DNA of 64,000 nucleotides from Xanthomonas sp. NCPPB 1128. GTDB lineage: Bacteria; Pseudomonadota; Gammaproteobacteria; Xanthomonadales; Xanthomonadaceae. The translations under genes were made by a program, and so were the position numbers. Numbering within the stretch: position 1 is the stretch's first letter; each line of letters starts with the position of its first letter. Below are positions 1 through 64,000 of the stretch, piece after piece. The stretch spans positions 1-64,000 of the forward strand of contig NZ_LFME01000015.1 of NCBI RefSeq assembly GCF_001043115.1. Reading direction: 5' to 3'. The notes beneath the pieces are model-generated. The model was not told where the DNA came from. It worked only from the letters and a program-made list of their open reading frames with translations, and searched no databases.

Positions 1-116
1 CGGAGCCGATCTACGATGCAAGCTCGAAGCTTTAGGAGCGACTGGACTTCCCGCACCTCCTCCGATGATCAGTCGGAAGACATGACACCTGTTTAGGGGC
101 GTCACGTCCAGATACA

Positions 117-176
117 AGGAGCGGCTTTAGCCGCGACGCGTTACCGGTAAGGCATCGCGGCTAAAGCCGCTCCTAC
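117..176. repeat. Interspersed palindromic repeat, family A copy 1
   Basis: A GGAGCGGCTTTAGCCGCGA arm and its reverse complement (ending GCTCCTAC) flank a short inner palindrome around TTACCGGTAA. The same element recurs at 7274-7341, 17745-17810, 37827-37892 and 62782-62847, always between genes, so it is a REP-like family. This copy has TTTAGCC where the others have TTCAGCC, with the matching change in the other arm. Bases 1-116 hold nothing I recognise. Confidence 0.85.
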
Positions 177-216
177 GGCAAAAGAGACGCTGCCCGGCTC
201 CGCCATCCGCACAAAG

Positions 217-245
217 AAAAAGCCGCGCATCCGCGCGGCTTTTTT
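217..245 (-). terminator. Rho-independent terminator after secF
   Basis: AGCCGCGC and GCGCGGCT pair around an ATCC loop, with an A-run on one side and a T-run on the other. It can therefore work in both directions. Read on the minus strand it lies about 80 nt after the secF stop and would end the yajC-secD-secF transcript. Confidence 0.8.
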
Positions 246-289
246 GTTCGCAGGAGGAGTGTTTCAGGACCAGGAAATCACGCTTCTAC

Positions 290-321
290 GATTCCCCATT
301 CCCGAATCCCCACTCCCGGCC
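290..321. repeat. G-rich interspersed repeat, family C copy 1
   Basis: Units of the type GGGGATTCGGGAATGGGG, G-rich on the minus strand, lie just after the secF stop. Nine copies of this family are in the window; seven have four G-runs of three or more with 3-7 nt loops. Confidence 0.75.
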
Positions 322-325
322 CCAC

Positions 326-1291
326 TCAGGGCCGACGCGCCAGCGCCTCCACATCCTTGGCCTTCGGCAGCAGGTCCTGCTTGGTGACCTGGAACGGCCC
401 GATCGACAGCAGCGGCACCGCCACGATCACCGAGGAGACCACCACGATCACCGCACCGATCATGTGGGTCAGCGCCAGGCCTTCCATCGACTCGCCGCCG
501 TACAGGTACAGCGCCAGCGCCGACAGGAAGAACATCACCGCGGTGATCACCGTACGCGACAGGGTCTGGTTGATCGAGCGGTTCAGCACCTCGATCGGTT
601 CCACGCGCAGGCTGCGGAAGTTCTCGCGCACGCGGTCGAACACCACGATGATGTCGTTGATCGCAAAGCCCATCACCGACAGCAGGCCGGCCAGCACGGT
701 CAGGTCGAACTCGCGGCCGGTGACCGACACGTAGGCCACCGTCACCAGCAGGTCGAACAGCGCGGTCAGGCTGGCCACCACCGCGAACTTCCACTCGAAC
801 CGGAACGCGATGTAGATCAGGAAGCCGACCAGCATGAACACCGTGGCGTAGACGCCATTCAAGGCCAGGTCCTTGCCGACCTGCGGGCCGACGAACTCGC
901 CCGGCTTGACCGTGGCCGGGTTCTGCGCGGTGCTCACCGCCTTGCGCACCTGCTCGGCGAGGTTCTTGGTGATGTCCTCGTTGTTGTGCTCGCCCTGCGG
1001 CTGCAGGCGGATCACCACCTCGTTGCCGCTGCCGACGTTCTGCACCTGCGCGTTCTCGAAGCCGGCCTTGGCCAGCTGCTCGCGCACCTGGTCCACGTCG
1101 ACCGGCTTCTGGAAGCTGGTCTGCACCAGCGCGCCGCCGGTGAACTCCAGCGCGTAGTTGAAGCCCTTGGCGAAGATCACCGCGAACGAGGCCAGCGCCA
1201 GCAGCAGCATCAGCACCAGGGTCGGGTGCCGCCAGCGCATGAAGTCGATCTTGGTGTCGTTGGGGATCAGGTGAAGCGGGAAGATTTTCAT
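326..1291 (-). CDS. secF: Protein translocase subunit SecF
   Basis: SecF is an inner-membrane RND-type subunit that works with SecD and YajC to use the proton motive force for late steps of Sec protein export. The 321-residue product has the typical layout: one N-terminal membrane segment (about residues 22-42), a periplasmic domain with the FTGG motif, then five membrane segments, including the conserved FAINDIIVVFDRVRENFR region. It is the last gene of yajC-secD-secF; secD ends 73 bp upstream. The length is usual for the family. The ribosome binding site is weak, so the start rests on homology to MKIFPLHLIP-type N-termini. Identification is secure. Confidence 0.97.
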   Translation of the reverse strand: MKIFPLHLIPNDTKIDFMRWRHPTLVLMLLLALASFAVIFAKGFNYALEFTGGALVQTSFQKPVDVDQVREQLAKAGFENAQVQNVGSGNEVVIRLQPQGEHNNEDITKNLAEQVRKAVSTAQNPATVKPGEFVGPQVGKDLALNGVYATVFMLVGFLIYIAFRFEWKFAVVASLTALFDLLVTVAYVSVTGREFDLTVLAGLLSVMGFAINDIIVVFDRVRENFRSLRVEPIEVLNRSINQTLSRTVITAVMFFLSALALYLYGGESMEGLALTHMIGAVIVVVSSVIVAVPLLSIGPFQVTKQDLLPKAKDVEALARRP

Positions 1292-1364
1292 TAGAGACCG
1301 CTCTGCGTTTTTTTGGACCCCGCGCCTGCCGGCGCGGGGACGTGCGGAAGGTGGCGTGCGTGGC

Positions 1365-3209
1365 TCAGATGGCCACGGACTTGATCTTCTTGCGACGGCC
1401 GTAGATCAGCACCGCCAGCGCGCGCGACACGGTGATCGCGGTGAACATCGAGGCGAAGATGCCGATGATCATGGTCAGCGCGAAGCCCTTCAGCGGGCCG
1501 GTACCGAACGCGTACAGCGCCACGCCGACGATCAGGCCGGTCAGGTTGGCGTCGAGGATGGTGCCGCCGGCCTTCTCGTAACCGGCCGCGATCGCCGACT
1601 TGGGCGGCACGCCCAGGCGCAGCTCTTCGCGGATACGCTCGTTGATCAGCACGTTGGCGTCCACCGACAGACCCACCGACAGCGCCAGGCCGGCGAAGCC
1701 GGGCAAGGTCATGGTCGCGCCGAACAGCGACATCACCGAGACCACGATCAGCAGGTTCATCAGCAGCGCGACCGAGGTGATCAGGCCGAACATGCGGTAG
1801 TACACGCTGAAGAACACCAGGGTGAACAGGAAGGCGTAGACCACGGCGGTGACGCCGCGCTCCACGTTTTCCGCGCCCAGGCTGGGGCCGATCACGTATT
1901 CCTCGACGAAGTCCATCGGCGCGGCCAGCGAACCGGCGCGCAGCAGCTTGGCCAGGTTCTCGGCCTCGGTCTTCTCCAGGCCGGTGGTCTGGAAATTCTT
2001 GCCGAACACGCCGGCGATCCGGGTCGGCGCCAGCGCCTCCTCGTTGACCCGCACGCTGCGCACTTCCTTGCCGTCGACCATGGTCACGGTGGGGATGCGC
2101 TCGATGTAGACCACCGACATCAGCTTGCCGGTATTGGCGCTGGTGTAGTCGAACATGCGCTGGCCGGCGGCGTTGTTGAGCGTCACCGCCACGGCCGGCA
2201 TGCCGTTCTGGTCGGTGCTGACGGTGGCGTTGACCATCTGGTCGCCGGACACCAGCACGCGCTTGCTCAGCAGCACCGGGGCGCCGCTGTCGCGCAAGCG
2301 GTAGACCTTGGCGTCGGGCGGGATGTTGCCGCTGCGCACCGCATCCTCGGCATTGCCGTCGACCACGCCGCGGAACTCCAGCGTGGCGGTGGCGCCGATC
2401 ATGCGCTTGGCTTCGGCGGTGTCCTGCACGCCCGGCAGCTCGACCACGATGCGGTCGTCGCCCTGGCGCTGGATGATCGGTTCGGCCACGCCCAACTGGT
2501 TGACGCGGTTGCGCAGCGTGGTCAGGTTCTGCTCGATGGCGCCGGCGGCGATCTGCTTCAGCTCCGCCTCCGGCACGGTGACCGTGATGGTCTGCCCGGA
2601 CACCGCGTAGCTCAGGGTCGGCTGCGCCTTGGCGATGGCGGCGCGCGCGGCGGCGGCGTCGACGCCCTCGCCCAGGCTGACCTGGATGCTGTTGTCCGGA
2701 CGGCGATCGACCGAGCGGTAGGCCAGGCGGGCGTCACGCAAGGTGGTGCGGATGTCCTCGGCGAAGGCGTCCAGGCGCTTTTCCAGCGCCGCCTTCTGGT
2801 CCACCTGCAGGGCGAAGTGCACGCCGCCGACCAGGTCCAGACCCAGCACCATCGGCTTGCCGCCCAGCCGCGACAGCCAGTCCGGCACCGTCGAGGCCAG
2901 GTTCAGCGCCACCGTGTAGTTCTCGCCCACCTGCTGGCGCAGCACGTCGTTGGCACGGGTCTGCGCCTGCAGGTTCGGCAGGCGCACCATCAGGCTGTCG
3001 CCTTCCTTGTCGACCCGCTTCGGGGTGATCCCGGCCGTCTTCAGGTCGGCGAGGACCCGCTCGCGCAGGACGTCGTCGATCTTGCCGCCGCGGCTGGCGG
3101 TGATCTGGACCGACGGATCCTTCTGGTACACGTTGGGCAGCGCGTACAACGCGCTCAACGCCAGCACGATCAGGATGAGGACATACTTCCAGCGCGGAAA
3201 CTCAAGCAT
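1365..3209 (-). CDS. secD: Protein translocase subunit SecD
   Basis: SecD is the larger RND-type partner of SecF. The 614-residue protein has an N-terminal membrane anchor, the conserved GLDLVGGVHF motif near residue 108, a large periplasmic head, and a C-terminal five-helix bundle containing GLSVDANVLINERIREEL. I chose the ATG giving MLEFPRWKYV; a GTG five codons upstream is in frame but gives an atypical N-terminus. It sits between yajC (56 bp upstream) and secF, in the usual order. Confidence 0.97.
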   Translation of the reverse strand: MLEFPRWKYVLILIVLALSALYALPNVYQKDPSVQITASRGGKIDDVLRERVLADLKTAGITPKRVDKEGDSLMVRLPNLQAQTRANDVLRQQVGENYTVALNLASTVPDWLSRLGGKPMVLGLDLVGGVHFALQVDQKAALEKRLDAFAEDIRTTLRDARLAYRSVDRRPDNSIQVSLGEGVDAAAARAAIAKAQPTLSYAVSGQTITVTVPEAELKQIAAGAIEQNLTTLRNRVNQLGVAEPIIQRQGDDRIVVELPGVQDTAEAKRMIGATATLEFRGVVDGNAEDAVRSGNIPPDAKVYRLRDSGAPVLLSKRVLVSGDQMVNATVSTDQNGMPAVAVTLNNAAGQRMFDYTSANTGKLMSVVYIERIPTVTMVDGKEVRSVRVNEEALAPTRIAGVFGKNFQTTGLEKTEAENLAKLLRAGSLAAPMDFVEEYVIGPSLGAENVERGVTAVVYAFLFTLVFFSVYYRMFGLITSVALLMNLLIVVSVMSLFGATMTLPGFAGLALSVGLSVDANVLINERIREELRLGVPPKSAIAAGYEKAGGTILDANLTGLIVGVALYAFGTGPLKGFALTMIIGIFASMFTAITVSRALAVLIYGRRKKIKSVAI

Positions 3210-3265
3210 TGCGGGACCCCGCACGACGCCACGCCGGCGTCGCGCCTAGCAGTAGGAGAAATGGA

Positions 3266-3610
3266 TCAGGCGGACTTCAGCGTGCCCTTCGGCAGGACAT
3301 TGCCGACGGCGCCCTTCTGCACGCGGATGCGCACGTTGTCGGCCACTTCGATGGTGATGAAGTTGTCGCCGATGTCGGTGACCACGCCGGCCACGCCGCC
3401 GGAGGTGATGACCTCGTCGCCACGGCCGAGCTTGTCCAGCATCGACTTGTGTTCCTTCTGGCGCTTCATCTGCGGCCGAATCATCACGAAATACATCACC
3501 GCGATCAGGATGATGGGCAGCAGGAACATCTGCAGGCCGCCACCGGCCGGGGCGGTGCCGCCGGCGGTCTGCGCCTGGGCGACGGGAATCAGGAAATCGA
3601 GCGGATTCAT
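3266..3610 (-). CDS. yajC: Preprotein translocase accessory subunit YajC
   Basis: YajC is a small single-span inner-membrane protein of the SecDF-YajC complex. The 114 residues include a Gly/Ala-rich N-terminus, one hydrophobic segment (FLLPIILIAVMYFVMIRP) and the conserved MKRQKEHKSMLDKLGRGDEV stretch that starts the cytoplasmic SH3-like domain. It is the first gene of yajC-secD-secF. A repeat-filled 276-bp gap separates it from tgt, so the two may be transcribed apart. Confidence 0.95.
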   Translation of the reverse strand: MNPLDFLIPVAQAQTAGGTAPAGGGLQMFLLPIILIAVMYFVMIRPQMKRQKEHKSMLDKLGRGDEVITSGGVAGVVTDIGDNFITIEVADNVRIRVQKGAVGNVLPKGTLKSA

Positions 3611-3760
3611 CGGGTACGTCCTATGGTTTGGGCAGCCCGACGCCCTGGGGCACGGACCGCTGGTTTGCCTTGCGGCAGCAAGCAGCCGCCGATTATGCCA
3701 CGATCTTCCCCCAACCCCCGGAACGGCCGCAGCGCGCTTTTCCTTCTCCCTTCGGCACCT

Positions 3761-3886
3761 TCCCCCTTCTCGGGGGAAGGTGCCGCGCAGGGGCGGATGA
3801 GGGTACGGGCGCAGCCTCGTGTCATTTCGACCGCACGAGGCTTCGCCCGACCCTCACCCCAACCCCTCTCCCGGGGGGAGAGGGGC

Positions 3887-3889
<3 letters not shown>
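3761..3889. repeat. Interspersed repeat, family B copy 1
   Basis: Inverted pieces CCCTCACCCCAACCCCTCTC and GGGGCGGATGAGGGTACGGGC, with internal GGGGAGAGGGG and GGGGGAAGGTGC hairpin arms. The same blocks recur at 12512-12551 and 56718-56815. The family is noncoding and fills the yajC-tgt gap; apparent short reading frames here are repeat artefacts. Confidence 0.8.
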
Positions 3890-7099
<3,210 letters not shown>

Positions 7100-7160
7100 C
7101 GCCACGCCATGCTGAAAAAGGGGCGCCAGGGTAGCGTATCGGGCGTCACGTTCTGTGACG

Positions 7161-7230
7161 CCGGGAATGGGGATTCGGGATTGGGGATTCGAGGTGAAGC
7201 CGAGATTGGGGATTCGGGATTGGGGAATCG
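7161..7230. repeat. G-rich interspersed repeat, family C copy 2
   Basis: Two blocks of GGGATTGGGGATTCGGGATT-type units, G-rich on the plus strand, sit upstream of the ABC transporter gene. The first block alone has four G-runs with 3-4 nt loops. Together with family A copy 2 and the oppositely oriented copy 3 it forms a composite repeat at 7161-7372. Confidence 0.8.
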
Positions 7231-7273
7231 CAAGAGCGGCATCCCGCGCGCATGGCGCCTATCGCTTTCTGTT

Positions 7274-7341
7274 GTAGGAGCGGCTTCAGCCGCGACCAGG
7301 CGTTACCGATAACGCCTGGTCGCGGCTGACGCCGCTCCTAC
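7274..7341. repeat. Interspersed palindromic repeat, family A copy 2
   Basis: GTAGGAGCGGCTTCAGCCGC and its near-complement GCGGCTGACGCCGCTCCTAC flank the inner palindrome AGGCGTTACCGATAACGCCT. One position in the right arm (GACG for GAAG) breaks the symmetry. Confidence 0.85.
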
Positions 7342-7372
7342 GAATCCCGAATCCCCACTCCCGAATCCCGGC
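7341..7372. repeat. G-rich interspersed repeat, family C copy 3
   Basis: Units of GGGATTCGGGAGTGGGGATT type on the minus strand end two bases before the stop codon of the serine hydrolase gene, so they form the start of its 3' untranslated RNA. Confidence 0.75.
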
Positions 7373-7373
7373 C

Positions 7374-8987
7374 TCACTCCGGCGTCAGCACCAGATCCTG
7401 GAAATCGAAGCTGAAATCGGTCAGCGGCGAGATCGCCTGCATGCGCGCCTCGCGCACCTTGCCGTCGGGCGTCAGCGCGAAATTGACGAAGGCGTCGGCG
7501 TTGAGGGAGCGGTCGCGCCAGCGCACGATGAAGGTGTCGTGCTGCCAGTGCTCCAGGGTGCCGACCAGCTGCGCGGTCTTGCTGAACTGCAGTTCCAGGC
7601 GCTTGCCCTGCTGGCGCACCACCACGTCGCCGTACCACGGGTCGCGGTAGGTGCCGGCGTAGCCGGACAGCGGCAGCGACGGCGTCGACTTGGCGTCGCG
7701 CGCGGCCACGTGCTTGGCCCAGTCCTCGTCGGCGTTGGCGTCGGCCTTGGCCACGGCCTTGGCGTAGGCACCGGTCCAGTCGGTCGCCGGCGCGCCCAGG
7801 TAGGCGTCCAGCACGCGCAGGGTGATCGCGTTGAAGGCGGCGCCCACCTCCTGGTTGGTCAGCACGATCACGCCCAGCTTGCGCTCCGGTACCAGGGTCA
7901 ACCGCGAGACCATGCCCGGCCAGCCGCCGGTGTGCCAGACCAGCTTGGCGCCACGGTAGTCGCTCAGGCTCCAGCCCTCGCCGTAGCCGGCGAAGTTGGG
8001 CTTGGCCGGAAGCAGTTCCGGCACGCTCGGCTCGGACACCGCGATCGGCGTGATCATCTGCCACATCTCCTGCTGGCGCTGGGCGCTGAACAGCTGATGC
8101 GGCTGACCATCGGCGGACGGCAGGCGCCCGCCGTCGAGCTGCACCTGCATCCACTTGGCCATGTCGTGCACATTGGCGTAGATGCCGCCGGCGCCGGAAT
8201 TGTTGGACCAGGTCAGCGGCGCCACCGTGCGCAGCTCGCGGAAATCGAACTTGGCGTGGCCGACCGCGGCCTCGTCGCCCGGCTGCAGATGGTCGCTGTT
8301 GATGCGCGCGCCGGCCATGCCCACCGGCACGAAGATGCGCTGGCGCACGAACTCGGCATAGCTCTGCCCGGACACCTGCTCGATCAGCTTCTGCGCCACC
8401 GCGTACAGGATGTTGTCGTAGGCGTAGCGGTCGCGAAAACCGCCCTTCAGCGGCACGTGCGCCAGGCGCCGCACCACCTCCGCGTTGCTGTAGCTGGTGG
8501 TCGGCCAGAACAGCAGGTCGCCCGCACCCAGGCTCAGGCCACTGCGATGGCTGAGCAGGTCGCGCACGCGCATCTCGCGGGTGACGTAGGCGTCGGACAT
8601 CTGGAACCACGGCAGGTGGTCCACCACCCGGTCCTCGAGCTTGAGCTTGCCTTCGTCGGCCAGGATCGACAGCGCCGCGGAGGTGAAGGCCTTGGTATTG
8701 GAGGCGATGGCGAACAGTGTCTGCGCGTCCACCGGTTCCGGCTTGCCGAGTTCGCGCACGCCGTAGCCACGCTCCAGCACCACCTTCCCGTCCTTGACGA
8801 TGGCGATGGCGATGCCCGGCACGTCGAACTGCTTGCGCACGCGCTCCACCTGGGCATCCAGGTCCTGCAAGGCCGGCGGCAACGCGGCCGGGGCCGGTGC
8901 AGGGGCCGCGTCGGGGGCCGGCGCCTGCGCCTGCACGGTGTCGCTCACCGCCAACAACAGGCCGCAGCCCATCGAGATGCTCTTCAA
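7374..8987 (-). CDS. Secreted serine hydrolase, class C beta-lactamase fold
   Basis: A 537-residue penicillin-binding-protein/AmpC-like hydrolase. Its catalytic Ser and Lys are in ASNTKAFTS, a Tyr-Ser-Asn and the VWHTGGWPG motif supply the remaining active-site signatures, and a C-terminal beta domain (DUF3471-like) follows. The start is TTG: AGGAG lies 8 nt before it, and it yields MKSISMGCGLLLAVSDTVQA, a good signal peptide. The next ATG, five codons later, would lose the lysine. Family members are esterases, D-aminopeptidases or of unknown substrate, so I give no symbol. It is probably periplasmic. Confidence 0.88.
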   Translation of the reverse strand: MKSISMGCGLLLAVSDTVQAQAPAPDAAPAPAPAALPPALQDLDAQVERVRKQFDVPGIAIAIVKDGKVVLERGYGVRELGKPEPVDAQTLFAIASNTKAFTSAALSILADEGKLKLEDRVVDHLPWFQMSDAYVTREMRVRDLLSHRSGLSLGAGDLLFWPTTSYSNAEVVRRLAHVPLKGGFRDRYAYDNILYAVAQKLIEQVSGQSYAEFVRQRIFVPVGMAGARINSDHLQPGDEAAVGHAKFDFRELRTVAPLTWSNNSGAGGIYANVHDMAKWMQVQLDGGRLPSADGQPHQLFSAQRQQEMWQMITPIAVSEPSVPELLPAKPNFAGYGEGWSLSDYRGAKLVWHTGGWPGMVSRLTLVPERKLGVIVLTNQEVGAAFNAITLRVLDAYLGAPATDWTGAYAKAVAKADANADEDWAKHVAARDAKSTPSLPLSGYAGTYRDPWYGDVVVRQQGKRLELQFSKTAQLVGTLEHWQHDTFIVRWRDRSLNADAFVNFALTPDGKVREARMQAISPLTDFSFDFQDLVLTPE

Positions 8988-9369
8988 CTGCGTCGCTCCT
9001 GAGAAGGGAAACCAAGGCCGCACGCAGCCGCGCGCGTCGAGGGCGAGTGTAGAGCCTGCCGGGCCGTTTGCGGCGGAGCCACGCTGCGCTGCGTCGACGC
9101 CGCGCAGTTCCGGGTGCCGTCCAGACGGGCGCCGACACCTGCCGCCGACGTCGATCCCGCACGCAGCGGCCAGCGGAGCCTGGCGGCCATTCCCGCTTCC
9201 ACGCTTGCATGCCGCACGCCGCACGCCATCGCGTAGGCGACGAACACGCTGCACAGGCGCGCGCCGCGCACCGCCTGGCGACGCCACGAGGCCGTTGGCG
9301 CCCGCGACGACACCCCGCAACGCCGCGCTGCGGCACAATCGCTCCCCGCCTGCCGCCGGACACGCCCGC
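8988..9369. other. Divergent intergenic region, no gene seen
   Basis: This 382-bp GC-rich stretch between the divergent serine hydrolase and DUF72 genes codes for nothing I can support. It must hold both promoters. A CACAAT hexamer at 9334-9339, about 30 nt before the DUF72 start, is a candidate -10 element. Confidence 0.5.
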
Positions 9370-10209
9370 ATGAACGACCTCTTCGACTCCGCCCCGGCCG
9401 CGCCGGACGGCATCCGCGTCGGCATCGGCGGCTGGACCTACGCGCCGTGGCGCGGCGGCATGTTCTATCCGCAGGGCCTGGTGCAACGCCGCGAGCTGGA
9501 ATACGCCAGCCGCCACGTCACCAGCATCGAGATCAACGGGACCTACTACGGTGCGCAGAAGCCGGACACCTATGCGCGCTGGCGCGACGAAACGCCGCCG
9601 GGTTTCCTGTTCTCGGCCAAGGCGCCCAAGCGCATCACCGCGCTGCGGCGGCTGGCCGGCGCCGGCACGCAGATCGAGGATTTCGTCGGCGGCATCGCCA
9701 GCCTCGGCGACCGCCTCGGTCCGCTGCTGTGGCAGTTCGAGCACGGCCATCGCCTGGACCTGGACGACCTGGCCGCGTTCCTGGACCTGCTGCCGCGCAA
9801 GGCCGACGGACACCGGCTGCGCCACGTGCTGGAAGTGCGCGATCCCGATTGTGTCGGCCCGGAACTGCTGCAACTGACCCGCCGGCACGGCGTGGCCACG
9901 GTGTTCACCGATTCCCCCGAGTTCCCCTCCTTCGCCGACCTGGGCGCCGACTTCGTCTATGCGCGGCTGATGCGCAGCCGCGCCGACCTCGCCCATGGCT
10001 ACACCGCCAAGGAACTGCAGGCCTGGGCCGCGCACGCGCAGGCCTGGCGCCGCGGCGAGGATCCGCAGGCGCTGCCGCATGCCGACACGAGCTTGGCCAA
10101 ACCCACGCCGCGTGAGGTGTTCGTCTACTTCATCAGCGCTGCCAAGGAACGCAATCCTGCGGCGGCGATGGCCTTGCTGAAGATCCTCGGGTCTGCCGCA
10201 CAGGCGTGA
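9370..10209 (+). CDS. DUF72 (YecE-like) protein
   Basis: The 279-residue product starts with the family hallmark GIGGWTYAPWRGGMFYP and keeps the SIEINGTYYG and DFVYARLMRS motifs of the TIM-barrel DUF72 family. The biochemical role of the family is not settled. It is cytoplasmic, with no signal peptide. The ATG at 9370 places the conserved glycine motif near residue 20, as in relatives. There is no obvious Shine-Dalgarno. Confidence 0.9.
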   Translation: MNDLFDSAPAAPDGIRVGIGGWTYAPWRGGMFYPQGLVQRRELEYASRHVTSIEINGTYYGAQKPDTYARWRDETPPGFLFSAKAPKRITALRRLAGAGTQIEDFVGGIASLGDRLGPLLWQFEHGHRLDLDDLAAFLDLLPRKADGHRLRHVLEVRDPDCVGPELLQLTRRHGVATVFTDSPEFPSFADLGADFVYARLMRSRADLAHGYTAKELQAWAAHAQAWRRGEDPQALPHADTSLAKPTPREVFVYFISAAKERNPAAAMALLKILGSAAQA

Positions 10210-10410
10210 CGCGCTGTGCCGCACGCACGCGACGTGCGGCACAGCGCAAGCGCGACCGCCGACGCCACGGGCGCAAGATGGCTGAACCGGGCCTCGACCG
10301 CGCGCACCCGGCGACACCTGGCGGTCGCCGCGCTGCGGTACAAAAGCGCCCGTCCGGCGCCGTCGCCGGGCCGCGGCCACGCGCCGCACCTCCACACACG
10401 GAGCCCATCG

Positions 10411-11385
10411 ATGCGGATCAAGCGCACGCTCGAACGTCTTCCCGGCGGCATGATGCTGGCGCCGCTGCTGCTCGGCGCGCTCTGCCACACCCTGTGGCCG
10501 CAGGCCGGCGCCTGGTTCGGCTCGTTCACCCAGGGCCTGATCGGTGGGCTGGTGCCGATCCTGGCGGTGTGGTGTTTCTGCCTGGGCGCCTCGATCCGGC
10601 TGCGCAGCGGCGGCCGCGTGCTGCGCGCCTCCGGCGTGCTGGTGCTGACCAAGATCGCGGTGGCATGGCTGACCGCGGTGCTCGCCGCGCGGCTGTTGCC
10701 TCCGGGCGGCATCGTTGCTGGCGTGTGGAGCGGCATGTCGGCATTGGCACTGGTCGCGGCGATGGACATGACCAACGCCGGTCTGTTCGCCGCGCTCATG
10801 CAGCAGTACGGCGGCCGCGGCGAGGCCGGGGCGATGGCGCTGATGTCGCTGGAATCCGGACCGCTGGTGACCATGCTGATCCTGGGCAGCGCCGGCGTTG
10901 CCAGCTTCGAACCGCGGCTGCTGCTGGGCGCGGTGTTGCCGCTGCTGGCGGGTTTTGCGCTCGGCAACCTGGACCCGGCGCTGCGCGCCCTGTTCGCGCG
11001 GGCGGTGCCGGCGCTGATCCCGTTCTTCGCCTTCGCCCTGGGCAACACCCTGGACCTGCGCATGGTCGCCCACGCCGGCGTGGCCGGCGTCGCGCTGGGC
11101 CTGCTGGTGATCGTGGCGACCGGGATCCCGCTGTTGCTGGCCGACCGCTGGCTGGCCGGCGGCAACGGCAGCGCCGGCCTCGCCGCCTCCAGCACCGCAG
11201 GCGCGGCGGTGGCCACGCCCGCACTGGTGGCGACGGTGGCGCCGCAGTTCCAGGCCACCGCGCCGGCCGCGACCGCGCTGGTGGCGACCTCGGTGGTGGT
11301 GACGGCATTGCTGGTGCCGCCGCTCACCGCCGCCTACGCGCGCAGGATGGCGCGGACCGCGTCGCCGTCCGCAGCGGACGGCTGA
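10411..11385 (+). CDS. kdgT: 2-keto-3-deoxygluconate permease family protein
   Basis: This 324-residue, very hydrophobic protein (about ten membrane segments) matches the KdgT family, whose members bring 2-keto-3-deoxygluconate from pectin breakdown into the cell with protons. Family-like features are the N-terminal [19 protein letters not shown] and the [20 protein letters not shown] segments. No pectin catabolic genes adjoin it, so the substrate is inferred from family only. The start ATG follows a weak GGAG about 7 nt upstream. Confidence 0.85.
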
Positions 11386-11425
11386 TCCGTAACCCGATCC
11401 GCGACCGTCGCGCCGCGCTTTGCGC

Positions 11426-11431
11426 GACAAT
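11426..11431 (+). promoter_or_regulatory. -10-like GACAAT directly before the eamA start
   Basis: GACAAT ends 6 nt before the ATG at 11438 and no Shine-Dalgarno lies between. If it is a -10 element, transcription starts at or near the A of ATG and the mRNA is leaderless. The same geometry occurs before the genes at 21877, 23983, 25589, 42199 and 60464 (minus). Confidence 0.5.
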
Positions 11432-11437
11432 ACGCGG

Positions 11438-12385
11438 ATGCCGATGCACCCCACCACCAAAGCCCAGCTGCAAATCCATTTCTGCGTCCTGCTGTGGGGA
11501 ATCACCGCGATTCTCGGCAAGCTGATCACCCTGCCCGCGCTGCCGCTGGTGTGGTGGCGCATGCTGATGGTGGTGGCGGCGCTGGCCCTGCTGCCGCGGG
11601 TGTGGCGCAGCCTGGCCGCACTGACGCCGAAACTGGCGCTGGGCTACGCCGTGGTCGGCGCCCTGGTCGGCCTGCACTGGCTGACCTTCTACGGCGCGAT
11701 CAAGCTGGCCAACGCCTCGGTCGCAGCGACCTGCATCGCGCTGGCGCCGGTGTTCACCGCGGTGATCGAACCGTGGGTGGCGAAGCGGCCGTTCCGCCCC
11801 AGCGAACTGGCCTTCGGCCTGGCGGTGCTGCCGGGTGTGGCCCTGGTGGTCGGCGGCGGCCCGCACGGGATGCGCGCCGGCGTGGCGATCGGTGCGGTGT
11901 CGGCGCTGCTGGTGGCGGCCTTCGGCTCGCTCAACAAGCGCCTGGTCGACCATGCCGATCCGCTGACCGTGACCGCGCTGGAACTGGGCGCCGGCACCCT
12001 GACTCTGACCGCACTGGCGCCGTTGCTGCCCTTCGTGCTGCCAGCGTTGAGCGGGCCCTTGCTGGTGCTGCCCAGCCTGCACGACACCGCGCTGCTGCTG
12101 GCGCTGGCGCTGCTGTGCACGCTGCTGCCGTTCGCCCTGGCCCTGGTCGCGCTGCGCCGGCTCAGCGCCTACGCAGTGCAACTGGTCACCAACCTGGAAC
12201 CGGTCTACGCGATCGTGTTCGCGATCGTGCTGCTGGACGAGCAGCGCCAGCTCACCGGGCTGTTCTACCTCGGCGTGGCGGTGATCCTGGGCGCGGTGTT
12301 CCTGCATCCGCTGCTGACCCGCACCCGCACGGTGCGGCACCCGGAGCTGCTGGCGACCTGCGAGGCGAAGAACGTGATGGAGTGA
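11438..12385 (+). CDS. EamA/DMT family transporter
   Basis: A 315-residue drug/metabolite transporter with ten predicted membrane segments in two EamA repeats (about residues 10-140 and 155-295). The first repeat ends in conserved LANASVAATCIALAPVFTAV, the second in NLEPVYAIVFAIVLL. Such proteins usually export amino acids or other metabolites; the substrate is unknown. I chose the ATG giving MPMHPTTKAQ because a -10-like GACAAT sits six bases upstream; an ATG six codons earlier would overlap that element. Confidence 0.88.
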   Translation: MPMHPTTKAQLQIHFCVLLWGITAILGKLITLPALPLVWWRMLMVVAALALLPRVWRSLAALTPKLALGYAVVGALVGLHWLTFYGAIKLANASVAATCIALAPVFTAVIEPWVAKRPFRPSELAFGLAVLPGVALVVGGGPHGMRAGVAIGAVSALLVAAFGSLNKRLVDHADPLTVTALELGAGTLTLTALAPLLPFVLPALSGPLLVLPSLHDTALLLALALLCTLLPFALALVALRRLSAYAVQLVTNLEPVYAIVFAIVLLDEQRQLTGLFYLGVAVILGAVFLHPLLTRTRTVRHPELLATCEAKNVME

Positions 12386-12401
12386 GCGCTGGCGCGCTCA
12401 C

Positions 12402-12433
12402 TCCGGGATTGGAGATTGGGGAGTCGGGATTGG
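12402..12433. repeat. G-rich interspersed repeat, family C copy 4
   Basis: GGGATTGGAGATTGGGGAGT and a further GGGATTGG, G-rich on the coding strand, start 17 nt after the eamA stop. This copy is degenerate, with three G-runs of at least three. Confidence 0.7.
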
Positions 12434-12511
12434 CCCGGCCCTGCGCATGTGCGGCATGGCCGCAGGCCCAATGCGATGGGCTCGGCATGTTCGGGGAGGC
12501 GCGGTACTTCT

Positions 12512-12551
12512 AGCCCCTCTCCCCCCGGGAGAGGGGTTGGGGTGAGGGTAC
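12512..12551. repeat. Interspersed repeat, family B copy 2
   Basis: AGCCCCTCTCC and GGGAGAGGGGTTGGGGTGAG reproduce one hairpin of family B and the conserved TGAGGGTAC tail, in the gap between the convergent eamA and diguanylate cyclase genes. Confidence 0.75.
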
Positions 12552-12669
12552 GGCGCGAAAGCGTCTACGCACTCTGCGTTCGCGAGACGACGCGCCTCCC
12601 CCCTGCGGGGTACTTTTTCCCGTGGAAGAAGGAGGAGCCTGAGCATCGTCCCGCAATGAAGTGACGCGC

Positions 12670-13737
12670 CTACGCCGCCAGCGACACGCAATCGCGGCCG
12701 GCGCGCTTGGCCTCGTACAGGGCCTGGTCGGCACGCTTGAGCAGGTCCTCGGCGCTCTCGCGGCCCTGCAGCGCGGCCACGCCGATGCTGGCAGTGAGCG
12801 GCACGCCGAGCTGCAGCAGGCTGGTGTCCTGGCGCAAGCGTTCGCAGGCGTGCACCGCCCGCGCCGCATCCAGGCCCGGCAGCAGCAACGCGAACTCCTC
12901 GCCGCCGTAGCGCGCCACCACGCTGTCCGGCGGCATCCGCGTGCGCAGCATCTCGGCCAGCGCCAACAACACCTCGTCGCCCTTGTCGTGGCCGTGCAGG
13001 TCGTTGACGCTCTTGAAATAATCCAGGTCCAGGATCGCCACGCTGAGCGGCGCGGCGCTCAGTTGCGCCGCCTCGGCATGGATCATCAGCGACGTGGCGA
13101 AGGCACGGCGATTGAGCAAGCCGGTCAGCGGATCGGTGCGCGCCTGCTCCAGCAGTTCGGCGTTGAGCGATTCCAACGCGTCCTGGTACTGCAGCAACTG
13201 CTGCTCGTACCACGCGCGTTCGCGCAGTTGCAGCGCCAGCGCGTGACTGCTGCGGCGCAGCTCGATCAACTGCATCACCTGCCGCGACAGCGCCTGCAAC
13301 GCTTCCAACTGCGCCGGCTCCAGGGTGCGCGGACGGTTGTCGAGCACGCAGACCGTGCCGACCGCCAGGCCGTCGCGGGTCAGCAACGGCGCGCCGGCGT
13401 AGAACCGCACTCCACCCTCGGTGACCAGCGGATTCTGCTGGAAGCGCGCATCGGCAGTGGCATCGGCGACCACCATGACCTGCTCCGGGGTCAGGATGGT
13501 GTGGCCGCAGAACGACTCGTCGCGCGCGTCGCTCAACAGGCACACGTTGCGCTGCGCCTTCAGCCATTGGCGCTCGTCGTCCACCAGCGAGATCAGCGCC
13601 GAGGGCGCGTTGCACAGCTTGGCGGCGATGTCGACCAAATCGTCGTAGGACGTTTCCGGTTCGGTATCGAGGATCTGCAATGCGTGCAGCGCCTGCAGGC
13701 GCGCGGCTTCGTTGTCGGGCTTGCGGGGCTTGATCAC
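12670..13737 (-). CDS. GAF-GGDEF diguanylate cyclase
   Basis: A 355-residue signalling enzyme likely to make cyclic di-GMP. An N-terminal GAF domain (about residues 10-160, beginning ALHALQILDTEPE) is followed by a short coiled linker and a GGDEF domain with an intact active site, ARYGGEEFALLLP, and the LDYFKSVND metal-binding region. The allosteric I-site RxxD before the GGEEF motif is absent; the local sequence is RMPPDSVVARY. No transmembrane segment or signal peptide is visible. The start is a GTG just before IKPRKPDNEA; codons further upstream look noncoding. Confidence 0.88.
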   Translation of the reverse strand: MIKPRKPDNEAARLQALHALQILDTEPETSYDDLVDIAAKLCNAPSALISLVDDERQWLKAQRNVCLLSDARDESFCGHTILTPEQVMVVADATADARFQQNPLVTEGGVRFYAGAPLLTRDGLAVGTVCVLDNRPRTLEPAQLEALQALSRQVMQLIELRRSSHALALQLRERAWYEQQLLQYQDALESLNAELLEQARTDPLTGLLNRRAFATSLMIHAEAAQLSAAPLSVAILDLDYFKSVNDLHGHDKGDEVLLALAEMLRTRMPPDSVVARYGGEEFALLLPGLDAARAVHACERLRQDTSLLQLGVPLTASIGVAALQGRESAEDLLKRADQALYEAKRAGRDCVSLAA

Positions 13738-13870
13738 GGGATACCCGGCGGCGGCGATGGTTCGCGTTGCGCAGTATGGCCAAATCCGCGGCGGACGCCA
13801 GCCCAGGCGGACGCACCGCCGGCGCAGGCTGGCCGCGTGGCGGCGGCCGGCCACCGACACTGCGACGTGG

Positions 13871-14590
13871 TTACCACTCCTGACGCTGCGGCAGCAGGCC
13901 GTGCAGTTCCTGCTCGGTAAGATTGCGCCACTGGCCCGGCTTCAGCGCGCCGAGCTTGATGTTGTCGATCCGCACGCGGCGCAACTGGGTGACGCGGTAG
14001 TCGAACGCGGCCGCCATCAGCCGGATCTGTCGGTTGAGCCCCTGCTCCAGCACGATGCGGAAGCCGAACTTGGCGATCCGCGCGGTGCGGCACGGCAGCG
14101 TCATCTGGTCGTGCACACGCACGCCGCGCGCCATGCCGCGCAGGAATTCGTCGGTGACCGGCTTGTTCACCGCCACCAGGTATTCCTTCTGGTGGCGGTT
14201 CTCGGCGCGCAGGATCTCGTTGACGATGTCGCCGTTGCTGGTCATCAGGATCAGCCCCTCGGACTCCTTGTCCAGGCGCCCGATCGGGAAGATGCGCTGC
14301 TCGTGGCCGACGAAGTCGACGATGTTGCCCTTGACCGCGCTCTCGGTGGTGCAGGTCACCCCGACCGGCTTGTTCAGCGCGATGTAGACGTGGCGGCGGC
14401 CGCTCTTGGCCTTGGCGCGCGCGCGCAACGGCTGCCCGTCGACCTTGACCTCGTCACCCTCGCCCACCACCGACCCGACCCCGCCCGGCATGCCGTTGAC
14501 GGTGACCCGGCGCGCAGCGATCAGCCGATCGGCCTCGCGGCGCGAGCAAAAACCGGTCTCGGCGATGTGCTTGTTGAGGCGGACTGGCAT
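13871..14590 (-). CDS. rluF: 23S rRNA pseudouridine synthase RluF
   Basis: RluF makes pseudouridine in 23S rRNA (U2604 in E. coli). The 239 residues comprise an S4 RNA-binding domain (LNKHIAETGFCSRREADRLI) and a catalytic domain with the family aspartate in GRLDKESEGLILMTSNGD. NRQIRLMAAAFDYRVTQLRR follows near the C-terminus. The start is the ATG at MPVRLNK; upstream lies family C repeat sequence. The protein fits RluF better than RluB, but the symbol rests on motif recognition. Confidence 0.88.
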   Translation of the reverse strand: MPVRLNKHIAETGFCSRREADRLIAARRVTVNGMPGGVGSVVGEGDEVKVDGQPLRARAKAKSGRRHVYIALNKPVGVTCTTESAVKGNIVDFVGHEQRIFPIGRLDKESEGLILMTSNGDIVNEILRAENRHQKEYLVAVNKPVTDEFLRGMARGVRVHDQMTLPCRTARIAKFGFRIVLEQGLNRQIRLMAAAFDYRVTQLRRVRIDNIKLGALKPGQWRNLTEQELHGLLPQRQEW

Positions 14591-14594
14591 GGGC

Positions 14595-14624
14595 TGGGAT
14601 TCGGGATTGGGAATTGGGGATTCG
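14595..14624. repeat. G-rich interspersed repeat, family C copy 5
   Basis: GGGATTCGGGATTGGGAATT and a further GGGGATTCG, G-rich on the plus strand, end five bases from the rluF start codon. With copy 6 in the opposite orientation it brackets the deaD-rluF gap. Confidence 0.75.
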
Positions 14625-14782
14625 TCAAAGCAGGGTCGCGTGTCGTGCGGGAACACAGGAAGTCGGACAGCGGCGCGAAAGACTGGAACGAACGTAGCCG
14701 TTTGCCGCACGCCTGAGCCATAGCACGTGACTGCCTAGTCCACGGCATCGCAGGGAAAAATCAGAATCGGGGAACGCGCTTG

Positions 14783-14815
14783 CGAATCCCCAATCCCGAC
14801 TCCCCAATCCCAGCC
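14783..14815. repeat. G-rich interspersed repeat, family C copy 6
   Basis: Units of GGGATTGGGGAGTCGGGATT type, G-rich on the minus strand, begin three bases after the deaD stop codon and so lie in the deaD 3' untranslated RNA. Four G-runs are present. Confidence 0.75.
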
Positions 14816-14817
14816 TC

Positions 14818-16785
<1,968 letters not shown>

Positions 16786-17048
16786 GGGAGACTCCGGGGG
16801 CGCCGCAGAGAACCGGCAGGCGCAAAGAAGCCCCTATTGTGCGCCCTGCCGGGCCGCATGTCGAAACCAGGTGAACGGCACCGTTCAGGCGTGACCCGCT
16901 CCGCACTGCCGGCCGCCAGCCATCGCGGCCGCCTCCAGCAGGCGCGGCGCCGCAGGCCGCGGCAACGGCGACAGCGGCAACCGCAAACATGGCGGGCGTT
17001 TTGCCCGTGAATGACCGACAATGGGCGCCGATTTCCGAGCAAGCCCCA

Positions 17049-17270
17049 ATGCAGACCATCGATCTCCAGCTAGAAAGCGACTATGTGGAACTCAAGCACC
17101 TGTTGAAACTGACCGGCCTGTGCGACAGCGGCGGTGCGGCCAAGGCCGTGATCAGCGAAGGCCAGGAGCGCGTGGACGGGGAGGTCGAACTGCGCAAGGC
17201 CTGCAAGGTGCGCGCGGGCCAGGTGGTGCAGCTGGGCGACGTACAGGTGCAGGTGCTCGGCAAGGTATGA
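17049..17270 (+). CDS. S4-domain RNA-binding protein (YbcJ-like)
   Basis: The 73-residue protein is a single S4 fold: LKHLLKLTGLCDSGGAAKAV, then GQERVDGEVELRKACKVRAG, as in E. coli YbcJ. It probably binds structured RNA; the exact target is unknown. The start MQTIDLQLES gives the family length. A GACAAT hexamer 23 nt before the start may be the -10 element. Confidence 0.88.
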   Translation: MQTIDLQLESDYVELKHLLKLTGLCDSGGAAKAVISEGQERVDGEVELRKACKVRAGQVVQLGDVQVQVLGKV

Positions 17271-17337
17271 CCGCCATCGGCGCGCCCGGCCTGCCCCTCG
17301 CCGGCCGGCGCTGCCGGATACCACGGGTCGCCGGGCG

Positions 17338-17667
17338 ATGCTGATCACGCTCGGCATCCGCAACATCGCGCCGTCCGCGGAGGATCCGCGCCACGACGTG
17401 TACATCGCGCAGCTCGATCCCGACGCAGCGCGGCCGTTCTGCCTGGGGCAGTCCATCCGCGGCGGGCATGCCGAGCGCGGCGGCTCCATCCACCTGGCGC
17501 TGGACGAACTGGAGGCCTGGCCTGGCGACTGGCGCCAGCACCTGCGCCACGCCGGCTGCGCCTGGGCCATCGCCCCGATCGAAGCGGCGCTGCGCTCCGG
17601 CGAACTGCAGAGCGCCCTCGACGCGCTGGTCGCCGGTGCGGAACAGCGGCGCGGCGACGCCAGTTAG
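17338..17667 (+). CDS. Conserved-looking hypothetical protein, 109 aa
   Basis: I do not recognise this protein. It is acidic, has no membrane segment or signal peptide, and has codon use like its neighbours with strong third-position GC. It follows the S4-domain gene by 67 bp on the same strand and may share its transcript. The start ATG lies shortly after GCCGGGCG, a poor binding site. Confidence 0.6.
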   Translation: MLITLGIRNIAPSAEDPRHDVYIAQLDPDAARPFCLGQSIRGGHAERGGSIHLALDELEAWPGDWRQHLRHAGCAWAIAPIEAALRSGELQSALDALVAGAEQRRGDAS

Positions 17668-17678
17668 CCGCCGCTGAG

Positions 17679-17709
17679 ATCGGGAGTCGGGATTCGGGAT
17701 TGAAGATTC
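17679..17709. repeat. G-rich interspersed repeat, family C copy 7
   Basis: GGGAGTCGGGATTCGGGATT, G-rich on the plus strand, starts 12 nt after the stop of the 109-aa gene and 36 nt before family A copy 3. Only three G-runs remain. Confidence 0.7.
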
Positions 17710-17744
17710 GCCACAGCGCCGCCCAGTGTGTATCGCGTCCCCGC

Positions 17745-17810
17745 GTAGGAGCGGCTTCAGCCGCGACAGGCGCCACCGGTAACGCCCATCGCGGCTGAAG
17801 CCGCTCCTAC
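17745..17810. repeat. Interspersed palindromic repeat, family A copy 3
   Basis: GTAGGAGCGGCTTCAGCCGC and GCGGCTGAAGCCGCTCCTAC are perfect 20-bp complements around a 26-nt centre. The element lies between convergent genes and could end either transcript as a hairpin, though it has no T-run. Confidence 0.85.
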
Positions 17811-17898
17811 GACAAACGGAAGCGCTTCAAATCCCTCCTGGCGAAAGCCAAGCCGCGCAGAGCATCGATAGACACGCATGCATCGGCACGACCGCCCC

Positions 17899-19086
17899 TC
17901 AGCGCGCCACGGCCGCAACGCGCTGGGTCAGATGTGCAGCGATGGCACGCTTGAACGGCGCGACCCGGTCGGCCACGCGTAGCGCGGCGCTGCGCAGGGC
18001 ACGGGCCGGCAGGCGGTCGTCGGTGTACAACGCGGCGATCGCGTTGGTCGCCTCGTACAGCGGCCGCGTGGCCAAGCGGTGGCCGCGCTGGTAGGCGGCC
18101 AGCAGGTCGGGCGCGGCAATATCGCCGCCACGCGCCACCGCCGCGTGCAGCGCGCGCGCCAGCCGTGCCTGGCTTTGCAGGCCGAAGTTGAACCCATGTG
18201 CGGTCACCGGATGCATGCCCACCGCGGCGTCGCCGATCAAGGCATAGCGCTCGGCGACGAAGCGCTGCGCATAGACGGCCACCAGCGGATAGGCCTGCGG
18301 CCGCACCAGCGGCGTCATCGCGCCCAGGCGATGCTCGAAGCAGGCACTGATCTCCGCCCCCAGCTCTGCCTCGTCCATCTGCAGCAGTGCCTGCGCGCGC
18401 TCCGGCGGCAGGGTCAGCACCGCCGAGGCCTCGCTGCCGTGCAGCGGCAGCAAGGCCATGGTGCGGCCGTAGCCGAACCACTCCCAGGCGGTCTGATGGT
18501 GCGGGCGCTCGTGGCGCACCCGGCACACCAGCATGGTGCGGCCGAAATCGCGCAGCTGTGCGCCAATCCCGCTCATGCGCCGGGTGCTGGAGAAGCGGCT
18601 GTCGGCCGCCACCACCAGGCGCGCGGCCACGTTGCGCCCGTCGGAGAGCTGCACCTGCGCCTGGCGCGCGTCGCGGCGCAGTGCCTGCACCGAGACACCG
18701 TCGAGCAGGGTCAGACCAGGCTGGTCCTGCACCGCGGCGAACGCGGCGCGGCGGATCAGGTGATTGGGCACCAGCCAGCCGAGGTCGCCACGGCCGCCCT
18801 CGCCCGCGGCGAAGGTCAGCGCGAACGGCGAGGAACCGTTCATCACCCGCGCATCGCGCAGCGGCGCGATCGCCTGCGGGTCGATCCGCACCCACAGGCC
18901 CAACTGTTCCAGCAATGCCCGCGAGGCATGGGTCAGCGCGATCTCGCGGCCGTCGAAGGCGGCCTCGGCCAGCGCCACGCACGGCTGCGGCTCGATCAGC
19001 GCCAGCGACAGGCCGCTGCCGGCCAGCGCGCGGGCGAAGCACAGGCCGGCAGGGCCGGCCCCGACGATGGCGATATCCACTTGCAT
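17899..19086 (-). CDS. FAD-dependent hydroxylase, UbiH/UbiM family
   Basis: A 395-residue flavin monooxygenase of the ubiquinone-hydroxylase group. The dinucleotide-binding GAGPAGLCFARAL motif is at residues 8-20, and the second FAD motif YALIGDAAVGMHPVTAHG precedes FNFGLQSQARLARAL. The HPVTAHGFN form resembles UbiM-type hydroxylases more than classic UbiH, but I cannot decide by eye. It would add a ring hydroxyl in ubiquinone synthesis. Upstream GGAG and a TATGCT hexamer about 30 nt before the start suggest its own promoter. Confidence 0.78.
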   Translation of the reverse strand: MQVDIAIVGAGPAGLCFARALAGSGLSLALIEPQPCVALAEAAFDGREIALTHASRALLEQLGLWVRIDPQAIAPLRDARVMNGSSPFALTFAAGEGGRGDLGWLVPNHLIRRAAFAAVQDQPGLTLLDGVSVQALRRDARQAQVQLSDGRNVAARLVVAADSRFSSTRRMSGIGAQLRDFGRTMLVCRVRHERPHHQTAWEWFGYGRTMALLPLHGSEASAVLTLPPERAQALLQMDEAELGAEISACFEHRLGAMTPLVRPQAYPLVAVYAQRFVAERYALIGDAAVGMHPVTAHGFNFGLQSQARLARALHAAVARGGDIAAPDLLAAYQRGHRLATRPLYEATNAIAALYTDDRLPARALRSAALRVADRVAPFKRAIAAHLTQRVAAVAR

Positions 19087-19185
19087 GCGGCGACTCCGTG
19101 ATCGGACCCGGCCAGCATACGACCGCTGCGCGCCGCGTCCTTGATCTGGATCAGCGCTGCGACGATCGGTCGCAGCCTGCCATGC

Positions 19186-19575
19186 TCAGAACAACGCCCA
19201 CACCAGTTGCAGGATCGCCCACAGCGACACCACCCATACCAGGCTGCGCACGTACGGCACGCCCGCCGCGTACAGCGGCACGTAGGCCACCCGCGCCCAC
19301 AGGTAGATCTGCGCCGACAGCGCGGTGTGCGCATCGCCCTTGCCCAGCGCCGCCACCGCCACCGCCGCGGCGGCGAAGAACGGGAAGGTCTCCAGGAAGT
19401 TGCGCAGCGCGCGGTCCAGGCGCCCGGCCACGCCAGCCGGCGGCGGTTGCGGCGCATCGCGCGCGCTGGCGTTCCATTTCACCCCGCGCTGCGCGGTGAC
19501 GAAGGCGGAGGCGAGCAGCAGTTGCGCGATCCCGAGCAGGATCGCCCAGGCCAGCATGCGGATTTCGACGGGCAT
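19186..19575 (-). CDS. MAPEG family membrane protein
   Basis: The 129-residue protein has four hydrophobic segments and the MAPEG pattern: an N-terminal helix, a loop with RGVKWNASARD, the helix ALRNFLETFPFFAAAAV with the conserved N-x3-F-P, and YLWARVAYVPLYAAGVPYVR. Eukaryotic MAPEG enzymes act with glutathione or eicosanoids; bacterial members are mostly uncharacterised. It precedes the UbiM-like gene on the same strand by 99 bp. Confidence 0.88.
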   Translation of the reverse strand: MPVEIRMLAWAILLGIAQLLLASAFVTAQRGVKWNASARDAPQPPPAGVAGRLDRALRNFLETFPFFAAAAVAVAALGKGDAHTALSAQIYLWARVAYVPLYAAGVPYVRSLVWVVSLWAILQLVWALF

Positions 19576-19618
19576 CGGAGCCTCTAAGGGAAAGGGAAGA
19601 CGGCGCGCAGCATGCCGC

Positions 19619-20209
19619 TCAGTCGGGCAGGCCGACGTGATAGCCGACCAGGCGCCAGGTCTTGTCCTCGTCCAGCCGCAACGACACCAGTTCGCGCACC
19701 GGCTGCGGCGCATTGGCGAAGCGGCTGGGGAAGCTGATGTTGACGTAGGTGCCCGGGGGCACCTGCGAGCCGGCGGCGTACTGCACCCGCGCCACGCTGG
19801 CGACGCCGCGGCCGAGCAGCGCACCCAGCCGCGCGCGCGCGGCATCGATTTCGCGCACGAACACGGCGCGGGTCACCGCCTTCTTCGCCACCACCGAGAC
19901 GCCGTCCCACAACTCGCCGGTGCGCCCCGCATCGACCAGTTGCGCGGCGCGCAGGCCGGCCTGCGCCATCTGCGCGTCCTGCTTGGCCAGCGGTCCGGGC
20001 GCGGGTGCGGCAGCGCCGGCATGGCGCGGCACCGGTTTCGGGGCCGCCGCGGGAGTGGCAGCAGGTGCGGCGGGTGCCGCTGGCGGAGCAGCAGGCGGCG
20101 CAGGTGCAGCCGACGGCGTCGGCGCCGCGGTTTGCGCAGCGGCGGCACCGGAAACGAGAGTCAGCAGGACAACAGCCAGACGAAACGGGACGGAGATGGA
20201 CAAGGACAT
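19619..20209 (-). CDS. Secreted DUF4019-type protein with Ala/Pro-rich linker
   Basis: A 196-residue exported protein. A signal peptide (RLAVVLLTLVSGAAAAQ) leads into a long Ala/Pro-rich low-complexity linker (about residues 27-70). A small C-terminal domain resembling DUF4019 follows, ending WRLVGYHVGLP. The function is unknown; linker length suggests a domain held away from an anchor or the cell wall. It is 43 bp upstream of the MAPEG gene and probably co-transcribed. Confidence 0.72.
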   Translation of the reverse strand: MSLSISVPFRLAVVLLTLVSGAAAAQTAAPTPSAAPAPPAAPPAAPAAPAATPAAAPKPVPRHAGAAAPAPGPLAKQDAQMAQAGLRAAQLVDAGRTGELWDGVSVVAKKAVTRAVFVREIDAARARLGALLGRGVASVARVQYAAGSQVPPGTYVNISFPSRFANAPQPVRELVSLRLDEDKTWRLVGYHVGLPD

Positions 20210-20271
20210 CGCTCGGCAGCGGCGGTGGCAAGGTCCGCAGTCTACGCCGCGCTCGCGCGCCAGCGCAGCGC

Positions 20272-20538
20272 CTACGGCGTCTCCTCCCCAGGCGCCGCGA
20301 CGGCGGCGGCCGGCGCGGCGTAACGCTGGCGGTGCCAGGCACGCCAACTCACCCACAACGCCCAGGCGGTGGCCGCCAGCAGGCCGAACAGGCTGAGCAG
20401 CGAGCCGATCCGCGCCAGCCAGGGCGCGTGCAGGCCGTTGGCGAGGTGCAGCAGCACTTCGGCGATCACGAAGCCGCCCAACGCCAGCAACGCCGGGGGC
20501 AGATACAGCCGCAGCATCAAGCGGGTTCCGGCGGCCAT
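20272..20538 (-). CDS. Small inner-membrane protein, 88 aa
   Basis: Unrecognised. Two hydrophobic helices (LYLPPALLALGGFVIAEVLL and IGSLLSLFGLLAATAWALWV) are joined by a short loop and followed by an arginine-rich, then Ala/Pro-rich tail, so both ends should be cytoplasmic. It lies between the DUF4019-type gene and the ClpP-fold lipoprotein gene on the same strand with short gaps, consistent with one envelope operon. Confidence 0.65.
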   Translation of the reverse strand: MAAGTRLMLRLYLPPALLALGGFVIAEVLLHLANGLHAPWLARIGSLLSLFGLLAATAWALWVSWRAWHRQRYAAPAAAVAAPGEETP

Positions 20539-20624
20539 GCGCGTGCTCCGGGATGGGATGCGGCGACGCTAGCCCCGCGTCCATGCCCGCCACGTGAATG
20601 GGTGGCACGCGCCGCAGCGGCCGT

Positions 20625-21695
20625 TCAGGCGCCGGGGGAAGCCAGCGGCAGCGTCGCCACGTCGATCTCCGACAGCGGGCTTTCCATCGGGCAGGCCTGG
20701 TCCGGGAATCCGAAGCGCTGCTTCAGCGCCTGGCCGCAGGCAGTCAGGCTTTCCAGATCCACGTCCTTGCGGGTCTTGCACTCCTGGTCGAAGGCGACCA
20801 GGAACGCATCCTTGCGCCGCACGAAATCGTCGCCGCACTTGCGCAACTGCTTGATCCGCTCCAGATCGTCCTGCACCGCGTTGGTGCCGTCGAGCCCGTA
20901 CTGCTTGAGCTCGTCGCTAGTGAGCAGGCGCAGGCTGCGGTTGGGCACGGTCATCATCAGGTCGGCCACCGCCACCGCCACGCCGTTGCGCTCCAGGTAA
21001 TCCTTGACGTTGCCGTAGACCTCCTGCAGCTCGCGGTTGAGTTCGGCGCGCGAGGTCGCGGTGGAACTGATCCGCATCATCCGGTGGATGCCGACCTTGC
21101 CGGAGATCAGCCGGTTGTCGCCGGCGGCCAGCACGAACACGCAGGCGCTGTGGCAGACCGAGCCCTCGCGCACCCACACGGTCCAGCCGGATTCGCCGAT
21201 CGCATCGCCGGCGCGGATCGCCGCCTCGACCTGGCCGCCGCTGGAATCCAGGTCGAGCACGCGCTTGCCGATACCGGTCTGTTTAGCCACCTCGGCCAGC
21301 CGCCGCACCATGTCGGCGAAGCCGGCGTTGATCTTGCCGACATAGCGCACCCGCATCAGTCCACGCTCGCGGCACGGCGCCAGCGCCGCTTCCACGGCGG
21401 GCCGATCCAGCCCGGCCAATGGCTGGCCGTCGCCGGCTTCGGCGGCATAGTCGGTGTCGCAACTGACGAAGGCCTCGCCGTTCTCCAGGGTGGCCTCGTC
21501 CCAGGCCTGCGGGTCGCGCTTGGGCGTGGCCGCATGCGGCGGCGGTGGCGGCGGCGCGCCGATCGAGACCATGTGCTCGCCATCGGCGGACGGGCTGTCG
21601 GCGACGGTCCGCGGTGCCGACGCCGGCTGCTGCCCGCAGGCCAACAGGCCCAGGCAACACAGCGACAACCAGCAGAGTCTGAACGGAGCGGCCAA
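20625..21695 (-). CDS. Lipoprotein with ClpP/crotonase-like protease fold (COG3904-like)
   Basis: The 356-residue protein has a lipobox (CCLGLLAC) after a short hydrophobic segment, a proline run, then a domain like the COG3904 group: LDLDSSGGQVEAAIRAG, the candidate nucleophile serine in VCHSACVFVLAAG and the candidate histidine in VGIHRM. This is the order of ClpP-fold serine proteases. I chose a TTG start (MAAPFRLCWL...) since no in-frame ATG gives a signal peptide; GGA lies 7 nt before it. The substrate is unknown. Confidence 0.7.
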   Translation of the reverse strand: MAAPFRLCWLSLCCLGLLACGQQPASAPRTVADSPSADGEHMVSIGAPPPPPPHAATPKRDPQAWDEATLENGEAFVSCDTDYAAEAGDGQPLAGLDRPAVEAALAPCRERGLMRVRYVGKINAGFADMVRRLAEVAKQTGIGKRVLDLDSSGGQVEAAIRAGDAIGESGWTVWVREGSVCHSACVFVLAAGDNRLISGKVGIHRMMRISSTATSRAELNRELQEVYGNVKDYLERNGVAVAVADLMMTVPNRSLRLLTSDELKQYGLDGTNAVQDDLERIKQLRKCGDDFVRRKDAFLVAFDQECKTRKDVDLESLTACGQALKQRFGFPDQACPMESPLSEIDVATLPLASPGA

Positions 21696-21864
21696 ACGAA
21701 GGATCCATGGACGATACGAAAGACAGGCGCCAGGCACCTGCGGACCTAGTCTAGTGCCGCCGCGCGGAACCTCCCCAACTGCGCCTAAACCGCGGACGCC
21801 GCGGCCACGCGGCAGCGGCGGCATTGCTGTCCGAAAACGGCCAGTGCGCCGCGCCGAGGCCGAC

Positions 21865-21870
21865 TAGACT
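21865..21870 (+). promoter_or_regulatory. -10-like TAGACT directly before the ada-alkA start
   Basis: TAGACT ends 6 nt before the ATG at 21877, with no Shine-Dalgarno between. This is the leaderless geometry described for eamA. Confidence 0.4.
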
Positions 21871-21876
21871 GGCGCC

Positions 21877-23345
21877 ATGCCTGCCCTCGCCGCCACCGAC
21901 CACGCCCTCTACGACCGCGCCCGCCAATCCCGCGACGCGCGCTTCGACGGCGTGTTCTTCACCGCAGTGCGCAGCACCGGCATCTACTGCCGGCCGGTGT
22001 GCCCGGCACCGCCGCCCAAGCGCAGCAACGTGCGCTACTACCCCAGCGCGGCCGCGGCCGCGGCGGCCGGCTACCGGCCGTGCCTGCGCTGCCGGCCCGA
22101 ACTGTCGCCGGAGGCGCAGCAGCACCTGGGCGAAGAGGTCGTGCGGCGGGCCCTGGCGCTGATCGCCGAGGGCGCGCTGCAGGACGCCAGCGTCGCCGCG
22201 CTGGCTGCCGAACTGGGCATCAGCGCGCGGCAGCTGCAGCGCCTGTTCGTGGCCCAGCTCGGCGCCACCCCGGCGGCGGTGCACGCGACCCGGCGCCTGT
22301 TGCTGGCCAAGCAGTTGCTCACCGAGACCGCGTTGCCGATCACCCAGGTGGCGCTGGCGGCCGGCTTCAACAGCCTGCGCCGCTTCAACGCCGCCTTCCT
22401 GGACGGCTGCGGCATGCCGCCATCGGCGATCCGCAAGCAGCGCGCCGAGAGCCCCGGCGGCGACCTGGTGCTGCGCCTGGGCTACCGGCCGCCGCTGGAC
22501 TTCCCGGCGATGCTGGCGTTCCTGCGCAAGCGCGCGATCCCCGGCATCGAACGCATCGGCGAGGCCAGCTACGAGCGCGTGCTCGGCCCGTGCGAGGCCT
22601 CCACCCGCATCCGCGTCGAGGCCGATCCGCAGCGCCACGAGCTGCGCCTGCACATCGCCGCAGCCGATCCGCGCGCCATTCCCGACATCGTGCGCCGGGT
22701 GCGCCGCGTGTTCGATCTGGATGCCGACCTGCGCGCTGTGCATGCCACGCTCGGCGAGGATCCGCTGCTGGCGCGGGCCATCGCCCGGCGCCCCGGATTG
22801 CGCGTGCCGGGCGGCTGGGACGGCTTCGAAGTGGCGGTGCGCGCGGTGCTCGGCCAGCAGGTCAGCGTCGCCGGTGCCGCGACCCTGGCCGCGCGCCTGG
22901 TCGACCGGCATGGCGCCACGCGGCCCGGCCAGCCGCCGGGGCTGGATCGCGCGTTCCCGACGCCGCAGGCGCTGCGCGACGCACCGCTGGAAGCCATCGG
23001 CCTGCCGCGCTCGCGAGCCGCGACGATCCGTGCGCTGGCGCAGGCGGTGCTGGACGGCCGCCTGTCCTTCCGGGCCGGCCAGCGCCTGGACGATTTCGTC
23101 GCCCACGCCATCAGCTTGCCCGGCATCGGCGCCTGGACCGCGCAGTACATCGCGCTGCGCGCGCTCGGCCAGCCCGACGCCTTCCCCGCCGGCGACCTGG
23201 TGCTGCAGCGCATGCTCGGTGCGGACGGTGCGCGCCTGAGCGAACGCGCCACCGAGGCACGCGCGCAGGCCTGGCGGCCCTGGCGCGCCTACGCGGTGCT
23301 GCACCTGTGGCACCTGGCCAACGATCCTCCCGAGGAGACCTTTGC

Positions 23346-23349
<4 letters not shown>
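21877..23349 (+). CDS. alkA: Ada-type regulator fused to AlkA 3-methyladenine glycosylase
   Basis: A 490-residue three-part protein for alkylation damage. Residues 1-90 are the Ada zinc domain (FTAVRSTGIYCRPVCPA, then CLRCRPE), whose first cysteine accepts methyl groups from phosphotriesters. Residues 95-190 are an AraC-type helix-turn-helix. From about 200 is an AlkA glycosylase with the helix-hairpin-helix LPGIGAWTAQYIALRAL and the catalytic aspartate in FPAGDLVLQRML. It can thus sense damage and remove methylated bases. Its stop overlaps the ogt start by 4 bp, so the two are translationally coupled. Confidence 0.92.
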
Positions 23350-23873
<524 letters not shown>

Positions 23874-23970
23874 TCCCCGCGCCCTGCAGCGAATGCGACG
23901 GCGTCGCGCGCCGCCACAGTGCCGATGGACGCGCGACGGCCCTGTCTTCGCCACGTCACCGTGCGCGCCT

Positions 23971-23976
23971 TATGAT
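23971..23976 (+). promoter_or_regulatory. -10-like TATGAT directly before the NPP start
   Basis: TATGAT ends 6 nt before the ATG at 23983, close to the -10 consensus. Transcription would start at or beside the start codon, so a leaderless mRNA is likely. Confidence 0.5.
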
Positions 23977-23982
23977 GCCGCG

Positions 23983-25257
23983 ATGATGTCCTCCGTCCTG
24001 CGCTCCACGCTCGTCTGCGCCACCCTGCTGCTCGGTGCCTGCGCCTCCGCCCCCTCCACGCCGTCGCACGCGACCGCCGCGGCCGCCGCGCCCAACGCCG
24101 CCGCACCGGCCAGACTGCCCGCGCCAGTGCTGCTGATCTCGATCGACGGCCTGCGCGCGGACATGCTCGATCGCGGCATCACCCCGAACCTCAGCCGCAT
24201 GGTCCACGACGGCGTGCGCGCGCAGTGGATGACGCCTTCGTATCCGTCGCTGACCTTCCCCAATCACTACACCATCGCCACCGGCCTGCGCCCGGACCAT
24301 CACGGCATCGTCCACAACAGCATGCAGGACCCGCTGCTGGGCGCGTTCCAGATCAGCGATCGCGCCGCGGTCGGCGATGGCCGCTGGTGGGGTGGCGAGC
24401 CGATCTGGGTCGGCGTCGAGAAGGCCGGCCTGCATGCCGCGACCTGGGCCTGGCCGGGCAGCGAGGCGGCCATCCAAGGCGTGCGCCCCAGCCGCCGGCA
24501 GACCTTCGACGCGGACATGCCGCCGAACGCACGGGTCGATCAGGTGCTGGGCTGGCTCGACGATACCAGCGCGCCGCGTCCGCAACTGCTGACGCTGTAC
24601 TTCGAACAGGTGGACGAAGCCGGCCACGACCACGGCCCGGAGTCGAAGGATTACGCGCAGGCCATCGCCCGGATCGATGCCGCGATCGGGCATCTGCTCG
24701 ACGGCCTGGCGCAGCGTGGCGAACTGGACCGCGTCAACCTAGTGCTGGTCTCCGACCACGGCATGGCCGCGGTGCCGCCCAAGCAGGTGCTGGCGGTCGA
24801 GGAGATGGTGCCGCCGCAGCAGGTCACGGTGATCAGCTACGGGCAATCGGTGGGCATCGCCCCGCGTCCGGGCCAGGAGGCGGCGGTCGAAGCGCGGCTG
24901 CTCGGCGCGCACCCGCAGTACGACTGCTGGCGCAAGGGCGAGCTGCCGGCGCGTTGGCACTACGGCAGCAACCCGCGCATTCCGCCGATCGTGTGCCAGA
25001 TGCACGAGGGCTGGGATGCGCTGCCGCGTGCGCGCATCGCCGAGAAACCGCGCGGCCTGCGCGGCTCGCATGGCTACGACCCGGCGCTGCCGTCGATGCG
25101 CGCGGTGTTCGTCGCCCGCGGCCCGGCGTTCCGCCGCGGCGTCACCCTGGCGCCGATCGACAACGTCGACGTCTACCCGTTGCTGACCCGCCTGCTCGGC
25201 ATCCCCGCCGCGCCCAACGACGGCGATCCGCAGGCGCTGCTGCCGGCGCTCCGTTAG
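23983..25257 (+). CDS. Nucleotide pyrophosphatase/phosphodiesterase (NPP)
   Basis: A 424-residue enzyme of the alkaline phosphatase superfamily, close in type to the structurally studied Xanthomonas NPP, which splits nucleotide diesters. The bimetal site is visible: Asp55 in ISIDGLRAD, nucleophile Thr91 in PSLTFPNHYT, then DEAGHDHGP, VLVSDHGMA and RGSHGYDP. A lipobox-like LLLGAC after the hydrophobic N-terminus suggests export as a lipoprotein. A second ATG is the next codon; using it would shift numbering by one. Confidence 0.93.
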   Translation: MMSSVLRSTLVCATLLLGACASAPSTPSHATAAAAAPNAAAPARLPAPVLLISIDGLRADMLDRGITPNLSRMVHDGVRAQWMTPSYPSLTFPNHYTIATGLRPDHHGIVHNSMQDPLLGAFQISDRAAVGDGRWWGGEPIWVGVEKAGLHAATWAWPGSEAAIQGVRPSRRQTFDADMPPNARVDQVLGWLDDTSAPRPQLLTLYFEQVDEAGHDHGPESKDYAQAIARIDAAIGHLLDGLAQRGELDRVNLVLVSDHGMAAVPPKQVLAVEEMVPPQQVTVISYGQSVGIAPRPGQEAAVEARLLGAHPQYDCWRKGELPARWHYGSNPRIPPIVCQMHEGWDALPRARIAEKPRGLRGSHGYDPALPSMRAVFVARGPAFRRGVTLAPIDNVDVYPLLTRLLGIPAAPNDGDPQALLPALR

Positions 25258-25390
25258 GGCGGGCCACCCATCCCCGAGCATGCCGCGCCGCGATTGCGCG
25301 TGCCTGTGGCAAGGAAGAGCGAGGAAGTGGACGTCCGTCCACGCCCGAGCGATGACGCGGCCGCGGGCGCGCGCAACCGCGGCCCTTCGG

Positions 25391-25491
25391 GTTGGGCCTG
25401 GCAGGCGCGCGGCCGGCGCCGCGCGGCTTGACCTGACGGCCAGTCAGGCGCTGCGCCACGCAACGCCGGCAGCGCGCCTGCCAGACCCAAC
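25391..25491. other. 101-nt long inverted repeat with inner hairpins
   Basis: The 331-bp gap between NPP and clcA holds no gene. Its centre has arms GTTGGGCCTGGCAGGCGCGC and GCGCGCCTGCCAGACCCAAC, complementary at 19 of 20 positions. Inside are GCCGGCG/CGCCGGC and CCTGAC/GTCAGG pairs, so the whole can fold as a multi-stem hairpin. It resembles neither repeat family A, B nor C. It could be a miniature mobile element or a structured leader. Confidence 0.6.
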
Positions 25492-25576
25492 GCGGCATAC
25501 TCGGGAATGGGTGACACGCCCTAAGCGTCGGGGCAACGGCCGCGTCCCGCCGGCGCCCACGTTGGGCGACGCGTGC

Positions 25577-25582
25577 GACAAT
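25577..25582 (+). promoter_or_regulatory. -10-like GACAAT directly before the clcA start
   Basis: GACAAT ends 6 nt before the ATG at 25589, with the same hexamer and spacing as before eamA. No Shine-Dalgarno is present. Confidence 0.5.
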
Positions 25583-25588
25583 GGCCGC

Positions 25589-27022
25589 ATGCACTCGCCC
25601 GACTCCGCGCAACCGCCGCGCCTGCGCCATCGTCTGCGTCCGCTGATCTCGCAGGAGAGCTGGAAGCAGCGCGCCGTGCTGTGGGGCGGTGCGGTGGCGG
25701 TGGCCCTTGTGTCCATCGTCTTCGCCAAGGCCAGCGACGCCGCCTTCCACGTGTTCCAACGCATTACCGCGCATTCGCCGTGGTGGGCGCTGCTGCTGAC
25801 CCCGGGTGTGTTCGCCCTGCTCGCCTGGCTGACCAACGGCGCGCTGCGCCCCACCCGCGGCAGCGGCATCCCGCAGGTGATCGCCGCGCTGGAACGTCCC
25901 GACGACGGTTTCCGCCAGGCCAACCTGTCGCTGCGCGTGTCCGCCGGCAAGCTGATGCTGACCACGATGGCCCTGTTCGGCGGCGCCTCGATCGGCCGCG
26001 AAGGCCCGACCGTGCACGTCGGCGCCAGCCTGATGTACGTGTTCGGGCGCTGGTTCGGCTTCCGCGACGCGCGCCAGGCCAGCCACTTCCTGCTGGCCGG
26101 CGGCGCCGCCGGCATCGCCGCCGCGTTCAACACGCCGCTGGCCGGGGTGGTGTTCGCCATCGAGGAACTGAGCGGGCGTTTCGAGCACCACTTCTCCGGC
26201 ACCCTGCTGACCGCGGTGATCGTCGGCGGCGTGATCTCGCTGGGCCTGCTCGGCGACTACACCTACTTCGGCCGGGTCGCCACCGCCGGCCTGCCGCTGG
26301 GCAAGGCGTGGCTGGCGATCCTGCTGTGCGGCGTGGTCGCCGGCCTGCTCGGCGGCACCTTTTCGCGCATGGTGCTGGCGAGCGCCGCCGGCAGGCCACG
26401 CTGGCTGGGCGAGCTGCGCCGACGCCAGCCGGTGCTGCTGGCCGCGCTGTGCGGCCTGGCGCTGGTGTTGCTGGGCCTGATCTTCGGCGCCGGCGCGTTC
26501 GGCACCGGCTACGAGCAGGCGCGCAGCCTGGTGCAGGGGCATGCCAGCGTCGGCCATGAATTCGGCCTGATGAAGCTGCTGGCGAACCTGGTGTCCTACG
26601 TGGCCGGCATTCCCGGCGGCCTGTTCTCGCCGGCCCTGGCGGTCGGCGCCGGGCTCGGCCACAACCTGGCCGTGCTGATGCCGGGCGTGGACCCGCGCAT
26701 CTTCGTGCTGCTGGGCATGTGCGCCTATCTGACCGGGGTGACCCAGGCGCCGCTGACCTCGGCGGTGATCTCGCTGGAACTCACCGACAGCAGCGACATG
26801 CTGCTGCCGATCCTGGCCACGGTGCTGATCGCACGCGGCGCCTCGGCGCTGGTGTGCCGTACGCCGATCTACCGCGGCCTGGCCGAGCTGTTGCTGGTGG
26901 CGCCGCCGCCGGCGCCTACGCCGCCCGCCGAAGAGGACGCGCCGACCTCGCTGGTCGCCGATCTGGCCGGCAGCGAGCACGACGACCGCGACGACGGCCC
27001 CACCGCGCCACGTCCGCACTGA
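25589..27022 (+). CDS. clcA: ClC-family chloride channel/exchanger
   Basis: A 477-residue ClC membrane protein. The three ion-pathway motifs are present: GSGIPQ, GREGPTVHVG (with the gating glutamate) and GGLFSPALAVGAG. Also present is the conserved FNTPLAGVVFAIEEL helix, whose glutamate near the inner face matches the proton glutamate of exchangers. It is therefore more likely a chloride/proton antiporter than a channel. No CBS domains follow; the C-terminal 40 residues are a Pro/Glu/Asp-rich tail. It is monocistronic. Confidence 0.92.
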   Translation: MHSPDSAQPPRLRHRLRPLISQESWKQRAVLWGGAVAVALVSIVFAKASDAAFHVFQRITAHSPWWALLLTPGVFALLAWLTNGALRPTRGSGIPQVIAALERPDDGFRQANLSLRVSAGKLMLTTMALFGGASIGREGPTVHVGASLMYVFGRWFGFRDARQASHFLLAGGAAGIAAAFNTPLAGVVFAIEELSGRFEHHFSGTLLTAVIVGGVISLGLLGDYTYFGRVATAGLPLGKAWLAILLCGVVAGLLGGTFSRMVLASAAGRPRWLGELRRRQPVLLAALCGLALVLLGLIFGAGAFGTGYEQARSLVQGHASVGHEFGLMKLLANLVSYVAGIPGGLFSPALAVGAGLGHNLAVLMPGVDPRIFVLLGMCAYLTGVTQAPLTSAVISLELTDSSDMLLPILATVLIARGASALVCRTPIYRGLAELLLVAPPPAPTPPAEEDAPTSLVADLAGSEHDDRDDGPTAPRPH

Positions 27023-27143
27023 GCGGCGGCTTGCCCTGCGCAGCCGATGCCCTGCGTGGCGGCGCGCCCCGGACAGTGCACTTCCCGCTTCGCCCTGCGC
27101 AAGGCCGCTCGTCTTCCGGCGAGCGCCCGCAGGAAAACAGGCA

Positions 27144-27171
27144 TAAAAAAACGCGGCGCAAGCGCCGCGTT
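27144..27171 (-). terminator. Rho-independent terminator after the THX gene
   Basis: On the minus strand, AACGCGGCGC and GCGCCGCGTT pair around TT and are followed by a run of Ts. It lies 24 nt after the stop of the ribosomal protein THX gene. Confidence 0.85.
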
Positions 27172-27194
27172 CTTCGTCGCAACCGGTGGCTGGC

Positions 27195-27380
27195 TCAGCC
27201 GGCCTTGGCGACCGTCTTCTTGGCCACGGCCTTCTTTGCCGCCGGCGCCTTGACCACCGACTTCTTCGCGGCCGGCGAGGCAGCGCCCACGGCCACCTTG
27301 CTCACGCTGTGCGAGCGCGAATTGCCGTAGCTGGCGTTGTAGCGCTTGCCCTTGGCGGTCTTGCGGTCACCCTTACCCAT
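27195..27380 (-). CDS. 30S ribosomal protein THX
   Basis: A 61-residue, very basic protein starting GKGDRKTAKGKRYNASYGNS, the THX signature that fills a cavity in the 30S head in Thermus. The C-terminal half is an Ala/Lys/Val-rich tail (AAKKAVAKKTVAKAG) like a histone-H1 tail. The second of two nearby ATGs is chosen: AGGAG is 9 nt before it, but only 3 nt before the first. It is flanked by its own terminator. Confidence 0.88.
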   Translation of the reverse strand: MGKGDRKTAKGKRYNASYGNSRSHSVSKVAVGAASPAAKKSVVKAPAAKKAVAKKTVAKAG

Positions 27381-27491
27381 GCTCATCGACTCCTGAATGT
27401 GTTTGCGAAAACCCCCGCGAGATGCACGGGGTTTGGCGAGGCCAACGCGGTCAGCGCCCTCGCGCAAGGGCGGCAAGCCTACCACGTGCGC

Positions 27492-27905
27492 TCAATGGGC
27501 GCAGCTTGCGTCGTGCACGTGGCCGTGGTTCAGGCGCAGGTTGAGCAGGTGGGCCAAGCCGACAAGGGTGCCGCCGAAGGTCATGATCGCCGCGTGCGGC
27601 GCCACCGCGTGGTGCAGCGCCGGCACCAGCAGCCCGGCCCACAACGACAGCAGGCCCAGCAGCAGCAATCCCAACGCCTGCCACACGCGATGCCGGCGAT
27701 AGCCGAGCATCAGGCTGAACAGGCCCAGGCAGGTCACGAACAGCACCAGGGTGCGCTCCACGCCGTCGCCCAGCCACATCGACAGCCCCAGCGATGGCAG
27801 CACGGCGAGCGCCAGCGGCAACACCGCGCAATGCACCGCGCACAGCAGCGAACCGGTGGCGCCGAGGCGGTCGAGCGCGGCGCGCAGATCGAACGGTGAG
27901 GACAT
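27492..27905 (-). CDS. MerC-domain membrane protein
   Basis: A 137-residue four-helix membrane protein of the MerC family with the LLCAVHCAVLPL metal motif in the first helix and a His-rich C-terminus (NHGHVHDASCAH). MerC proteins were named for mercury uptake, but members beside zinc receptors are thought to handle zinc. Here the divergent neighbour is a ZnuD-like receptor, with a likely Zur site between. The start MSSPFDLRAA is four codons inside the longest frame. Confidence 0.85.
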   Translation of the reverse strand: MSSPFDLRAALDRLGATGSLLCAVHCAVLPLALAVLPSLGLSMWLGDGVERTLVLFVTCLGLFSLMLGYRRHRVWQALGLLLLGLLSLWAGLLVPALHHAVAPHAAIMTFGGTLVGLAHLLNLRLNHGHVHDASCAH

Positions 27906-27927
27906 GACGGTCGGCACGGGTTGAAAG

Positions 27928-27950
27928 TGTTACGGAATAATATAACATTC
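27928..27950. promoter_or_regulatory. Candidate Zur operator between merC-like and znuD-like genes
   Basis: An AT-rich island in GC-rich DNA. The minus strand reads GAATGTTATATTATTCCGTA, which matches the ATGTTATA-n-TAT half of the gammaproteobacterial Zur box; the other half is imperfect. It lies 23 bp from the MerC start and about 110 bp from the receptor start, so it could repress both. A zur gene is in this window at 56871-57392. Confidence 0.5.
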
Positions 27951-28060
27951 GGCCGCCGGCGACCAGCGCGCCCCGAGTCCCTTCCCCGACCGTCCACCGC
28001 CGCTGTGCGGTGCCGGCAGCGCGCACGTCGCCCCCGACTGTCCCTCCTAATGGAATGCCC

Positions 28061-30133
28061 ATGCCCTCTCCCCGTCCCGCCCTGCTCCGCCGTTCCGCCC
28101 TGTCCCTGGCCCTGCTCGGCCTGCTGAGCCCGTCGCTGGCCCTGGCTGCCGACCTGACCCCCACGACGACCGCGACCGACGCCACCCCGCCGGCCAGCGA
28201 CAGCCGCCACGGCGCAGGTCACAGGCAGGATCGGCACGTGAAGGACATGGACCAGGTGGTGGTCACCGCCAGCCCGCTGCGCGATGCCGCCGGCGCGCTG
28301 AGCCAGCCGGTGGACGTGCTGGCCGGCGAACGCCTGGACGAGAACCGCGGCGCCAGCATCGGCGAGACCGTGGCCAGCCTGCCGGGCGTGCAGAGCTCCA
28401 ACTTCGGCCCCGGCGTGGGCCGGCCGATCATCCGCGGCCTCGACGGCCCGCGCGTGGCGGTGCTCAACGACGGCCTGTCCTCGCAGGACGTGTCCACGGT
28501 CAGCCAGGACCATTCGCCGGCGGTGGAGCCGTTCCTGGCCGACCAGATCGAAGTGCTGAAGGGCCCGTCCACCCTGCTGTACGGCTCCGGCGCCATCGGC
28601 GGCGTGGTCAACGTGGTCGACGGGCGCATCGCCGAGACCCCGGTCGACGGCGTGCACGGCCGTGCCGAAGCGCGCTGGGAAGGCGGCGACAAGAGCGGCA
28701 ACACCGACATGTTCCGCGTCGACGCCGGCAACGGCAGCGGCCTGTCGATCCATGCCGACGGCGTGTATCGCAACCTGAAGGACTACGACACGCCGCAGGG
28801 CCCGCAGCTCAACTCGTTCGTCAAGTCCAAGGTTGGCTCGATCGGCAGCTCGCTGGCCGGCGACTGGGGCTTCGTCGGCGTGTCGGTCTCACGCTTCCGC
28901 GACAACTACGGCAACCCGGGCGAGCCCGGCGATCCGGCCGCCGGCGAGCGCGGCGTGTCGCTGCAGCTGCACCAGGACCGCTTCGAACTCAAGGGCGCGC
29001 TGAACGACCCGTGGGGCGACGGCAGCGCACTGCGCTACAGCTTCGGCCACACCGCCTACACCCATACCGAGTTCGAAGGCGCGGAAGTGGGCACCAAGTT
29101 CGACAAGCGCGCCAACGAAGGCCGCGTGGAGGCCTCCTTCGGCCTGGGCGGCGGCTGGCAGACCGCGGTCGGCGTGCAGGGTAGCGACTCGACCTTCCAG
29201 GCGGTCGGCGAAGAAGCCTTCGTGCCGAAGACCGACACGCGCGCCATCGGCGTGTTCGCGCTGGCGCGCAACAGCTGGGACCGCGTGCAGGCCGAGGTCG
29301 GCGCGCGCGTGGACAAGACCAAGTACGAGACCGACACCGGCGTGGACCGCGATTTCACTCCGAAGAGCCTGTCGCTGAGCGGCGGCTTCCGCTTCAACGA
29401 GCAGTGGCGCCTGACCGCCAACCTCGACCACGCCGAGCGCGCCCCGGCCGAGGAAGAACTGTTCGCCAACGGCCCGCACATCGCCACCCTCGCCTACGAG
29501 ATCGGCAACCCCGATCTGAAGACCGAGAAGGCCAACCAGGCCGAACTGGGCCTGATCTTCAAGAACGACTGGGTCGACGCCAAGGTGGCCGGTTACTACA
29601 ACCGCTACGACGACTTCATCTACATCGTCGACACCGGCGGCCAGTGGTTCCACGAGGAAGACAACGACTTCCTGCCGATCCGCCAGTGGACCCAGGCCGA
29701 TGCGGTGTTCCACGGCTTCGAGGGCGAGGCCACCTTCCACCTGGCCAACAACGACAACGGCGCGTGGGACCTGCGTGTGTTCGGCGACACCGTGCGTGCG
29801 CGCCTGAAGGACGGCGGCAACCTGCCGCGCATCGCGCCGGCGCGCTACGGCGCGCAGCTGCGCTGGGACGCCAGCCACTGGCGCGCCGCGCTGGGCGCCA
29901 CCCGCTACCAGAAGCAGGACAAGGTGGCGGTCAACGAGACCCCGACCGCCGGCTATACCCTGGTCGATGCGCACCTGGCGTATCACGTCGATACCGGCAG
30001 CACCGCCTGGGAAGTGTTCCTGGACGGCAACAACCTGACCAACCAGGACGCGCGCGTGCACACCTCGTTCCTCAAGGACGATGTCATGCTGCCCGGCCGC
30101 AGTGCCTCGTTCGGTGTGCGCCTGTTCTTCTGA
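28061..30133 (+). CDS. ZnuD-like TonB-dependent zinc receptor
   Basis: A 690-residue outer-membrane receptor: signal peptide (about 1-30), a His-rich segment RHGAGHRQDRHVKD, TonB box-like DQVVVTAS, a plug domain (GRPIIRGLDGPRVAVLNDG, VLKGPSTLLYGSGAIGGVVN), and a beta-barrel ending in phenylalanine (SFGVRLFF). The features and the MerC neighbour match ZnuD-type zinc receptors. ATG at 28061 is preferred, with GGA 6 nt before; another ATG lies two codons upstream. A strong terminator follows. Confidence 0.85.
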   Translation: MPSPRPALLRRSALSLALLGLLSPSLALAADLTPTTTATDATPPASDSRHGAGHRQDRHVKDMDQVVVTASPLRDAAGALSQPVDVLAGERLDENRGASIGETVASLPGVQSSNFGPGVGRPIIRGLDGPRVAVLNDGLSSQDVSTVSQDHSPAVEPFLADQIEVLKGPSTLLYGSGAIGGVVNVVDGRIAETPVDGVHGRAEARWEGGDKSGNTDMFRVDAGNGSGLSIHADGVYRNLKDYDTPQGPQLNSFVKSKVGSIGSSLAGDWGFVGVSVSRFRDNYGNPGEPGDPAAGERGVSLQLHQDRFELKGALNDPWGDGSALRYSFGHTAYTHTEFEGAEVGTKFDKRANEGRVEASFGLGGGWQTAVGVQGSDSTFQAVGEEAFVPKTDTRAIGVFALARNSWDRVQAEVGARVDKTKYETDTGVDRDFTPKSLSLSGGFRFNEQWRLTANLDHAERAPAEEELFANGPHIATLAYEIGNPDLKTEKANQAELGLIFKNDWVDAKVAGYYNRYDDFIYIVDTGGQWFHEEDNDFLPIRQWTQADAVFHGFEGEATFHLANNDNGAWDLRVFGDTVRARLKDGGNLPRIAPARYGAQLRWDASHWRAALGATRYQKQDKVAVNETPTAGYTLVDAHLAYHVDTGSTAWEVFLDGNNLTNQDARVHTSFLKDDVMLPGRSASFGVRLFF

Positions 30134-30158
30134 TCGGGCACGTTCGCCGCAGCGTGAC

Positions 30159-30186
30159 GAGGCCGCCTTCGGGCGGCCTCTTTTTT
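30159..30186 (+). terminator. Rho-independent terminator after the ZnuD-like gene
   Basis: GAGGCCGCC and GGCGGCCTC pair around a TTCG tetraloop, followed by six Ts, 26 nt past the stop codon. Confidence 0.92.
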
Positions 30187-30190
30187 CCGG

Positions 30191-30523
30191 CTAATGCGGC
30201 GCGCTGCGCGAGAACACGTTGATCACCACCACGCCGGCGACGATCAGCGCCATGCCGACGATCGCCGGCGGATCCAGTGCCTGGCCGAACCGCCACCACG
30301 CCAGCAGCGAGATCAATACGATGCCGATGCCCGACCAGAGTGCATAGGCCACGCCCACCGGCACGCTGCGCAGGGTCAGCGACAGCAGATAGAAGGCGAT
30401 GCCATAGCCGCACAGCGCCAGCAGCGTCGGCCACAGCCGGGTGAAGCCCTCGCTGGCCTTCAACGCCGAGGTCGCGACCACCTCGGCAAGGATGGCCACC
30501 AGCAGGAACAGCCAGTTCTTCAT
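30191..30523 (-). CDS. SMR multidrug exporter, EmrE/Qac type
   Basis: A 110-residue four-helix small multidrug resistance protein. The essential membrane glutamate is in [13 protein letters not shown], followed by [20 protein letters not shown] and [17 protein letters not shown]. The sequence resembles EmrE/QacE more than the guanidine-exporting SugE/Gdx group. I found no guanidine riboswitch in its leader. It exports cationic compounds in exchange for protons. It is convergent with the ZnuD-like gene. Confidence 0.9.
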
Positions 30524-30976
30524 TGCAGGACACTCTTGGAAACACGCGCGCCACGATAGCAAGCGGCGCGTGGTGGCGATGGCGAAGGTCATTGTCGCGG
30601 ATGCACGCTGCGCAGGAGCGGCGCTTTGTGCCCTCCTGGAAATAGACTGCGATGGGCATTCCGGGATCGTCTCTGTCACGGCTGCGTCCCTCCTGCGACG
30701 CCACGCATGACCACACGCACGACCAACCGAAGCGACGCCGCACTGCGCAGCGCACGCCGCAGGTTGCAGTGCGATGGCGACCTGCCTGGGCAACCTGTCA
30801 CGCAAACGCGGTCTGTACCGCGCTGCACAACAGTTCGATCGCCCGACGGCGTTACAAAGGGCGCCGCGCGTTGCCCCCTGTCTCGCGCCGTCCCGGCCGA
30901 TGCGACGCGGCCGCGCGCTGCACGCGCGTGCCGCATCCCGGCCGATCGTTCCGAATGAAGAAAGGAGAGATTCTTC
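30524..30976. other. Divergent intergenic region, no gene seen
   Basis: 453 bp between the SMR exporter and the second TonB receptor. I see no supported coding region. GCGCC and GGCGC arms (30550-30570) may form a small hairpin in the exporter leader. An AAGGAGAG binding site precedes the receptor start at its right edge. Confidence 0.45.
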
Positions 30977-33367
30977 ATGCGCCTTGCCCCGCTTCGCCAT
31001 CTGCTGCCCCTGTCCGTCGCCGCCGCCCTGCTCGCGCCCCCCGCGCTGGCACAGACCGTCGACGCGCCCGCTGCGCCTGCAGCGCAACCCGATGCCACCA
31101 CCCTGGATACCGTCGTGGTCAGCGGCACCGCGCGTTTCAAGGGCTTGCGCAAGCGCGACGCGAGCTTCTCGATCACCACCGCCACGCCCGAGCAGATCCA
31201 GCAGGCGGTGCCACAAAGCAGCGCCGACCTGCTGAAGATCGTGCCCGGCGTGTGGGCCGAACCCAGCGGCGGCGGCACCGGCGCCAACATCTTCGTGCGC
31301 GGCATGCCCTCCGAAGGCGACGCGCCGTTCGTCACTTTCCAGCTCGACGGCGCGCCACTGTTCCCGCCGCCGACCCTGTCGTTCCTGGAGAACTCCACGC
31401 TGTTCCGCACCGACGACACCATCGAGCGCATGGAAGTGCTGCGCGGCGGCCCCAGCCCGATCTTCTCCAACGGCCAGGCCGGCATCACGGTGAATTTCAT
31501 CCAGAAGCAGGGCCAGGACGAGCCGGAAGGCAGCGTGCGCGTCACCGGCGGCAGCGATGCCCTGCGCCGCATCGATCTGTTCGACAGCGGGCCGATGGGC
31601 AACGGCTGGTACTACAGCGTCGGCGGTTTCTTCCGCGAGACCGACGGCGTGCGCGACCCGCAGTTCCCGGCCGACAAGGGCGGTCAGTTCAGCGCCACCC
31701 TGAGCAAGCGCTGGGACAGCGGCGAGCTGTCGTTCTATGCGCGCCACACCGACGACAACAACGCCTTCTACACGGCGATCCCGTTGCTGTCGCGCAACAA
31801 CGGCCACGATCTGTCCAGCTTCCCCGGCCTCAACGCGCAGCGCGGCACGCTGCTGAGCGACGACTTCCGCAACGTCACCCTGCCGGTCGGCCCGAACGGC
31901 CAGACCATCCAGCGCGATCTGGGCGACGGCCGTGGCGTCAACATCGACGTGTTCGGCGGCGAGCTGAATTGGCAGGTGGGCGACTGGACCATCGCCGACC
32001 GCTTCAACGTGATGGGCGGCACCGCGCCGACCTATGCGCTGTTCACCGGCGACGCGCCGCAGCGGCTGGGCGACTTCATCGCCGGCTACGGCAGCCCCGG
32101 CAGCGCGCGCTATACCAATGGCGGCGGTGCGGTCGATCCGAACCAACAGGTACTTGAAGCCGGTTGGTGGTCGGTGGACAAGCGCCTGAACTCCTTCACC
32201 AACGATCTGCGCCTGAGCCGCACGCTGTTCGCCGGCAATACGCTCACCGTGGGCAGCTACTACGCCAGGTATACCTCCAACGACACCTGGTATCTCGGCA
32301 ACACCATGCTGCTGACCGCGCAGAACCATGCACGGCGCATCGACGTGACCCTGGACGACGGCCGCCAGCCCACCCGCGACGGCTTCACCAGTACCGCCTT
32401 CCTGGCCCTGCGCGCGCACTACCGAGGCGAGAACGCCGCGGTGTTCGTCGCCGACGAATGGGACCTGGACGAGCGCCTGCGCCTGGACCTGGGCGTGCGC
32501 TACGAGCGCCAGCACGTCACCGGCACGGTGCACGACACCGCCACCGTGAACCTGGACGGCAATCCGGCCACGCTCTACGACAACGCCACCTCGATCTCGC
32601 TGCCGAGCGCGCGGCGCATCGACCAGGACGACGACGCGCTGTCGTGGACCGCCGGACTGAACATCAAGCTGGACGCGCACAACAGCGTGTTCGCGCGGGT
32701 CAATGCCGGGGTCAAATTTCCCGGCTTCGACAACCTGCGCGACGGGCAGACCAAGGTGCAGGACATCCGGCAGTACGAACTGGGATTGAAGTCGGGCGCG
32801 GCCGACTACGATCTGTACCTCACTGCGTTCTACAACACCTTCAGGAACTCGCCGTTCCAGGCCTTCCTGGCCAACGGCAGCAACTTCACCACGGTCGGCG
32901 ATTCGCGCGCCTATGGCCTGGAAATGGAGGGCGCGATCCGCCCGTTCGGCGGCTTCGAACTGGCCGGCACCGGAGTGTGGCTGGACGCCAGGTACCGCAA
33001 TTACCGCGAGTACACCGGCAACCAGGTCATGCGCCAGCCCAAGCGGCAGTTCCGGCTGACCCCGAGCTACTACTGGATGCTGCCGTTCGGCGACCTGCGC
33101 GTGTTCGCCACCTATTCCTACATCGGCGAACGCTACGCCGACCTGGCCAACAGCCAGCGCCTGCCGTCCTACGACATGCTCGACGTCGGCGCCAGCCTAC
33201 ACAGCGGCGAGCACTGGGAGTTCACCGTCAGCGGCAGCAACGTGACCGACACGCTGGGCCTGACCGAGGGCAATGTGCGCGTGCCGGGTGCGGCCACCGG
33301 GGGCGTGTTCATGGGCCGTCCGATCGCCGGCCGCCAGTATCAGCTGTCTGTGGCGTACCGCTGGTAA
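30977..33367 (+). CDS. TonB-dependent outer-membrane receptor
   Basis: A 796-residue receptor with signal peptide (cleavage after LAPPALAQ), TonB-box-like [12 protein letters not shown], a plug domain ([44 protein letters not shown]) and a large beta-barrel ending in [11 protein letters not shown], the usual aromatic last residue. The ligand is unknown. It lies upstream of the aldehyde oxidoreductase genes on the same strand, which hints that it imports a substrate related to that enzyme. AAGGAGAG precedes the start. Confidence 0.88.
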
Positions 33368-33424
33368 CGCCTGCACGCTTGCAGACGCATGTGATGCGAT
33401 CACCGCGGCGGTAGCGCGGCGTCG

Positions 33425-33473
33425 ACCGCGACAGACGCGATCGGGCGCCTGTCGCGGTGGCAGCCGCTCGTGC
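33425..33473. repeat. Degenerate family A repeat / hairpin
   Basis: ACCGCGACAG and CTGTCGCGGT are perfect complements, and the following GTCGCGGTGGCAGCCGCTCG resembles the right arm of family A with several changes. It lies 58 bp after the TonB receptor stop. The rest of the 337-bp gap before paoA holds nothing I recognise. Confidence 0.55.
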
Positions 33474-33704
33474 AGACGCGCGCGCGCCATCGCCGATCCC
33501 AAGTAACCGCGACACCTCACTGTCTCGACACCCTCCCTTCGCGCTCTCTTCGCAATCCCTTCGCGGTAACGCCGCGATGCTGGCGGCCGGGTTCGGATGC
33601 GTGCCCATTCGCCGGCGCCGCGATGGCGGTGCCGGTACCCAGGTCGATTCGCTCCATGCTGCGCCACGGCGCGCGCGGCGGCGGTCCCCAGGCAGGAGAG
33701 ACCG

Positions 33705-34538
33705 ATGCAGCATGACCCCCGCCGTTCCGATGACGCGTCCGCCGCCGCCGACAGCGCGCGCGATACCCCGTTGAGCGAGGACGAGGCCGCGCTCGCGCGT
33801 CGGCTCGGCATCAACGGCCTGTCGCGCCGCGAGTTCATCGCCCTGCTTTCGGCCGCCGGCCTGAGCAGCGCAGGCGGCCAGATCCTCTTCAGCGAGGCCG
33901 CCTTCGCGGCGCCCGTTGCCAAGGCCGCGCCGCCGCAGAACGCGTTGCCGGTGGTGCTGGAGGTCAACGGCCAGCGCCACGCGCTGCAGTTGGATCCACG
34001 GACCACGCTGCTGGACGCGTTGCGCGAACACCTGGCGCTGACCGGCACCAAGAAGGGCTGCGACCACGGCCAGTGCGGCGCCTGCACGGTGATCGTCGAT
34101 GGCGAACGCCGCCTGTCCTGCCTGACCCTGGCCGCACAAGCCGAAGACACGCAGATCACCACCATCGAAGGCCTGGCCGACGGCGAACGGCTGCATCCGA
34201 TGCAGGCCGCCTTCGTGCAGCACGACGGGTTCCAGTGCGGTTACTGCACGCCCGGGCAGATCTGCTCGGCGGTGGCACTGTTGAACGAGATCAAGCGCGG
34301 CGACGCCAGCCACGTCAGCACCGACGTCAGCCGGCCGGTCACCGAGCTGAGCGACGCCGAGGTGCGCGAGCGCATGAGCGGCAACATCTGCCGCTGCGGC
34401 GCCTACCCGAAGATCGTCGCCGCCATCCAGGACGTGCACAGCGGCGGCGCGCCGCGGCCGCTGAGCTGGCGCTATGTCGACCAGTCCGAGCTGACCGCCC
34501 TGAAGATGGCGAAGGAGGTGGCCGATGACGCCGTTTAA
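33705..34538 (+). CDS. paoA: Aldehyde oxidoreductase iron-sulfur subunit PaoA
   Basis: A 277-residue 2Fe-2S subunit of a periplasmic molybdenum aldehyde oxidoreductase (PaoABC/YagTSR type). A Tat signal (LSRREFIALLSAAGL) follows a long polar n-region. Two clusters are bound by CDHGQCGACTV (first domain) and CGYCTPGQIC with CRCG (second domain). GGAGAG precedes the ATG at 33705. The reading frame overlaps paoB by 14 bp, indicating a tight operon. Electrons pass through it from molybdenum to the FAD subunit. Confidence 0.93.
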   Translation: MQHDPRRSDDASAAADSARDTPLSEDEAALARRLGINGLSRREFIALLSAAGLSSAGGQILFSEAAFAAPVAKAAPPQNALPVVLEVNGQRHALQLDPRTTLLDALREHLALTGTKKGCDHGQCGACTVIVDGERRLSCLTLAAQAEDTQITTIEGLADGERLHPMQAAFVQHDGFQCGYCTPGQICSAVALLNEIKRGDASHVSTDVSRPVTELSDAEVRERMSGNICRCGAYPKIVAAIQDVHSGGAPRPLSWRYVDQSELTALKMAKEVADDAV

Positions 34539-35526
34539 GTACCAGCGTGCGACCTCGCCGGAAGACGCGGTGCACCGTGTGGCGGCCAACCCGAACGCCC
34601 GCTTCCTCGGCGGCGGCACCAATCTGCTCGACCTGATGAAGGAAGGGGTGGCCGGCGCCGACGAGATCGTCGACCTGACCCGGCTCAAGGGCCTGGCCGA
34701 GATCGCCGAAACCGCCGACGGCGGCCTGCGCCTGGGCGCACTCGCCAACAACACGCAGACCGCCAACCACCCACTGGTGCGCCAACGCTATCCGTTGCTG
34801 AGCCAGGCGATCCTGGCCGGGGCCACGATGCAGTTGCGCAACATGGCCAGCAATGGCGGCAACCTGCTGCAGCGCACCCGCTGCGGCTACTTCTACGACA
34901 ACGCCCTTCCCTGCAACAAGCGCGAACCCGGCAGCGGCTGCGGCGCGCGCGAGGGGCTCAACCGCACCCACGCCATCTTCGGCCACAGCGCGCAGTGCGT
35001 GGCGGTGCACCCGTCGGACATGTGCGTGGCGCTTGCCGCGCTGGACGCCACGGTGCACGTACGCACGCCGGCCGGCGCACACCGCGACATCCCGTTCGCC
35101 GAGTTCCACCTGCTGCCCGACGCACGCGCCGACCTGGACAACCAGTTGGCGCATGGCGAACTGATCGAGTCGATCACGCTGCCGGCGCAGCGCTTCGCCG
35201 CGCATAGCCACTACCTGAAGGTGCGCGACCGGGCCAGCTATGCGTTCGCGCTGGTGTCGGTGGCCGCGGCGCTGGCGCTGGAACCGGACGGACGCATTCA
35301 CGAAGCACGCATCGCCATGGGCGGGGTGGCGCACAAACCCTGGCGCGCGCACGCCGCCGAACGGGCGCTGGTCGGGCAGCGTGTCGGTGAAGCCGCCTTC
35401 GCCGCCGCTGCGCAGGCCGAGATGGCGGCGGCACGGCCGCTGGCGCACAACGCCTACAAGATCCCGATGGGCACGCACGCGATGATCCGCGCCCTGCACC
35501 ACGCCAGCGGCAGCGACGCCGCGTGA
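34525..35526 (+). CDS. paoB: Aldehyde oxidoreductase FAD subunit PaoB
   Basis: A 333-residue FAD-binding subunit. The flavin motif FLGGGTNLLDLM is near residue 30 and GATMQLRNMASNGGNLLQRT follows. The segment RCGYFYDNALPCNKREPGSG plus CGAREGLNRTHAIFG carries the cysteines that hold an extra 4Fe-4S cluster in E. coli PaoB. It lies between paoA (14-bp overlap) and paoC (22-bp gap). Confidence 0.93.
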   Translation: MTPFKYQRATSPEDAVHRVAANPNARFLGGGTNLLDLMKEGVAGADEIVDLTRLKGLAEIAETADGGLRLGALANNTQTANHPLVRQRYPLLSQAILAGATMQLRNMASNGGNLLQRTRCGYFYDNALPCNKREPGSGCGAREGLNRTHAIFGHSAQCVAVHPSDMCVALAALDATVHVRTPAGAHRDIPFAEFHLLPDARADLDNQLAHGELIESITLPAQRFAAHSHYLKVRDRASYAFALVSVAAALALEPDGRIHEARIAMGGVAHKPWRAHAAERALVGQRVGEAAFAAAAQAEMAAARPLAHNAYKIPMGTHAMIRALHHASGSDAA

Positions 35527-35548
35527 GCGGCCAACCGGAGAACCGGCA

Positions 35549-37744
35549 ATGAACTACATCGGCAAGGAAATGCGCCGCGTCGACGGCTACGCCAAGGTCA
35601 CCGGCAAGGCACGCTATGCGGCGGAGTTCCAGATCCCGCATCTGGTCCATGGCTACATCCTCACCAGCACCATCGCCAAGGGCCGCATCGTGCACATCGA
35701 CACCCGCGCCGCCGAAGCCGCGCCGGGCGTGATCAAGGTGCTGACCCACCTCAACGCGATCAAGCCGGTGTCCGACGCGGTCAAGAAGAAGGGCGAAGAC
35801 CTGTCGTTCCGCGCCCTGGTCGACGACCGCATCCATTTCAACGCGCAGCCGATCGCGGTGGTGGTGGCCAGTACCTTCGAGCAGGCGCGGCATGCCTCGC
35901 GGCTGATCCGGGTGGACTACGCCGCCGAGCCCGCGCACACCGACTTCGACGCGCTGCTCGACCAGGCGCACGATCCGACCCCGGAAGACTCGCCGAAGCC
36001 GCGCGGCAACCCGGCCGCGGCGTTCGCCGCCGCGCCGGTGAAGCTGGAGGCTGCGTACACGATGCCGGTCGAGCATCACAACCCGATGGAGCCGCACGGC
36101 GGCATCGGCTACTGGATCGGCGACACCCTGACCGTGGTCAACAAGAGCCAGAACGTCTACCAGGACCGCGAACAGTTGGCCGGCTACTTCGGTATTCCGG
36201 TGGACAAGGTCAATGTGGTGTCGCTGTTCGTCGGCGGCGCGTTCGGCTCGTGCCTGCGCCCGAACTACTACACCTTCCTGCTCGGCGCGGTGTCCAAGGC
36301 GGTCGGCCTGCCGGTGAAAATCGTCTACACCCGGCGGCAGATGTTCAGCGGCCATGGCTACCGCCCCTACTACCGCGTGGAACTCGGCCTGGGCGCCGAC
36401 GCCGCCGGCACGCTGCAGGCGATCCGCTACCGGCACGTGCTCAACACCTCGCGCATCGAGGCGTTCAACGAGGCCTTTTTCCGCAACGCGCGCTCGCTGT
36501 ACGCCTGCCCCAACGTGGAGGATCGCTTCGAGGTGGTGGAGACCGACCTGCCGACGCCGCAGGCGATGCGCGCACCCGGCACCATCAGCCAGATGTTCGG
36601 CATCGAGTGCGCGATGGACGAACTGGCCCATGCGCTGAAAATGGACCCGCTGCAACTGCGCCTGGCCAACTACGCCGAGACCGATCCGGATACCGGCAAG
36701 CCGTTCTCGAGCAAGGCGCTGCGCGAGTGCTACGCGCTCGCGGCCGAGACCTTCGGCTGGAGCAAGCGCACGCCCGAGCCGCGCTCCATGCGCGACGGCC
36801 GCCTGCTGGTCGGCTGGGGCATGGCCACTGGCACCTGGGCGGCGATGCAGATGCCGGCGCTGGCGCGGGTGGTGCTGAAGGCCGATGGCAGCGCCCGCGT
36901 CGGCAGTGCCACGTCCGACATCGGCCCCGGTACGTACACGGTGATGACCCTGATCGCTGCCGAGTACCTGGGCATCGACGCCAAGCGCGTGCAGTTCGAA
37001 CTCGGCGACACGCGCCTGCCCAAGGCGCCGGCGCAGGGCGGCTCGTGGACCACCGCCAGCGTCGGCAGCGCGATCCACGGCGCGGCGCGCGAGATCCGCG
37101 GCAAGCTGCTGGAACTGGCCAGGCAGGACGGGCAGGCCGCATTCAGCGGGCTGGACGTGGATGCGGTGGAACTGGTCGACGGCCAGTTGCGCCCGACCGG
37201 CAAGCCCGAAGCCGGCCTGGAGGTTGCCAAGCTGATGCGCCAGCACGGCCTGCAGGAACTGGAGGTGGTGCACGAATCCAAACCCTCGGCCGAGCGCAAG
37301 CAGTACGCCACCGCTGCGCACGGCGCGCAGTTCATCGAGGTCAAGGTCGATCCGGATACCGGCATGGTGCAGGTGACGCGGGTCATCGAAGCCACCGCCT
37401 GCGGCAAGATCATGAATCCGCTGACCTCGCACAGCCAGGAAATCGGCGGCGTGGTCATGGGCATCGGCATGGCGCTCAGCGAGGGCACCGAGATCGACCA
37501 TCGCTACGGGCGCATGCTCAACGCCTCGCTGGCCGACTATCACGTGCCGGTCAACGCCGACGTGCACGAGATCCAGACCATGTTCGTCGAGGAGGACGAC
37601 ACCATCGTCAACCCGCTCGGGGTCAAGGGCATGGGCGAACTGGGCATGGTCGGCATCCCCGCGGCCATCGCCAACGCCGTGTTCCACGCCACCGGCAAGC
37701 GCATCCGCGACCTGCCGATCACGCCGGACAAGTTGATCGGCTGA
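35549..37744 (+). CDS. paoC: Aldehyde oxidoreductase molybdenum subunit PaoC
   Basis: The 731-residue catalytic subunit binds the molybdenum cofactor in its cytosine-dinucleotide form and oxidises aromatic aldehydes to acids. Seen: N-terminal RRVDGYAKVTGKARYAAEF, VGGAFGSC, QAMRAPGTISQMFG, QGGSWTTASVGSA and the C-terminal GVKGMGELGMVG with the catalytic glutamate. It has no own signal and should travel with PaoA by the Tat route. The cofactor-maturation genes mocA and xdhC lie just downstream on the other strand. Confidence 0.94.
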   Translation: MNYIGKEMRRVDGYAKVTGKARYAAEFQIPHLVHGYILTSTIAKGRIVHIDTRAAEAAPGVIKVLTHLNAIKPVSDAVKKKGEDLSFRALVDDRIHFNAQPIAVVVASTFEQARHASRLIRVDYAAEPAHTDFDALLDQAHDPTPEDSPKPRGNPAAAFAAAPVKLEAAYTMPVEHHNPMEPHGGIGYWIGDTLTVVNKSQNVYQDREQLAGYFGIPVDKVNVVSLFVGGAFGSCLRPNYYTFLLGAVSKAVGLPVKIVYTRRQMFSGHGYRPYYRVELGLGADAAGTLQAIRYRHVLNTSRIEAFNEAFFRNARSLYACPNVEDRFEVVETDLPTPQAMRAPGTISQMFGIECAMDELAHALKMDPLQLRLANYAETDPDTGKPFSSKALRECYALAAETFGWSKRTPEPRSMRDGRLLVGWGMATGTWAAMQMPALARVVLKADGSARVGSATSDIGPGTYTVMTLIAAEYLGIDAKRVQFELGDTRLPKAPAQGGSWTTASVGSAIHGAAREIRGKLLELARQDGQAAFSGLDVDAVELVDGQLRPTGKPEAGLEVAKLMRQHGLQELEVVHESKPSAERKQYATAAHGAQFIEVKVDPDTGMVQVTRVIEATACGKIMNPLTSHSQEIGGVVMGIGMALSEGTEIDHRYGRMLNASLADYHVPVNADVHEIQTMFVEEDDTIVNPLGVKGMGELGMVGIPAAIANAVFHATGKRIRDLPITPDKLIG

Positions 37745-37826
37745 GCATGTTGATGGGTTGAGCGCGATCGTCCCCTGTGGCGGCGGGCTCCAAAAATGTA
37801 TATGCAGCGCGCCCTCGCCCTCCCTC

Positions 37827-37892
37827 GTAGGAGCGGCTTCAGCCGCGAAAGGCGTTCCCGGTAACGCCTGTCGCGGCTGAAGCCGCTCCTAC
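37827..37892. repeat. Interspersed palindromic repeat, family A copy 4
   Basis: GTAGGAGCGGCTTCAGCCGC and GCGGCTGAAGCCGCTCCTAC are perfect complements around GCGTTCCCGGTAACGC. It lies between the convergent paoC and mocA genes. The rest of the 286-bp gap shows nothing else. Confidence 0.85.
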
Positions 37893-38030
37893 AACAGGGC
37901 TTCCGTCGTCATTGGGGAGGCCCTTTCAATAACGTCGACCGTCGACTGACGGAAACTTCCGCTCGCTTCAATCGGACATCGCGTAGCAATCCCCGCAGGA
38001 TCACCGTAACGCCCAGCCCCACGGCAACCG

Positions 38031-38636
38031 CTACGGATCCAGCCACCCCCGCGCCACCGCCGCCTGCACATCCTCCGGCGTGTCCAGGTCCAGTGCCAAT
38101 GCCGGCGCGACGATGCAGCCGAGGCTCTCCGGCGCCAGCGTCGCGAACAGCGTGCGCAAGCCCTGGTCGCCGCCCAATGGCAGTGACTGCCAGCGGTGCT
38201 GCGCCACCACTGCCGGCATGCCGCGCACGCCGGCGTAGGCGCTCACCGCGCAACCGGACACCGCCCGCGCGGCCGCCGCCAGCAGGTCCTGCAGATGCGC
38301 CGCGGCCAGCGCCGGCTGGTCGCAGCCGAGCACCAGGCTATGGGTGATCGATGCATCGTCGCGTACCGCCGCACGCAGGCAGTCGAGGCTGCCGCCCATG
38401 CCGGTGGACCAGTCCGGATTGCGCACGCATTCCACCGGCAATCCCTCCAGCAACGGGCGCAGCGCCTCGGCCTGCGCGCCCAGCACCACCACGCAGCGTG
38501 CCGGTGCCGTGGACAGCGCCAGGCGCACCACCCTGCGCAGCAGCGGCTCGCCGTCGCTGGTCAGGGTCTGCTTGGGGCGGCCGAGGCGGCAGCTGGCGCC
38601 GGCGGCCAGGATCAACGCCGCGTGCACCTGCGCCAT
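38031..38636 (-). CDS. mocA: Molybdenum cofactor cytidylyltransferase MocA-like
   Basis: A 201-residue nucleotidyltransferase. ILAAGASCRLGRPKQTL is the NTP-binding motif of the MobA/MocA family; NPDWSTGMGGSL and LGCDQPAL follow. MocA joins CTP to molybdopterin to give the cytosine-dinucleotide cofactor used by PaoC, which fits the location. Its ATG shares one base with the xdhC stop (TGATG), so the two are coupled. The MocA rather than MobA assignment is by context and motif. Confidence 0.88.
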   Translation of the reverse strand: MAQVHAALILAAGASCRLGRPKQTLTSDGEPLLRRVVRLALSTAPARCVVVLGAQAEALRPLLEGLPVECVRNPDWSTGMGGSLDCLRAAVRDDASITHSLVLGCDQPALAAAHLQDLLAAAARAVSGCAVSAYAGVRGMPAVVAQHRWQSLPLGGDQGLRTLFATLAPESLGCIVAPALALDLDTPEDVQAAVARGWLDP

Positions 38637-39688
38637 CACCTGCCGCCCTCGGCCAATCGCGGGACTGCCGCCAACGCATCGCGATGCGCTCGCCGCGGCC
38701 TGTCGCCCGCCTGCGCGACCGCGCTCAGCCGCGGCGGCACCGCACGGCTGGCCTGCAGTTGTGCGGCGATGCTCAGCGCGATCGCCTCCGCGCCGTTGCC
38801 TCCCAGGCGCAGCCCGATCGGCGAATGCAGGCGCGGCGACAACTGCGCGCGTTGCGTCGGACTCAGCAAACGGAACAGGTCTTCGCGCCGCCGCACCGGC
38901 CCCAGCAGGCCGAGAAACGGGATCGCACTGCCGGCGAGCGCATCCAGCGCTTCGCGATCCAGTTCGAAATTGTGGTGCATCACCAGCGCCGCATCGCTGT
39001 CGGCGCAGCCGGCCAGGGCGCGTGTCGGCGTGCATTCGAGGGCGCGGTCGGCCAGCGCCGCCAACGCAGCCCAGCGCGGCCGCTTCTCGACCAGGGTTGT
39101 CATCCAGCCCAACTGGCGCAGCAGGGGCAGCAGCACGGGGGTTTCCGGGCCGGCACCGAAGACGCTGACCCGCGGCGGTGGCGGCACATGCACTTCGCCG
39201 ACGCGCGGCGCCGACGCCGCAGAAACGGTGCGCCACGGCAAGCGCCACCGCAACGTCTGCCCGGCCACGCTGGCGACAAAATCGCCATCGGCCTTCAGCG
39301 CCAGGGTCAAGCCACCGCGCCCCTGCAGCCAGGCCTGGGCCAGCCCGTCGAAGCCAGGCAACGCGAGCAGCGGCAGCAAGGCCAGGTGCAAACGCCCCCG
39401 GCAGCCGGCTGCCGAGCCGGACAACAGGTCTTCGTCCTCGCGCGTATCGATCTCCATCCACAGCGGCGTGCCGGCGTCGGCGGCCTCCGCAGCGCACCGC
39501 GCAATCTCCGGCTCCAGGCAGCCGCCACTGAGCCAACCCTGCTGCAGACCGTCGGCGCCGAACAAGGCCATCGCCCCGGCATGCGCGTAGGTGGAGCCCT
39601 CGCGGGCCATCGCCACGGCGAGGACCGCGGGCGTGCCGCGGCGGCAGGCGTCGAGGGCGTCATGGAGGCAGTGTCGGGCAGCGGACAT
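38636..39688 (-). CDS. XdhC/CoxI-family maturation factor
   Basis: A 350-residue chaperone of the XdhC family that binds molybdenum cofactor, helps its sulfuration and inserts it into enzymes of the xanthine oxidase group. Visible are the N-terminal AMAREGSTYAHAGAMALF, WLSGGCLEPEIA and the Rossmann-like RVSVFGAGPETPVLLPLLRQ. Beside PaoABC it should act as the PaoD equivalent. It is first in the two-gene xdhC-mocA operon. Confidence 0.88.
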   Translation of the reverse strand: MSAARHCLHDALDACRRGTPAVLAVAMAREGSTYAHAGAMALFGADGLQQGWLSGGCLEPEIARCAAEAADAGTPLWMEIDTREDEDLLSGSAAGCRGRLHLALLPLLALPGFDGLAQAWLQGRGGLTLALKADGDFVASVAGQTLRWRLPWRTVSAASAPRVGEVHVPPPPRVSVFGAGPETPVLLPLLRQLGWMTTLVEKRPRWAALAALADRALECTPTRALAGCADSDAALVMHHNFELDREALDALAGSAIPFLGLLGPVRRREDLFRLLSPTQRAQLSPRLHSPIGLRLGGNGAEAIALSIAAQLQASRAVPPRLSAVAQAGDRPRRAHRDALAAVPRLAEGGR

Positions 39689-39928
39689 GCGGCGGCAGGG
39701 GGCGACGTGAGAAACCTGAGCCTAAGCGGCAGCCTGTAGTCGCGAGGTGACCCTGGCCGCCGTGTGTGTGCGTCGGGTTCGCGACCACGGCAGCGCAAGA
39801 AGGCGGCAACCAGCCCACGCCTGCGATCGGCGATGCGTGGCATCCCGCCGAAGTCCGGCGTTGCCCCAGATGCCGTGGCGCGACGTTGCGCCGCCCGCAG
39901 GTCACACACCCGCCGCGGCAACGCCCCG

Positions 39929-41077
39929 CTACAGCAAATGGAAGCGTTCGAAGCGCTGCAACGCCGCGTCGATCGCCGCCTGCAGCGCCGGGCGGCGCGG
40001 TTCCAGCCAGGTCCATTGCTGGACCAGCAGGCGGCCGGCGCGACGGTCCATCTTCAGGTCCAGCGCGGCGACGATGCGGTCGCCGACCAGCACCGGCAGC
40101 GCAAAGTAGCCCAATACCCGCTGCGGCGCCGGCACATAGGCCTCGAAGCGATGCGTGTAGCCGAAGAACTGCTGCAGCCGCTTGCGCTGGATCACCAGCG
40201 GATCGAACGGCGACAGCAACTGCGCCCGCGTCGGATCGGGCAGTGGCGGCGCGCTGTCCAGCAGCTCCGGCTCGGCCCACAGGGCGATGCCCTCCTGGCC
40301 CTGCAGATGCACCGGACGCAGGCGCTTGCGCGCCACTTCCGCGGCGATCAATGCGCGCACCGCCGGCTTGGCGGCCGTCTCGCCATAACAGACCGAGTCC
40401 ACGCCGACGACGGCTTGCGCGCGCAGCGCACGCTGCAGCAGGTAACGCGCGTACTGCGCCTCGCTGACCGGACGCGGCCGCTGCCGCCAGCCGAAATGCC
40501 GCGCGGCCAGCTCATAGGTCTTGAGCATGCCGCTGCGCTGGCTGACCACCAGATCGCCGCTGAAGAAGCCGTACTGCAATGCGGCCCGCGACGGCTTGCG
40601 GCTGCCCCATGGATGGGTCTTCTCGACCAGCACCTCGTCGTCGATGTCGCGGATCGACAACGGCCCCTCGCTGCGGATGCGCCGCAGCAAGCGCGCGTAA
40701 TCCTGCGCATCCACCGTGCCCCTTGCATCGGCCTGTGCACGACGGCGCGCCATCTGCGCCACGTACATGCGGTAGTCGGCGACCGGCACGTAGGCCAAGG
40801 CATGCGTCCAGTACTCGAACAGCGACTTGTCCTGCGATTGCGCCTGCTCCAGGTCCTGTTCGCGGTAGTCGGGAATACGCGTATGCAGCACGTGGTGGTG
40901 GCTGCGCGCGATCACGTGGATGGTGTCGATCTGTACATAGCCCAGGTGCGCGGTGGCCTGCCGCACCGCCTCGGCGCCATGGCCGAACGGCGCCGGCGTG
41001 GTCAGGCGCTGCGCGTGCAGCCATAGTGCGCGCGCCCGGGCGGGCGGGAGTGGAACAGAAGCGATGGGAGTGCGCAT
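39929..41077 (-). CDS. YcaQ-type DNA glycosylase (winged helix, HTH_42)
   Basis: A 382-residue member of the AlkX/YcaQ family, which unhooks DNA interstrand crosslinks and removes bulky N7-alkylated bases. The catalytic Gln-x-Asp is in LGYVQIDTIHVIARSHHHVL. Other conserved stretches are FEYWTHALAYVP, LLSPFDPLVIQRKR and FGYTHRFEAYVP. No signal peptide is present. It stands alone between the xdhC promoter region and the DUF2306 gene. The start ATG is the family-usual N-terminus. Confidence 0.88.
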   Translation of the reverse strand: MRTPIASVPLPPARARALWLHAQRLTTPAPFGHGAEAVRQATAHLGYVQIDTIHVIARSHHHVLHTRIPDYREQDLEQAQSQDKSLFEYWTHALAYVPVADYRMYVAQMARRRAQADARGTVDAQDYARLLRRIRSEGPLSIRDIDDEVLVEKTHPWGSRKPSRAALQYGFFSGDLVVSQRSGMLKTYELAARHFGWRQRPRPVSEAQYARYLLQRALRAQAVVGVDSVCYGETAAKPAVRALIAAEVARKRLRPVHLQGQEGIALWAEPELLDSAPPLPDPTRAQLLSPFDPLVIQRKRLQQFFGYTHRFEAYVPAPQRVLGYFALPVLVGDRIVAALDLKMDRRAGRLLVQQWTWLEPRRPALQAAIDAALQRFERFHLL

Positions 41078-41281
41078 CGAACGACCTTCCTGGCAACGCG
41101 GCAGCGCCCATCAGGATAGCAACCGGATTGCGCAACGCGGACCGCGATGCATCCATTGCGCCGCGTTTCGTCGACGCCCGCCGCGCTTCGTCCGCCGCGG
41201 CCGCCACTGGTCCGATCGCGCAGGCGCGGCGACGCCGCGCTGTCGACACTGCGCGCCATCGCCACCGCTGCTCACGCCGCC

Positions 41282-42154
41282 ATGCCCTCGATCGCCGCCA
41301 TGCCTCGTCATCCCGCTCCCGCCGCGCCCCACTTGGCGCAGTCGCACGCCGGGCAAGGCTGGGCAACACGCCTGCTGCGCGGTGCGGCGGCGCTGTGGAT
41401 GAGCATCGCCATCGGCGGTCAGCTCGCCTTCGCCGCCTACGTCGCCGGCTTCTACGGACGCACCGCGCTGGCAGGCACTCCCGAGCGCTGGAACCAGGTG
41501 ATGGCACGTGGCCATGTCGCCGGCGACAGCATCTTCAATGCGGTGCTGGCGCTGCACCTGGGCCTGGCCGTGGCGATCGTGCTCGGCGGCGCACTGCAGC
41601 TGCTGCCGGCGTTGCGGCGCAAGCGTCCCGCCCTGCATCGCTGGAACGGACGCCTCTACCTCGTGTGCGCCGTCGTCCTCAGCCTGGGCGGGCTGGCGAT
41701 GATCTGGATCCGCGGCGGCGTCGCTGGCGACCTGGGACAGCATCTGGGCACCAGCACCAATGCGGTATTGATCCTGCTGTGCGTGGCCATGGCCTGGCGC
41801 CACGCCCGCCGCGGCCGATGGCCCGCGCATCGGCGCTGGGCGCTGCGCCTGTTCCTGGCGGTCAGCGGCGTGTGGTTCTTCCGGATCGGGTTGATGGGCT
41901 GGCTGGCGCTCAACCAGGCGCCGGTCGGCTTCGATCCGGACCGTTTCGTCGGCCCGACGCTGACCGCATTGGCGTTCGCGCAGGCATTGTTGCCGCTGGC
42001 CGTGCTGGAACTGTATCTGCGCGCACTCGATAGCCGCCGCAGCGGCCCGCAGTGGCTGGCGGCGGTGGTGCTCGCCACGATGAGCGCGGCCACCCTGGTC
42101 GGCACCCTCGCTGCGGTCATGGGCATGTGGTGGCCAGTACTGCGGCAAGCCTGA
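41282..42154 (+). CDS. DUF2306 multi-span membrane protein
   Basis: A 290-residue integral membrane protein with about seven hydrophobic segments and the DUF2306-like features HLGLAVAIVLGGALQLLPAL, HRWNGRLYL (a conserved His-Arg-x-Gly region) and HRRWALRLFLAVSGVWFFRI. Its function is unknown. The start is uncertain: ATGs at 41282 and 41300 both fit, and the sequence before them looks noncoding. It precedes the LytS/LytR pair by 44 bp on the same strand. Confidence 0.75.
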   Translation: MPSIAAMPRHPAPAAPHLAQSHAGQGWATRLLRGAAALWMSIAIGGQLAFAAYVAGFYGRTALAGTPERWNQVMARGHVAGDSIFNAVLALHLGLAVAIVLGGALQLLPALRRKRPALHRWNGRLYLVCAVVLSLGGLAMIWIRGGVAGDLGQHLGTSTNAVLILLCVAMAWRHARRGRWPAHRRWALRLFLAVSGVWFFRIGLMGWLALNQAPVGFDPDRFVGPTLTALAFAQALLPLAVLELYLRALDSRRSGPQWLAAVVLATMSAATLVGTLAAVMGMWWPVLRQA

Positions 42155-42185
42155 GCGGCTGCCGCGCCGAACGTCCGCGCTCCGG

Positions 42186-42191
42186 TATGCT
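42186..42191 (+). promoter_or_regulatory. -10-like TATGCT directly before the LytS-type kinase start
   Basis: TATGCT ends 7 nt before the ATG at 42199 without a Shine-Dalgarno between. It includes an alternative ATG at 42187, which favours 42199 as the true start. Confidence 0.4.
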
Positions 42192-42198
42192 CGCGGCC

Positions 42199-43278
42199 AT
42201 GTCGCCTCCGTCCCCGCTCTCCGCACCGCCGCGCACACCCGCGCTGCTGACCTGGGCGCGCATCGTGCCGGTGTTCGGGGTGTCCGGGATGCTCGGTCTG
42301 CTGATGAGTCTGAGCTGGGACGCTCCCCTGCCGGTGCTGGTCCGCAGCCTCGTGCTGGGCGCCGCCGCGCTGGGCGCCTACACGCTGTTGGAGCGCTGGC
42401 CGCGACACCTGCCGCGCTGGCTGGCACGCTGGGTGCTGCAGGTGTTCGGCGTCGCGTTGGCGATCCCGACGACGACCCTGCTGATCTACCTGGGTTCCAC
42501 CCAGTCCGGTGCGCCGCCGTTCTGGCAGGACCCGGATCGGCTGGCCGGCTTCGCCACGCTGACCATCGTCGGCGTGCTGATCGCGCCATGGGTGGCCCTG
42601 GCCGCCCTGGTCCGGCAGAAGGACGCACTGGCCCGGCACCAGGCGCTGGCGTTCGCGCTGGAGCGCAGCGAACTGGAGCGCGAGGCGCTGGACGCGCGCC
42701 TGCAGCTGTTGCAACGCCAGGTCGCCCCGCATTTTCTGTTCAATACCCTGGCCAACGTACAGGCGCTGATCGATGTCGGTTCGCCGCGGGCCGCGGAGCT
42801 GATGCGCAGCCTGATCGCCTACCTGCACGCCGCGGTGCCGCGCCTGCACGAGGCGACCAGCACGCTGGGCGACGAACTGGCGCTGGCCCGCGCCTACCTG
42901 GAACTGATGCACATGCGCATGCCCGACCGGCTGCACTACGCCATCGATGCCGAGGACGCCGTGCAGGGAGTGCGCTGCCCGACCCTCGCCGTGCTGACCC
43001 TGGTCGAGAACGCGGTCAAGCACGGCATCGACCCGACCGAAGACGGCGGCAGCATCGCCATCCGCGCCTGGCGCAGCGGCGAGCGTTGTCATTTGCGAGT
43101 GGAGGACAGCGGCGCCGGCGAGGATCATGACCGCGGCGGGCTGGGCACCGGGCTGCGCACCTTGCGCGACCGCCTCGCGCTCGGCTTCGGCGACACCGCG
43201 CAACTGCAGTTGCGTCCACGCCTGCCGCACGGCACCTGCGCCGATCTCAGCCTGCCGATGACGGCACCGCCCCGATGA
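42199..43278 (+). CDS. LytS-family sensor histidine kinase
   Basis: A 359-residue kinase with four N-terminal membrane helices (about residues 15-150), a coiled segment LEREALDARLQLLQRQVAPH, the phospho-accepting histidine in PHFLFNTLANVQALID, and an ATPase region with VLTLVENAVKHGIDP (N box) and GTGLRTLRDRL. This is the His_kinase/LytS type that signals to LytTR regulators. The stop overlaps the regulator start by 4 bp, so they form a two-component system. Confidence 0.9.
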   Translation: MSPPSPLSAPPRTPALLTWARIVPVFGVSGMLGLLMSLSWDAPLPVLVRSLVLGAAALGAYTLLERWPRHLPRWLARWVLQVFGVALAIPTTTLLIYLGSTQSGAPPFWQDPDRLAGFATLTIVGVLIAPWVALAALVRQKDALARHQALAFALERSELEREALDARLQLLQRQVAPHFLFNTLANVQALIDVGSPRAAELMRSLIAYLHAAVPRLHEATSTLGDELALARAYLELMHMRMPDRLHYAIDAEDAVQGVRCPTLAVLTLVENAVKHGIDPTEDGGSIAIRAWRSGERCHLRVEDSGAGEDHDRGGLGTGLRTLRDRLALGFGDTAQLQLRPRLPHGTCADLSLPMTAPPR

Positions 43279-44054
43279 TCGCGCCCACCGCGCTAATCGC
43301 CGACGACGAACCGCTGCTGCGCGAGGCCTTGCGGCGGCAGCTGGCACGTCTGTGGCCCGAATTGCGGATCGTCGCCGAGGCGCGCAACGGCCGCGAGGCG
43401 GTGCGCCTGTTCGAGGAACACGCGCCGCAGATCTGCCTGCTCGACATCCAGATGCCGGGCCTGTCCGGGGTGCAGGCCGCGCAGCAGATCGGCCGCAGCG
43501 CGCATCTGGTGTTCGTCACCGCCTACACCGACTACGCGGTGCAGGCCTTTGCCGAAGGCGCGCTCGACTACCTGGTCAAGCCGGTACAGGACGCGCGCCT
43601 GGCCGATACCGTCGCACGGCTGCAACAGCGCCTGCAGGCCGCGCAACCGGCGGCCGACCTCACCGAGCAACTGCTGCGCCTGGCGGAGCGGCTGCGCCCA
43701 CCCGAGCGCGCCGCCCCGCTGCGCTGGCTGCAGGCGCAGAGCGGCAGCAGCGTGCGTCTGATCGCCGTGGAGGCCATCGACTACCTGCGCTCGGACAGCA
43801 AGTACACCAGCGTGGCCTGGCGCGACCCGGATGGACAGGCATGCACCTCGATCGTGGCCACGCCGCTCAAGGACCTGGCCGCGCAACTGGATCCGGATGA
43901 CTTCCAGCAGGTGCACCGCGCGGTGGTGGTCAACCGCCGCGCGATCCTGCATGTGGTGCGTGGCGACAACGACACCGCACAGATCCACTTGCGCGGCCGC
44001 GCCGAAACGCTGCCGGTCAGCCGCACCTATCTGCCGTTGTTTCGGGCGATGTAG
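43275..44054 (+). CDS. LytTR-family response regulator
   Basis: A 259-residue regulator. The receiver domain (1-120) has ADDEPLLREAL and the phosphorylated aspartate in CLLDIQMPGLSG, with FVTAYTDYAV and LVKPVQ. The C-terminal LytTR DNA-binding domain (about 160-255) has YLRSDSKYTSVAW and QVHRAVVVNRRAI. It pairs with the preceding kinase. The regulated genes are unknown; LytTR regulators often control exported or cell-surface functions, and a subtilase gene follows. Confidence 0.92.
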   Translation: MIAPTALIADDEPLLREALRRQLARLWPELRIVAEARNGREAVRLFEEHAPQICLLDIQMPGLSGVQAAQQIGRSAHLVFVTAYTDYAVQAFAEGALDYLVKPVQDARLADTVARLQQRLQAAQPAADLTEQLLRLAERLRPPERAAPLRWLQAQSGSSVRLIAVEAIDYLRSDSKYTSVAWRDPDGQACTSIVATPLKDLAAQLDPDDFQQVHRAVVVNRRAILHVVRGDNDTAQIHLRGRAETLPVSRTYLPLFRAM

Positions 44055-44479
44055 CGACATCCTCCGCGCCGACCCGGCGCCACACCACGCGTCCAGGTGA
44101 TGGCGTGCATGCCTGCATTCCGCTTCGCGCGGCCGCGGCGGCCCATCGGTTGCACGGACCACGCGGCCGTCGATGTACTGGAGCAATTCGCAAACGCTTT
44201 GCCCACGCCGGCAGCGCGTTTCGGCTGAAATCCCACGTCATCGCGCCGCGATCGGCACAGTACCGGAACACATGCGAACTGCGTCATTTTCGGAGCGTGC
44301 GTTGCGCTTGCGACGGAAATCCAGATGCGGGTAGTTTGCGCCGCGCCTGGCGATCGACCGCAACCCGATCCGATCGCGAACGCCAGCATGCAACGCCTCG
44401 ATCGGTATTACGCAGGCGATGCCTGGCCTGCAGGCGGCAAGCGCCATGGACCGTCCCCCACCTCCCCTGGATCCGCCAC
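44055..44479. other. Intergenic region before the subtilase
   Basis: This 425-bp stretch has lower GC than its surroundings and no supported gene. A possible sigma-70 promoter is TTGCGA (44308-44313) with TAGTTT (44332-44337) at 18-bp spacing, about 140 bp before the subtilase start. Confidence 0.35.
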
Positions 44480-46222
44480 ATGACACCATTTCGCACACGA
44501 CCGGCCACTGTCCTGCTGTCGGCACTCGCGCTCGGCCTGGCCGCAGGCAACGCCGCGGCCGCCGCGAGCGCAGCCGACGATCCGCTGTTCCGCTATCAGT
44601 GGTACCTGCACAATCAGGGCCAGGACGTCATCGGCGACACCCGGCCCACGCCGGGCATCGACCTGGATGTGGACATCCTGCATGAACTGAACATCCGCGG
44701 CGCAGGCACCAGGATCGGCGTGATCGACGGCGGGTTGGACATCCGCCACGAAGACCTGGCCGCCAACATCATTCCCAACGGCTCGCACAATTTCCTGGAC
44801 GGTTCGCACGATCCCAAACCGAGCGATGCGGACGACGCGCATGGCACGGCCGTGGCCGGCATCGCCGCCGCGGTGGGCTGGAACGGCAAAGGCGGACGCG
44901 GCGTCGCCCCGCAAGCGTCGCTGGCCGGCTTCAACTTCCTGCAGTCGGACCAGAGCGACGACAAGCTGCGCAATGCATGGGGAAATGGCCCCGAAGCCAG
45001 AAACCTGGACATCTTCAACAACAGCTGGGGCATCGTTTCCAATTTCTATCCCAACGTCTCGGTCGAAGATCAGTACGCCTGGGAGAAACTCATGCGTGCC
45101 GGACGCAACGGCAAGGGCGCCATCTACGTCAAGGCGGCCGGCAACGACTTCGACAGCTTCATCTACGAAGACGCGCAAGGCGCTCTGGCCGATCATTGCC
45201 CGGATCTGCCCAAGCGCTACAACGTCGCCTGCAGCCTGGCCAACGTCGATCCGAGGAACGATCTGATCACCACCATCGTGGTCGGTGCCGTCAATGCGAG
45301 AGGCGTGCGCAGCTCGTACTCCTCGCCCGGCTCGGCGGTCTGGGTCAGCGGCTTTGGCGGCGAATACGGGCAGCAGAAGCGCTACCAGCAGTCCCGGTCG
45401 GCGCCGACCGCCAGCGACCCCCACTACGATCCGGCGATGGTGACCACCGATCTCAGCGGCTGCGCCGCCGGCTACAACCGCGACGGGGTACCGGTGGAGA
45501 ACGCACTCGACGGCAGCAAGTCCCCGATCGACACGTCGTGCAACTACACCGCGGGCATGAACGGCACGTCCTCGGCCACACCAACCGTGGCGGGTGTGAC
45601 GGCGCTGATGCTCGGTGTGAATCCGCACCTGACCTGGCGCGACGTGAAGTACATCCTGGCCACGACCGCGCGGCAGATCGACAGTGGGCAGCCAAAGGCG
45701 CTCTACAACGGCAGCGTGATCGATCCCGGGTGGATCACCAATGCCGCAGGCCATCGCTTCAGCAATTGGTACGGCTTCGGCCTGGTGGATGCGGCCGCGG
45801 CCGTGGAAGCGTCCACGCACTTCACGGCGCTGCCGCCGCTGCAGGACACCGACTACCAGGTCTACAGCGGTGCGGCCAGCACCATCGGCGGTGTCGCATC
45901 GCCAGCCAGGCTGACCGTCAACATCAAACAACAGATGAAAGTCGAGGCCGTGCAACTGTATTTCGACGGCACCCACAAGGATCCCAGCCGTCTGCGCGTG
46001 GTCCTGATCTCCCCGCATGGCACCCGCAGCTACGTCATGACCCCGTTCTCGGCCTTGAACAAGGACGTCTACACCCAGGGCATGTCGATCCCACTGACCG
46101 CCAGCAATGCCTTCCTGGACGAAGCGGCGGCCGGACCCTGGACGCTGGAGGTCGCCGACATGCTCGACGCGCATGGCAAGGAACAACTGCAGCACTTCGA
46201 ACTCCGCGTGGTGGGCCACTGA
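44480..46222 (+). CDS. Secreted S8 (subtilase/kexin-like) serine protease with P domain
   Basis: A 580-residue exported protease. Signal peptide: VLLSALALGLAAGNAAAA. The catalytic triad is Asp in GVIDGGLDIRHED, His in DDAHGTAVAGI and Ser in MNGTSSATPTVAG, with the oxyanion Asn in KAAGNDFDS. The order and the C-terminal domain (about 455-580: LTVNIKQQMKVEAVQLYF to LQHFELRVVGH) match kexin/furin-like proteases with a P domain. No propeptide of the usual subtilase type is obvious. It is followed after one base by a small secreted-protein gene. Confidence 0.92.
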   Translation: MTPFRTRPATVLLSALALGLAAGNAAAAASAADDPLFRYQWYLHNQGQDVIGDTRPTPGIDLDVDILHELNIRGAGTRIGVIDGGLDIRHEDLAANIIPNGSHNFLDGSHDPKPSDADDAHGTAVAGIAAAVGWNGKGGRGVAPQASLAGFNFLQSDQSDDKLRNAWGNGPEARNLDIFNNSWGIVSNFYPNVSVEDQYAWEKLMRAGRNGKGAIYVKAAGNDFDSFIYEDAQGALADHCPDLPKRYNVACSLANVDPRNDLITTIVVGAVNARGVRSSYSSPGSAVWVSGFGGEYGQQKRYQQSRSAPTASDPHYDPAMVTTDLSGCAAGYNRDGVPVENALDGSKSPIDTSCNYTAGMNGTSSATPTVAGVTALMLGVNPHLTWRDVKYILATTARQIDSGQPKALYNGSVIDPGWITNAAGHRFSNWYGFGLVDAAAAVEASTHFTALPPLQDTDYQVYSGAASTIGGVASPARLTVNIKQQMKVEAVQLYFDGTHKDPSRLRVVLISPHGTRSYVMTPFSALNKDVYTQGMSIPLTASNAFLDEAAAGPWTLEVADMLDAHGKEQLQHFELRVVGH

Positions 46223-46223
46223 C

Positions 46224-46823
46224 ATGAAGACCAATACGCTCTTTCTTTTCGCCGCGCTCGCACTGACCGCGGCCGCGCCCGCTTCGGCCCAATACGCCGA
46301 TGCCCAGGCACTGCATCAGGCAGCAAGCGGCAAACGCTTCCAGGTCGGCCGCAGCACCTATCGTCTGCTGTCCGATGCCACGGTGCGCACCGCGCCGCAG
46401 ATGGCAGGCAACGGCACGCAACGCGCACAGGTCGCCGCGGCCGATGGCGGCGGCACCGTCGCCGCCCGGATCGGACCGTATGCCATCGTGGTCGGTGGCA
46501 ACGCCCGCGCCGGCACCGCAGCGGCGGCCTCGTCCCTTGCGGCGGACGGCGCCGCGCTGCGCGCCGCGGTCGACGAGCGCAGCGGCCAACCGGTGGTGGT
46601 CACCGGCAAGCTCAAGCTGTTCGGCACCACGCAGGATGCGGCCCGGGCATTGGCCCGCCGCAGTGGCGGCCACCTGGTGTATGCCTCGGACGTCGATGGC
46701 AGTGCCATGATCGACTACGGCTCGGCCGACGCGGCGATGGCGGCGTCCAGGCAACTGCAGGGAGCGCCTGGCACGCGCGAGGTCTCCATGGAGATCGTGC
46801 AGGGCTTCAATCGCGCACTGTGA
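46224..46823 (+). CDS. Secreted partner protein of the S8 protease, function unknown
   Basis: Unrecognised 199-residue protein with signal peptide (TLFLFAALALTAAAPASAQ). The mature part is Ala/Gly-rich and lacks cysteines. Its start codon is one base after the protease stop, so it is almost certainly co-translated. By position it could be a folding helper, inhibitor or substrate of the protease; that is inference only. Residues 95-190 look like two related alpha/beta halves (VVTGKLKLFGTTQDAARAL and YGSADAAMAASRQL). Confidence 0.75.
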   Translation: MKTNTLFLFAALALTAAAPASAQYADAQALHQAASGKRFQVGRSTYRLLSDATVRTAPQMAGNGTQRAQVAAADGGGTVAARIGPYAIVVGGNARAGTAAAASSLAADGAALRAAVDERSGQPVVVTGKLKLFGTTQDAARALARRSGGHLVYASDVDGSAMIDYGSADAAMAASRQLQGAPGTREVSMEIVQGFNRAL

Positions 46824-46993
46824 CGTTCATGCGCGTCGCCCAGCCACGCTGGGCGGTCGCGTGCAGCGGACGCCGCGCCCCTGCACAACCAGGCGTTCGT
46901 TGAACCAGTGGGCGGGACGCATGGCGCGCCTGGGCCAGCGCGGGCTTCGGCATGCGCCGTGCCCGCCCCGCGACCGCGCACCGCAGCAGCACG

Positions 46994-48118
46994 TCACGGC
47001 GGACAGGACGTGCCCGCGTTGCGGTGATAGCAGGCATTGCCGACCGCAACCCATCCCGCTCCGAGCTGGGTCGCGTCCTGCGCGCTCATGTTGCAGGTGT
47101 ACTGGGTCAGCGTGCCCGCCGCACTGCAGAAGGCGCCGCCCGGCCAGGTCTTGACGCTGGGGTCGTACCAGATCGTGGTGCTGATGGTCTTGCCCTGGGT
47201 GATATGCCCCATGTACACCGAGGTCAGCGTCCAGTGGCTCGGATCGCGGTCCAGGTTGATGGGATTGCCCTGCTTATCGCGCACCGGCTTGGTGTGGCCC
47301 TTGCCGATGACCTGCAGCAGCCTGGGCAGGAAACCGACGTCGTTGGAGGTCGCCGTGCCGGCGAGATTCCACTGCCCGCCCATGTTGCGGATGTCGTCGT
47401 CCAGGCAGAACGCGAGGCTGGGCGTGTCTTCGTACCCCTGCGGGCACCACGGCGTGGACGGATCCTGCGCCGGGGTCGCGCCGGTACGGCCCAGGTCGAT
47501 CTGATAGAACAGGGTCTGGCCCTGCGTATTGCCGAGGATGAAGCTGAAGGCATACCCGGTGTAGCTGGGTGCCGTCCCGCCGCAGCGGACATCGTCCTCG
47601 TAGGTCCTGCTCAACCCGACGCGGACACGAATGGCGCCGAGACTGGACAGCGGCGCGCTGGGCGTGAAGCCCGGCAGGGCGTTACTGCCCCAGAACCTCG
47701 GATCGGCGGTCACCAGGAACAAGTCCTTTTCGCCATCGTATGGATTCGGATTGCCAGGATCCGAGCCCGCGCACTTGTTGTCGGCTTGCGCCAGTTCATA
47801 GGCGTTGGCGTGACCGGCATACACCGGGTAGTACTTCACCCGCGCACGCACACTCTCGGCTTGCCAGCCCTGCCCCGACCCGCTGACGACCGGCTGCAAG
47901 GTGTCCGAACTGTTCGGATTGGCGCCCCATTGCGCCAGGGCATACGCGGTGGACTGCTGTGGGCCGGACGTCCCAAGGATCTTGCCGTTGTCGTCGTTGA
48001 AGATCAGCGACGCGGGCAGCGGTTGCATGAGTTCGGCCGGGGGATCGGCCATCGCCTGGGCGATCGGCAGCAGCGTCGATGACAACATCCAGCACAGCAC
48101 GCGCACGTTCTTGTCCAT
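46994..48118 (-). CDS. Secreted cysteine-containing protein, function unknown
   Basis: A 374-residue exported protein that I do not recognise. The signal peptide is VLCWMLSSTLLPIAQAMA. The mature part is rich in Trp, Tyr, Asn and Gly and has about ten cysteines, several near the C-terminus (TYTC-like and NACYHRNAGTSCPP), which suggests a disulfide-stabilised surface or enzyme domain. The second of two ATGs is chosen because GGAGG is six bases before it and directly abuts the first. It is convergent with the protease operon. Confidence 0.75.
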   Translation of the reverse strand: MDKNVRVLCWMLSSTLLPIAQAMADPPAELMQPLPASLIFNDDNGKILGTSGPQQSTAYALAQWGANPNSSDTLQPVVSGSGQGWQAESVRARVKYYPVYAGHANAYELAQADNKCAGSDPGNPNPYDGEKDLFLVTADPRFWGSNALPGFTPSAPLSSLGAIRVRVGLSRTYEDDVRCGGTAPSYTGYAFSFILGNTQGQTLFYQIDLGRTGATPAQDPSTPWCPQGYEDTPSLAFCLDDDIRNMGGQWNLAGTATSNDVGFLPRLLQVIGKGHTKPVRDKQGNPINLDRDPSHWTLTSVYMGHITQGKTISTTIWYDPSVKTWPGGAFCSAAGTLTQYTCNMSAQDATQLGAGWVAVGNACYHRNAGTSCPP

Positions 48119-48360
48119 GTGCATCCTCCATTGCGCCTGATCCTGCGGCAGGAAGCCGACACACCGCCGGCATCGCGCGGGACTGCGCCCGCGCCGCGCC
48201 ATTATCGTCCTGCATCCGGCAACCGGCGGCGCCGAGCGTAGACAAGCGACGCCGCATTCCGCGCCGCGGTCGACCTTCCAGATCCATACGCGCAACGCCA
48301 GCGCCCGCCATGCCTTCCATGGCATCGACACCCTTGCGCCTGCCAGCAGCACTGCCGCCC

Positions 48361-49380
48361 TCAGCTGGACACGACCACCCGCCACTGCCGCGCTTCCACC
48401 TGCTCCCAGGCGATCTCCACCGGCAGGAACTTCTCGATCAGGCGCGCATTGCTGGACAAGTGCGCGCTGACCGTGTCGGTAGTGAAGGCGCCGCCGCCGG
48501 CCAGCGCCATCGGCAGCAGCAACTGGTCGGCGAGGTGCTCGCCGACGCAGGCGCCACTGTCCAGATAGCGGTGCACCTGCGCCGCCAGGCGTTCGCCGAC
48601 CTGCTCGGCGGAGACGCCGCGCTCGCCGTGACCGGCGAAGACCTCCACGTGCGCCGCATGCCGCACCCGCACCAGCGCGGTGTTGCCCGGCCCCATCGCC
48701 GGACGCACGCTGTGCACGTGGCGCGGGTTGGCATCCACGCCGAGACGCTCGGCCAGCACCGCCAGTTCGCGCCGGCCGATCTTGCCGGACAGGCCCGAGA
48801 CCAGCACCTGCGCGTCGAGCGCCTGCAACGCGCCACGCGCGTCGAAGGACACCTGCTGCAGCTGCGCACAGGGCACGATACCGGCACGCAGCGCGCCGCC
48901 GCCGGCCGGATAGAAGCCATGCCGGTCCAATGTCAGCGTGGCGCTCACCCCCAGGCGCTGCAGCGCCGGCAGGTACGTCTCGGCGAGGAAGTCGGTGCAG
49001 GGCGCCAGCGGGTTGTGGGTGCCGCCTTCCAGGGTCAGGCGCGACGGCGCGGCGGCACGCCACAGCGCCGGCAGCACCGTCTGCAGCACCAGCGTGGTCG
49101 AGCCGGCGCTGCCGGTGGCGAACCGATAGTCGCCGGGCACGACCGCTCCCGGCTCGAACCGCAGCGTGGTCGCGCCGATCTGCGCCCCGTGCGTGCGCGC
49201 CTGGCCGATCGTGGCCGCGGCGACGACCGCGGTCAGGTGCTGGCGCATCAGGCCCGGACGCGGACGTGCGCCGCGGATGTCGTTGAACGTGAAGCCGGTG
49301 CCGGTGCACAGGCTCAGCGTCAGCGCGGTGCGCAGCAACTGCCCGCCGCCGGCCGCACCATCGAGTTCGATCATGTCCAT
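48361..49380 (-). CDS. rtcA: RNA 3'-terminal phosphate cyclase RtcA
   Basis: RtcA converts RNA 3'-phosphate to 2',3'-cyclic phosphate with ATP, making ends that RtcB can join. The 339-residue protein begins ELDGAAGGGQLLRTALTLS, keeps NDIRGARPRPGL and GFYPAGGG, and has the nucleophile histidine in GEHLADQLLLPMALAGGG. I chose the ATG at 49380, which gives the usual length; two nearby in-frame ATGs (one upstream, one downstream) are possible. It is last in rsr-ncRNA-rtcB-rtcA. Confidence 0.95.
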   Translation of the reverse strand: MDMIELDGAAGGGQLLRTALTLSLCTGTGFTFNDIRGARPRPGLMRQHLTAVVAAATIGQARTHGAQIGATTLRFEPGAVVPGDYRFATGSAGSTTLVLQTVLPALWRAAAPSRLTLEGGTHNPLAPCTDFLAETYLPALQRLGVSATLTLDRHGFYPAGGGALRAGIVPCAQLQQVSFDARGALQALDAQVLVSGLSGKIGRRELAVLAERLGVDANPRHVHSVRPAMGPGNTALVRVRHAAHVEVFAGHGERGVSAEQVGERLAAQVHRYLDSGACVGEHLADQLLLPMALAGGGAFTTDTVSAHLSSNARLIEKFLPVEIAWEQVEARQWRVVVSS

Positions 49381-49477
49381 TGCCAAACAATCCATCGTTG
49401 GAAAACGCCCATGCGGACAAGCCCGCACGGACGATCGGCGCCGGCCGCCAACACTGCATGCCGGCCGGCACCTGTTG

Positions 49478-50698
49478 CTACCCCTTGACGCACACCACCT
49501 GCCGCAGCGTATGCACGATCTCCACCAGGTCGCGCTGGGCGGCCATCACCGCCTCGATCGGCTTGTAGGCCGCCGGCGACTCGTCCACCACGTCCTGGTC
49601 CTTGCGGCACTCCACGTGCGCGGTGGCCTTGGCGTGCTCGTCGACGCTGATGCGGCGACGCGCCTCGGTACGGCTCATCACCCGGCCGGCGCCATGGCTG
49701 CAGCTGTGGAAGCTGTCGGCGTTGCCCAGCCCGCGTACGATGAAGCTCTTGGCGCCCATGCTGCCGGGAATGATGCCCAGCTCGCCCTTGCGCGCGCTCA
49801 CCGCGCCCTTGCGGGTCACGAACACGTCCTTGCCGAAGTGGTGCTCGCGGCTGACGTAGTTGTGGTGGCAGTTCACCGCTTCGGCCTGCGCCTCGAACGG
49901 CTTGGCGATGACCGTGCGGACCGCCTCGACCACGCTGCGCATCATGATCTCGCGGTTGATCCGCGCATAGCGCTGCGCCCAGTCCACCGCGAACACATAG
50001 TCGCCGTAGTACTGGCTGCCCTCCGGCAGGTAGGCCAGGTCCTGGTCCGGCAGGTTGATCATCCAGCGCCGCATTTCCTCCTTGGCCAGCTGGATGAAGT
50101 GGTTGCCGATCGCATTGCCCACGCCGCGCGAGCCGGAGTGCAGCATGAACCAGACCCGCTGCGTCTCGTCCAGGCACATCTCCACGAAGTGGTTGCCGGT
50201 GCCGAGGGTGCCGAGATGCTGCAGGTTGTTGGTCTTGCGCAAGCGCGGGTGGCGCTCGCAGATCAGCGCGAAATCGCTGGCCAGCTGCGCCCAGCCGTCC
50301 ACCGCCGCGCCCGGCGGCGTCTGCCACGCGCCCTTGTCGCGCGCGCCAGGCGTGCGCCCATGCGGGACCGCGCGCTCGATCGCGCTGCGGATCGGCGCCA
50401 GATTGTCCGGCAGGTCGCTGGCGACCAGCGAGGTGCGCGCGGCGATCATCCCGCAGCCGATGTCCACGCCCACCGCGGCCGGCACGATCGCGCCGATGGT
50501 CGGCACCACCGAACCGACGGTCGCGCCCTTACCAAGGTGCACGTCGGGCATCACCGCGATCCAGCGATGGATGAAGGGCAGCTTGGCGATGTTCTGCAGC
50601 TGCTGGCGCGCCTCGTCCTCCAGCGGCACGCCGCGGGTCCACAGTTTGATCGGCGCCGCTCCCGGCTGCGCAATGACATCGTACTGCTCGGTATTCAT
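49478..50698 (-). CDS. rtcB: RNA ligase RtcB
   Basis: RtcB joins RNA 2',3'-cyclic phosphate or 3'-phosphate ends to 5'-hydroxyl ends using GTP and manganese. The 406 residues carry the metal ligands in VGVDIGCGMIA (Cys82), GTGNHFVE and HSGSRGVGNAIG, and the guanylylated histidine in HSCSHGAGR. AAGGA is 8 nt before the ATG at 50698. It lies downstream of the Y-RNA-like array and a T-run, so its expression relative to the ncRNAs may be set by read-through. Confidence 0.96.
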   Translation of the reverse strand: MNTEQYDVIAQPGAAPIKLWTRGVPLEDEARQQLQNIAKLPFIHRWIAVMPDVHLGKGATVGSVVPTIGAIVPAAVGVDIGCGMIAARTSLVASDLPDNLAPIRSAIERAVPHGRTPGARDKGAWQTPPGAAVDGWAQLASDFALICERHPRLRKTNNLQHLGTLGTGNHFVEMCLDETQRVWFMLHSGSRGVGNAIGNHFIQLAKEEMRRWMINLPDQDLAYLPEGSQYYGDYVFAVDWAQRYARINREIMMRSVVEAVRTVIAKPFEAQAEAVNCHHNYVSREHHFGKDVFVTRKGAVSARKGELGIIPGSMGAKSFIVRGLGNADSFHSCSHGAGRVMSRTEARRRISVDEHAKATAHVECRKDQDVVDESPAAYKPIEAVMAAQRDLVEIVHTLRQVVCVKG

Positions 50699-50727
50699 GG
50701 TGTTGTTCCTTGTGCAACGGATCTTCG

Positions 50728-50742
50728 AAAAAAGCGCGGTGA
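50728..50742 (-). terminator. Possible terminator/attenuator before rtcB
   Basis: On the minus strand the closing strand TCACCGC of ncRNA unit 4 is followed by GC and six Ts. With the GCGGTGA strand more than 100 nt upstream it makes a terminator-like end. It would release the ncRNAs and let part of the transcription pass to rtcBA. The stem is not a simple hairpin, so strength is uncertain. Confidence 0.45.
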
Positions 50743-50848
50743 CGAGGGAGGGTGGAACCTTCCGCATGGCGGCACTGCCGCCGTGCGGCCGGGACTCGAA
50801 CCCGACCCGTGAAGGGATACCAAATGGAGTTCCACCTGCATTCACCGC
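50736..50848 (-). ncRNA. Y-RNA-like unit 4, lacks a D arm
   Basis: Outer stem GCGGTGA/TCACCGC, internal loop, then GGTGGAAC/GTTCCACC enclose a T arm TCGGGTTCGAGTCCCGG. A long acceptor-like hairpin follows: CCGCA/TGCGG, a C-A mismatch, then GGCGGC/GCCGCC with AGT loop. Unlike units 1-3 there is no GCTC...GAGC D arm. It ends at a T-run 38 nt before rtcB. It is probably transcribed with rsr-rtcBA; the fold is by eye. Confidence 0.7.
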
Positions 50849-50856
50849 AAAACCAA

Positions 50857-50982
50857 CGCATCGCCTCATGCGGCAAGTCCGTACGCGGAACGATCGCTCT
50901 ACCCCTGAGCTACCGCCATGTGGCGGGCGGGATTCGAACCCGCGACCGATGGAGTTCCGCCTGCATCCGCCAGGCAACGCGC
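50857..50982 (-). ncRNA. Y-RNA-like unit 3 with tRNA-like module (YrlA type)
   Basis: Outer stem CGCGTTGCCT/AGGCGATGCG (10 pairs, two of them G-U), GCGG/CCGC, an internal loop and GCGGAAC/GTTCCGC form the Y module. Inside lies a permuted tRNA mimic: T arm GCGGGTTCGAATCCCGC, acceptor 3' strand CCGCC, loop ACAT, acceptor 5' strand GGCGG, and D arm GCTCAGGGGTAGAGC. The T loop TTCGAAT is canonical for tRNA modification enzymes. The Y stem takes the place of the anticodon arm. Confidence 0.8.
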
Positions 50983-51001
50983 ACAACAGGACCGACGACG
51001 A

Positions 51002-51125
51002 CCACGACAAGGGGGATGGAACATTCCCGCTCTATCCAACTGAGCTACCACCCCATCGAAGGGTGGGCGGGACTCGAACCCGCGACCTGGAGCTTAAGAG
51101 GCTGTAGTTCCATCGGCATTCGTGG
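51002..51125 (-). ncRNA. Y-RNA-like unit 2 with tRNA-like module (YrlA type)
   Basis: Outer stem CCACGA/TCGTGG, an internal loop and the 8-bp helix GATGGAAC/GTTCCATC enclose T arm GCGGGTTCGAGTCCCGC, acceptor CCACCC/GGGTGG with a TTCGATG loop, and D arm GCTCAGTTGGATAGAGC. It lies in copy 2 of a tandem duplication (50974-51220). Expected partner: Rsr, encoded just upstream. Confidence 0.82.
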
Positions 51126-51193
51126 ACGCCGGCGGCGAAACCTGGAGGCGACGACTGCCGCCTCCGTCAACTGAAATCTTGCATCTCCCACAG

Positions 51194-51219
51194 CCCGGCG
51201 GGCCCCATTGCCCGCCGGG
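51194..51219 (-). other. GC-rich hairpin between ncRNA units
   Basis: CCCGGCGGGC and GCCCGCCGGG form a perfect 10-bp stem with AATGGG loop. The same hairpin occurs at 51455-51480. There is no T-run, so it is more likely a processing signal or pause site than a terminator. Confidence 0.7.
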
Positions 51220-51256
51220 TCCAGTGCTTCCATGCAACGCACACAACAGGACCGAC

Positions 51257-51390
51257 GACATCCACGACAAGAGGGATGGAACATTCCTGCTCTACCGACT
51301 GAGCTACCTCCCCATCCTTGGGGTGGGCGGGAATCGAACCCGCGACATGGAGCTTCAAAGGCTGTAGTTCCATCGGCATTCGTGGACGCC
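51257..51390 (-). ncRNA. Y-RNA-like unit 1 with tRNA-like module (YrlA type)
   Basis: Outer stem GGCGTCCACGA/TCGTGGATGTC, internal loop and GATGGAAC/GTTCCATC enclose T arm GCGGGTTCGATTCCCGC, acceptor CCACCCC/GGGGAGG (one A-A mismatch, loop AAGGAT or similar), and D arm GCTCAGTCGGTAGAGC. It is the first unit after rsr, in the order rsr-yrl-rtcB-rtcA known from Salmonella. A CACGAATG stretch in the 5' strand of the stem may be part of the Rsr-binding site. Confidence 0.82.
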
Positions 51391-51454
51391 GGCGGCGAAA
51401 CAGGGAAGCGACGACTGCCGCCTCCGTCAACTCGACATCTTGTGTCTCCCACAG

Positions 51455-51480
51455 CCCGGCGGGCCCCATTGCCCGCCGGG
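51455..51480 (-). other. GC-rich hairpin after rsr
   Basis: Second copy of the CCCGGCGGGC/GCCCGCCGGG hairpin, 24 nt after the rsr stop. It may mark the boundary where the mRNA is cut from the ncRNAs. Confidence 0.7.
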
Positions 51481-51503
51481 TAGTACCTTCCCTTCAACCG
51501 ACC

Positions 51504-53051
51504 TCACACCACGATCGAGGCGATCCGCTCGACCCAACGCTTGGCGCCGGCGCCTTCGGCCGCGAACGTGGCCAGCAGGTCGAACACCGCATCGCTGAAG
51601 CCGCCGACATGCAGGATGTCGTCGCGCTCGACCGTCTGGCTGGTGGCCACCGGCTGCAGGTCGATGCAGACCATGCGCGCCTGCGGACACCGCGCCTTCA
51701 ACTCTGCCCAGGCCTGCATGGTCGCGGTCGCCCCGTTGCGGGTGTCGCGCCAACTCTCGTTGTCCGACACCAGCACCAGCAGGTCGACGGGCACACGCTG
51801 CGCATTCAACTGCAGCAGCGGCGCGCTGACGCTGGTCCCGCCACCGCACAAGGCGGCCAGTTGCTGCGCCTGGGCGATCACGTCCTGGCGCTGCCGCAAC
51901 CGCAGCGACCGCACTTCGGTGTCGAACGGCAACACCGTGGCGCGCGGATTGACCCGCTGCACGCAGGCCGCGATCAGCGCGGCGACATCCACGCAGCGCA
52001 CGCTGCTGCTGGCGCCGCGGCGGAAGCCGGTGACCGGTGCGGCCATCGACCCGGACACATCCACCGCAACCACTACCTCGCCGTCCAACCGCGGGACCTG
52101 CCGCGTCGCGATCTCCATCGCGTCGCGCAGCGCCTGCCCGATCTGCGGCGGCAACCTGCTGGCCGCGGTGCTGGCCACCAGCAACTGGTACGGAAACACC
52201 CGGGCGCGCTGGATCTGCGCCGGATCGCGCAAGCGTGCCGCGACCTGCGCCACCATCGCCTTGTCCTCGAACACCCCATGCCGCGCGAAGGTGTTGAGGT
52301 TCATGCGCAAGGTCTGCCACGACGCGTTCCGGGCCAGCGCCGCCCAATGCGCCGCGGTCAGCGGCAAGGCGGTGTAGTACTGGAACGGCAGCTCCGGCAA
52401 CACCTCCGACGGGGCGCGCTTGAACGCCTCGTACGCCTGCAGCATCGCCGGCAGCGCTTCCTCGCGGTACGGCTTGCCGACGACCCACGCGTACAGCGCC
52501 TCGCGCTCGGCGTCGGCCGGCTTCGGGTGGACCATGCGGATCACGTCGGCCAACGACGGCTGCTGGCCGATCGCCGCCTGCACGATGGTCTGCGCCGAGG
52601 CCTGCTGCAGCCACTGCCGCACCAGGCGCTTGGGCCGCGACCCCAGCGACTTGCGCCCGAGTTGCCCGCTGCGCACGATCTGCACGAAGTTGCGCAGCAA
52701 GCGGCCGTTGTCGATCACCCGCGGGAAGGCCCGTGCGAACAGGTCCGGATCGCGGGTGGTCAGCGTGGCCAACAACAAGGCCGGTATGTCCTTCATGTGC
52801 GCGACCTGACGTGCGTAGATCGCGGTCTGCGCGACGAAGCCCGGATCGACCTGCGCGCACAGCCCGAGCACCTGCTGCAGTTGCAGCTCGGCGCCGGCAT
52901 AGAAGGTGCCGTTCAAGCAGCCGGTGGCCGCGTACAGCGCCAGCGCCGCCTGCGGCGAACGCGCATAGGCGGCGCCGCCCGCGTCGTTGCGCACGGTCGC
53001 CGGCGGCAACAGCGCGCCACGCGAGGACGAGAACAGAGAGAGGTTGGCCAT
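51504..53051 (-). CDS. rsr: Rsr, Ro60 orthologue (TROVE domain and vWA domain)
   Basis: A 515-residue ring-shaped RNA-binding protein. Residues 1-320 form the helical-repeat TROVE ring (GTFYAGAELQLQQVLGLC, FVAQTAIYARQVAHMKDIPA), which binds Y RNAs outside and RNA ends in its hole. From about 325 is a von Willebrand A domain with a complete metal site: AVDVSGSM (Asp331, Ser333, Ser335), GGGTSVSAPL and VSDNESW. In Deinococcus and Salmonella Rsr works with Y RNA and PNPase in RNA decay. AAGGAG lies 6 nt before the start. A sigma-54 promoter lies upstream. Confidence 0.94.
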   Translation of the reverse strand: MANLSLFSSSRGALLPPATVRNDAGGAAYARSPQAALALYAATGCLNGTFYAGAELQLQQVLGLCAQVDPGFVAQTAIYARQVAHMKDIPALLLATLTTRDPDLFARAFPRVIDNGRLLRNFVQIVRSGQLGRKSLGSRPKRLVRQWLQQASAQTIVQAAIGQQPSLADVIRMVHPKPADAEREALYAWVVGKPYREEALPAMLQAYEAFKRAPSEVLPELPFQYYTALPLTAAHWAALARNASWQTLRMNLNTFARHGVFEDKAMVAQVAARLRDPAQIQRARVFPYQLLVASTAASRLPPQIGQALRDAMEIATRQVPRLDGEVVVAVDVSGSMAAPVTGFRRGASSSVRCVDVAALIAACVQRVNPRATVLPFDTEVRSLRLRQRQDVIAQAQQLAALCGGGTSVSAPLLQLNAQRVPVDLLVLVSDNESWRDTRNGATATMQAWAELKARCPQARMVCIDLQPVATSQTVERDDILHVGGFSDAVFDLLATFAAEGAGAKRWVERIASIVV

Positions 53052-53098
53052 GTCAGGCTCCTTGCGGGAACGGCCCGCGTTGGTGATGACCAGGTATC

Positions 53099-53113
53099 GC
53101 AATGGCCGTGCCA
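53099..53113 (-). promoter_or_regulatory. Sigma-54 promoter of the rsr-ncRNA-rtcBA operon
   Basis: On the minus strand TGGCACGGCCATTGC gives the -24 TGGCAC and -12 TTGC with the required five-base spacer. The start of transcription should be near 53087, about 36 nt before the rsr ATG. The divergent rtcR encodes the matching sigma-54 activator. Confidence 0.9.
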
Positions 53114-53124
53114 ACTTTTCCAAA

Positions 53125-53170
53125 AATCGATTAAGTCATTGATCTAAAATAATAAATATTTGATCAACAG
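53125..53170. promoter_or_regulatory. AT-rich putative RtcR upstream activating region
   Basis: An AT-rich island between rsr and rtcR, unlike all surrounding DNA. It has TTGATC at 53139-53144 and palindromic TTGATCAA at 53160-53167, about two turns apart and roughly 50-80 bp upstream of the predicted rsr start site, a usual place for activator sites. Confidence 0.4.
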
Positions 53171-53235
53171 CCAATCGATGCTTGTCCGATACCAGATATT
53201 TCTATACCTTAGGCGACGTTCTTATAAGGATGGAT

Positions 53236-54846
53236 ATGGACAGGCCACAGGTGGTGTTCGGCATGCTCGGCACTCAGCTGGATGCGGGCAGCGGTCCCGG
53301 GCGCTGGGAAAAGTGGCGCCCGACGGTGGCGCTGGGGATGCACGAGGATTTCCTGCTCAGCCGCCTGGAGCTGCTGACCGACCTGCGCCGCTACCAGAAG
53401 CTGGCGCAACTGGTGCGCGAGGACCTGGGCCAGGTCTCGCCGGACACGCAGGTGCGGCTGCACGACACCTACCTGGCCGATCCCTGGGACTTCGAGGGGG
53501 TCTACGCCACCCTGCACGACTTCTTCGCCGGCTATGCGTTCCGCCCGGACGAGGAGGACTACTACCTGCACATCACCACCGGCAGCCACGTCAGCCAGAT
53601 CTGCGGCTTCCTGCTGACCGAGAGCCGGCACTTCCCCGGGCGCCTGCTGCAGACGTCGCCGCCGCGCAAACAGGGCAGCGGCGAGGCCGGCGCCTACTCC
53701 GTGATCGACCTGGACCTGTCGCGCTACGACCGCATCGCACAGCGCTTCCAGCAGCAGCAACTGCAGGACCGCGCGTTGCTGAAGAGCGGCATCGCCACGC
53801 GCAATGCGGCGTTCAACCGCATGATCGAACAGATCGAGACCGTGGCCACGCGTTCCAGGGCGCCGATGCTGCTGATGGGCCCGACCGGCGCCGGCAAGAG
53901 CCAGCTGGCCAAGCGCGTGTTCGAACTGAAGAAACTCAAGCATCAGTTGCCGGGGCGTTTCGTCGAGGTCAATTGCGCCACCCTGCGCGGCGACGGCGCG
54001 ATGAGCGCACTGTTCGGGCACACCAAGGGCGCCTATACCGGCGCGGTCAGCGACCGCCCGGGGCTGCTGCGCTCGGCCCACCAGGGCCTGCTGTTCCTCG
54101 ACGAGATCGGCGAGCTCGGCCTGGACGAGCAGGCCATGCTGCTGCGGGCACTGGAAGAGAAGCGGTTCCTGCCGGTCGGCAGCGACCGCGAGGTGGAGAG
54201 CGAGTTCCAGCTGATCGCCGGTACCAATCGCGACCTGCACCAGCACGTGGCGCAAGGCCGCTTCCGCGAGGACCTGCTGGCGCGCCTGAACCTGTGGACC
54301 TACCACCTGCCCGGCGTGGCCGAACGCCGCGAGGACATCGAGCCGAACCTGGACTTCGAACTGGAGCGCTGGTCGCGCGAGCAGCACCAGCGGGTGACCT
54401 TCAATCGCGAGGCGCGCAGCCGCTACCTCGCCTTCGCCACCGGCGCGGAGGCGCGCTGGCACGGCAACTTCCGCGACCTCAGCGCCTCGGTGATGCGCCT
54501 GGCGACGCTGGCCAATGCCGGGCGCATCCAGCTCGAGTTGGTGGAAGAGGAAATCGAGCGCCTGCGTCGGCAGTGGCGCGACGGCACCCCGCCCTCCCCG
54601 CTGGACGCGCTGCTCGGTGAGGCGGCGGCGGCGCTGGACCGCTTCGACCGCGTGCAACTGGAGGACGTGGTCCGGGTCTGCGCCACCGCCAAGTCGCTGT
54701 CGCAGGCCGGGCGCGAACTGTTCGCGGTCTCGCGCACGCAGCGCGCCAGCACCAACGACGCCGACCGCCTGCGCAAGTACCTGGCGCGGTTCGGCCTGGA
54801 CTGGGAGCAGGTGCGCGAGGGTGGGCGCGCCGCATCGCAGGACTGA
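53236..54846 (+). CDS. rtcR: Sigma-54-dependent regulator RtcR
   Basis: A 536-residue activator of the RNA repair operon. The N-terminal CARF-like domain (about 1-180: VVFGMLGTQLDAG, WEKWRPTVAL, HITTGSHVSQICGFLL) is thought to sense an RNA-derived signal. The AAA+ domain has GPTGAGKSQLAKR, HTKGAYTGAVSDRPG (the sigma-54 contact loop, GAYTGA here) and LLFLDEIGELG. A C-terminal helix-turn-helix completes it. The second of two ATGs is chosen because AAGG is 6 nt before it and abuts the first. Confidence 0.94.
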   Translation: MDRPQVVFGMLGTQLDAGSGPGRWEKWRPTVALGMHEDFLLSRLELLTDLRRYQKLAQLVREDLGQVSPDTQVRLHDTYLADPWDFEGVYATLHDFFAGYAFRPDEEDYYLHITTGSHVSQICGFLLTESRHFPGRLLQTSPPRKQGSGEAGAYSVIDLDLSRYDRIAQRFQQQQLQDRALLKSGIATRNAAFNRMIEQIETVATRSRAPMLLMGPTGAGKSQLAKRVFELKKLKHQLPGRFVEVNCATLRGDGAMSALFGHTKGAYTGAVSDRPGLLRSAHQGLLFLDEIGELGLDEQAMLLRALEEKRFLPVGSDREVESEFQLIAGTNRDLHQHVAQGRFREDLLARLNLWTYHLPGVAERREDIEPNLDFELERWSREQHQRVTFNREARSRYLAFATGAEARWHGNFRDLSASVMRLATLANAGRIQLELVEEEIERLRRQWRDGTPPSPLDALLGEAAAALDRFDRVQLEDVVRVCATAKSLSQAGRELFAVSRTQRASTNDADRLRKYLARFGLDWEQVREGGRAASQD

Positions 54847-55316
54847 CCGAGGCCGCATGTCTGGCCCAGACAATCTGGCACACCGCCCTGCGACGACGGC
54901 AGGACCGGAACGGCGCCGCTGACGCGCAACGCCGCAGGCCGAAACCACCCTGCCCGCGGCGCAGCAGCGACAACGCCGGAGGCAAGCGCGGGCGACGGCC
55001 AGCCGCGTATCAGACGCCGCACGTGACCGGCATCCAGCGCACGGCGGCGCCGGCCTTGCCCAGCCCGGGAATCCGACGCACCGCCCACGCACTTCCAGCA
55101 TCTGCACCAACGCGCCGGAAACCCAAGCGCAGGCGGATGGCCGATCACGCAGCCTCTGCAGTGCAGCATTGCAATGCGCGTATGGTCGCCGCGATTTAAT
55201 TCATTGGTATGCCGCCGCGATGGCCGCCTATCCTCGCCCCAGCGCCGGCACCGCCGATCACATGACGGGAACGCCTGCCGCCGAAGACACCGCAACCGCG
55301 CAGAGGGACTCACACC
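54847..55316. other. Intergenic region with a 12-bp palindrome
   Basis: 470 bp without a supported gene. GCATTGCAATGC at 55166-55177 is a perfect palindrome about 140 bp before the sugar transporter start and could be a LacI/GalR-type operator. TTTAAT at 55195-55200 may be part of its promoter. Confidence 0.35.
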
Positions 55317-56618
55317 ATGGCAGGACCGATGGGGCCGACGGCTCCGCTCTCGCCTTCCGCGCCACGCGCCGGGCAGGCACCCTCCTATCGTGCCGCACTG
55401 TCGCTGCTGGCTTCGCTGTTCTTCATGTGGGGCTTCATCACCGTCATCAACAACACCTTGCTGCCGCATCTGCGCAGCGTGTTCGCGCTGAGCTACACCC
55501 AGGCCACGCTGATCGAGTCGGTCTGGTTCATCGCCTACTTCTTCGCCTCGCTGCCGGCGGCGAAGCTGATCGAGCGGATCGGCTACCAACGCGCGCTGGT
55601 GACCGGACTGGGCATCATGGCGCTCGGCGCGCTGGGCATGATCGCCGCCGCGCGCCTGGTCTCCTATGGCATCACCCTCGGCTCGCTGTTCGTGATCGCC
55701 AGCGGCATCACCCTGCTGCAGGTCGCGGCCAATCCGTACGTCGCAGTGATCGGCAGCACGGACACCGCCTCGGCGCGACTCAACCTGGTGCAGGCGTTCA
55801 ACTCGGTCGGCACCACCCTGGCGCCGCTGTTCGGCGGCTATCTGATCCTGGGCCGTTCGGCCTCCGGCACCGCCAAGGGCGATGCGCTACTGACCCAGGC
55901 CGAACGCCTGGCCGACGCGCAATCGGTGCAACTGCCCTATCTCATCGTCGCCGCCGTGCTGGTGGCACTGGCCGTGGTCGTCGCCCGCTTCACGCTGCCT
56001 GCGCTCGGCCAGGACACCCGGCGCGCCACGCACCAGCAACGCGCGCGCCATTCGCTGTGGCAGCATCGCAACCTGATGCTCGGCATCCCGGCCATCTTCA
56101 TCTACCTGATCGCCGAGATCGGCGTCTCCAACCTCTTCATCAACTTCGTGTCGCAGCCGCAGATCGGCAACCTCAGCCACGAACAGGCCTCGCATTACCT
56201 GTTCCTGCTGTGGGGCGGGATGATGGTCGGGCGCTTCGCCGGCAGCGCGCTGATGCGCCGCGTCGCACCGGAGACCGTGCTGGCGCTGTTCTCGATCGGC
56301 GCCTTCGCGGTGATGCTGTCGACGGTATTGAGCAGCGGCCATGTCGCGATGTGGTCGCTGATCGCGGTCGGCCTGTTCCATTCGATCATGTTCCCGACCA
56401 TCTTCACCCTCGGCATCAAGGGCCTGGGTCCGCTCACCGAGGAGGGGTCGGGCCTGCTGATCATGGCCATCGCCGGCGGCGCGCTGGTGGTGGTACAGGG
56501 GTGGCTCGCCGACCACGTCGGCCTGCAGCGCGCCTTCCTGCTCACCGCCGCCTGCGAACTGTATGTGCTGTTCTATGCCCTGTGGGGAGCGAAGACGCCG
56601 GCGCCGCGCGCACCATGA
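55317..56618 (+). CDS. FucP-type sugar MFS transporter
   Basis: A 433-residue twelve-helix sugar/proton symporter of the FucP/GluP group. The hallmark FFMWGFITVINNTLLPHL is in helix 1, followed by ESVWFIAYFFASLPAAKLIE, LQVAANPYVAVIG and NLVQAFNSVGTTLAPLFGG. Relatives carry fucose, glucose/galactose or N-acetylglucosamine. No catabolic genes adjoin it, so the sugar cannot be named. It is monocistronic, followed by family B repeats. Confidence 0.9.
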   Translation: MAGPMGPTAPLSPSAPRAGQAPSYRAALSLLASLFFMWGFITVINNTLLPHLRSVFALSYTQATLIESVWFIAYFFASLPAAKLIERIGYQRALVTGLGIMALGALGMIAAARLVSYGITLGSLFVIASGITLLQVAANPYVAVIGSTDTASARLNLVQAFNSVGTTLAPLFGGYLILGRSASGTAKGDALLTQAERLADAQSVQLPYLIVAAVLVALAVVVARFTLPALGQDTRRATHQQRARHSLWQHRNLMLGIPAIFIYLIAEIGVSNLFINFVSQPQIGNLSHEQASHYLFLLWGGMMVGRFAGSALMRRVAPETVLALFSIGAFAVMLSTVLSSGHVAMWSLIAVGLFHSIMFPTIFTLGIKGLGPLTEEGSGLLIMAIAGGALVVVQGWLADHVGLQRAFLLTAACELYVLFYALWGAKTPAPRAP

Positions 56619-56717
56619 TGCGGTGAGGACGACGCGGCCGGCTCCACGGATGCCCGAGAACGTGGGTTGATCGGCTTCGGCCAGACGGCCGGCATCGCTG
56701 CTCCACGTGTTCGCCGG

Positions 56718-56815
56718 ACCCTCACCCCAACCCCTCTCCCGGTGGGAGAGGGGCGTTGAGGCCCTTCTCCCACCGGGAGAAGGTGCCCCCGAAGGGGGCG
56801 GATGAGGGTACGGGC
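56718..56815. repeat. Interspersed repeat, family B copy 3
   Basis: CCCTCACCCCAACCCCTCTC, GGTGGGAGAGGGG, CCTTCTCCCACCGGGAGAAG and GGGGGCGGATGAGGGTACGG in a row form two adjacent hairpins. This is the most complete copy of family B and lies between the convergent sugar transporter and zur genes. Confidence 0.85.
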
Positions 56816-56870
56816 GAAGCCTGACAACACCTCGATCGCAGCACAGAGCGATCAAGCGAGGCGCAAAACC

Positions 56871-57392
56871 TCAGGTCGCGCGCGCCGCGCGAGGGGCGTC
56901 GCTCGCACCTGCGCACTTCGCGCACAGGCCATGCACTTCCAGCGTCTGCGCCTGCGGCTGGAAGCCCAGCGCCTTGGCGCGCTGCTCCAGTTGCGCGACC
57001 ACGTCGCGGTCCTCCAGTTCCACCGCGCTGTGGCAGCGGTCGCAGATCAGGAACGGCACCGAATGCTGCGCGCTGCTCGGGTGGTGGCAGGCGACGAAGG
57101 CGTTGACCGACTCGAGCTTGTGCACGAAGCCGTTGGCCATCAGGAAATCCAGCGCGCGGTACACCGTGGGCGGGGCGTCGGCGCCCACGCCCTTGCCCTC
57201 GCGCACCCATTCCAGCAGGTCGTAGGCCTTGACCGGGCGCCCGGCCTCGGCGATCAGCCGCAGCACGTTGGCGCGGATCGGCGTCAGGCGCAGACCGCGC
57301 TCGCGGCTCACCCGCTCCACCACCTTGACGAAGTCGGCAGCGTCGTGGACGTGGTGATGCGGCTCGGTGCAGGCGGTCTTCTTGCTGGACAT
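56871..57392 (-). CDS. zur: Zinc uptake regulator Zur (Fur family)
   Basis: A 173-residue Fur-family repressor. The winged helix contains GLRLTPIRANVLRLIAEAG and PTVYRALDFLMANG. HHPSSAQHSVPFLICDRC plus CAKC supply the metal sites, a pattern of Zur rather than Fur. The N-terminus is His-rich (EPHHHVHD). It lies 16 bp after gltX on the same strand and probably shares that transcript; GGGAGA precedes the ATG. Likely targets in this window are the znuD-like and merC-like genes at 27.5-30.1 kb. Confidence 0.9.
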   Translation of the reverse strand: MSSKKTACTEPHHHVHDAADFVKVVERVSRERGLRLTPIRANVLRLIAEAGRPVKAYDLLEWVREGKGVGADAPPTVYRALDFLMANGFVHKLESVNAFVACHHPSSAQHSVPFLICDRCHSAVELEDRDVVAQLEQRAKALGFQPQAQTLEVHGLCAKCAGASDAPRAARAT

Positions 57393-57408
57393 GGCGGTCT
57401 CCCGGGAA

Positions 57409-58815
57409 TCAGCTTCCCGCTGGGATCTTGATGAGCGCGGCGTCGATACGTTTCAAGGCCTCCTCGCGGCCGGCCAGGTAGACGGTCTGCGAGATGTCCG
57501 GGCTGACCTGGGTGCCGGTGATGGCCACGCGCAGCGGCTGCGCCACCTTGCCCATGCCGATCTCCAGGGCCGCAGCGGTGTCGTGCAGCGCGGCGGCGAC
57601 GCCCTCCAGGCTCCACTGCGGCAGCGCCGCCAGCAGTTCCCGGGCCTTGCCCAGCGCCAGCTCGGCGCCCGGCTTGAAATGCTTGGCCACCGCCGCCTCA
57701 TCGTAGCTGGTCAGCGGGCGATACCAGACCTCGGCCTTCTCGGCCATTTCCTTCAGGGTCTGCACACGCTCGCGCAGCGCCACCACCACCTCGGCCGCGG
57801 CCGGGCCGGCCGCCGGGTCGATGCCGAGCTTGCGCAACTGGAATTCCAGCTGCGGCGCGATCGTGGCCGGGTCGTCGCTCTTGAGGTAGTGCTGGTTGAC
57901 CCAGCCGAGCTTGGCCATGTCCAGGCGCGCGGCCTTGGAATTGACATCCTTGACGTCGAACAGGTCGACCAGCTCCTGGCGCCCGAACAACTCCTGGTCG
58001 CCGTGCGACCAGCCCAGCCGCGCCAGGTAGTTGATCAGCGCGTGCGGCAGGTAGCCGGCGTCCTTGTACTGCATCACGTCGGCCGCGCCGGTGCGCTTGG
58101 ACAGCTTGGCGCCCTGCTCGTCGAGGATCATCGGCATGTGCGCGAACTTCGGCACCGGCGCGCCCAGCGCCTGGTAGATGTTGATCTGCCGCGGGGTATT
58201 GTTGATGTGGTCGTCGCCGCGGATCACCTCGGTGATGCCCATGTCCCAGTCGTCCACCACCACCGCGAAGTTGTAGGTGGGGTAGCCGTCGGGACGGAAG
58301 ATCACCATGTCGTCCAGTTCGCTGTTGGCGATCTCAATGCGGCCCTTGATCAGGTCGTCGAACGCCACCACGCCCTCGGTCGGGTTCTTGAAGCGGATCA
58401 CCCGGTTCGGATCGTCGCGGTGCGGCAGGCTCAGTTCGCGCGCGGCGCCGTTGTAGCGCGGCTTTTCCTGCCGCGCCATCGCCGCCTCGCGCATCGCGTC
58501 CAGCTCCTCGCGGGTCTCGTAGGCGTAGTAGGCCTTGCCCTGCGCCAGCAACTGCTCGGCGACCTCGCGGTAGCGATCCAGGCGCCGGGTCTGGTAGATC
58601 GGGCCTTCGTCGTAGTCCAGGCCCAACCAGTCCATCGCCTCCAGGATCGCGTCGATCGCCGCCTGGGTGCTGCGCTCGCGGTCGGTATCCTCGATCCGCA
58701 GCACGAATTCGCCGCCGCGGTGGCGCGCCTCCAGCCAGCAGTACAGCGCAGTGCGCGCGCCGCCGATGTGCAGGTAACCGGTGGGACTGGGGGCGAAACG
58801 GGTGCGGCAGGCCAT
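57409..58815 (-). CDS. gltX: Glutamate-tRNA ligase
   Basis: A 468-residue class I aminoacyl-tRNA synthetase that charges tRNA-Glu. The signature HIGG (in [16 protein letters not shown]) and KLSKR (in [16 protein letters not shown]) are both intact, and the C-terminal anticodon-binding helical domains are of normal length. TAAAAT about 35 nt upstream may be the -10 element. It is followed closely by zur. Confidence 0.96.
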
Positions 58816-58878
58816 GGAACGCTCGAAACGACGGGAATCGGGCGATTTTACCTTGCTGGGGCGGCGCCTGCCTGGCGC

Positions 58879-58910
58879 CGGGAGTGGGGATTGGGGATTC
58901 GGGATTGGGG
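58879..58910. repeat. G-rich interspersed repeat, family C copy 8
   Basis: GGGAGTGGGGATTGGGGATT and CGGGATTGGGG, five G-runs on the plus strand, lie in the short gap between gltX and the amidase gene. Confidence 0.75.
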
Positions 58911-58977
58911 CAAGCGGCGTATCGCAGAGAAAAAAGTCTTGGCAAGCCCGTCGCTGCCGATGACAGGTGCCTGCCCT

Positions 58978-59862
58978 CTACGCGAAGCCGCTCAGTTCCG
59001 CGCGTACCACGGCTGGTGCAAGCTGGCCGCGCCAGTCGCGGTCGTTGGCCACCTGTGCGTTGGCGCGGCTGGCCTCGAGCGCGGCGACATCCAGCTCGGC
59101 GATCGCCCAGACCTGCTCGCCGCGGGTCTGCGCGAGGATGCCGTCGGCGGGGAAGCCGGCGTCCATCGGCGCGTACAGCGTCGCCTCGCCGGTGTTCACG
59201 TCCAGCGCCGGGCTCCATTCGGCGACGCCGGCGGTCACCGACTGGGCCACGAAGATGCGGTTCTCCAACGCCCGCGCCAGACAGCCCACGCGCACGCGGG
59301 TGGCACCGGCCTCGGTGTCGGTGCAACTGGGCACCACCAGCAGGCGTGCGCCGGCCTCGTACTGGGCGCGGACCGGCAGCGGGAACTCGCTGTCGTAGCA
59401 GACCGCCACGCCGGCGCGCACGCCCTCGGCCTCGAACACCTTCAGCGCCTCGCCGCCGTCGATCAGGCCGGTGGCCTTTTCGAAGCCGGTCAGCTGCAGC
59501 TTGTCCTGCCAGCCGTGGCCGCCGTCCGGAGTGAACCAGTAGGCGCGATTGCGGTAGCGCCCCTGGCCCAGGTCGAGCAGGAAGCTGCCGGCGACCACGT
59601 GCAGGCGATGCCGCCGCGCCAGGTCGGCGAACAAGGTCATGTACGGTGCATGCAACGCCTGGATCGCGGCCAGCGAGGCCGGCAGCCGCGCCGACACGTC
59701 GGCGCCGAAGGTGGCGGCCAGTTCCAGCGACAGGTATTCGGGCAGCACCGCCAGCTGCGCGCCGGCGTGCGCGGCCTCGCCGAGCAGCATGGCCTGCTTG
59801 TCGGCGAAGGCGGCGAAATCGGCGGGCGCGCCGATCGGATACTTGGCGACGGCGATTTTCAT
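58978..59862 (-). CDS. Carbon-nitrogen hydrolase (nitrilase superfamily)
   Basis: A 294-residue amidase/nitrilase-fold enzyme. The catalytic triad is visible: Glu in VLPEYLSLELA, Lys in WQDKLQLTGFE and Cys in AGVAVCYDSEFP. Members hydrolyse amides or carbamoyl groups of small metabolites; the substrate is not evident. The start overlaps the stop of the upstream GNAT gene (ATGA), so the two are coupled and may act on one metabolite: one acylates it, the other removes an amide. Confidence 0.88.
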   Translation of the reverse strand: MKIAVAKYPIGAPADFAAFADKQAMLLGEAAHAGAQLAVLPEYLSLELAATFGADVSARLPASLAAIQALHAPYMTLFADLARRHRLHVVAGSFLLDLGQGRYRNRAYWFTPDGGHGWQDKLQLTGFEKATGLIDGGEALKVFEAEGVRAGVAVCYDSEFPLPVRAQYEAGARLLVVPSCTDTEAGATRVRVGCLARALENRIFVAQSVTAGVAEWSPALDVNTGEATLYAPMDAGFPADGILAQTRGEQVWAIAELDVAALEASRANAQVANDRDWRGQLAPAVVRAELSGFA

Positions 59863-60464
59863 GCGGCAGGCTCCAGCGCGCGGGTCCAGAAACCCAGGGT
59901 ATGCGGCGTTTCGCCGCGGCCGACCTCGTTCCAGGGCAGGTGCATGCGCAACGCCGGTTGCGGCTGGTAGCCGCGCTTGCGCCAGAACGCGTCGTTGCCG
60001 CGATAGTCCGGCGGCCGCCGCGGATCGTCGGGTGCCCGCTCCACCGAACAGAATGCGGTCAATTTGAAGCGACCGAGCGCGCGCGCATGCGCCTCGCGCT
60101 CGTCGAAGAAGGCGTGGCCGATGCTGCGACCGCGGTACTGCGGCAACAACACCGACTCGCCGAAATAGAACACCTCGGCCGGGTCGATCTCGCTGCCGGC
60201 GAAGGCCGCCGCGAACGCCTCGGCATCGTCCAGCAGCGGCAACCCGGTGGACGCGCCGACCACCTGCTCGCCGTCGCATGCCAGCACGAACACGCTGTCC
60301 GGCGAGGCGGCATAAGCGGCCAGGTAGTCGCGCTCGTAGCCCAGGTCGCCGTCGTAGAGGTACGGCCAGTCGCGGACCACCGCGATGCGCAGCTGCGCGA
60401 CCGCGTCCAGGAACGGCACGATCCCGGCGCCGCGCAGGCGCTGAATGGAGAGCGGAGAGTGCAT
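59859..60464 (-). CDS. GNAT family N-acetyltransferase
   Basis: A 201-residue GCN5-type acyltransferase. The acetyl-CoA loop is SVLLPQYRGRSIGHAFFDER (Q-x-x-G-x-G-like), preceded by a beta strand FYFGESV. The N-terminal part aligns with the usual fold. It lies directly upstream of the nitrilase-type gene with a 4-bp overlap. A -10-like hexamer sits six bases before the start with no Shine-Dalgarno. Confidence 0.82.
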   Translation of the reverse strand: MHSPLSIQRLRGAGIVPFLDAVAQLRIAVVRDWPYLYDGDLGYERDYLAAYAASPDSVFVLACDGEQVVGASTGLPLLDDAEAFAAAFAGSEIDPAEVFYFGESVLLPQYRGRSIGHAFFDEREAHARALGRFKLTAFCSVERAPDDPRRPPDYRGNDAFWRKRGYQPQPALRMHLPWNEVGRGETPHTLGFWTRALEPAA

Positions 60465-60470
60465 CCGTGC

Positions 60471-60476
60471 ACTCTA
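60471..60476 (-). promoter_or_regulatory. -10-like TAGAGT directly before the GNAT start
   Basis: Read on the minus strand, TAGAGT ends 6 nt before the ATG at 60464, the same leaderless geometry as five plus-strand genes in the window. Confidence 0.4.
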
Positions 60477-60497
60477 CCGCAAGCGTTTCCCTGGCGC

Positions 60498-60757
60498 TGC
60501 CTGCCTGGCGGTGCCCTCGCGTGCGCGTCCTTGCCGCTTCCCTGCGTGGGCGTCCTGCCCCTCCTGTGATGCACGCGCTTCCTCGCGCTGCCTGGCTCGC
60601 GATGCCCTTGCGCGCATCCTTGCCATGTCTTCCCTGCGTAGGCGTCCTGCCCGTCCTGTGATGCGAGCGTTTTCTACCGCTGCCTGCCTGCCGGGCGATG
60701 CGCTTGCGGATGCGTCCTTGCCGCCTCCCTGCGTGGGCGTCCTGCCCGTCCTGTGAA
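60498..60757. repeat. Tandem repeat, three units of about 92 bp
   Basis: Units start at 60498, 60589 and 60681. Each opens with TGCCTGSCTSSCG-like sequence and carries CCCTGCGTGGGCGTCCTGCC then CCTGTGATGC. The third is shorter and ends CCTGTGAAAGG. The array is upstream of the GNAT gene and ends near a GGTGGTGGC/GCCACCACC hairpin at 60759-60781. Apparent overlapping reading frames here are repeat artefacts. Confidence 0.85.
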
Positions 60758-60852
60758 AGGTGGTGGCGTCCTGCCACCACCAGCGTTCCTGTCGTTGATG
60801 ACCGATGACGATCCGGTCCCACCGTAGCGGCGATCGATGCGGACGCCCTGCC

Positions 60853-61284
60853 TCAGCGCCACCAGCGGCACAGCAGGGCGGCCTGTGCCGGCAGCACCAG
60901 CAAGCGTGCGCGGCCCTGCGCCTCCCAGGTGACGAAGCCCGGCGCGGGCGGGTGCCCGCCCTGCTCCACGTCCATCGCCCAGGCCGGATCGCGGCGTACC
61001 GCGCGCCAGGGGCAGTAGCGCCACGGCGCAGCGTCGCCGGGCAAGGCCGCGCGCGCCTGCAGCGCGCTGGCCAGGAACGCCGCCGCGTCGCCGGCCAGGG
61101 CGGCGCGGCTGCGCTCGCTCAGGCGCAACCACAGGGCGCCGCCCCGGTCGGCGGCGGTGACCAGCGCGGCCTGTGCGCTGCGCGCCAGGCTCGCCGGCAA
61201 ATTGCCGTGATGCAGGCCATGGGTCTCCAGCGCTGCAGGCAGCAGCGCCTGCAGGCGACGATGCAGATGACGATGCGCGACCAT
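60853..61284 (-). CDS. Hypothetical protein, 143 aa, after creD
   Basis: Unrecognised. The protein is rich in Ala, Arg, Trp and His, with no signal peptide or membrane helix. The start MVAHRHLHRR lies 22 bp after the creD stop on the same strand, so it is probably the last gene of creC-creD. Codon use fits the genome, with consistently GC-rich third positions. Confidence 0.6.
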   Translation of the reverse strand: MVAHRHLHRRLQALLPAALETHGLHHGNLPASLARSAQAALVTAADRGGALWLRLSERSRAALAGDAAAFLASALQARAALPGDAAPWRYCPWRAVRRDPAWAMDVEQGGHPPAPGFVTWEAQGRARLLVLPAQAALLCRWWR

Positions 61285-61306
61285 GTCCGGTGCTCCTTCC
61301 GACGGC

Positions 61307-62626
61307 TCAGCGCAGCGACGCGCCGAGTTCGTACCAGTCGATCCGGCGGGTGATCCACATGATCGCGCCGAGGATGCCGAACAGCAGCAGCGAGCCCATC
61401 AGCAAGGCGTTGTCCTCCGAGGCCAGCAGGCCGTACAACGCCCCGTACAACACGGTGAGCATGGCGGCGAAGCCGGCCGCGCGCAGGCGGCTGCGCAACA
61501 CCCCGGACAGGTAGAAGAACTGCAGCCCGATACAGGCCGCCGCCGAGACCAGATAGGCCTGCCAGAACGGGATGTGCTCGGACAGGCTGAGCAGCAGCAG
61601 GAAGAAGATCGCCAGCGCCAGGCCGACCAGCAGGTACTGCAGCGGATGGATCGGCAGGCGCTTGATCAGCTCGAACAGGCCGAAGGCGACGAAGGTCAGC
61701 ACCACGAACAGCAGGCCGTACTTGCTGGCGCGCTCGGCCTGGGTGTACACGTCCACCGGGTCGACCAGGTCCACACGCAGCGCATCGAGATCCTGCCCAC
61801 CGGACGCCAGCTGCGCCTGCGCACCGGTGGCCAGAGACGACAGCGCCCAGTTCGCCTGGAACCCCTGCGCGGTGATGCGGCGCTCGTTGGGCAGGAAGCG
61901 GCCGCCGAACAGCGGATGCGGCCATGGCGAATTCAGCGCGATCTGGTTGTCGTCGCCGACCGGCACGATCGACAGCGCCTGGGTGCCGTCGAGCACGAAC
62001 TCCATCTGCACGTCGTGCAGGTCGGTGAGCCGCCCCTGCTGGGCGTCCGCCAACGCCGGCAGCACCGCGTGCACACCCTTGGTGATCGTGGCCAGCCCTT
62101 CCGAGCCCGGCTGCAGCGGTAGCGCGCGGCCGTCGGCGCGCAGGTTCGGCGTGCCGACCAGGCCGCGCACGTCCTGCAGGCCGATCGCCAGATACGGCGT
62201 GCCGTAGCGGCGGCGGTCGGCGGCGGCGTAGTCGAGATCGTCGAACTCGGCCTTGAGCCGCGCGTGCCAGCTGTAGACCTGCACCTTGAACAGGCCGATG
62301 CGGCGCTGCGACGGCTTCAGTTCGCCTTCGACCTGCAGCCGCCGCGGCGCCTGCAGCACGTAGCCGGTCTCGGTCTGGCGCTGGCTCACGCGTTTGCCGT
62401 CGGCATCGAGGACCATCACGTCGCGTTCCTGCGTCCACGGGATCACCCGCAGCGGGCCGAGCAGGCGCTGTTCGCCGGCCTTGCTCTGCGACACCCGCTC
62501 CACCGCCTGTTCGCGGTAGTGCTGGCGGTCCTGCACGGTGCCGCGAATCATCAGCAGCGGGATCAGCAACAACAGGATCAATCCGCCGATGGTGGCGAAT
62601 CGCAGCAGCAGTTTCAGGGATTTCAT
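61307..62626 (-). CDS. creD: Inner-membrane protein CreD
   Basis: A 439-residue CreD/CET-family membrane protein. One N-terminal helix (FATIGGLILLLLIPLLMIRG), a periplasmic domain of about 260 residues, then five to six C-terminal helices (YGLLFVVLTFVAFGLFELIK, QYLLVGLALAIFFLLLLSLS). The conserved ERxSKYGLLF segment is present as ERASKYGLLF. CreD belongs to the CreBC regulon and is linked to envelope stress and beta-lactam response. It lies downstream of creC, 237 bp apart with repeats between. Confidence 0.92.
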   Translation of the reverse strand: MKSLKLLLRFATIGGLILLLLIPLLMIRGTVQDRQHYREQAVERVSQSKAGEQRLLGPLRVIPWTQERDVMVLDADGKRVSQRQTETGYVLQAPRRLQVEGELKPSQRRIGLFKVQVYSWHARLKAEFDDLDYAAADRRRYGTPYLAIGLQDVRGLVGTPNLRADGRALPLQPGSEGLATITKGVHAVLPALADAQQGRLTDLHDVQMEFVLDGTQALSIVPVGDDNQIALNSPWPHPLFGGRFLPNERRITAQGFQANWALSSLATGAQAQLASGGQDLDALRVDLVDPVDVYTQAERASKYGLLFVVLTFVAFGLFELIKRLPIHPLQYLLVGLALAIFFLLLLSLSEHIPFWQAYLVSAAACIGLQFFYLSGVLRSRLRAAGFAAMLTVLYGALYGLLASEDNALLMGSLLLFGILGAIMWITRRIDWYELGASLR

Positions 62627-62717
62627 GGCGGCCTCTCGATTGGGAGGGCGCCAGGATGCGACCACTGCGTGGGGAGGGTTTGAGGCGAATTTGAAGTGGG
62701 TGTGAAGTGGGAGGAGC

Positions 62718-62748
62718 CGGGATTGGGGATTGGGGAATCGGGATTGGT
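62718..62748. repeat. G-rich interspersed repeat, family C copy 9
   Basis: GGGATTGGGGATTGGGGAAT and CGGGATTGG on the plus strand, 34 bp before family A copy 5, in the creC-creD gap. A GGGAGGAGCC prefix adds a further G-run. Confidence 0.75.
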
Positions 62749-62781
62749 GGCCGGCATCCTGTCGACGCGGCATCCCCTACT

Positions 62782-62847
62782 GTAGGGGCGGCTTCAGCCG
62801 CGAAGGGCTCTACCGGGAGCGCACGGCGCGGCTGAAGCCGCTCCTAC
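62782..62847. repeat. Interspersed palindromic repeat, family A copy 5
   Basis: GTAGGGGCGGCTTCAGCCGC and GCGGCTGAAGCCGCTCCTAC with one mismatch (GGGG against CTCC). It lies just after the creC stop and may separate creC from creD transcription. Confidence 0.85.
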
Positions 62848-62863
62848 ACGAGCGCTCTCCGGC

Positions 62864-64000
62864 TCAGGCCAGCGGCAACGCCAGGCAGGCCACCGCGCCG
62901 CCGCCGTCGCGGTTGCGCAGGCTGGCGTCGCCACCGTGCAGGCGCGCCACCTCGCGCACGAACGGCAGGCCGAGGCCGGAGCTGCGCTGGCCGGTGGCCG
63001 GGCGCGCCAGCGAATAGAAGCGCTCGAACACCCGCTCCAGCGCGTAGTCCGGCACGCCCGGACCTGCGTCCTCCACCGACAGCAGCACGCGCGCATCGGC
63101 GCCGCGTTCGACGCGCAGCACGAGGGCCGCGCCCTCCGGCGAGAACGCGATGGCGTTGTCGAGCAGGTTGTGCAGCGCCTGGCGCAGCAGGTAAGGATCG
63201 CCCGACACCACCAGGGCCGGATCCTGCGCCTGCACCTTCAGCCGCAGGCCGCGCGCCTGCAGCTGCGGCGCCAGCGCTTCGGCCAGGTCGGCGCACAGCG
63301 GCGCCAGCGCCACCGGCTCGCGCCGCTGCAGCCAGCCGTGCTGCTCCACCTCGGCCAGCGCCAGCAGCTTGTCGATGGTCTCGGTGAGGCGCTGCTGCTG
63401 CTCGGCGATGTTGCGCACGAAGCGCTGCCGCTCCGGCTCCGGCAGCGGCTCCTGCAGCAGTTCCGCTGCGCCGCGGATCGCCGCCAGCGGGCTCTTCATC
63501 TCGTGGGTCAGCGACTGTACGTACTGCTCGACGTACTGCTTGCCCTCCAGCTTGCGGCGCATCGTCTCCAGCGCCCGGCCGAGATCGCCGATCTCGTCGC
63601 GGCGCGGCGGCGGCGGCGGCACTGGTGCACCGGCGCTGACCGCCTGCGCGTAGCGGTTGAGCCGGCCGATCCCGCGCAGCAGGCCCCAGGTCATCAGGAT
63701 CCCGATCAGCGCGGAGATGCCGATCAGCCAGGCGCCGCGCAGCAGGATGCTGCGCTGGCTGGCGACGATGAACGGCTCGATGCTGCGGTTGGGCTGGGAC
63801 AGGGTCAACACGCCGATGAGCCGCCGCGGATCGGCCGGATCGTAGACCGGCGCGGCCACGTGCATCACGGTGTGGTTGGGGTCGCCGTCGGCCTCGGGAC
63901 TGGAGCGGGCGCCGTACTCGCCGCGCAGGGTGCGGTACACGTCGTTCCAGCGCGAATTGTCGCGGCCGATGTCCTGCCCGCGCGAGTCGAACACCACGAT
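62864..64000 (-). CDS. creC: Sensor histidine kinase CreC (5' end outside the window)
   Basis: The last 378 or so codons of a membrane kinase; the start lies beyond the right edge. Seen: the periplasmic VFDSRGQDIGRDNSRWNDVY and TLRGEYGA motifs typical of CreC, a membrane helix (GAWLIGISALIGILMTWGLL), a HAMP region, the phospho-accepting histidine in LTHEMKSPLAAI, then NLLDNAIAFS and GLGLPFVREVARLHGG. It should phosphorylate CreB, expected outside the window, and creD follows downstream. Confidence 0.92.
   Translation of the reverse strand: MVVFDSRGQDIGRDNSRWNDVYRTLRGEYGARSSPEADGDPNHTVMHVAAPVYDPADPRRLIGVLTLSQPNRSIEPFIVASQRSILLRGAWLIGISALIGILMTWGLLRGIGRLNRYAQAVSAGAPVPPPPPRRDEIGDLGRALETMRRKLEGKQYVEQYVQSLTHEMKSPLAAIRGAAELLQEPLPEPERQRFVRNIAEQQQRLTETIDKLLALAEVEQHGWLQRREPVALAPLCADLAEALAPQLQARGLRLKVQAQDPALVVSGDPYLLRQALHNLLDNAIAFSPEGAALVLRVERGADARVLLSVEDAGPGVPDYALERVFERFYSLARPATGQRSSGLGLPFVREVARLHGGDASLRNRDGGGAVACLALPLA

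Follow-up and report, generated by a model that had tools for sequence, protein, structure and literature searches.

Why a Ro60 orthologue and Y RNAs should sit within operons for tRNA repair is a question on which the locus described here bears. It lies in the window, the 64,000-nucleotide stretch of Xanthomonas sp. NCPPB 1128 DNA (contig NZ_LFME01000015.1) that was analyzed. On the minus strand we identified the Ro60 orthologue rsr (51504–53051; Pfam vWA_Ro60 1.4e-16, TROVE 7.5e-8), the RNA ligase gene rtcB (49478–50698; PF01139 2.7e-127) and the RNA 3′-terminal phosphate cyclase gene rtcA (48361–49380; PF01137 5e-71 for the searched interval 48361–49377, with the ATG start at 49378–49380). 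The sigma-54 activator gene rtcR is divergent, on the plus strand (53236–54846; PF06956 1.7e-76, Sigma54_activat 7.5e-49), and PMC7790460 describes the RtcR domain of its product as a divergent form of the CARF domain. A sigma-54 (−24/−12) promoter of the rsr operon is located at 53099–53113 on the minus strand, with the exact motif TGGCACGGCCATTGC / TGGCACRNNNNTTGC. This motif has one match in the window against 0.14 expected, is present in 12 of 100 shuffles, and is found upstream of rsr in 29 of 32 related loci. Between rsr and rtcB lie 805 nt without protein genes (50699–51503). The features that mark an RtcR-controlled RNA-repair operon, namely rtcB, rtcA, a divergent rtcR and a sigma-54 promoter, are all present, and the Pfam matches, coordinates and motif search bear out the layout proposed in an earlier, sequence-only reading. 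That reading had also taken the locus to be the Xanthomonas form of the rsr–Y RNA–rtcBA operon under RtcR and sigma-54; X. sacchari R1 indeed has the same locus, with an array that is 91.9% identical. The rsr counterpart in X. sacchari R1 is annotated as a ‘VWA domain-containing protein’. We read the locus as an RNA-repair operon under RtcR and sigma-54 with four non-coding RNAs, all Y RNAs of the YrlA type, which fall into three classes.

The covariance search with the YrlA model (RF02553) that had been called for gave four matches, all on the minus strand and one per unit: unit 1 (51258–51386; 65.3 bits), unit 2 (50998–51126; 74.1 bits), unit 3 (50867–50973; 70.3 bits) and unit 4 (50733–50848; 35.1 bits). 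Units 2 and 3 pass the Rfam gathering score of 69, and units 1 and 4 fall below it. The closing stem with its GGAAC/GTTCC helix, noted earlier, is found in all four units, and the permuted order of T arm, acceptor and D arm in units 1–3, again as stated. These three carry the tRNA-like domain, with unit 3 forming a short class that has T, acceptor and D arms and no anticodon arm. No D arm is detectable in unit 4, which contains a CCC-UUCAC-GGG hairpin 5′ of the T arm; this hairpin resembles a class II variable arm. Compared with 200 shuffles, units 1, 2 and 4 fold better than all of them (z −2.9, −2.9 and −3.6), and unit 3 folds no better than shuffles (z +0.2). Units 1 and 2 originate from a 260-bp tandem duplication (50970–51481, minus strand), visible as direct repeats of 112, 65 and 48 nt that are 91–94% identical at a spacing of 260–261.

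YrlA-type units occur beside rsr in the window and in 32 of 32 related loci, where all 93 distinct units sit between Rsr and RtcB. The sequence-only reading described an expansion to four RNAs; the count holds, but the number is no special trait, as the parser finds 1 to 6 distinct units per locus across the 32 related loci. The three structural classes lend support to its suggestion of possibly distinct roles for the units, and a putative role in sensing or repairing cut tRNAs is plausible.

The permuted tRNA module of T, acceptor and D arms was correctly recognized in that reading but not its full extent, since units 1 and 2 add an anticodon arm. Thirteen nucleotides that the Rfam alignment treats as an insertion form an anticodon stem-loop in tRNA register, AGC-CUUUGAA-GCU with the triplet UUG in unit 1 (51351–51363, minus strand) and AGC-CUCUUAA-GCU with the triplet CUU in unit 2 (51091–51103, minus strand). 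Both assignments are supported by a covariance model (R1, below) and a register test, along with the sequence itself for unit 1 and a comparison with native loops for unit 2, whose loop CUCUUAA is that of the same genome’s tRNA-Lys(CUU). The outer anticodon-stem pairs 27–43 and 28–42 are supplied by the strand 3′ of the D arm: in unit 2, positions 27–28 (GG, 51026–51027, minus strand) pair with positions 42–43 (CC, 51089–51090) as the outer half of a split anticodon stem. The variable loop of this unit is 5 nt long (AGGUC). With its stem-loop in register and its outer pairs completed downstream of the D arm, each of units 1 and 2 is predicted to be a whole tRNA in circularly permuted form, its anticodon stem interrupted by the Rsr stem; this prediction is well supported. 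The same holds for the predicted topology: a loop would join the acceptor ends, and the chain would open between positions 28 and 29, on the 5′ side of the anticodon stem, which is the site of the putative Rsr-binding stem.

In units 1 and 2 the fold of lowest energy does not contain the 3-bp hairpin of the anticodon arm, and ARAGORN reports no normal tRNA in the window. A functional tRNA is linear with a free acceptor end, which none of the units is. An RF00005 match at 50919–51054 was considered as a real tRNA with an intron and rejected, as its D arm comes from unit 2 and its T arm from unit 3. Among the papers covered by our search, we found no earlier mention of an anticodon arm in bacterial Y RNAs; papers on these RNAs in RNA (2014) and Structure (2018) and a 2018 review may contain one.

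We surveyed 387 units parsed from the loci retrieved, of which 332 are distinct. An anticodon arm is present in 109 of these 332 (class A), mostly from Proteobacteria with some from Verrucomicrobia, and units without the arm share arrays with units having one. Where 19–28 nt separate the closing helix from the T stem (220 units), 135 units have a hairpin with a 7-nt loop (shuffle mean 36.1, maximum 51). The hairpins occupy a single register, with a 7-nt tail in 109 of 226 units and any other tail length from 3 to 11 in at most 9. Stems are complementary in 106 of 191 cases, compared with a permuted mean of 10.8 (maximum 21), and class-A hairpins comprise 21 stem types whose bases covary. Of the 109 class-A units, 6 had no parsed D arm and were left out of the count for the outer pairs; in all of the other 103, both 27:43 and 28:42 are Watson–Crick (permuted mean 53.6, maximum 72). 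Among 54 units outside the window’s family, the hairpin and T stem together show 39 double-change cells against 9.4 when shuffled; one of the three hairpin pairs has no compensatory change in this set, the scan pattern having fixed that base in most rows. Model R1, built from these 54 units, recovers units 1 and 2 at 64.7 bits (E 1.2e-21) and 67.4 bits (E 1.2e-22), and aligns unit 3 with the hairpin deleted at 28.5 bits. Its best native tRNAs in the same genome are tRNA-Asp(GUC), twice, and tRNA-Lys(UUU), across positions 11–47.

Fifty-six loci had a pattern match without a Y-RNA box, many of them real tRNAs; 51 gave no unit and five did (L116, L214, L218, L222 and L229), with one class-A unit in L116. 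Seven loci (L077–L083) lack both Rsr and a parsed unit, and their matches to tRNA are probably due to chance; the class is present in six of eight loci with Rsr (L066, L067 and L071–L076). When the Budvicia locus was searched against E. coli, 4808 of 5426 genomes matched, none over more than 80% of the query, and the 12 matches listed fall at rtcB. A search of one further family for enteric YrlA matched 0 of 246 genomes; the control genomes were likewise without a match, so the zero does not speak for absence.

The loop itself combines constancy with change. U33 is found in 91 and R37 in 104 of the 109 class-A loops, whereas position 34 is uniform in composition (entropy 1.99), and the loops comprise 68 distinct 7-mers with 34 triplets. 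By sequence, the anticodon loop thus retains the tRNA features Y32, U33 and R37, and the triplet can change. Five Xanthomonas genomes were compared over 54 columns, and of the 8 variable sites 5 lie in the triplet: 3 of 5 variable columns in unit 1 (p 0.0004), whose triplets are UUG, CUU, UUG, CCG and CCG, and 2 of 3 in unit 2 (p 0.006). The resemblance to tRNA has limits. U33 is looser than in real tRNAs (56 of 68 unique loops versus 43 of 43), 18 of these 68 loops have A34, a base seldom seen in genuine anticodons, and verrucomicrobial loops fit the tRNA pattern less well, two having C37. We also considered that the loops are copies of native tRNA loops and found no significant excess: 10 of 68 equal a native loop of the source genome, against 6.2–6.7 in controls, and 283–402 of 5000 controls were at least as high. 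Conserved loop features beside a free triplet point to the anticodon loop as a recognized part, and so make it testable why Ro60 and Y RNAs sit in tRNA-repair operons.

Because the anticodon in what appears to be an imitation of a whole tRNA differs between related species, we suggest that units 1 and 2 act as decoys for anticodon nucleases, co-expressed with RtcB and RtcA. We regard this as their likeliest function, with confidence evenly balanced between acceptance and doubt. An anticodon nuclease would cut tRNAs and release 5′ halves with a 2′,3′-cyclic phosphate, which would activate RtcR, as reported for Salmonella (PMC7790460). The active operon would then deliver both the repair enzymes and tRNA decoys, bound by Rsr, whose loops would serve the nuclease as targets. 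The permuted order would keep a decoy together through its closing helix after cutting, so that no genuine 5′ half would be set free and RtcB could join the ends again. The computation supports the anatomy, covariation, loop conservation and operon context. Expression of the units, their binding by Rsr and by a nuclease, and their re-ligation are presumed. In Salmonella, SOS-dependent anticodon nuclease activity accompanies activation of the operon, no fragments of YrlA were seen, and the authors suggested that YrlA might be a competitive inhibitor (PMC7790460). We considered whether PrrC-type nucleases might account for the presence of the array in some Xanthomonas: PrrC-like PF13166 is found in 2 of 4 array carriers versus 1 of 16 non-carriers, counts that favor neither view, and is absent from the source genome. 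A decoy predicts changing triplets, so the retention of GUU or GUC in 24 of 24 Rhizobium/Shinella plasmid loci with the anticodon class counts against this function, as does the loop CUAUCAC common to 5 of 9 loci in one Xanthomonadaceae genus. The native-loop comparison, the A34 and U33 frequencies, the verrucomicrobial loops and the lowest-energy folds given above weigh against it as well.

Alternatively, the full fold might be a generic tRNA-shaped adaptor that docks the Rsr-bound Y RNA on PNPase or another tRNA-handling protein, with a neutral triplet, and so serves RYPER-type degradation or the quality control of tRNAs that have been cut. Known YrlA, described with D, T and acceptor arms, couples Rsr to PNPase (PMC8394870), units lacking the anticodon arm coexist in the same arrays, and exact native-loop matches are not enriched, all of which would suit such an adaptor. 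A neutral loop, however, fails to explain conserved U33 and R37 beside a free position 34, and does not account for the overrepresentation of U35 (38 of the 68 unique loops versus 10 of the genome’s own 43 anticodons; Fisher p 0.0008), though shared descent may inflate the difference; we consider an adaptor rather doubtful. The loop could instead be meant for cutting, so that the cut Y RNA signals nuclease activity to RtcR or is the preferred substrate of RtcB. Although tRNA 5′ halves with a cyclic phosphate activate RtcR (PMC7790460) and array, ligase and cyclase form a single gene cluster, cutting a permuted molecule yields no 5′ half with acceptor and D arm, and YrlA fragments went undetected in the Salmonella work as reported there (PMC7790460), which makes a bait or sensor unlikely. 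That the arm is a functionless remnant of a tRNA ancestral to Y RNAs would fit U35 in 73 of 109 loops, as few ancestors would give, but the stem covariation and the conserved U33 and R37 beside a free position 34 need selection, and we find such a vestige very improbable.

Returning to nuclease decoys, we tentatively extend the proposal to RNA-repair loci of Proteobacteria and Verrucomicrobia at large, which might encode clade-tuned sets of complete, circularly permuted tRNA decoys whose triplets track the anticodon nucleases that each lineage encounters and which are held by Rsr and re-sealable by RtcB; this broader version is possible rather than probable. If true, it would give bacterial Ro60 and Y RNA a role in defense besides tRNA repair. 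From each class-A Y RNA a candidate tRNA can be read off and its nuclease put to the test, which may also aid in finding unrecognized anticodon nucleases.

With YrlA of Salmonella (RF02553) the units share the closing stem, here a putative Rsr-binding stem, the permuted T–acceptor–D module, the position between rsr and rtcB, and RtcR/sigma-54 control. Compared by the Rfam consensus and a published description of D, T and acceptor arms (PMC8394870), YrlA has no anticodon arm, unlike units 1 and 2, and this arm would alter the view of YrlA as a mimic with those three arms only. Salmonella is described as having two Y RNAs, YrlA and YrlB (PMC9879122), compared with four units of three classes here. 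Units of the anticodon class share with tRNA the four arms, the 5-nt variable loop and the Y32-U33-N34-N35-N36-R37 loop. They differ in that units 1 and 2 are apparently circularly permuted, have no free acceptor end and carry an Rsr stem that splits the anticodon stem, in the frequent A34 of the anticodon class, and in giving no ARAGORN match. Phage tRNAs with altered anticodon loops (PMC10264068) are likewise tRNA-like, with loop changes proposed to answer anticodon nucleases; they are tRNAs encoded by phages, whereas the units described here belong to RNA-repair loci of bacteria and are non-coding Y RNAs.

The operon occupies the minus strand as rsr (51504–53051), rtcB (49478–50698) and rtcA (48361–49380), with rtcR (53236–54846) divergent from it and a sigma-54 site at 53099–53113; 29 of 32 related loci likewise have the motif ahead of rsr. 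The 805-nt gap between rsr and rtcB contains no protein genes. The sequence-only reading had placed four Y-RNA-like units in this gap, and a search with the Rfam YrlA covariance model bore this out with four matches, one per claimed unit, all on the minus strand: unit 1 (51258–51386), unit 2 (50998–51126), unit 3 (50867–50973) and unit 4 (50733–50848). Elsewhere in the genome, scoring of 150 among 397 candidates gave no YrlA match at E 0.001. Units 1 and 2 form a 260-bp tandem duplication. A 26-nt self-complementary stretch (CCCGGCGGGC...GCCCGCCGGG) lies ahead of unit 1 (51455–51480) and again between units 1 and 2 (51194–51219). Among the 32 related loci, Rsr, RtcB and RtcR are encoded in all and RtcA in 31, the remaining one being a 5-kb contig; their 93 distinct units are all found between Rsr and RtcB.

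Units 1 and 2 carry 13 nt between the closing helix and the T arm, which Rfam treats as an insertion. This segment reads AGC-CUUUGAA-GCU in unit 1 and AGC-CUCUUAA-GCU in unit 2, and is directly followed on its 3' side by CC, after which comes a variable loop of 5 nt. To gauge generality, the genome_contigs collection was scanned with a pattern leaving 5–33 free bases at the arm site (at least 117 stretches), as were viral contigs (22 stretches). A unit parser blind to the hairpin, applied to the window and to the fetched loci, among them a set of 32 from Xanthomonadaceae, yielded 387 units (332 distinct); it parsed none in 51 of the 56 loci where the pattern had matched without a Y-RNA box, often at a real tRNA. 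Hairpins of at least 3 bp with a 7-nt loop occurred in 135 of 220 segments of 19–28 nt (shuffled mean 36.1, maximum 51). Loops of 3, 4 and 5 nt gave 65, 50 and 57 hairpins (shuffled 49.0, 46.4 and 42.5; 3 and 5 mildly elevated), and loops of 6, 8 and 9 nt gave 41, 40 and 15 (shuffled 39.1, 33.2 and 30.1).

The hairpin has a single register, with a 7-nt tail in 109 of 226 cases and at most 9 for each other tail of 3 to 11 nt. This tail matches tRNA numbering as positions 42–43 plus the variable loop 44–48, which is AGGUC in 55 of 103 units. Positions 29–31 are complementary to 39–41 in 106 of 191 (permuted partners: mean 10.8, maximum 21). The two bases that follow position 26 of the D arm are the partners of positions 42–43, each pair being Watson–Crick in 103 of 103 units (permuted mean 53.6, maximum 72), mainly as GG/CC (68) or CG/CG (30); these are the units with an anticodon arm, termed class A, that have a parsed D arm, 6 of the 109 D arms being unparsed. 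The 5-bp anticodon stem is therefore complete, its 5' strand interrupted by the Rsr-binding stem, and a class-A unit is very probably a tRNA closed at the acceptor end and opened within the anticodon stem.

An independent set comprised 54 gap-free units from 51 loci, all outside the window's family. Sources were named records, genomes whose labels give another family, three viral contigs and four plasmids of Rhizobium. In the hairpin and T stem, 94.4% of cells were paired, with 39 double-change cells (9.4 shuffled), and pairing fell to 36–59% when partners were offset by no more than 3 columns. The hairpin alone was paired in 86.4% of cells, with both-side changes in two of its three pairs; the third was only A–U or unpaired, its A being fixed by the scan pattern for most rows. 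A covariance model of these units scored window unit 2 at 67.4 bits, unit 1 at 64.7, unit 3 at 28.5 (hairpin deleted in the alignment) and unit 4 at 24.2. At E 0.001 its 22 genome-wide matches comprised the four units plus 18 further hits, the best of which were tRNA-Asp(GUC), twice, and tRNA-Lys(UUU); 11 of the 18 covered model positions 11–47, from anticodon arm to T arm. Counting against the structure, the 3-bp hairpin is absent from the minimum-energy fold (for unit 2, −33.2 kcal/mol as proposed and −36.4 at the minimum).

Of the 109 class-A units, 105 have a pyrimidine at position 32, 91 have U at 33 and 104 have A or G at 37, while position 34 is uniform (entropy 1.99). A free position 34 beside conserved 33 and 37 is what an anticodon loop of changing identity would show. 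The loops comprise 68 distinct 7-mers with 34 triplets, most commonly CUU, GUU, UUG and UUU. The unit 2 loop is identical to that of the genome's own tRNA-Lys(CUU), and the unit 1 loop (UUG) is unlike that of its tRNA-Gln(UUG); copying of native loops was not significant, with 10 of 68 equal to one of this genome (controls 6.2–6.7). Relative to the genome's own tRNAs, the unique loops differed in U35 (38/68 vs 10/43 anticodons, p 0.0008), A34 (18/68 vs 1/43 anticodons, p 0.0006) and U33 (56/68 vs 43/43 tRNAs, p 0.003), p values that are too optimistic because related sequences are not independent.

Going by record labels, class A occurs in Alpha-, Beta- and Gammaproteobacteria, including 29 of the 32 related loci with at least one strict unit, and in six Verrucomicrobia loci (L106, L130, L152, L154, L169, L173) and a single Planctomycetales locus (L201); some loops in these depart further from the consensus. 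Rsr relatives of 50–53% identity are encoded on three viral contigs (L314, L315, L316; 18, 253 and 249 kb), and Y-like units lie on viral contigs (L218, L219, L222), L222 and L316 sharing one. Within the window's genus, 4 of 20 genomes carry the locus; a fifth carrier is X. sacchari R1 (L288, NZ_CP010410.1), on a 508-kb record labelled plasmid where gltX adjoins the operon, so the record may be chromosomal DNA. Across these five genomes we compared 54 columns (closing helix, arm and T arm; the length-variable acceptor/D part omitted). Unit 1 varies in five, three being the triplet (UUG, CUU, UUG, CCG, CCG; p 0.0004), and unit 2 in three, two within the triplet (CUU, UUU, UUG, CUU, CUU; p 0.006). 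By comparison, 24 of 25 fetched Rhizobium/Shinella plasmid loci (46 such records) have class A with GUU or GUC throughout, and in one Xanthomonadaceae genus five of nine loci have CUAUCAC, three other loops and one only a 4-bp form. Triplet change is therefore clade-dependent.

In Salmonella, SOS-dependent anticodon nuclease activity generates 5' tRNA halves bearing a 2',3'-cyclic phosphate, which bind RtcR and cause it to oligomerise; the same report detected no YrlA fragments, and its authors suggested that YrlA might compete for the nuclease (PMC7790460). The trigger in strain 14028s depends on prophage Gifsy-1 genes (PMC9879122). An anticodon loop on a Y RNA would supply a concrete part for such competition. 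Some known nuclease targets have NUN anticodons: PrrC cuts tRNA-Lys(UUU) (PMC10264068), and AriB cleaves tRNA-Lys(UUU), Asn(GUU) and also Thr tRNAs (PMC12409363). PrrC-like PF13166 occurs in 2 of the 4 locus carriers and 1 of the other 16 genomes in the genus. We give even chances to the joint proposal that units with the arm are complete permuted tRNAs and act as nuclease decoys; we rank a generic adaptor second and a bait third.

The remaining units depart from this form. Unit 3 lacks the anticodon arm; unit 4 lacks the D arm and has CCC-UUCAC-GGG ahead of the T arm, where relatives carry hairpins such as CCC-UUCG-GGG and CCCC-GCAA-GGGG, reminiscent of the class II variable arm of tRNA. Long units in L162, L203 and L075 have about 55 nt ahead of the T arm, starting GGTAGACGCA, similar to a Leu-type D arm in its 3' half; such units may mimic class II tRNAs in permuted form, with the opening in the D loop rather than the anticodon stem. 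Section 8 of PMC8394870 describes YrlA with D, T and acceptor arms only; without asserting priority, we regard the anticodon arm as a departure from YrlA as described there, one that sets window units 1 and 2 apart.
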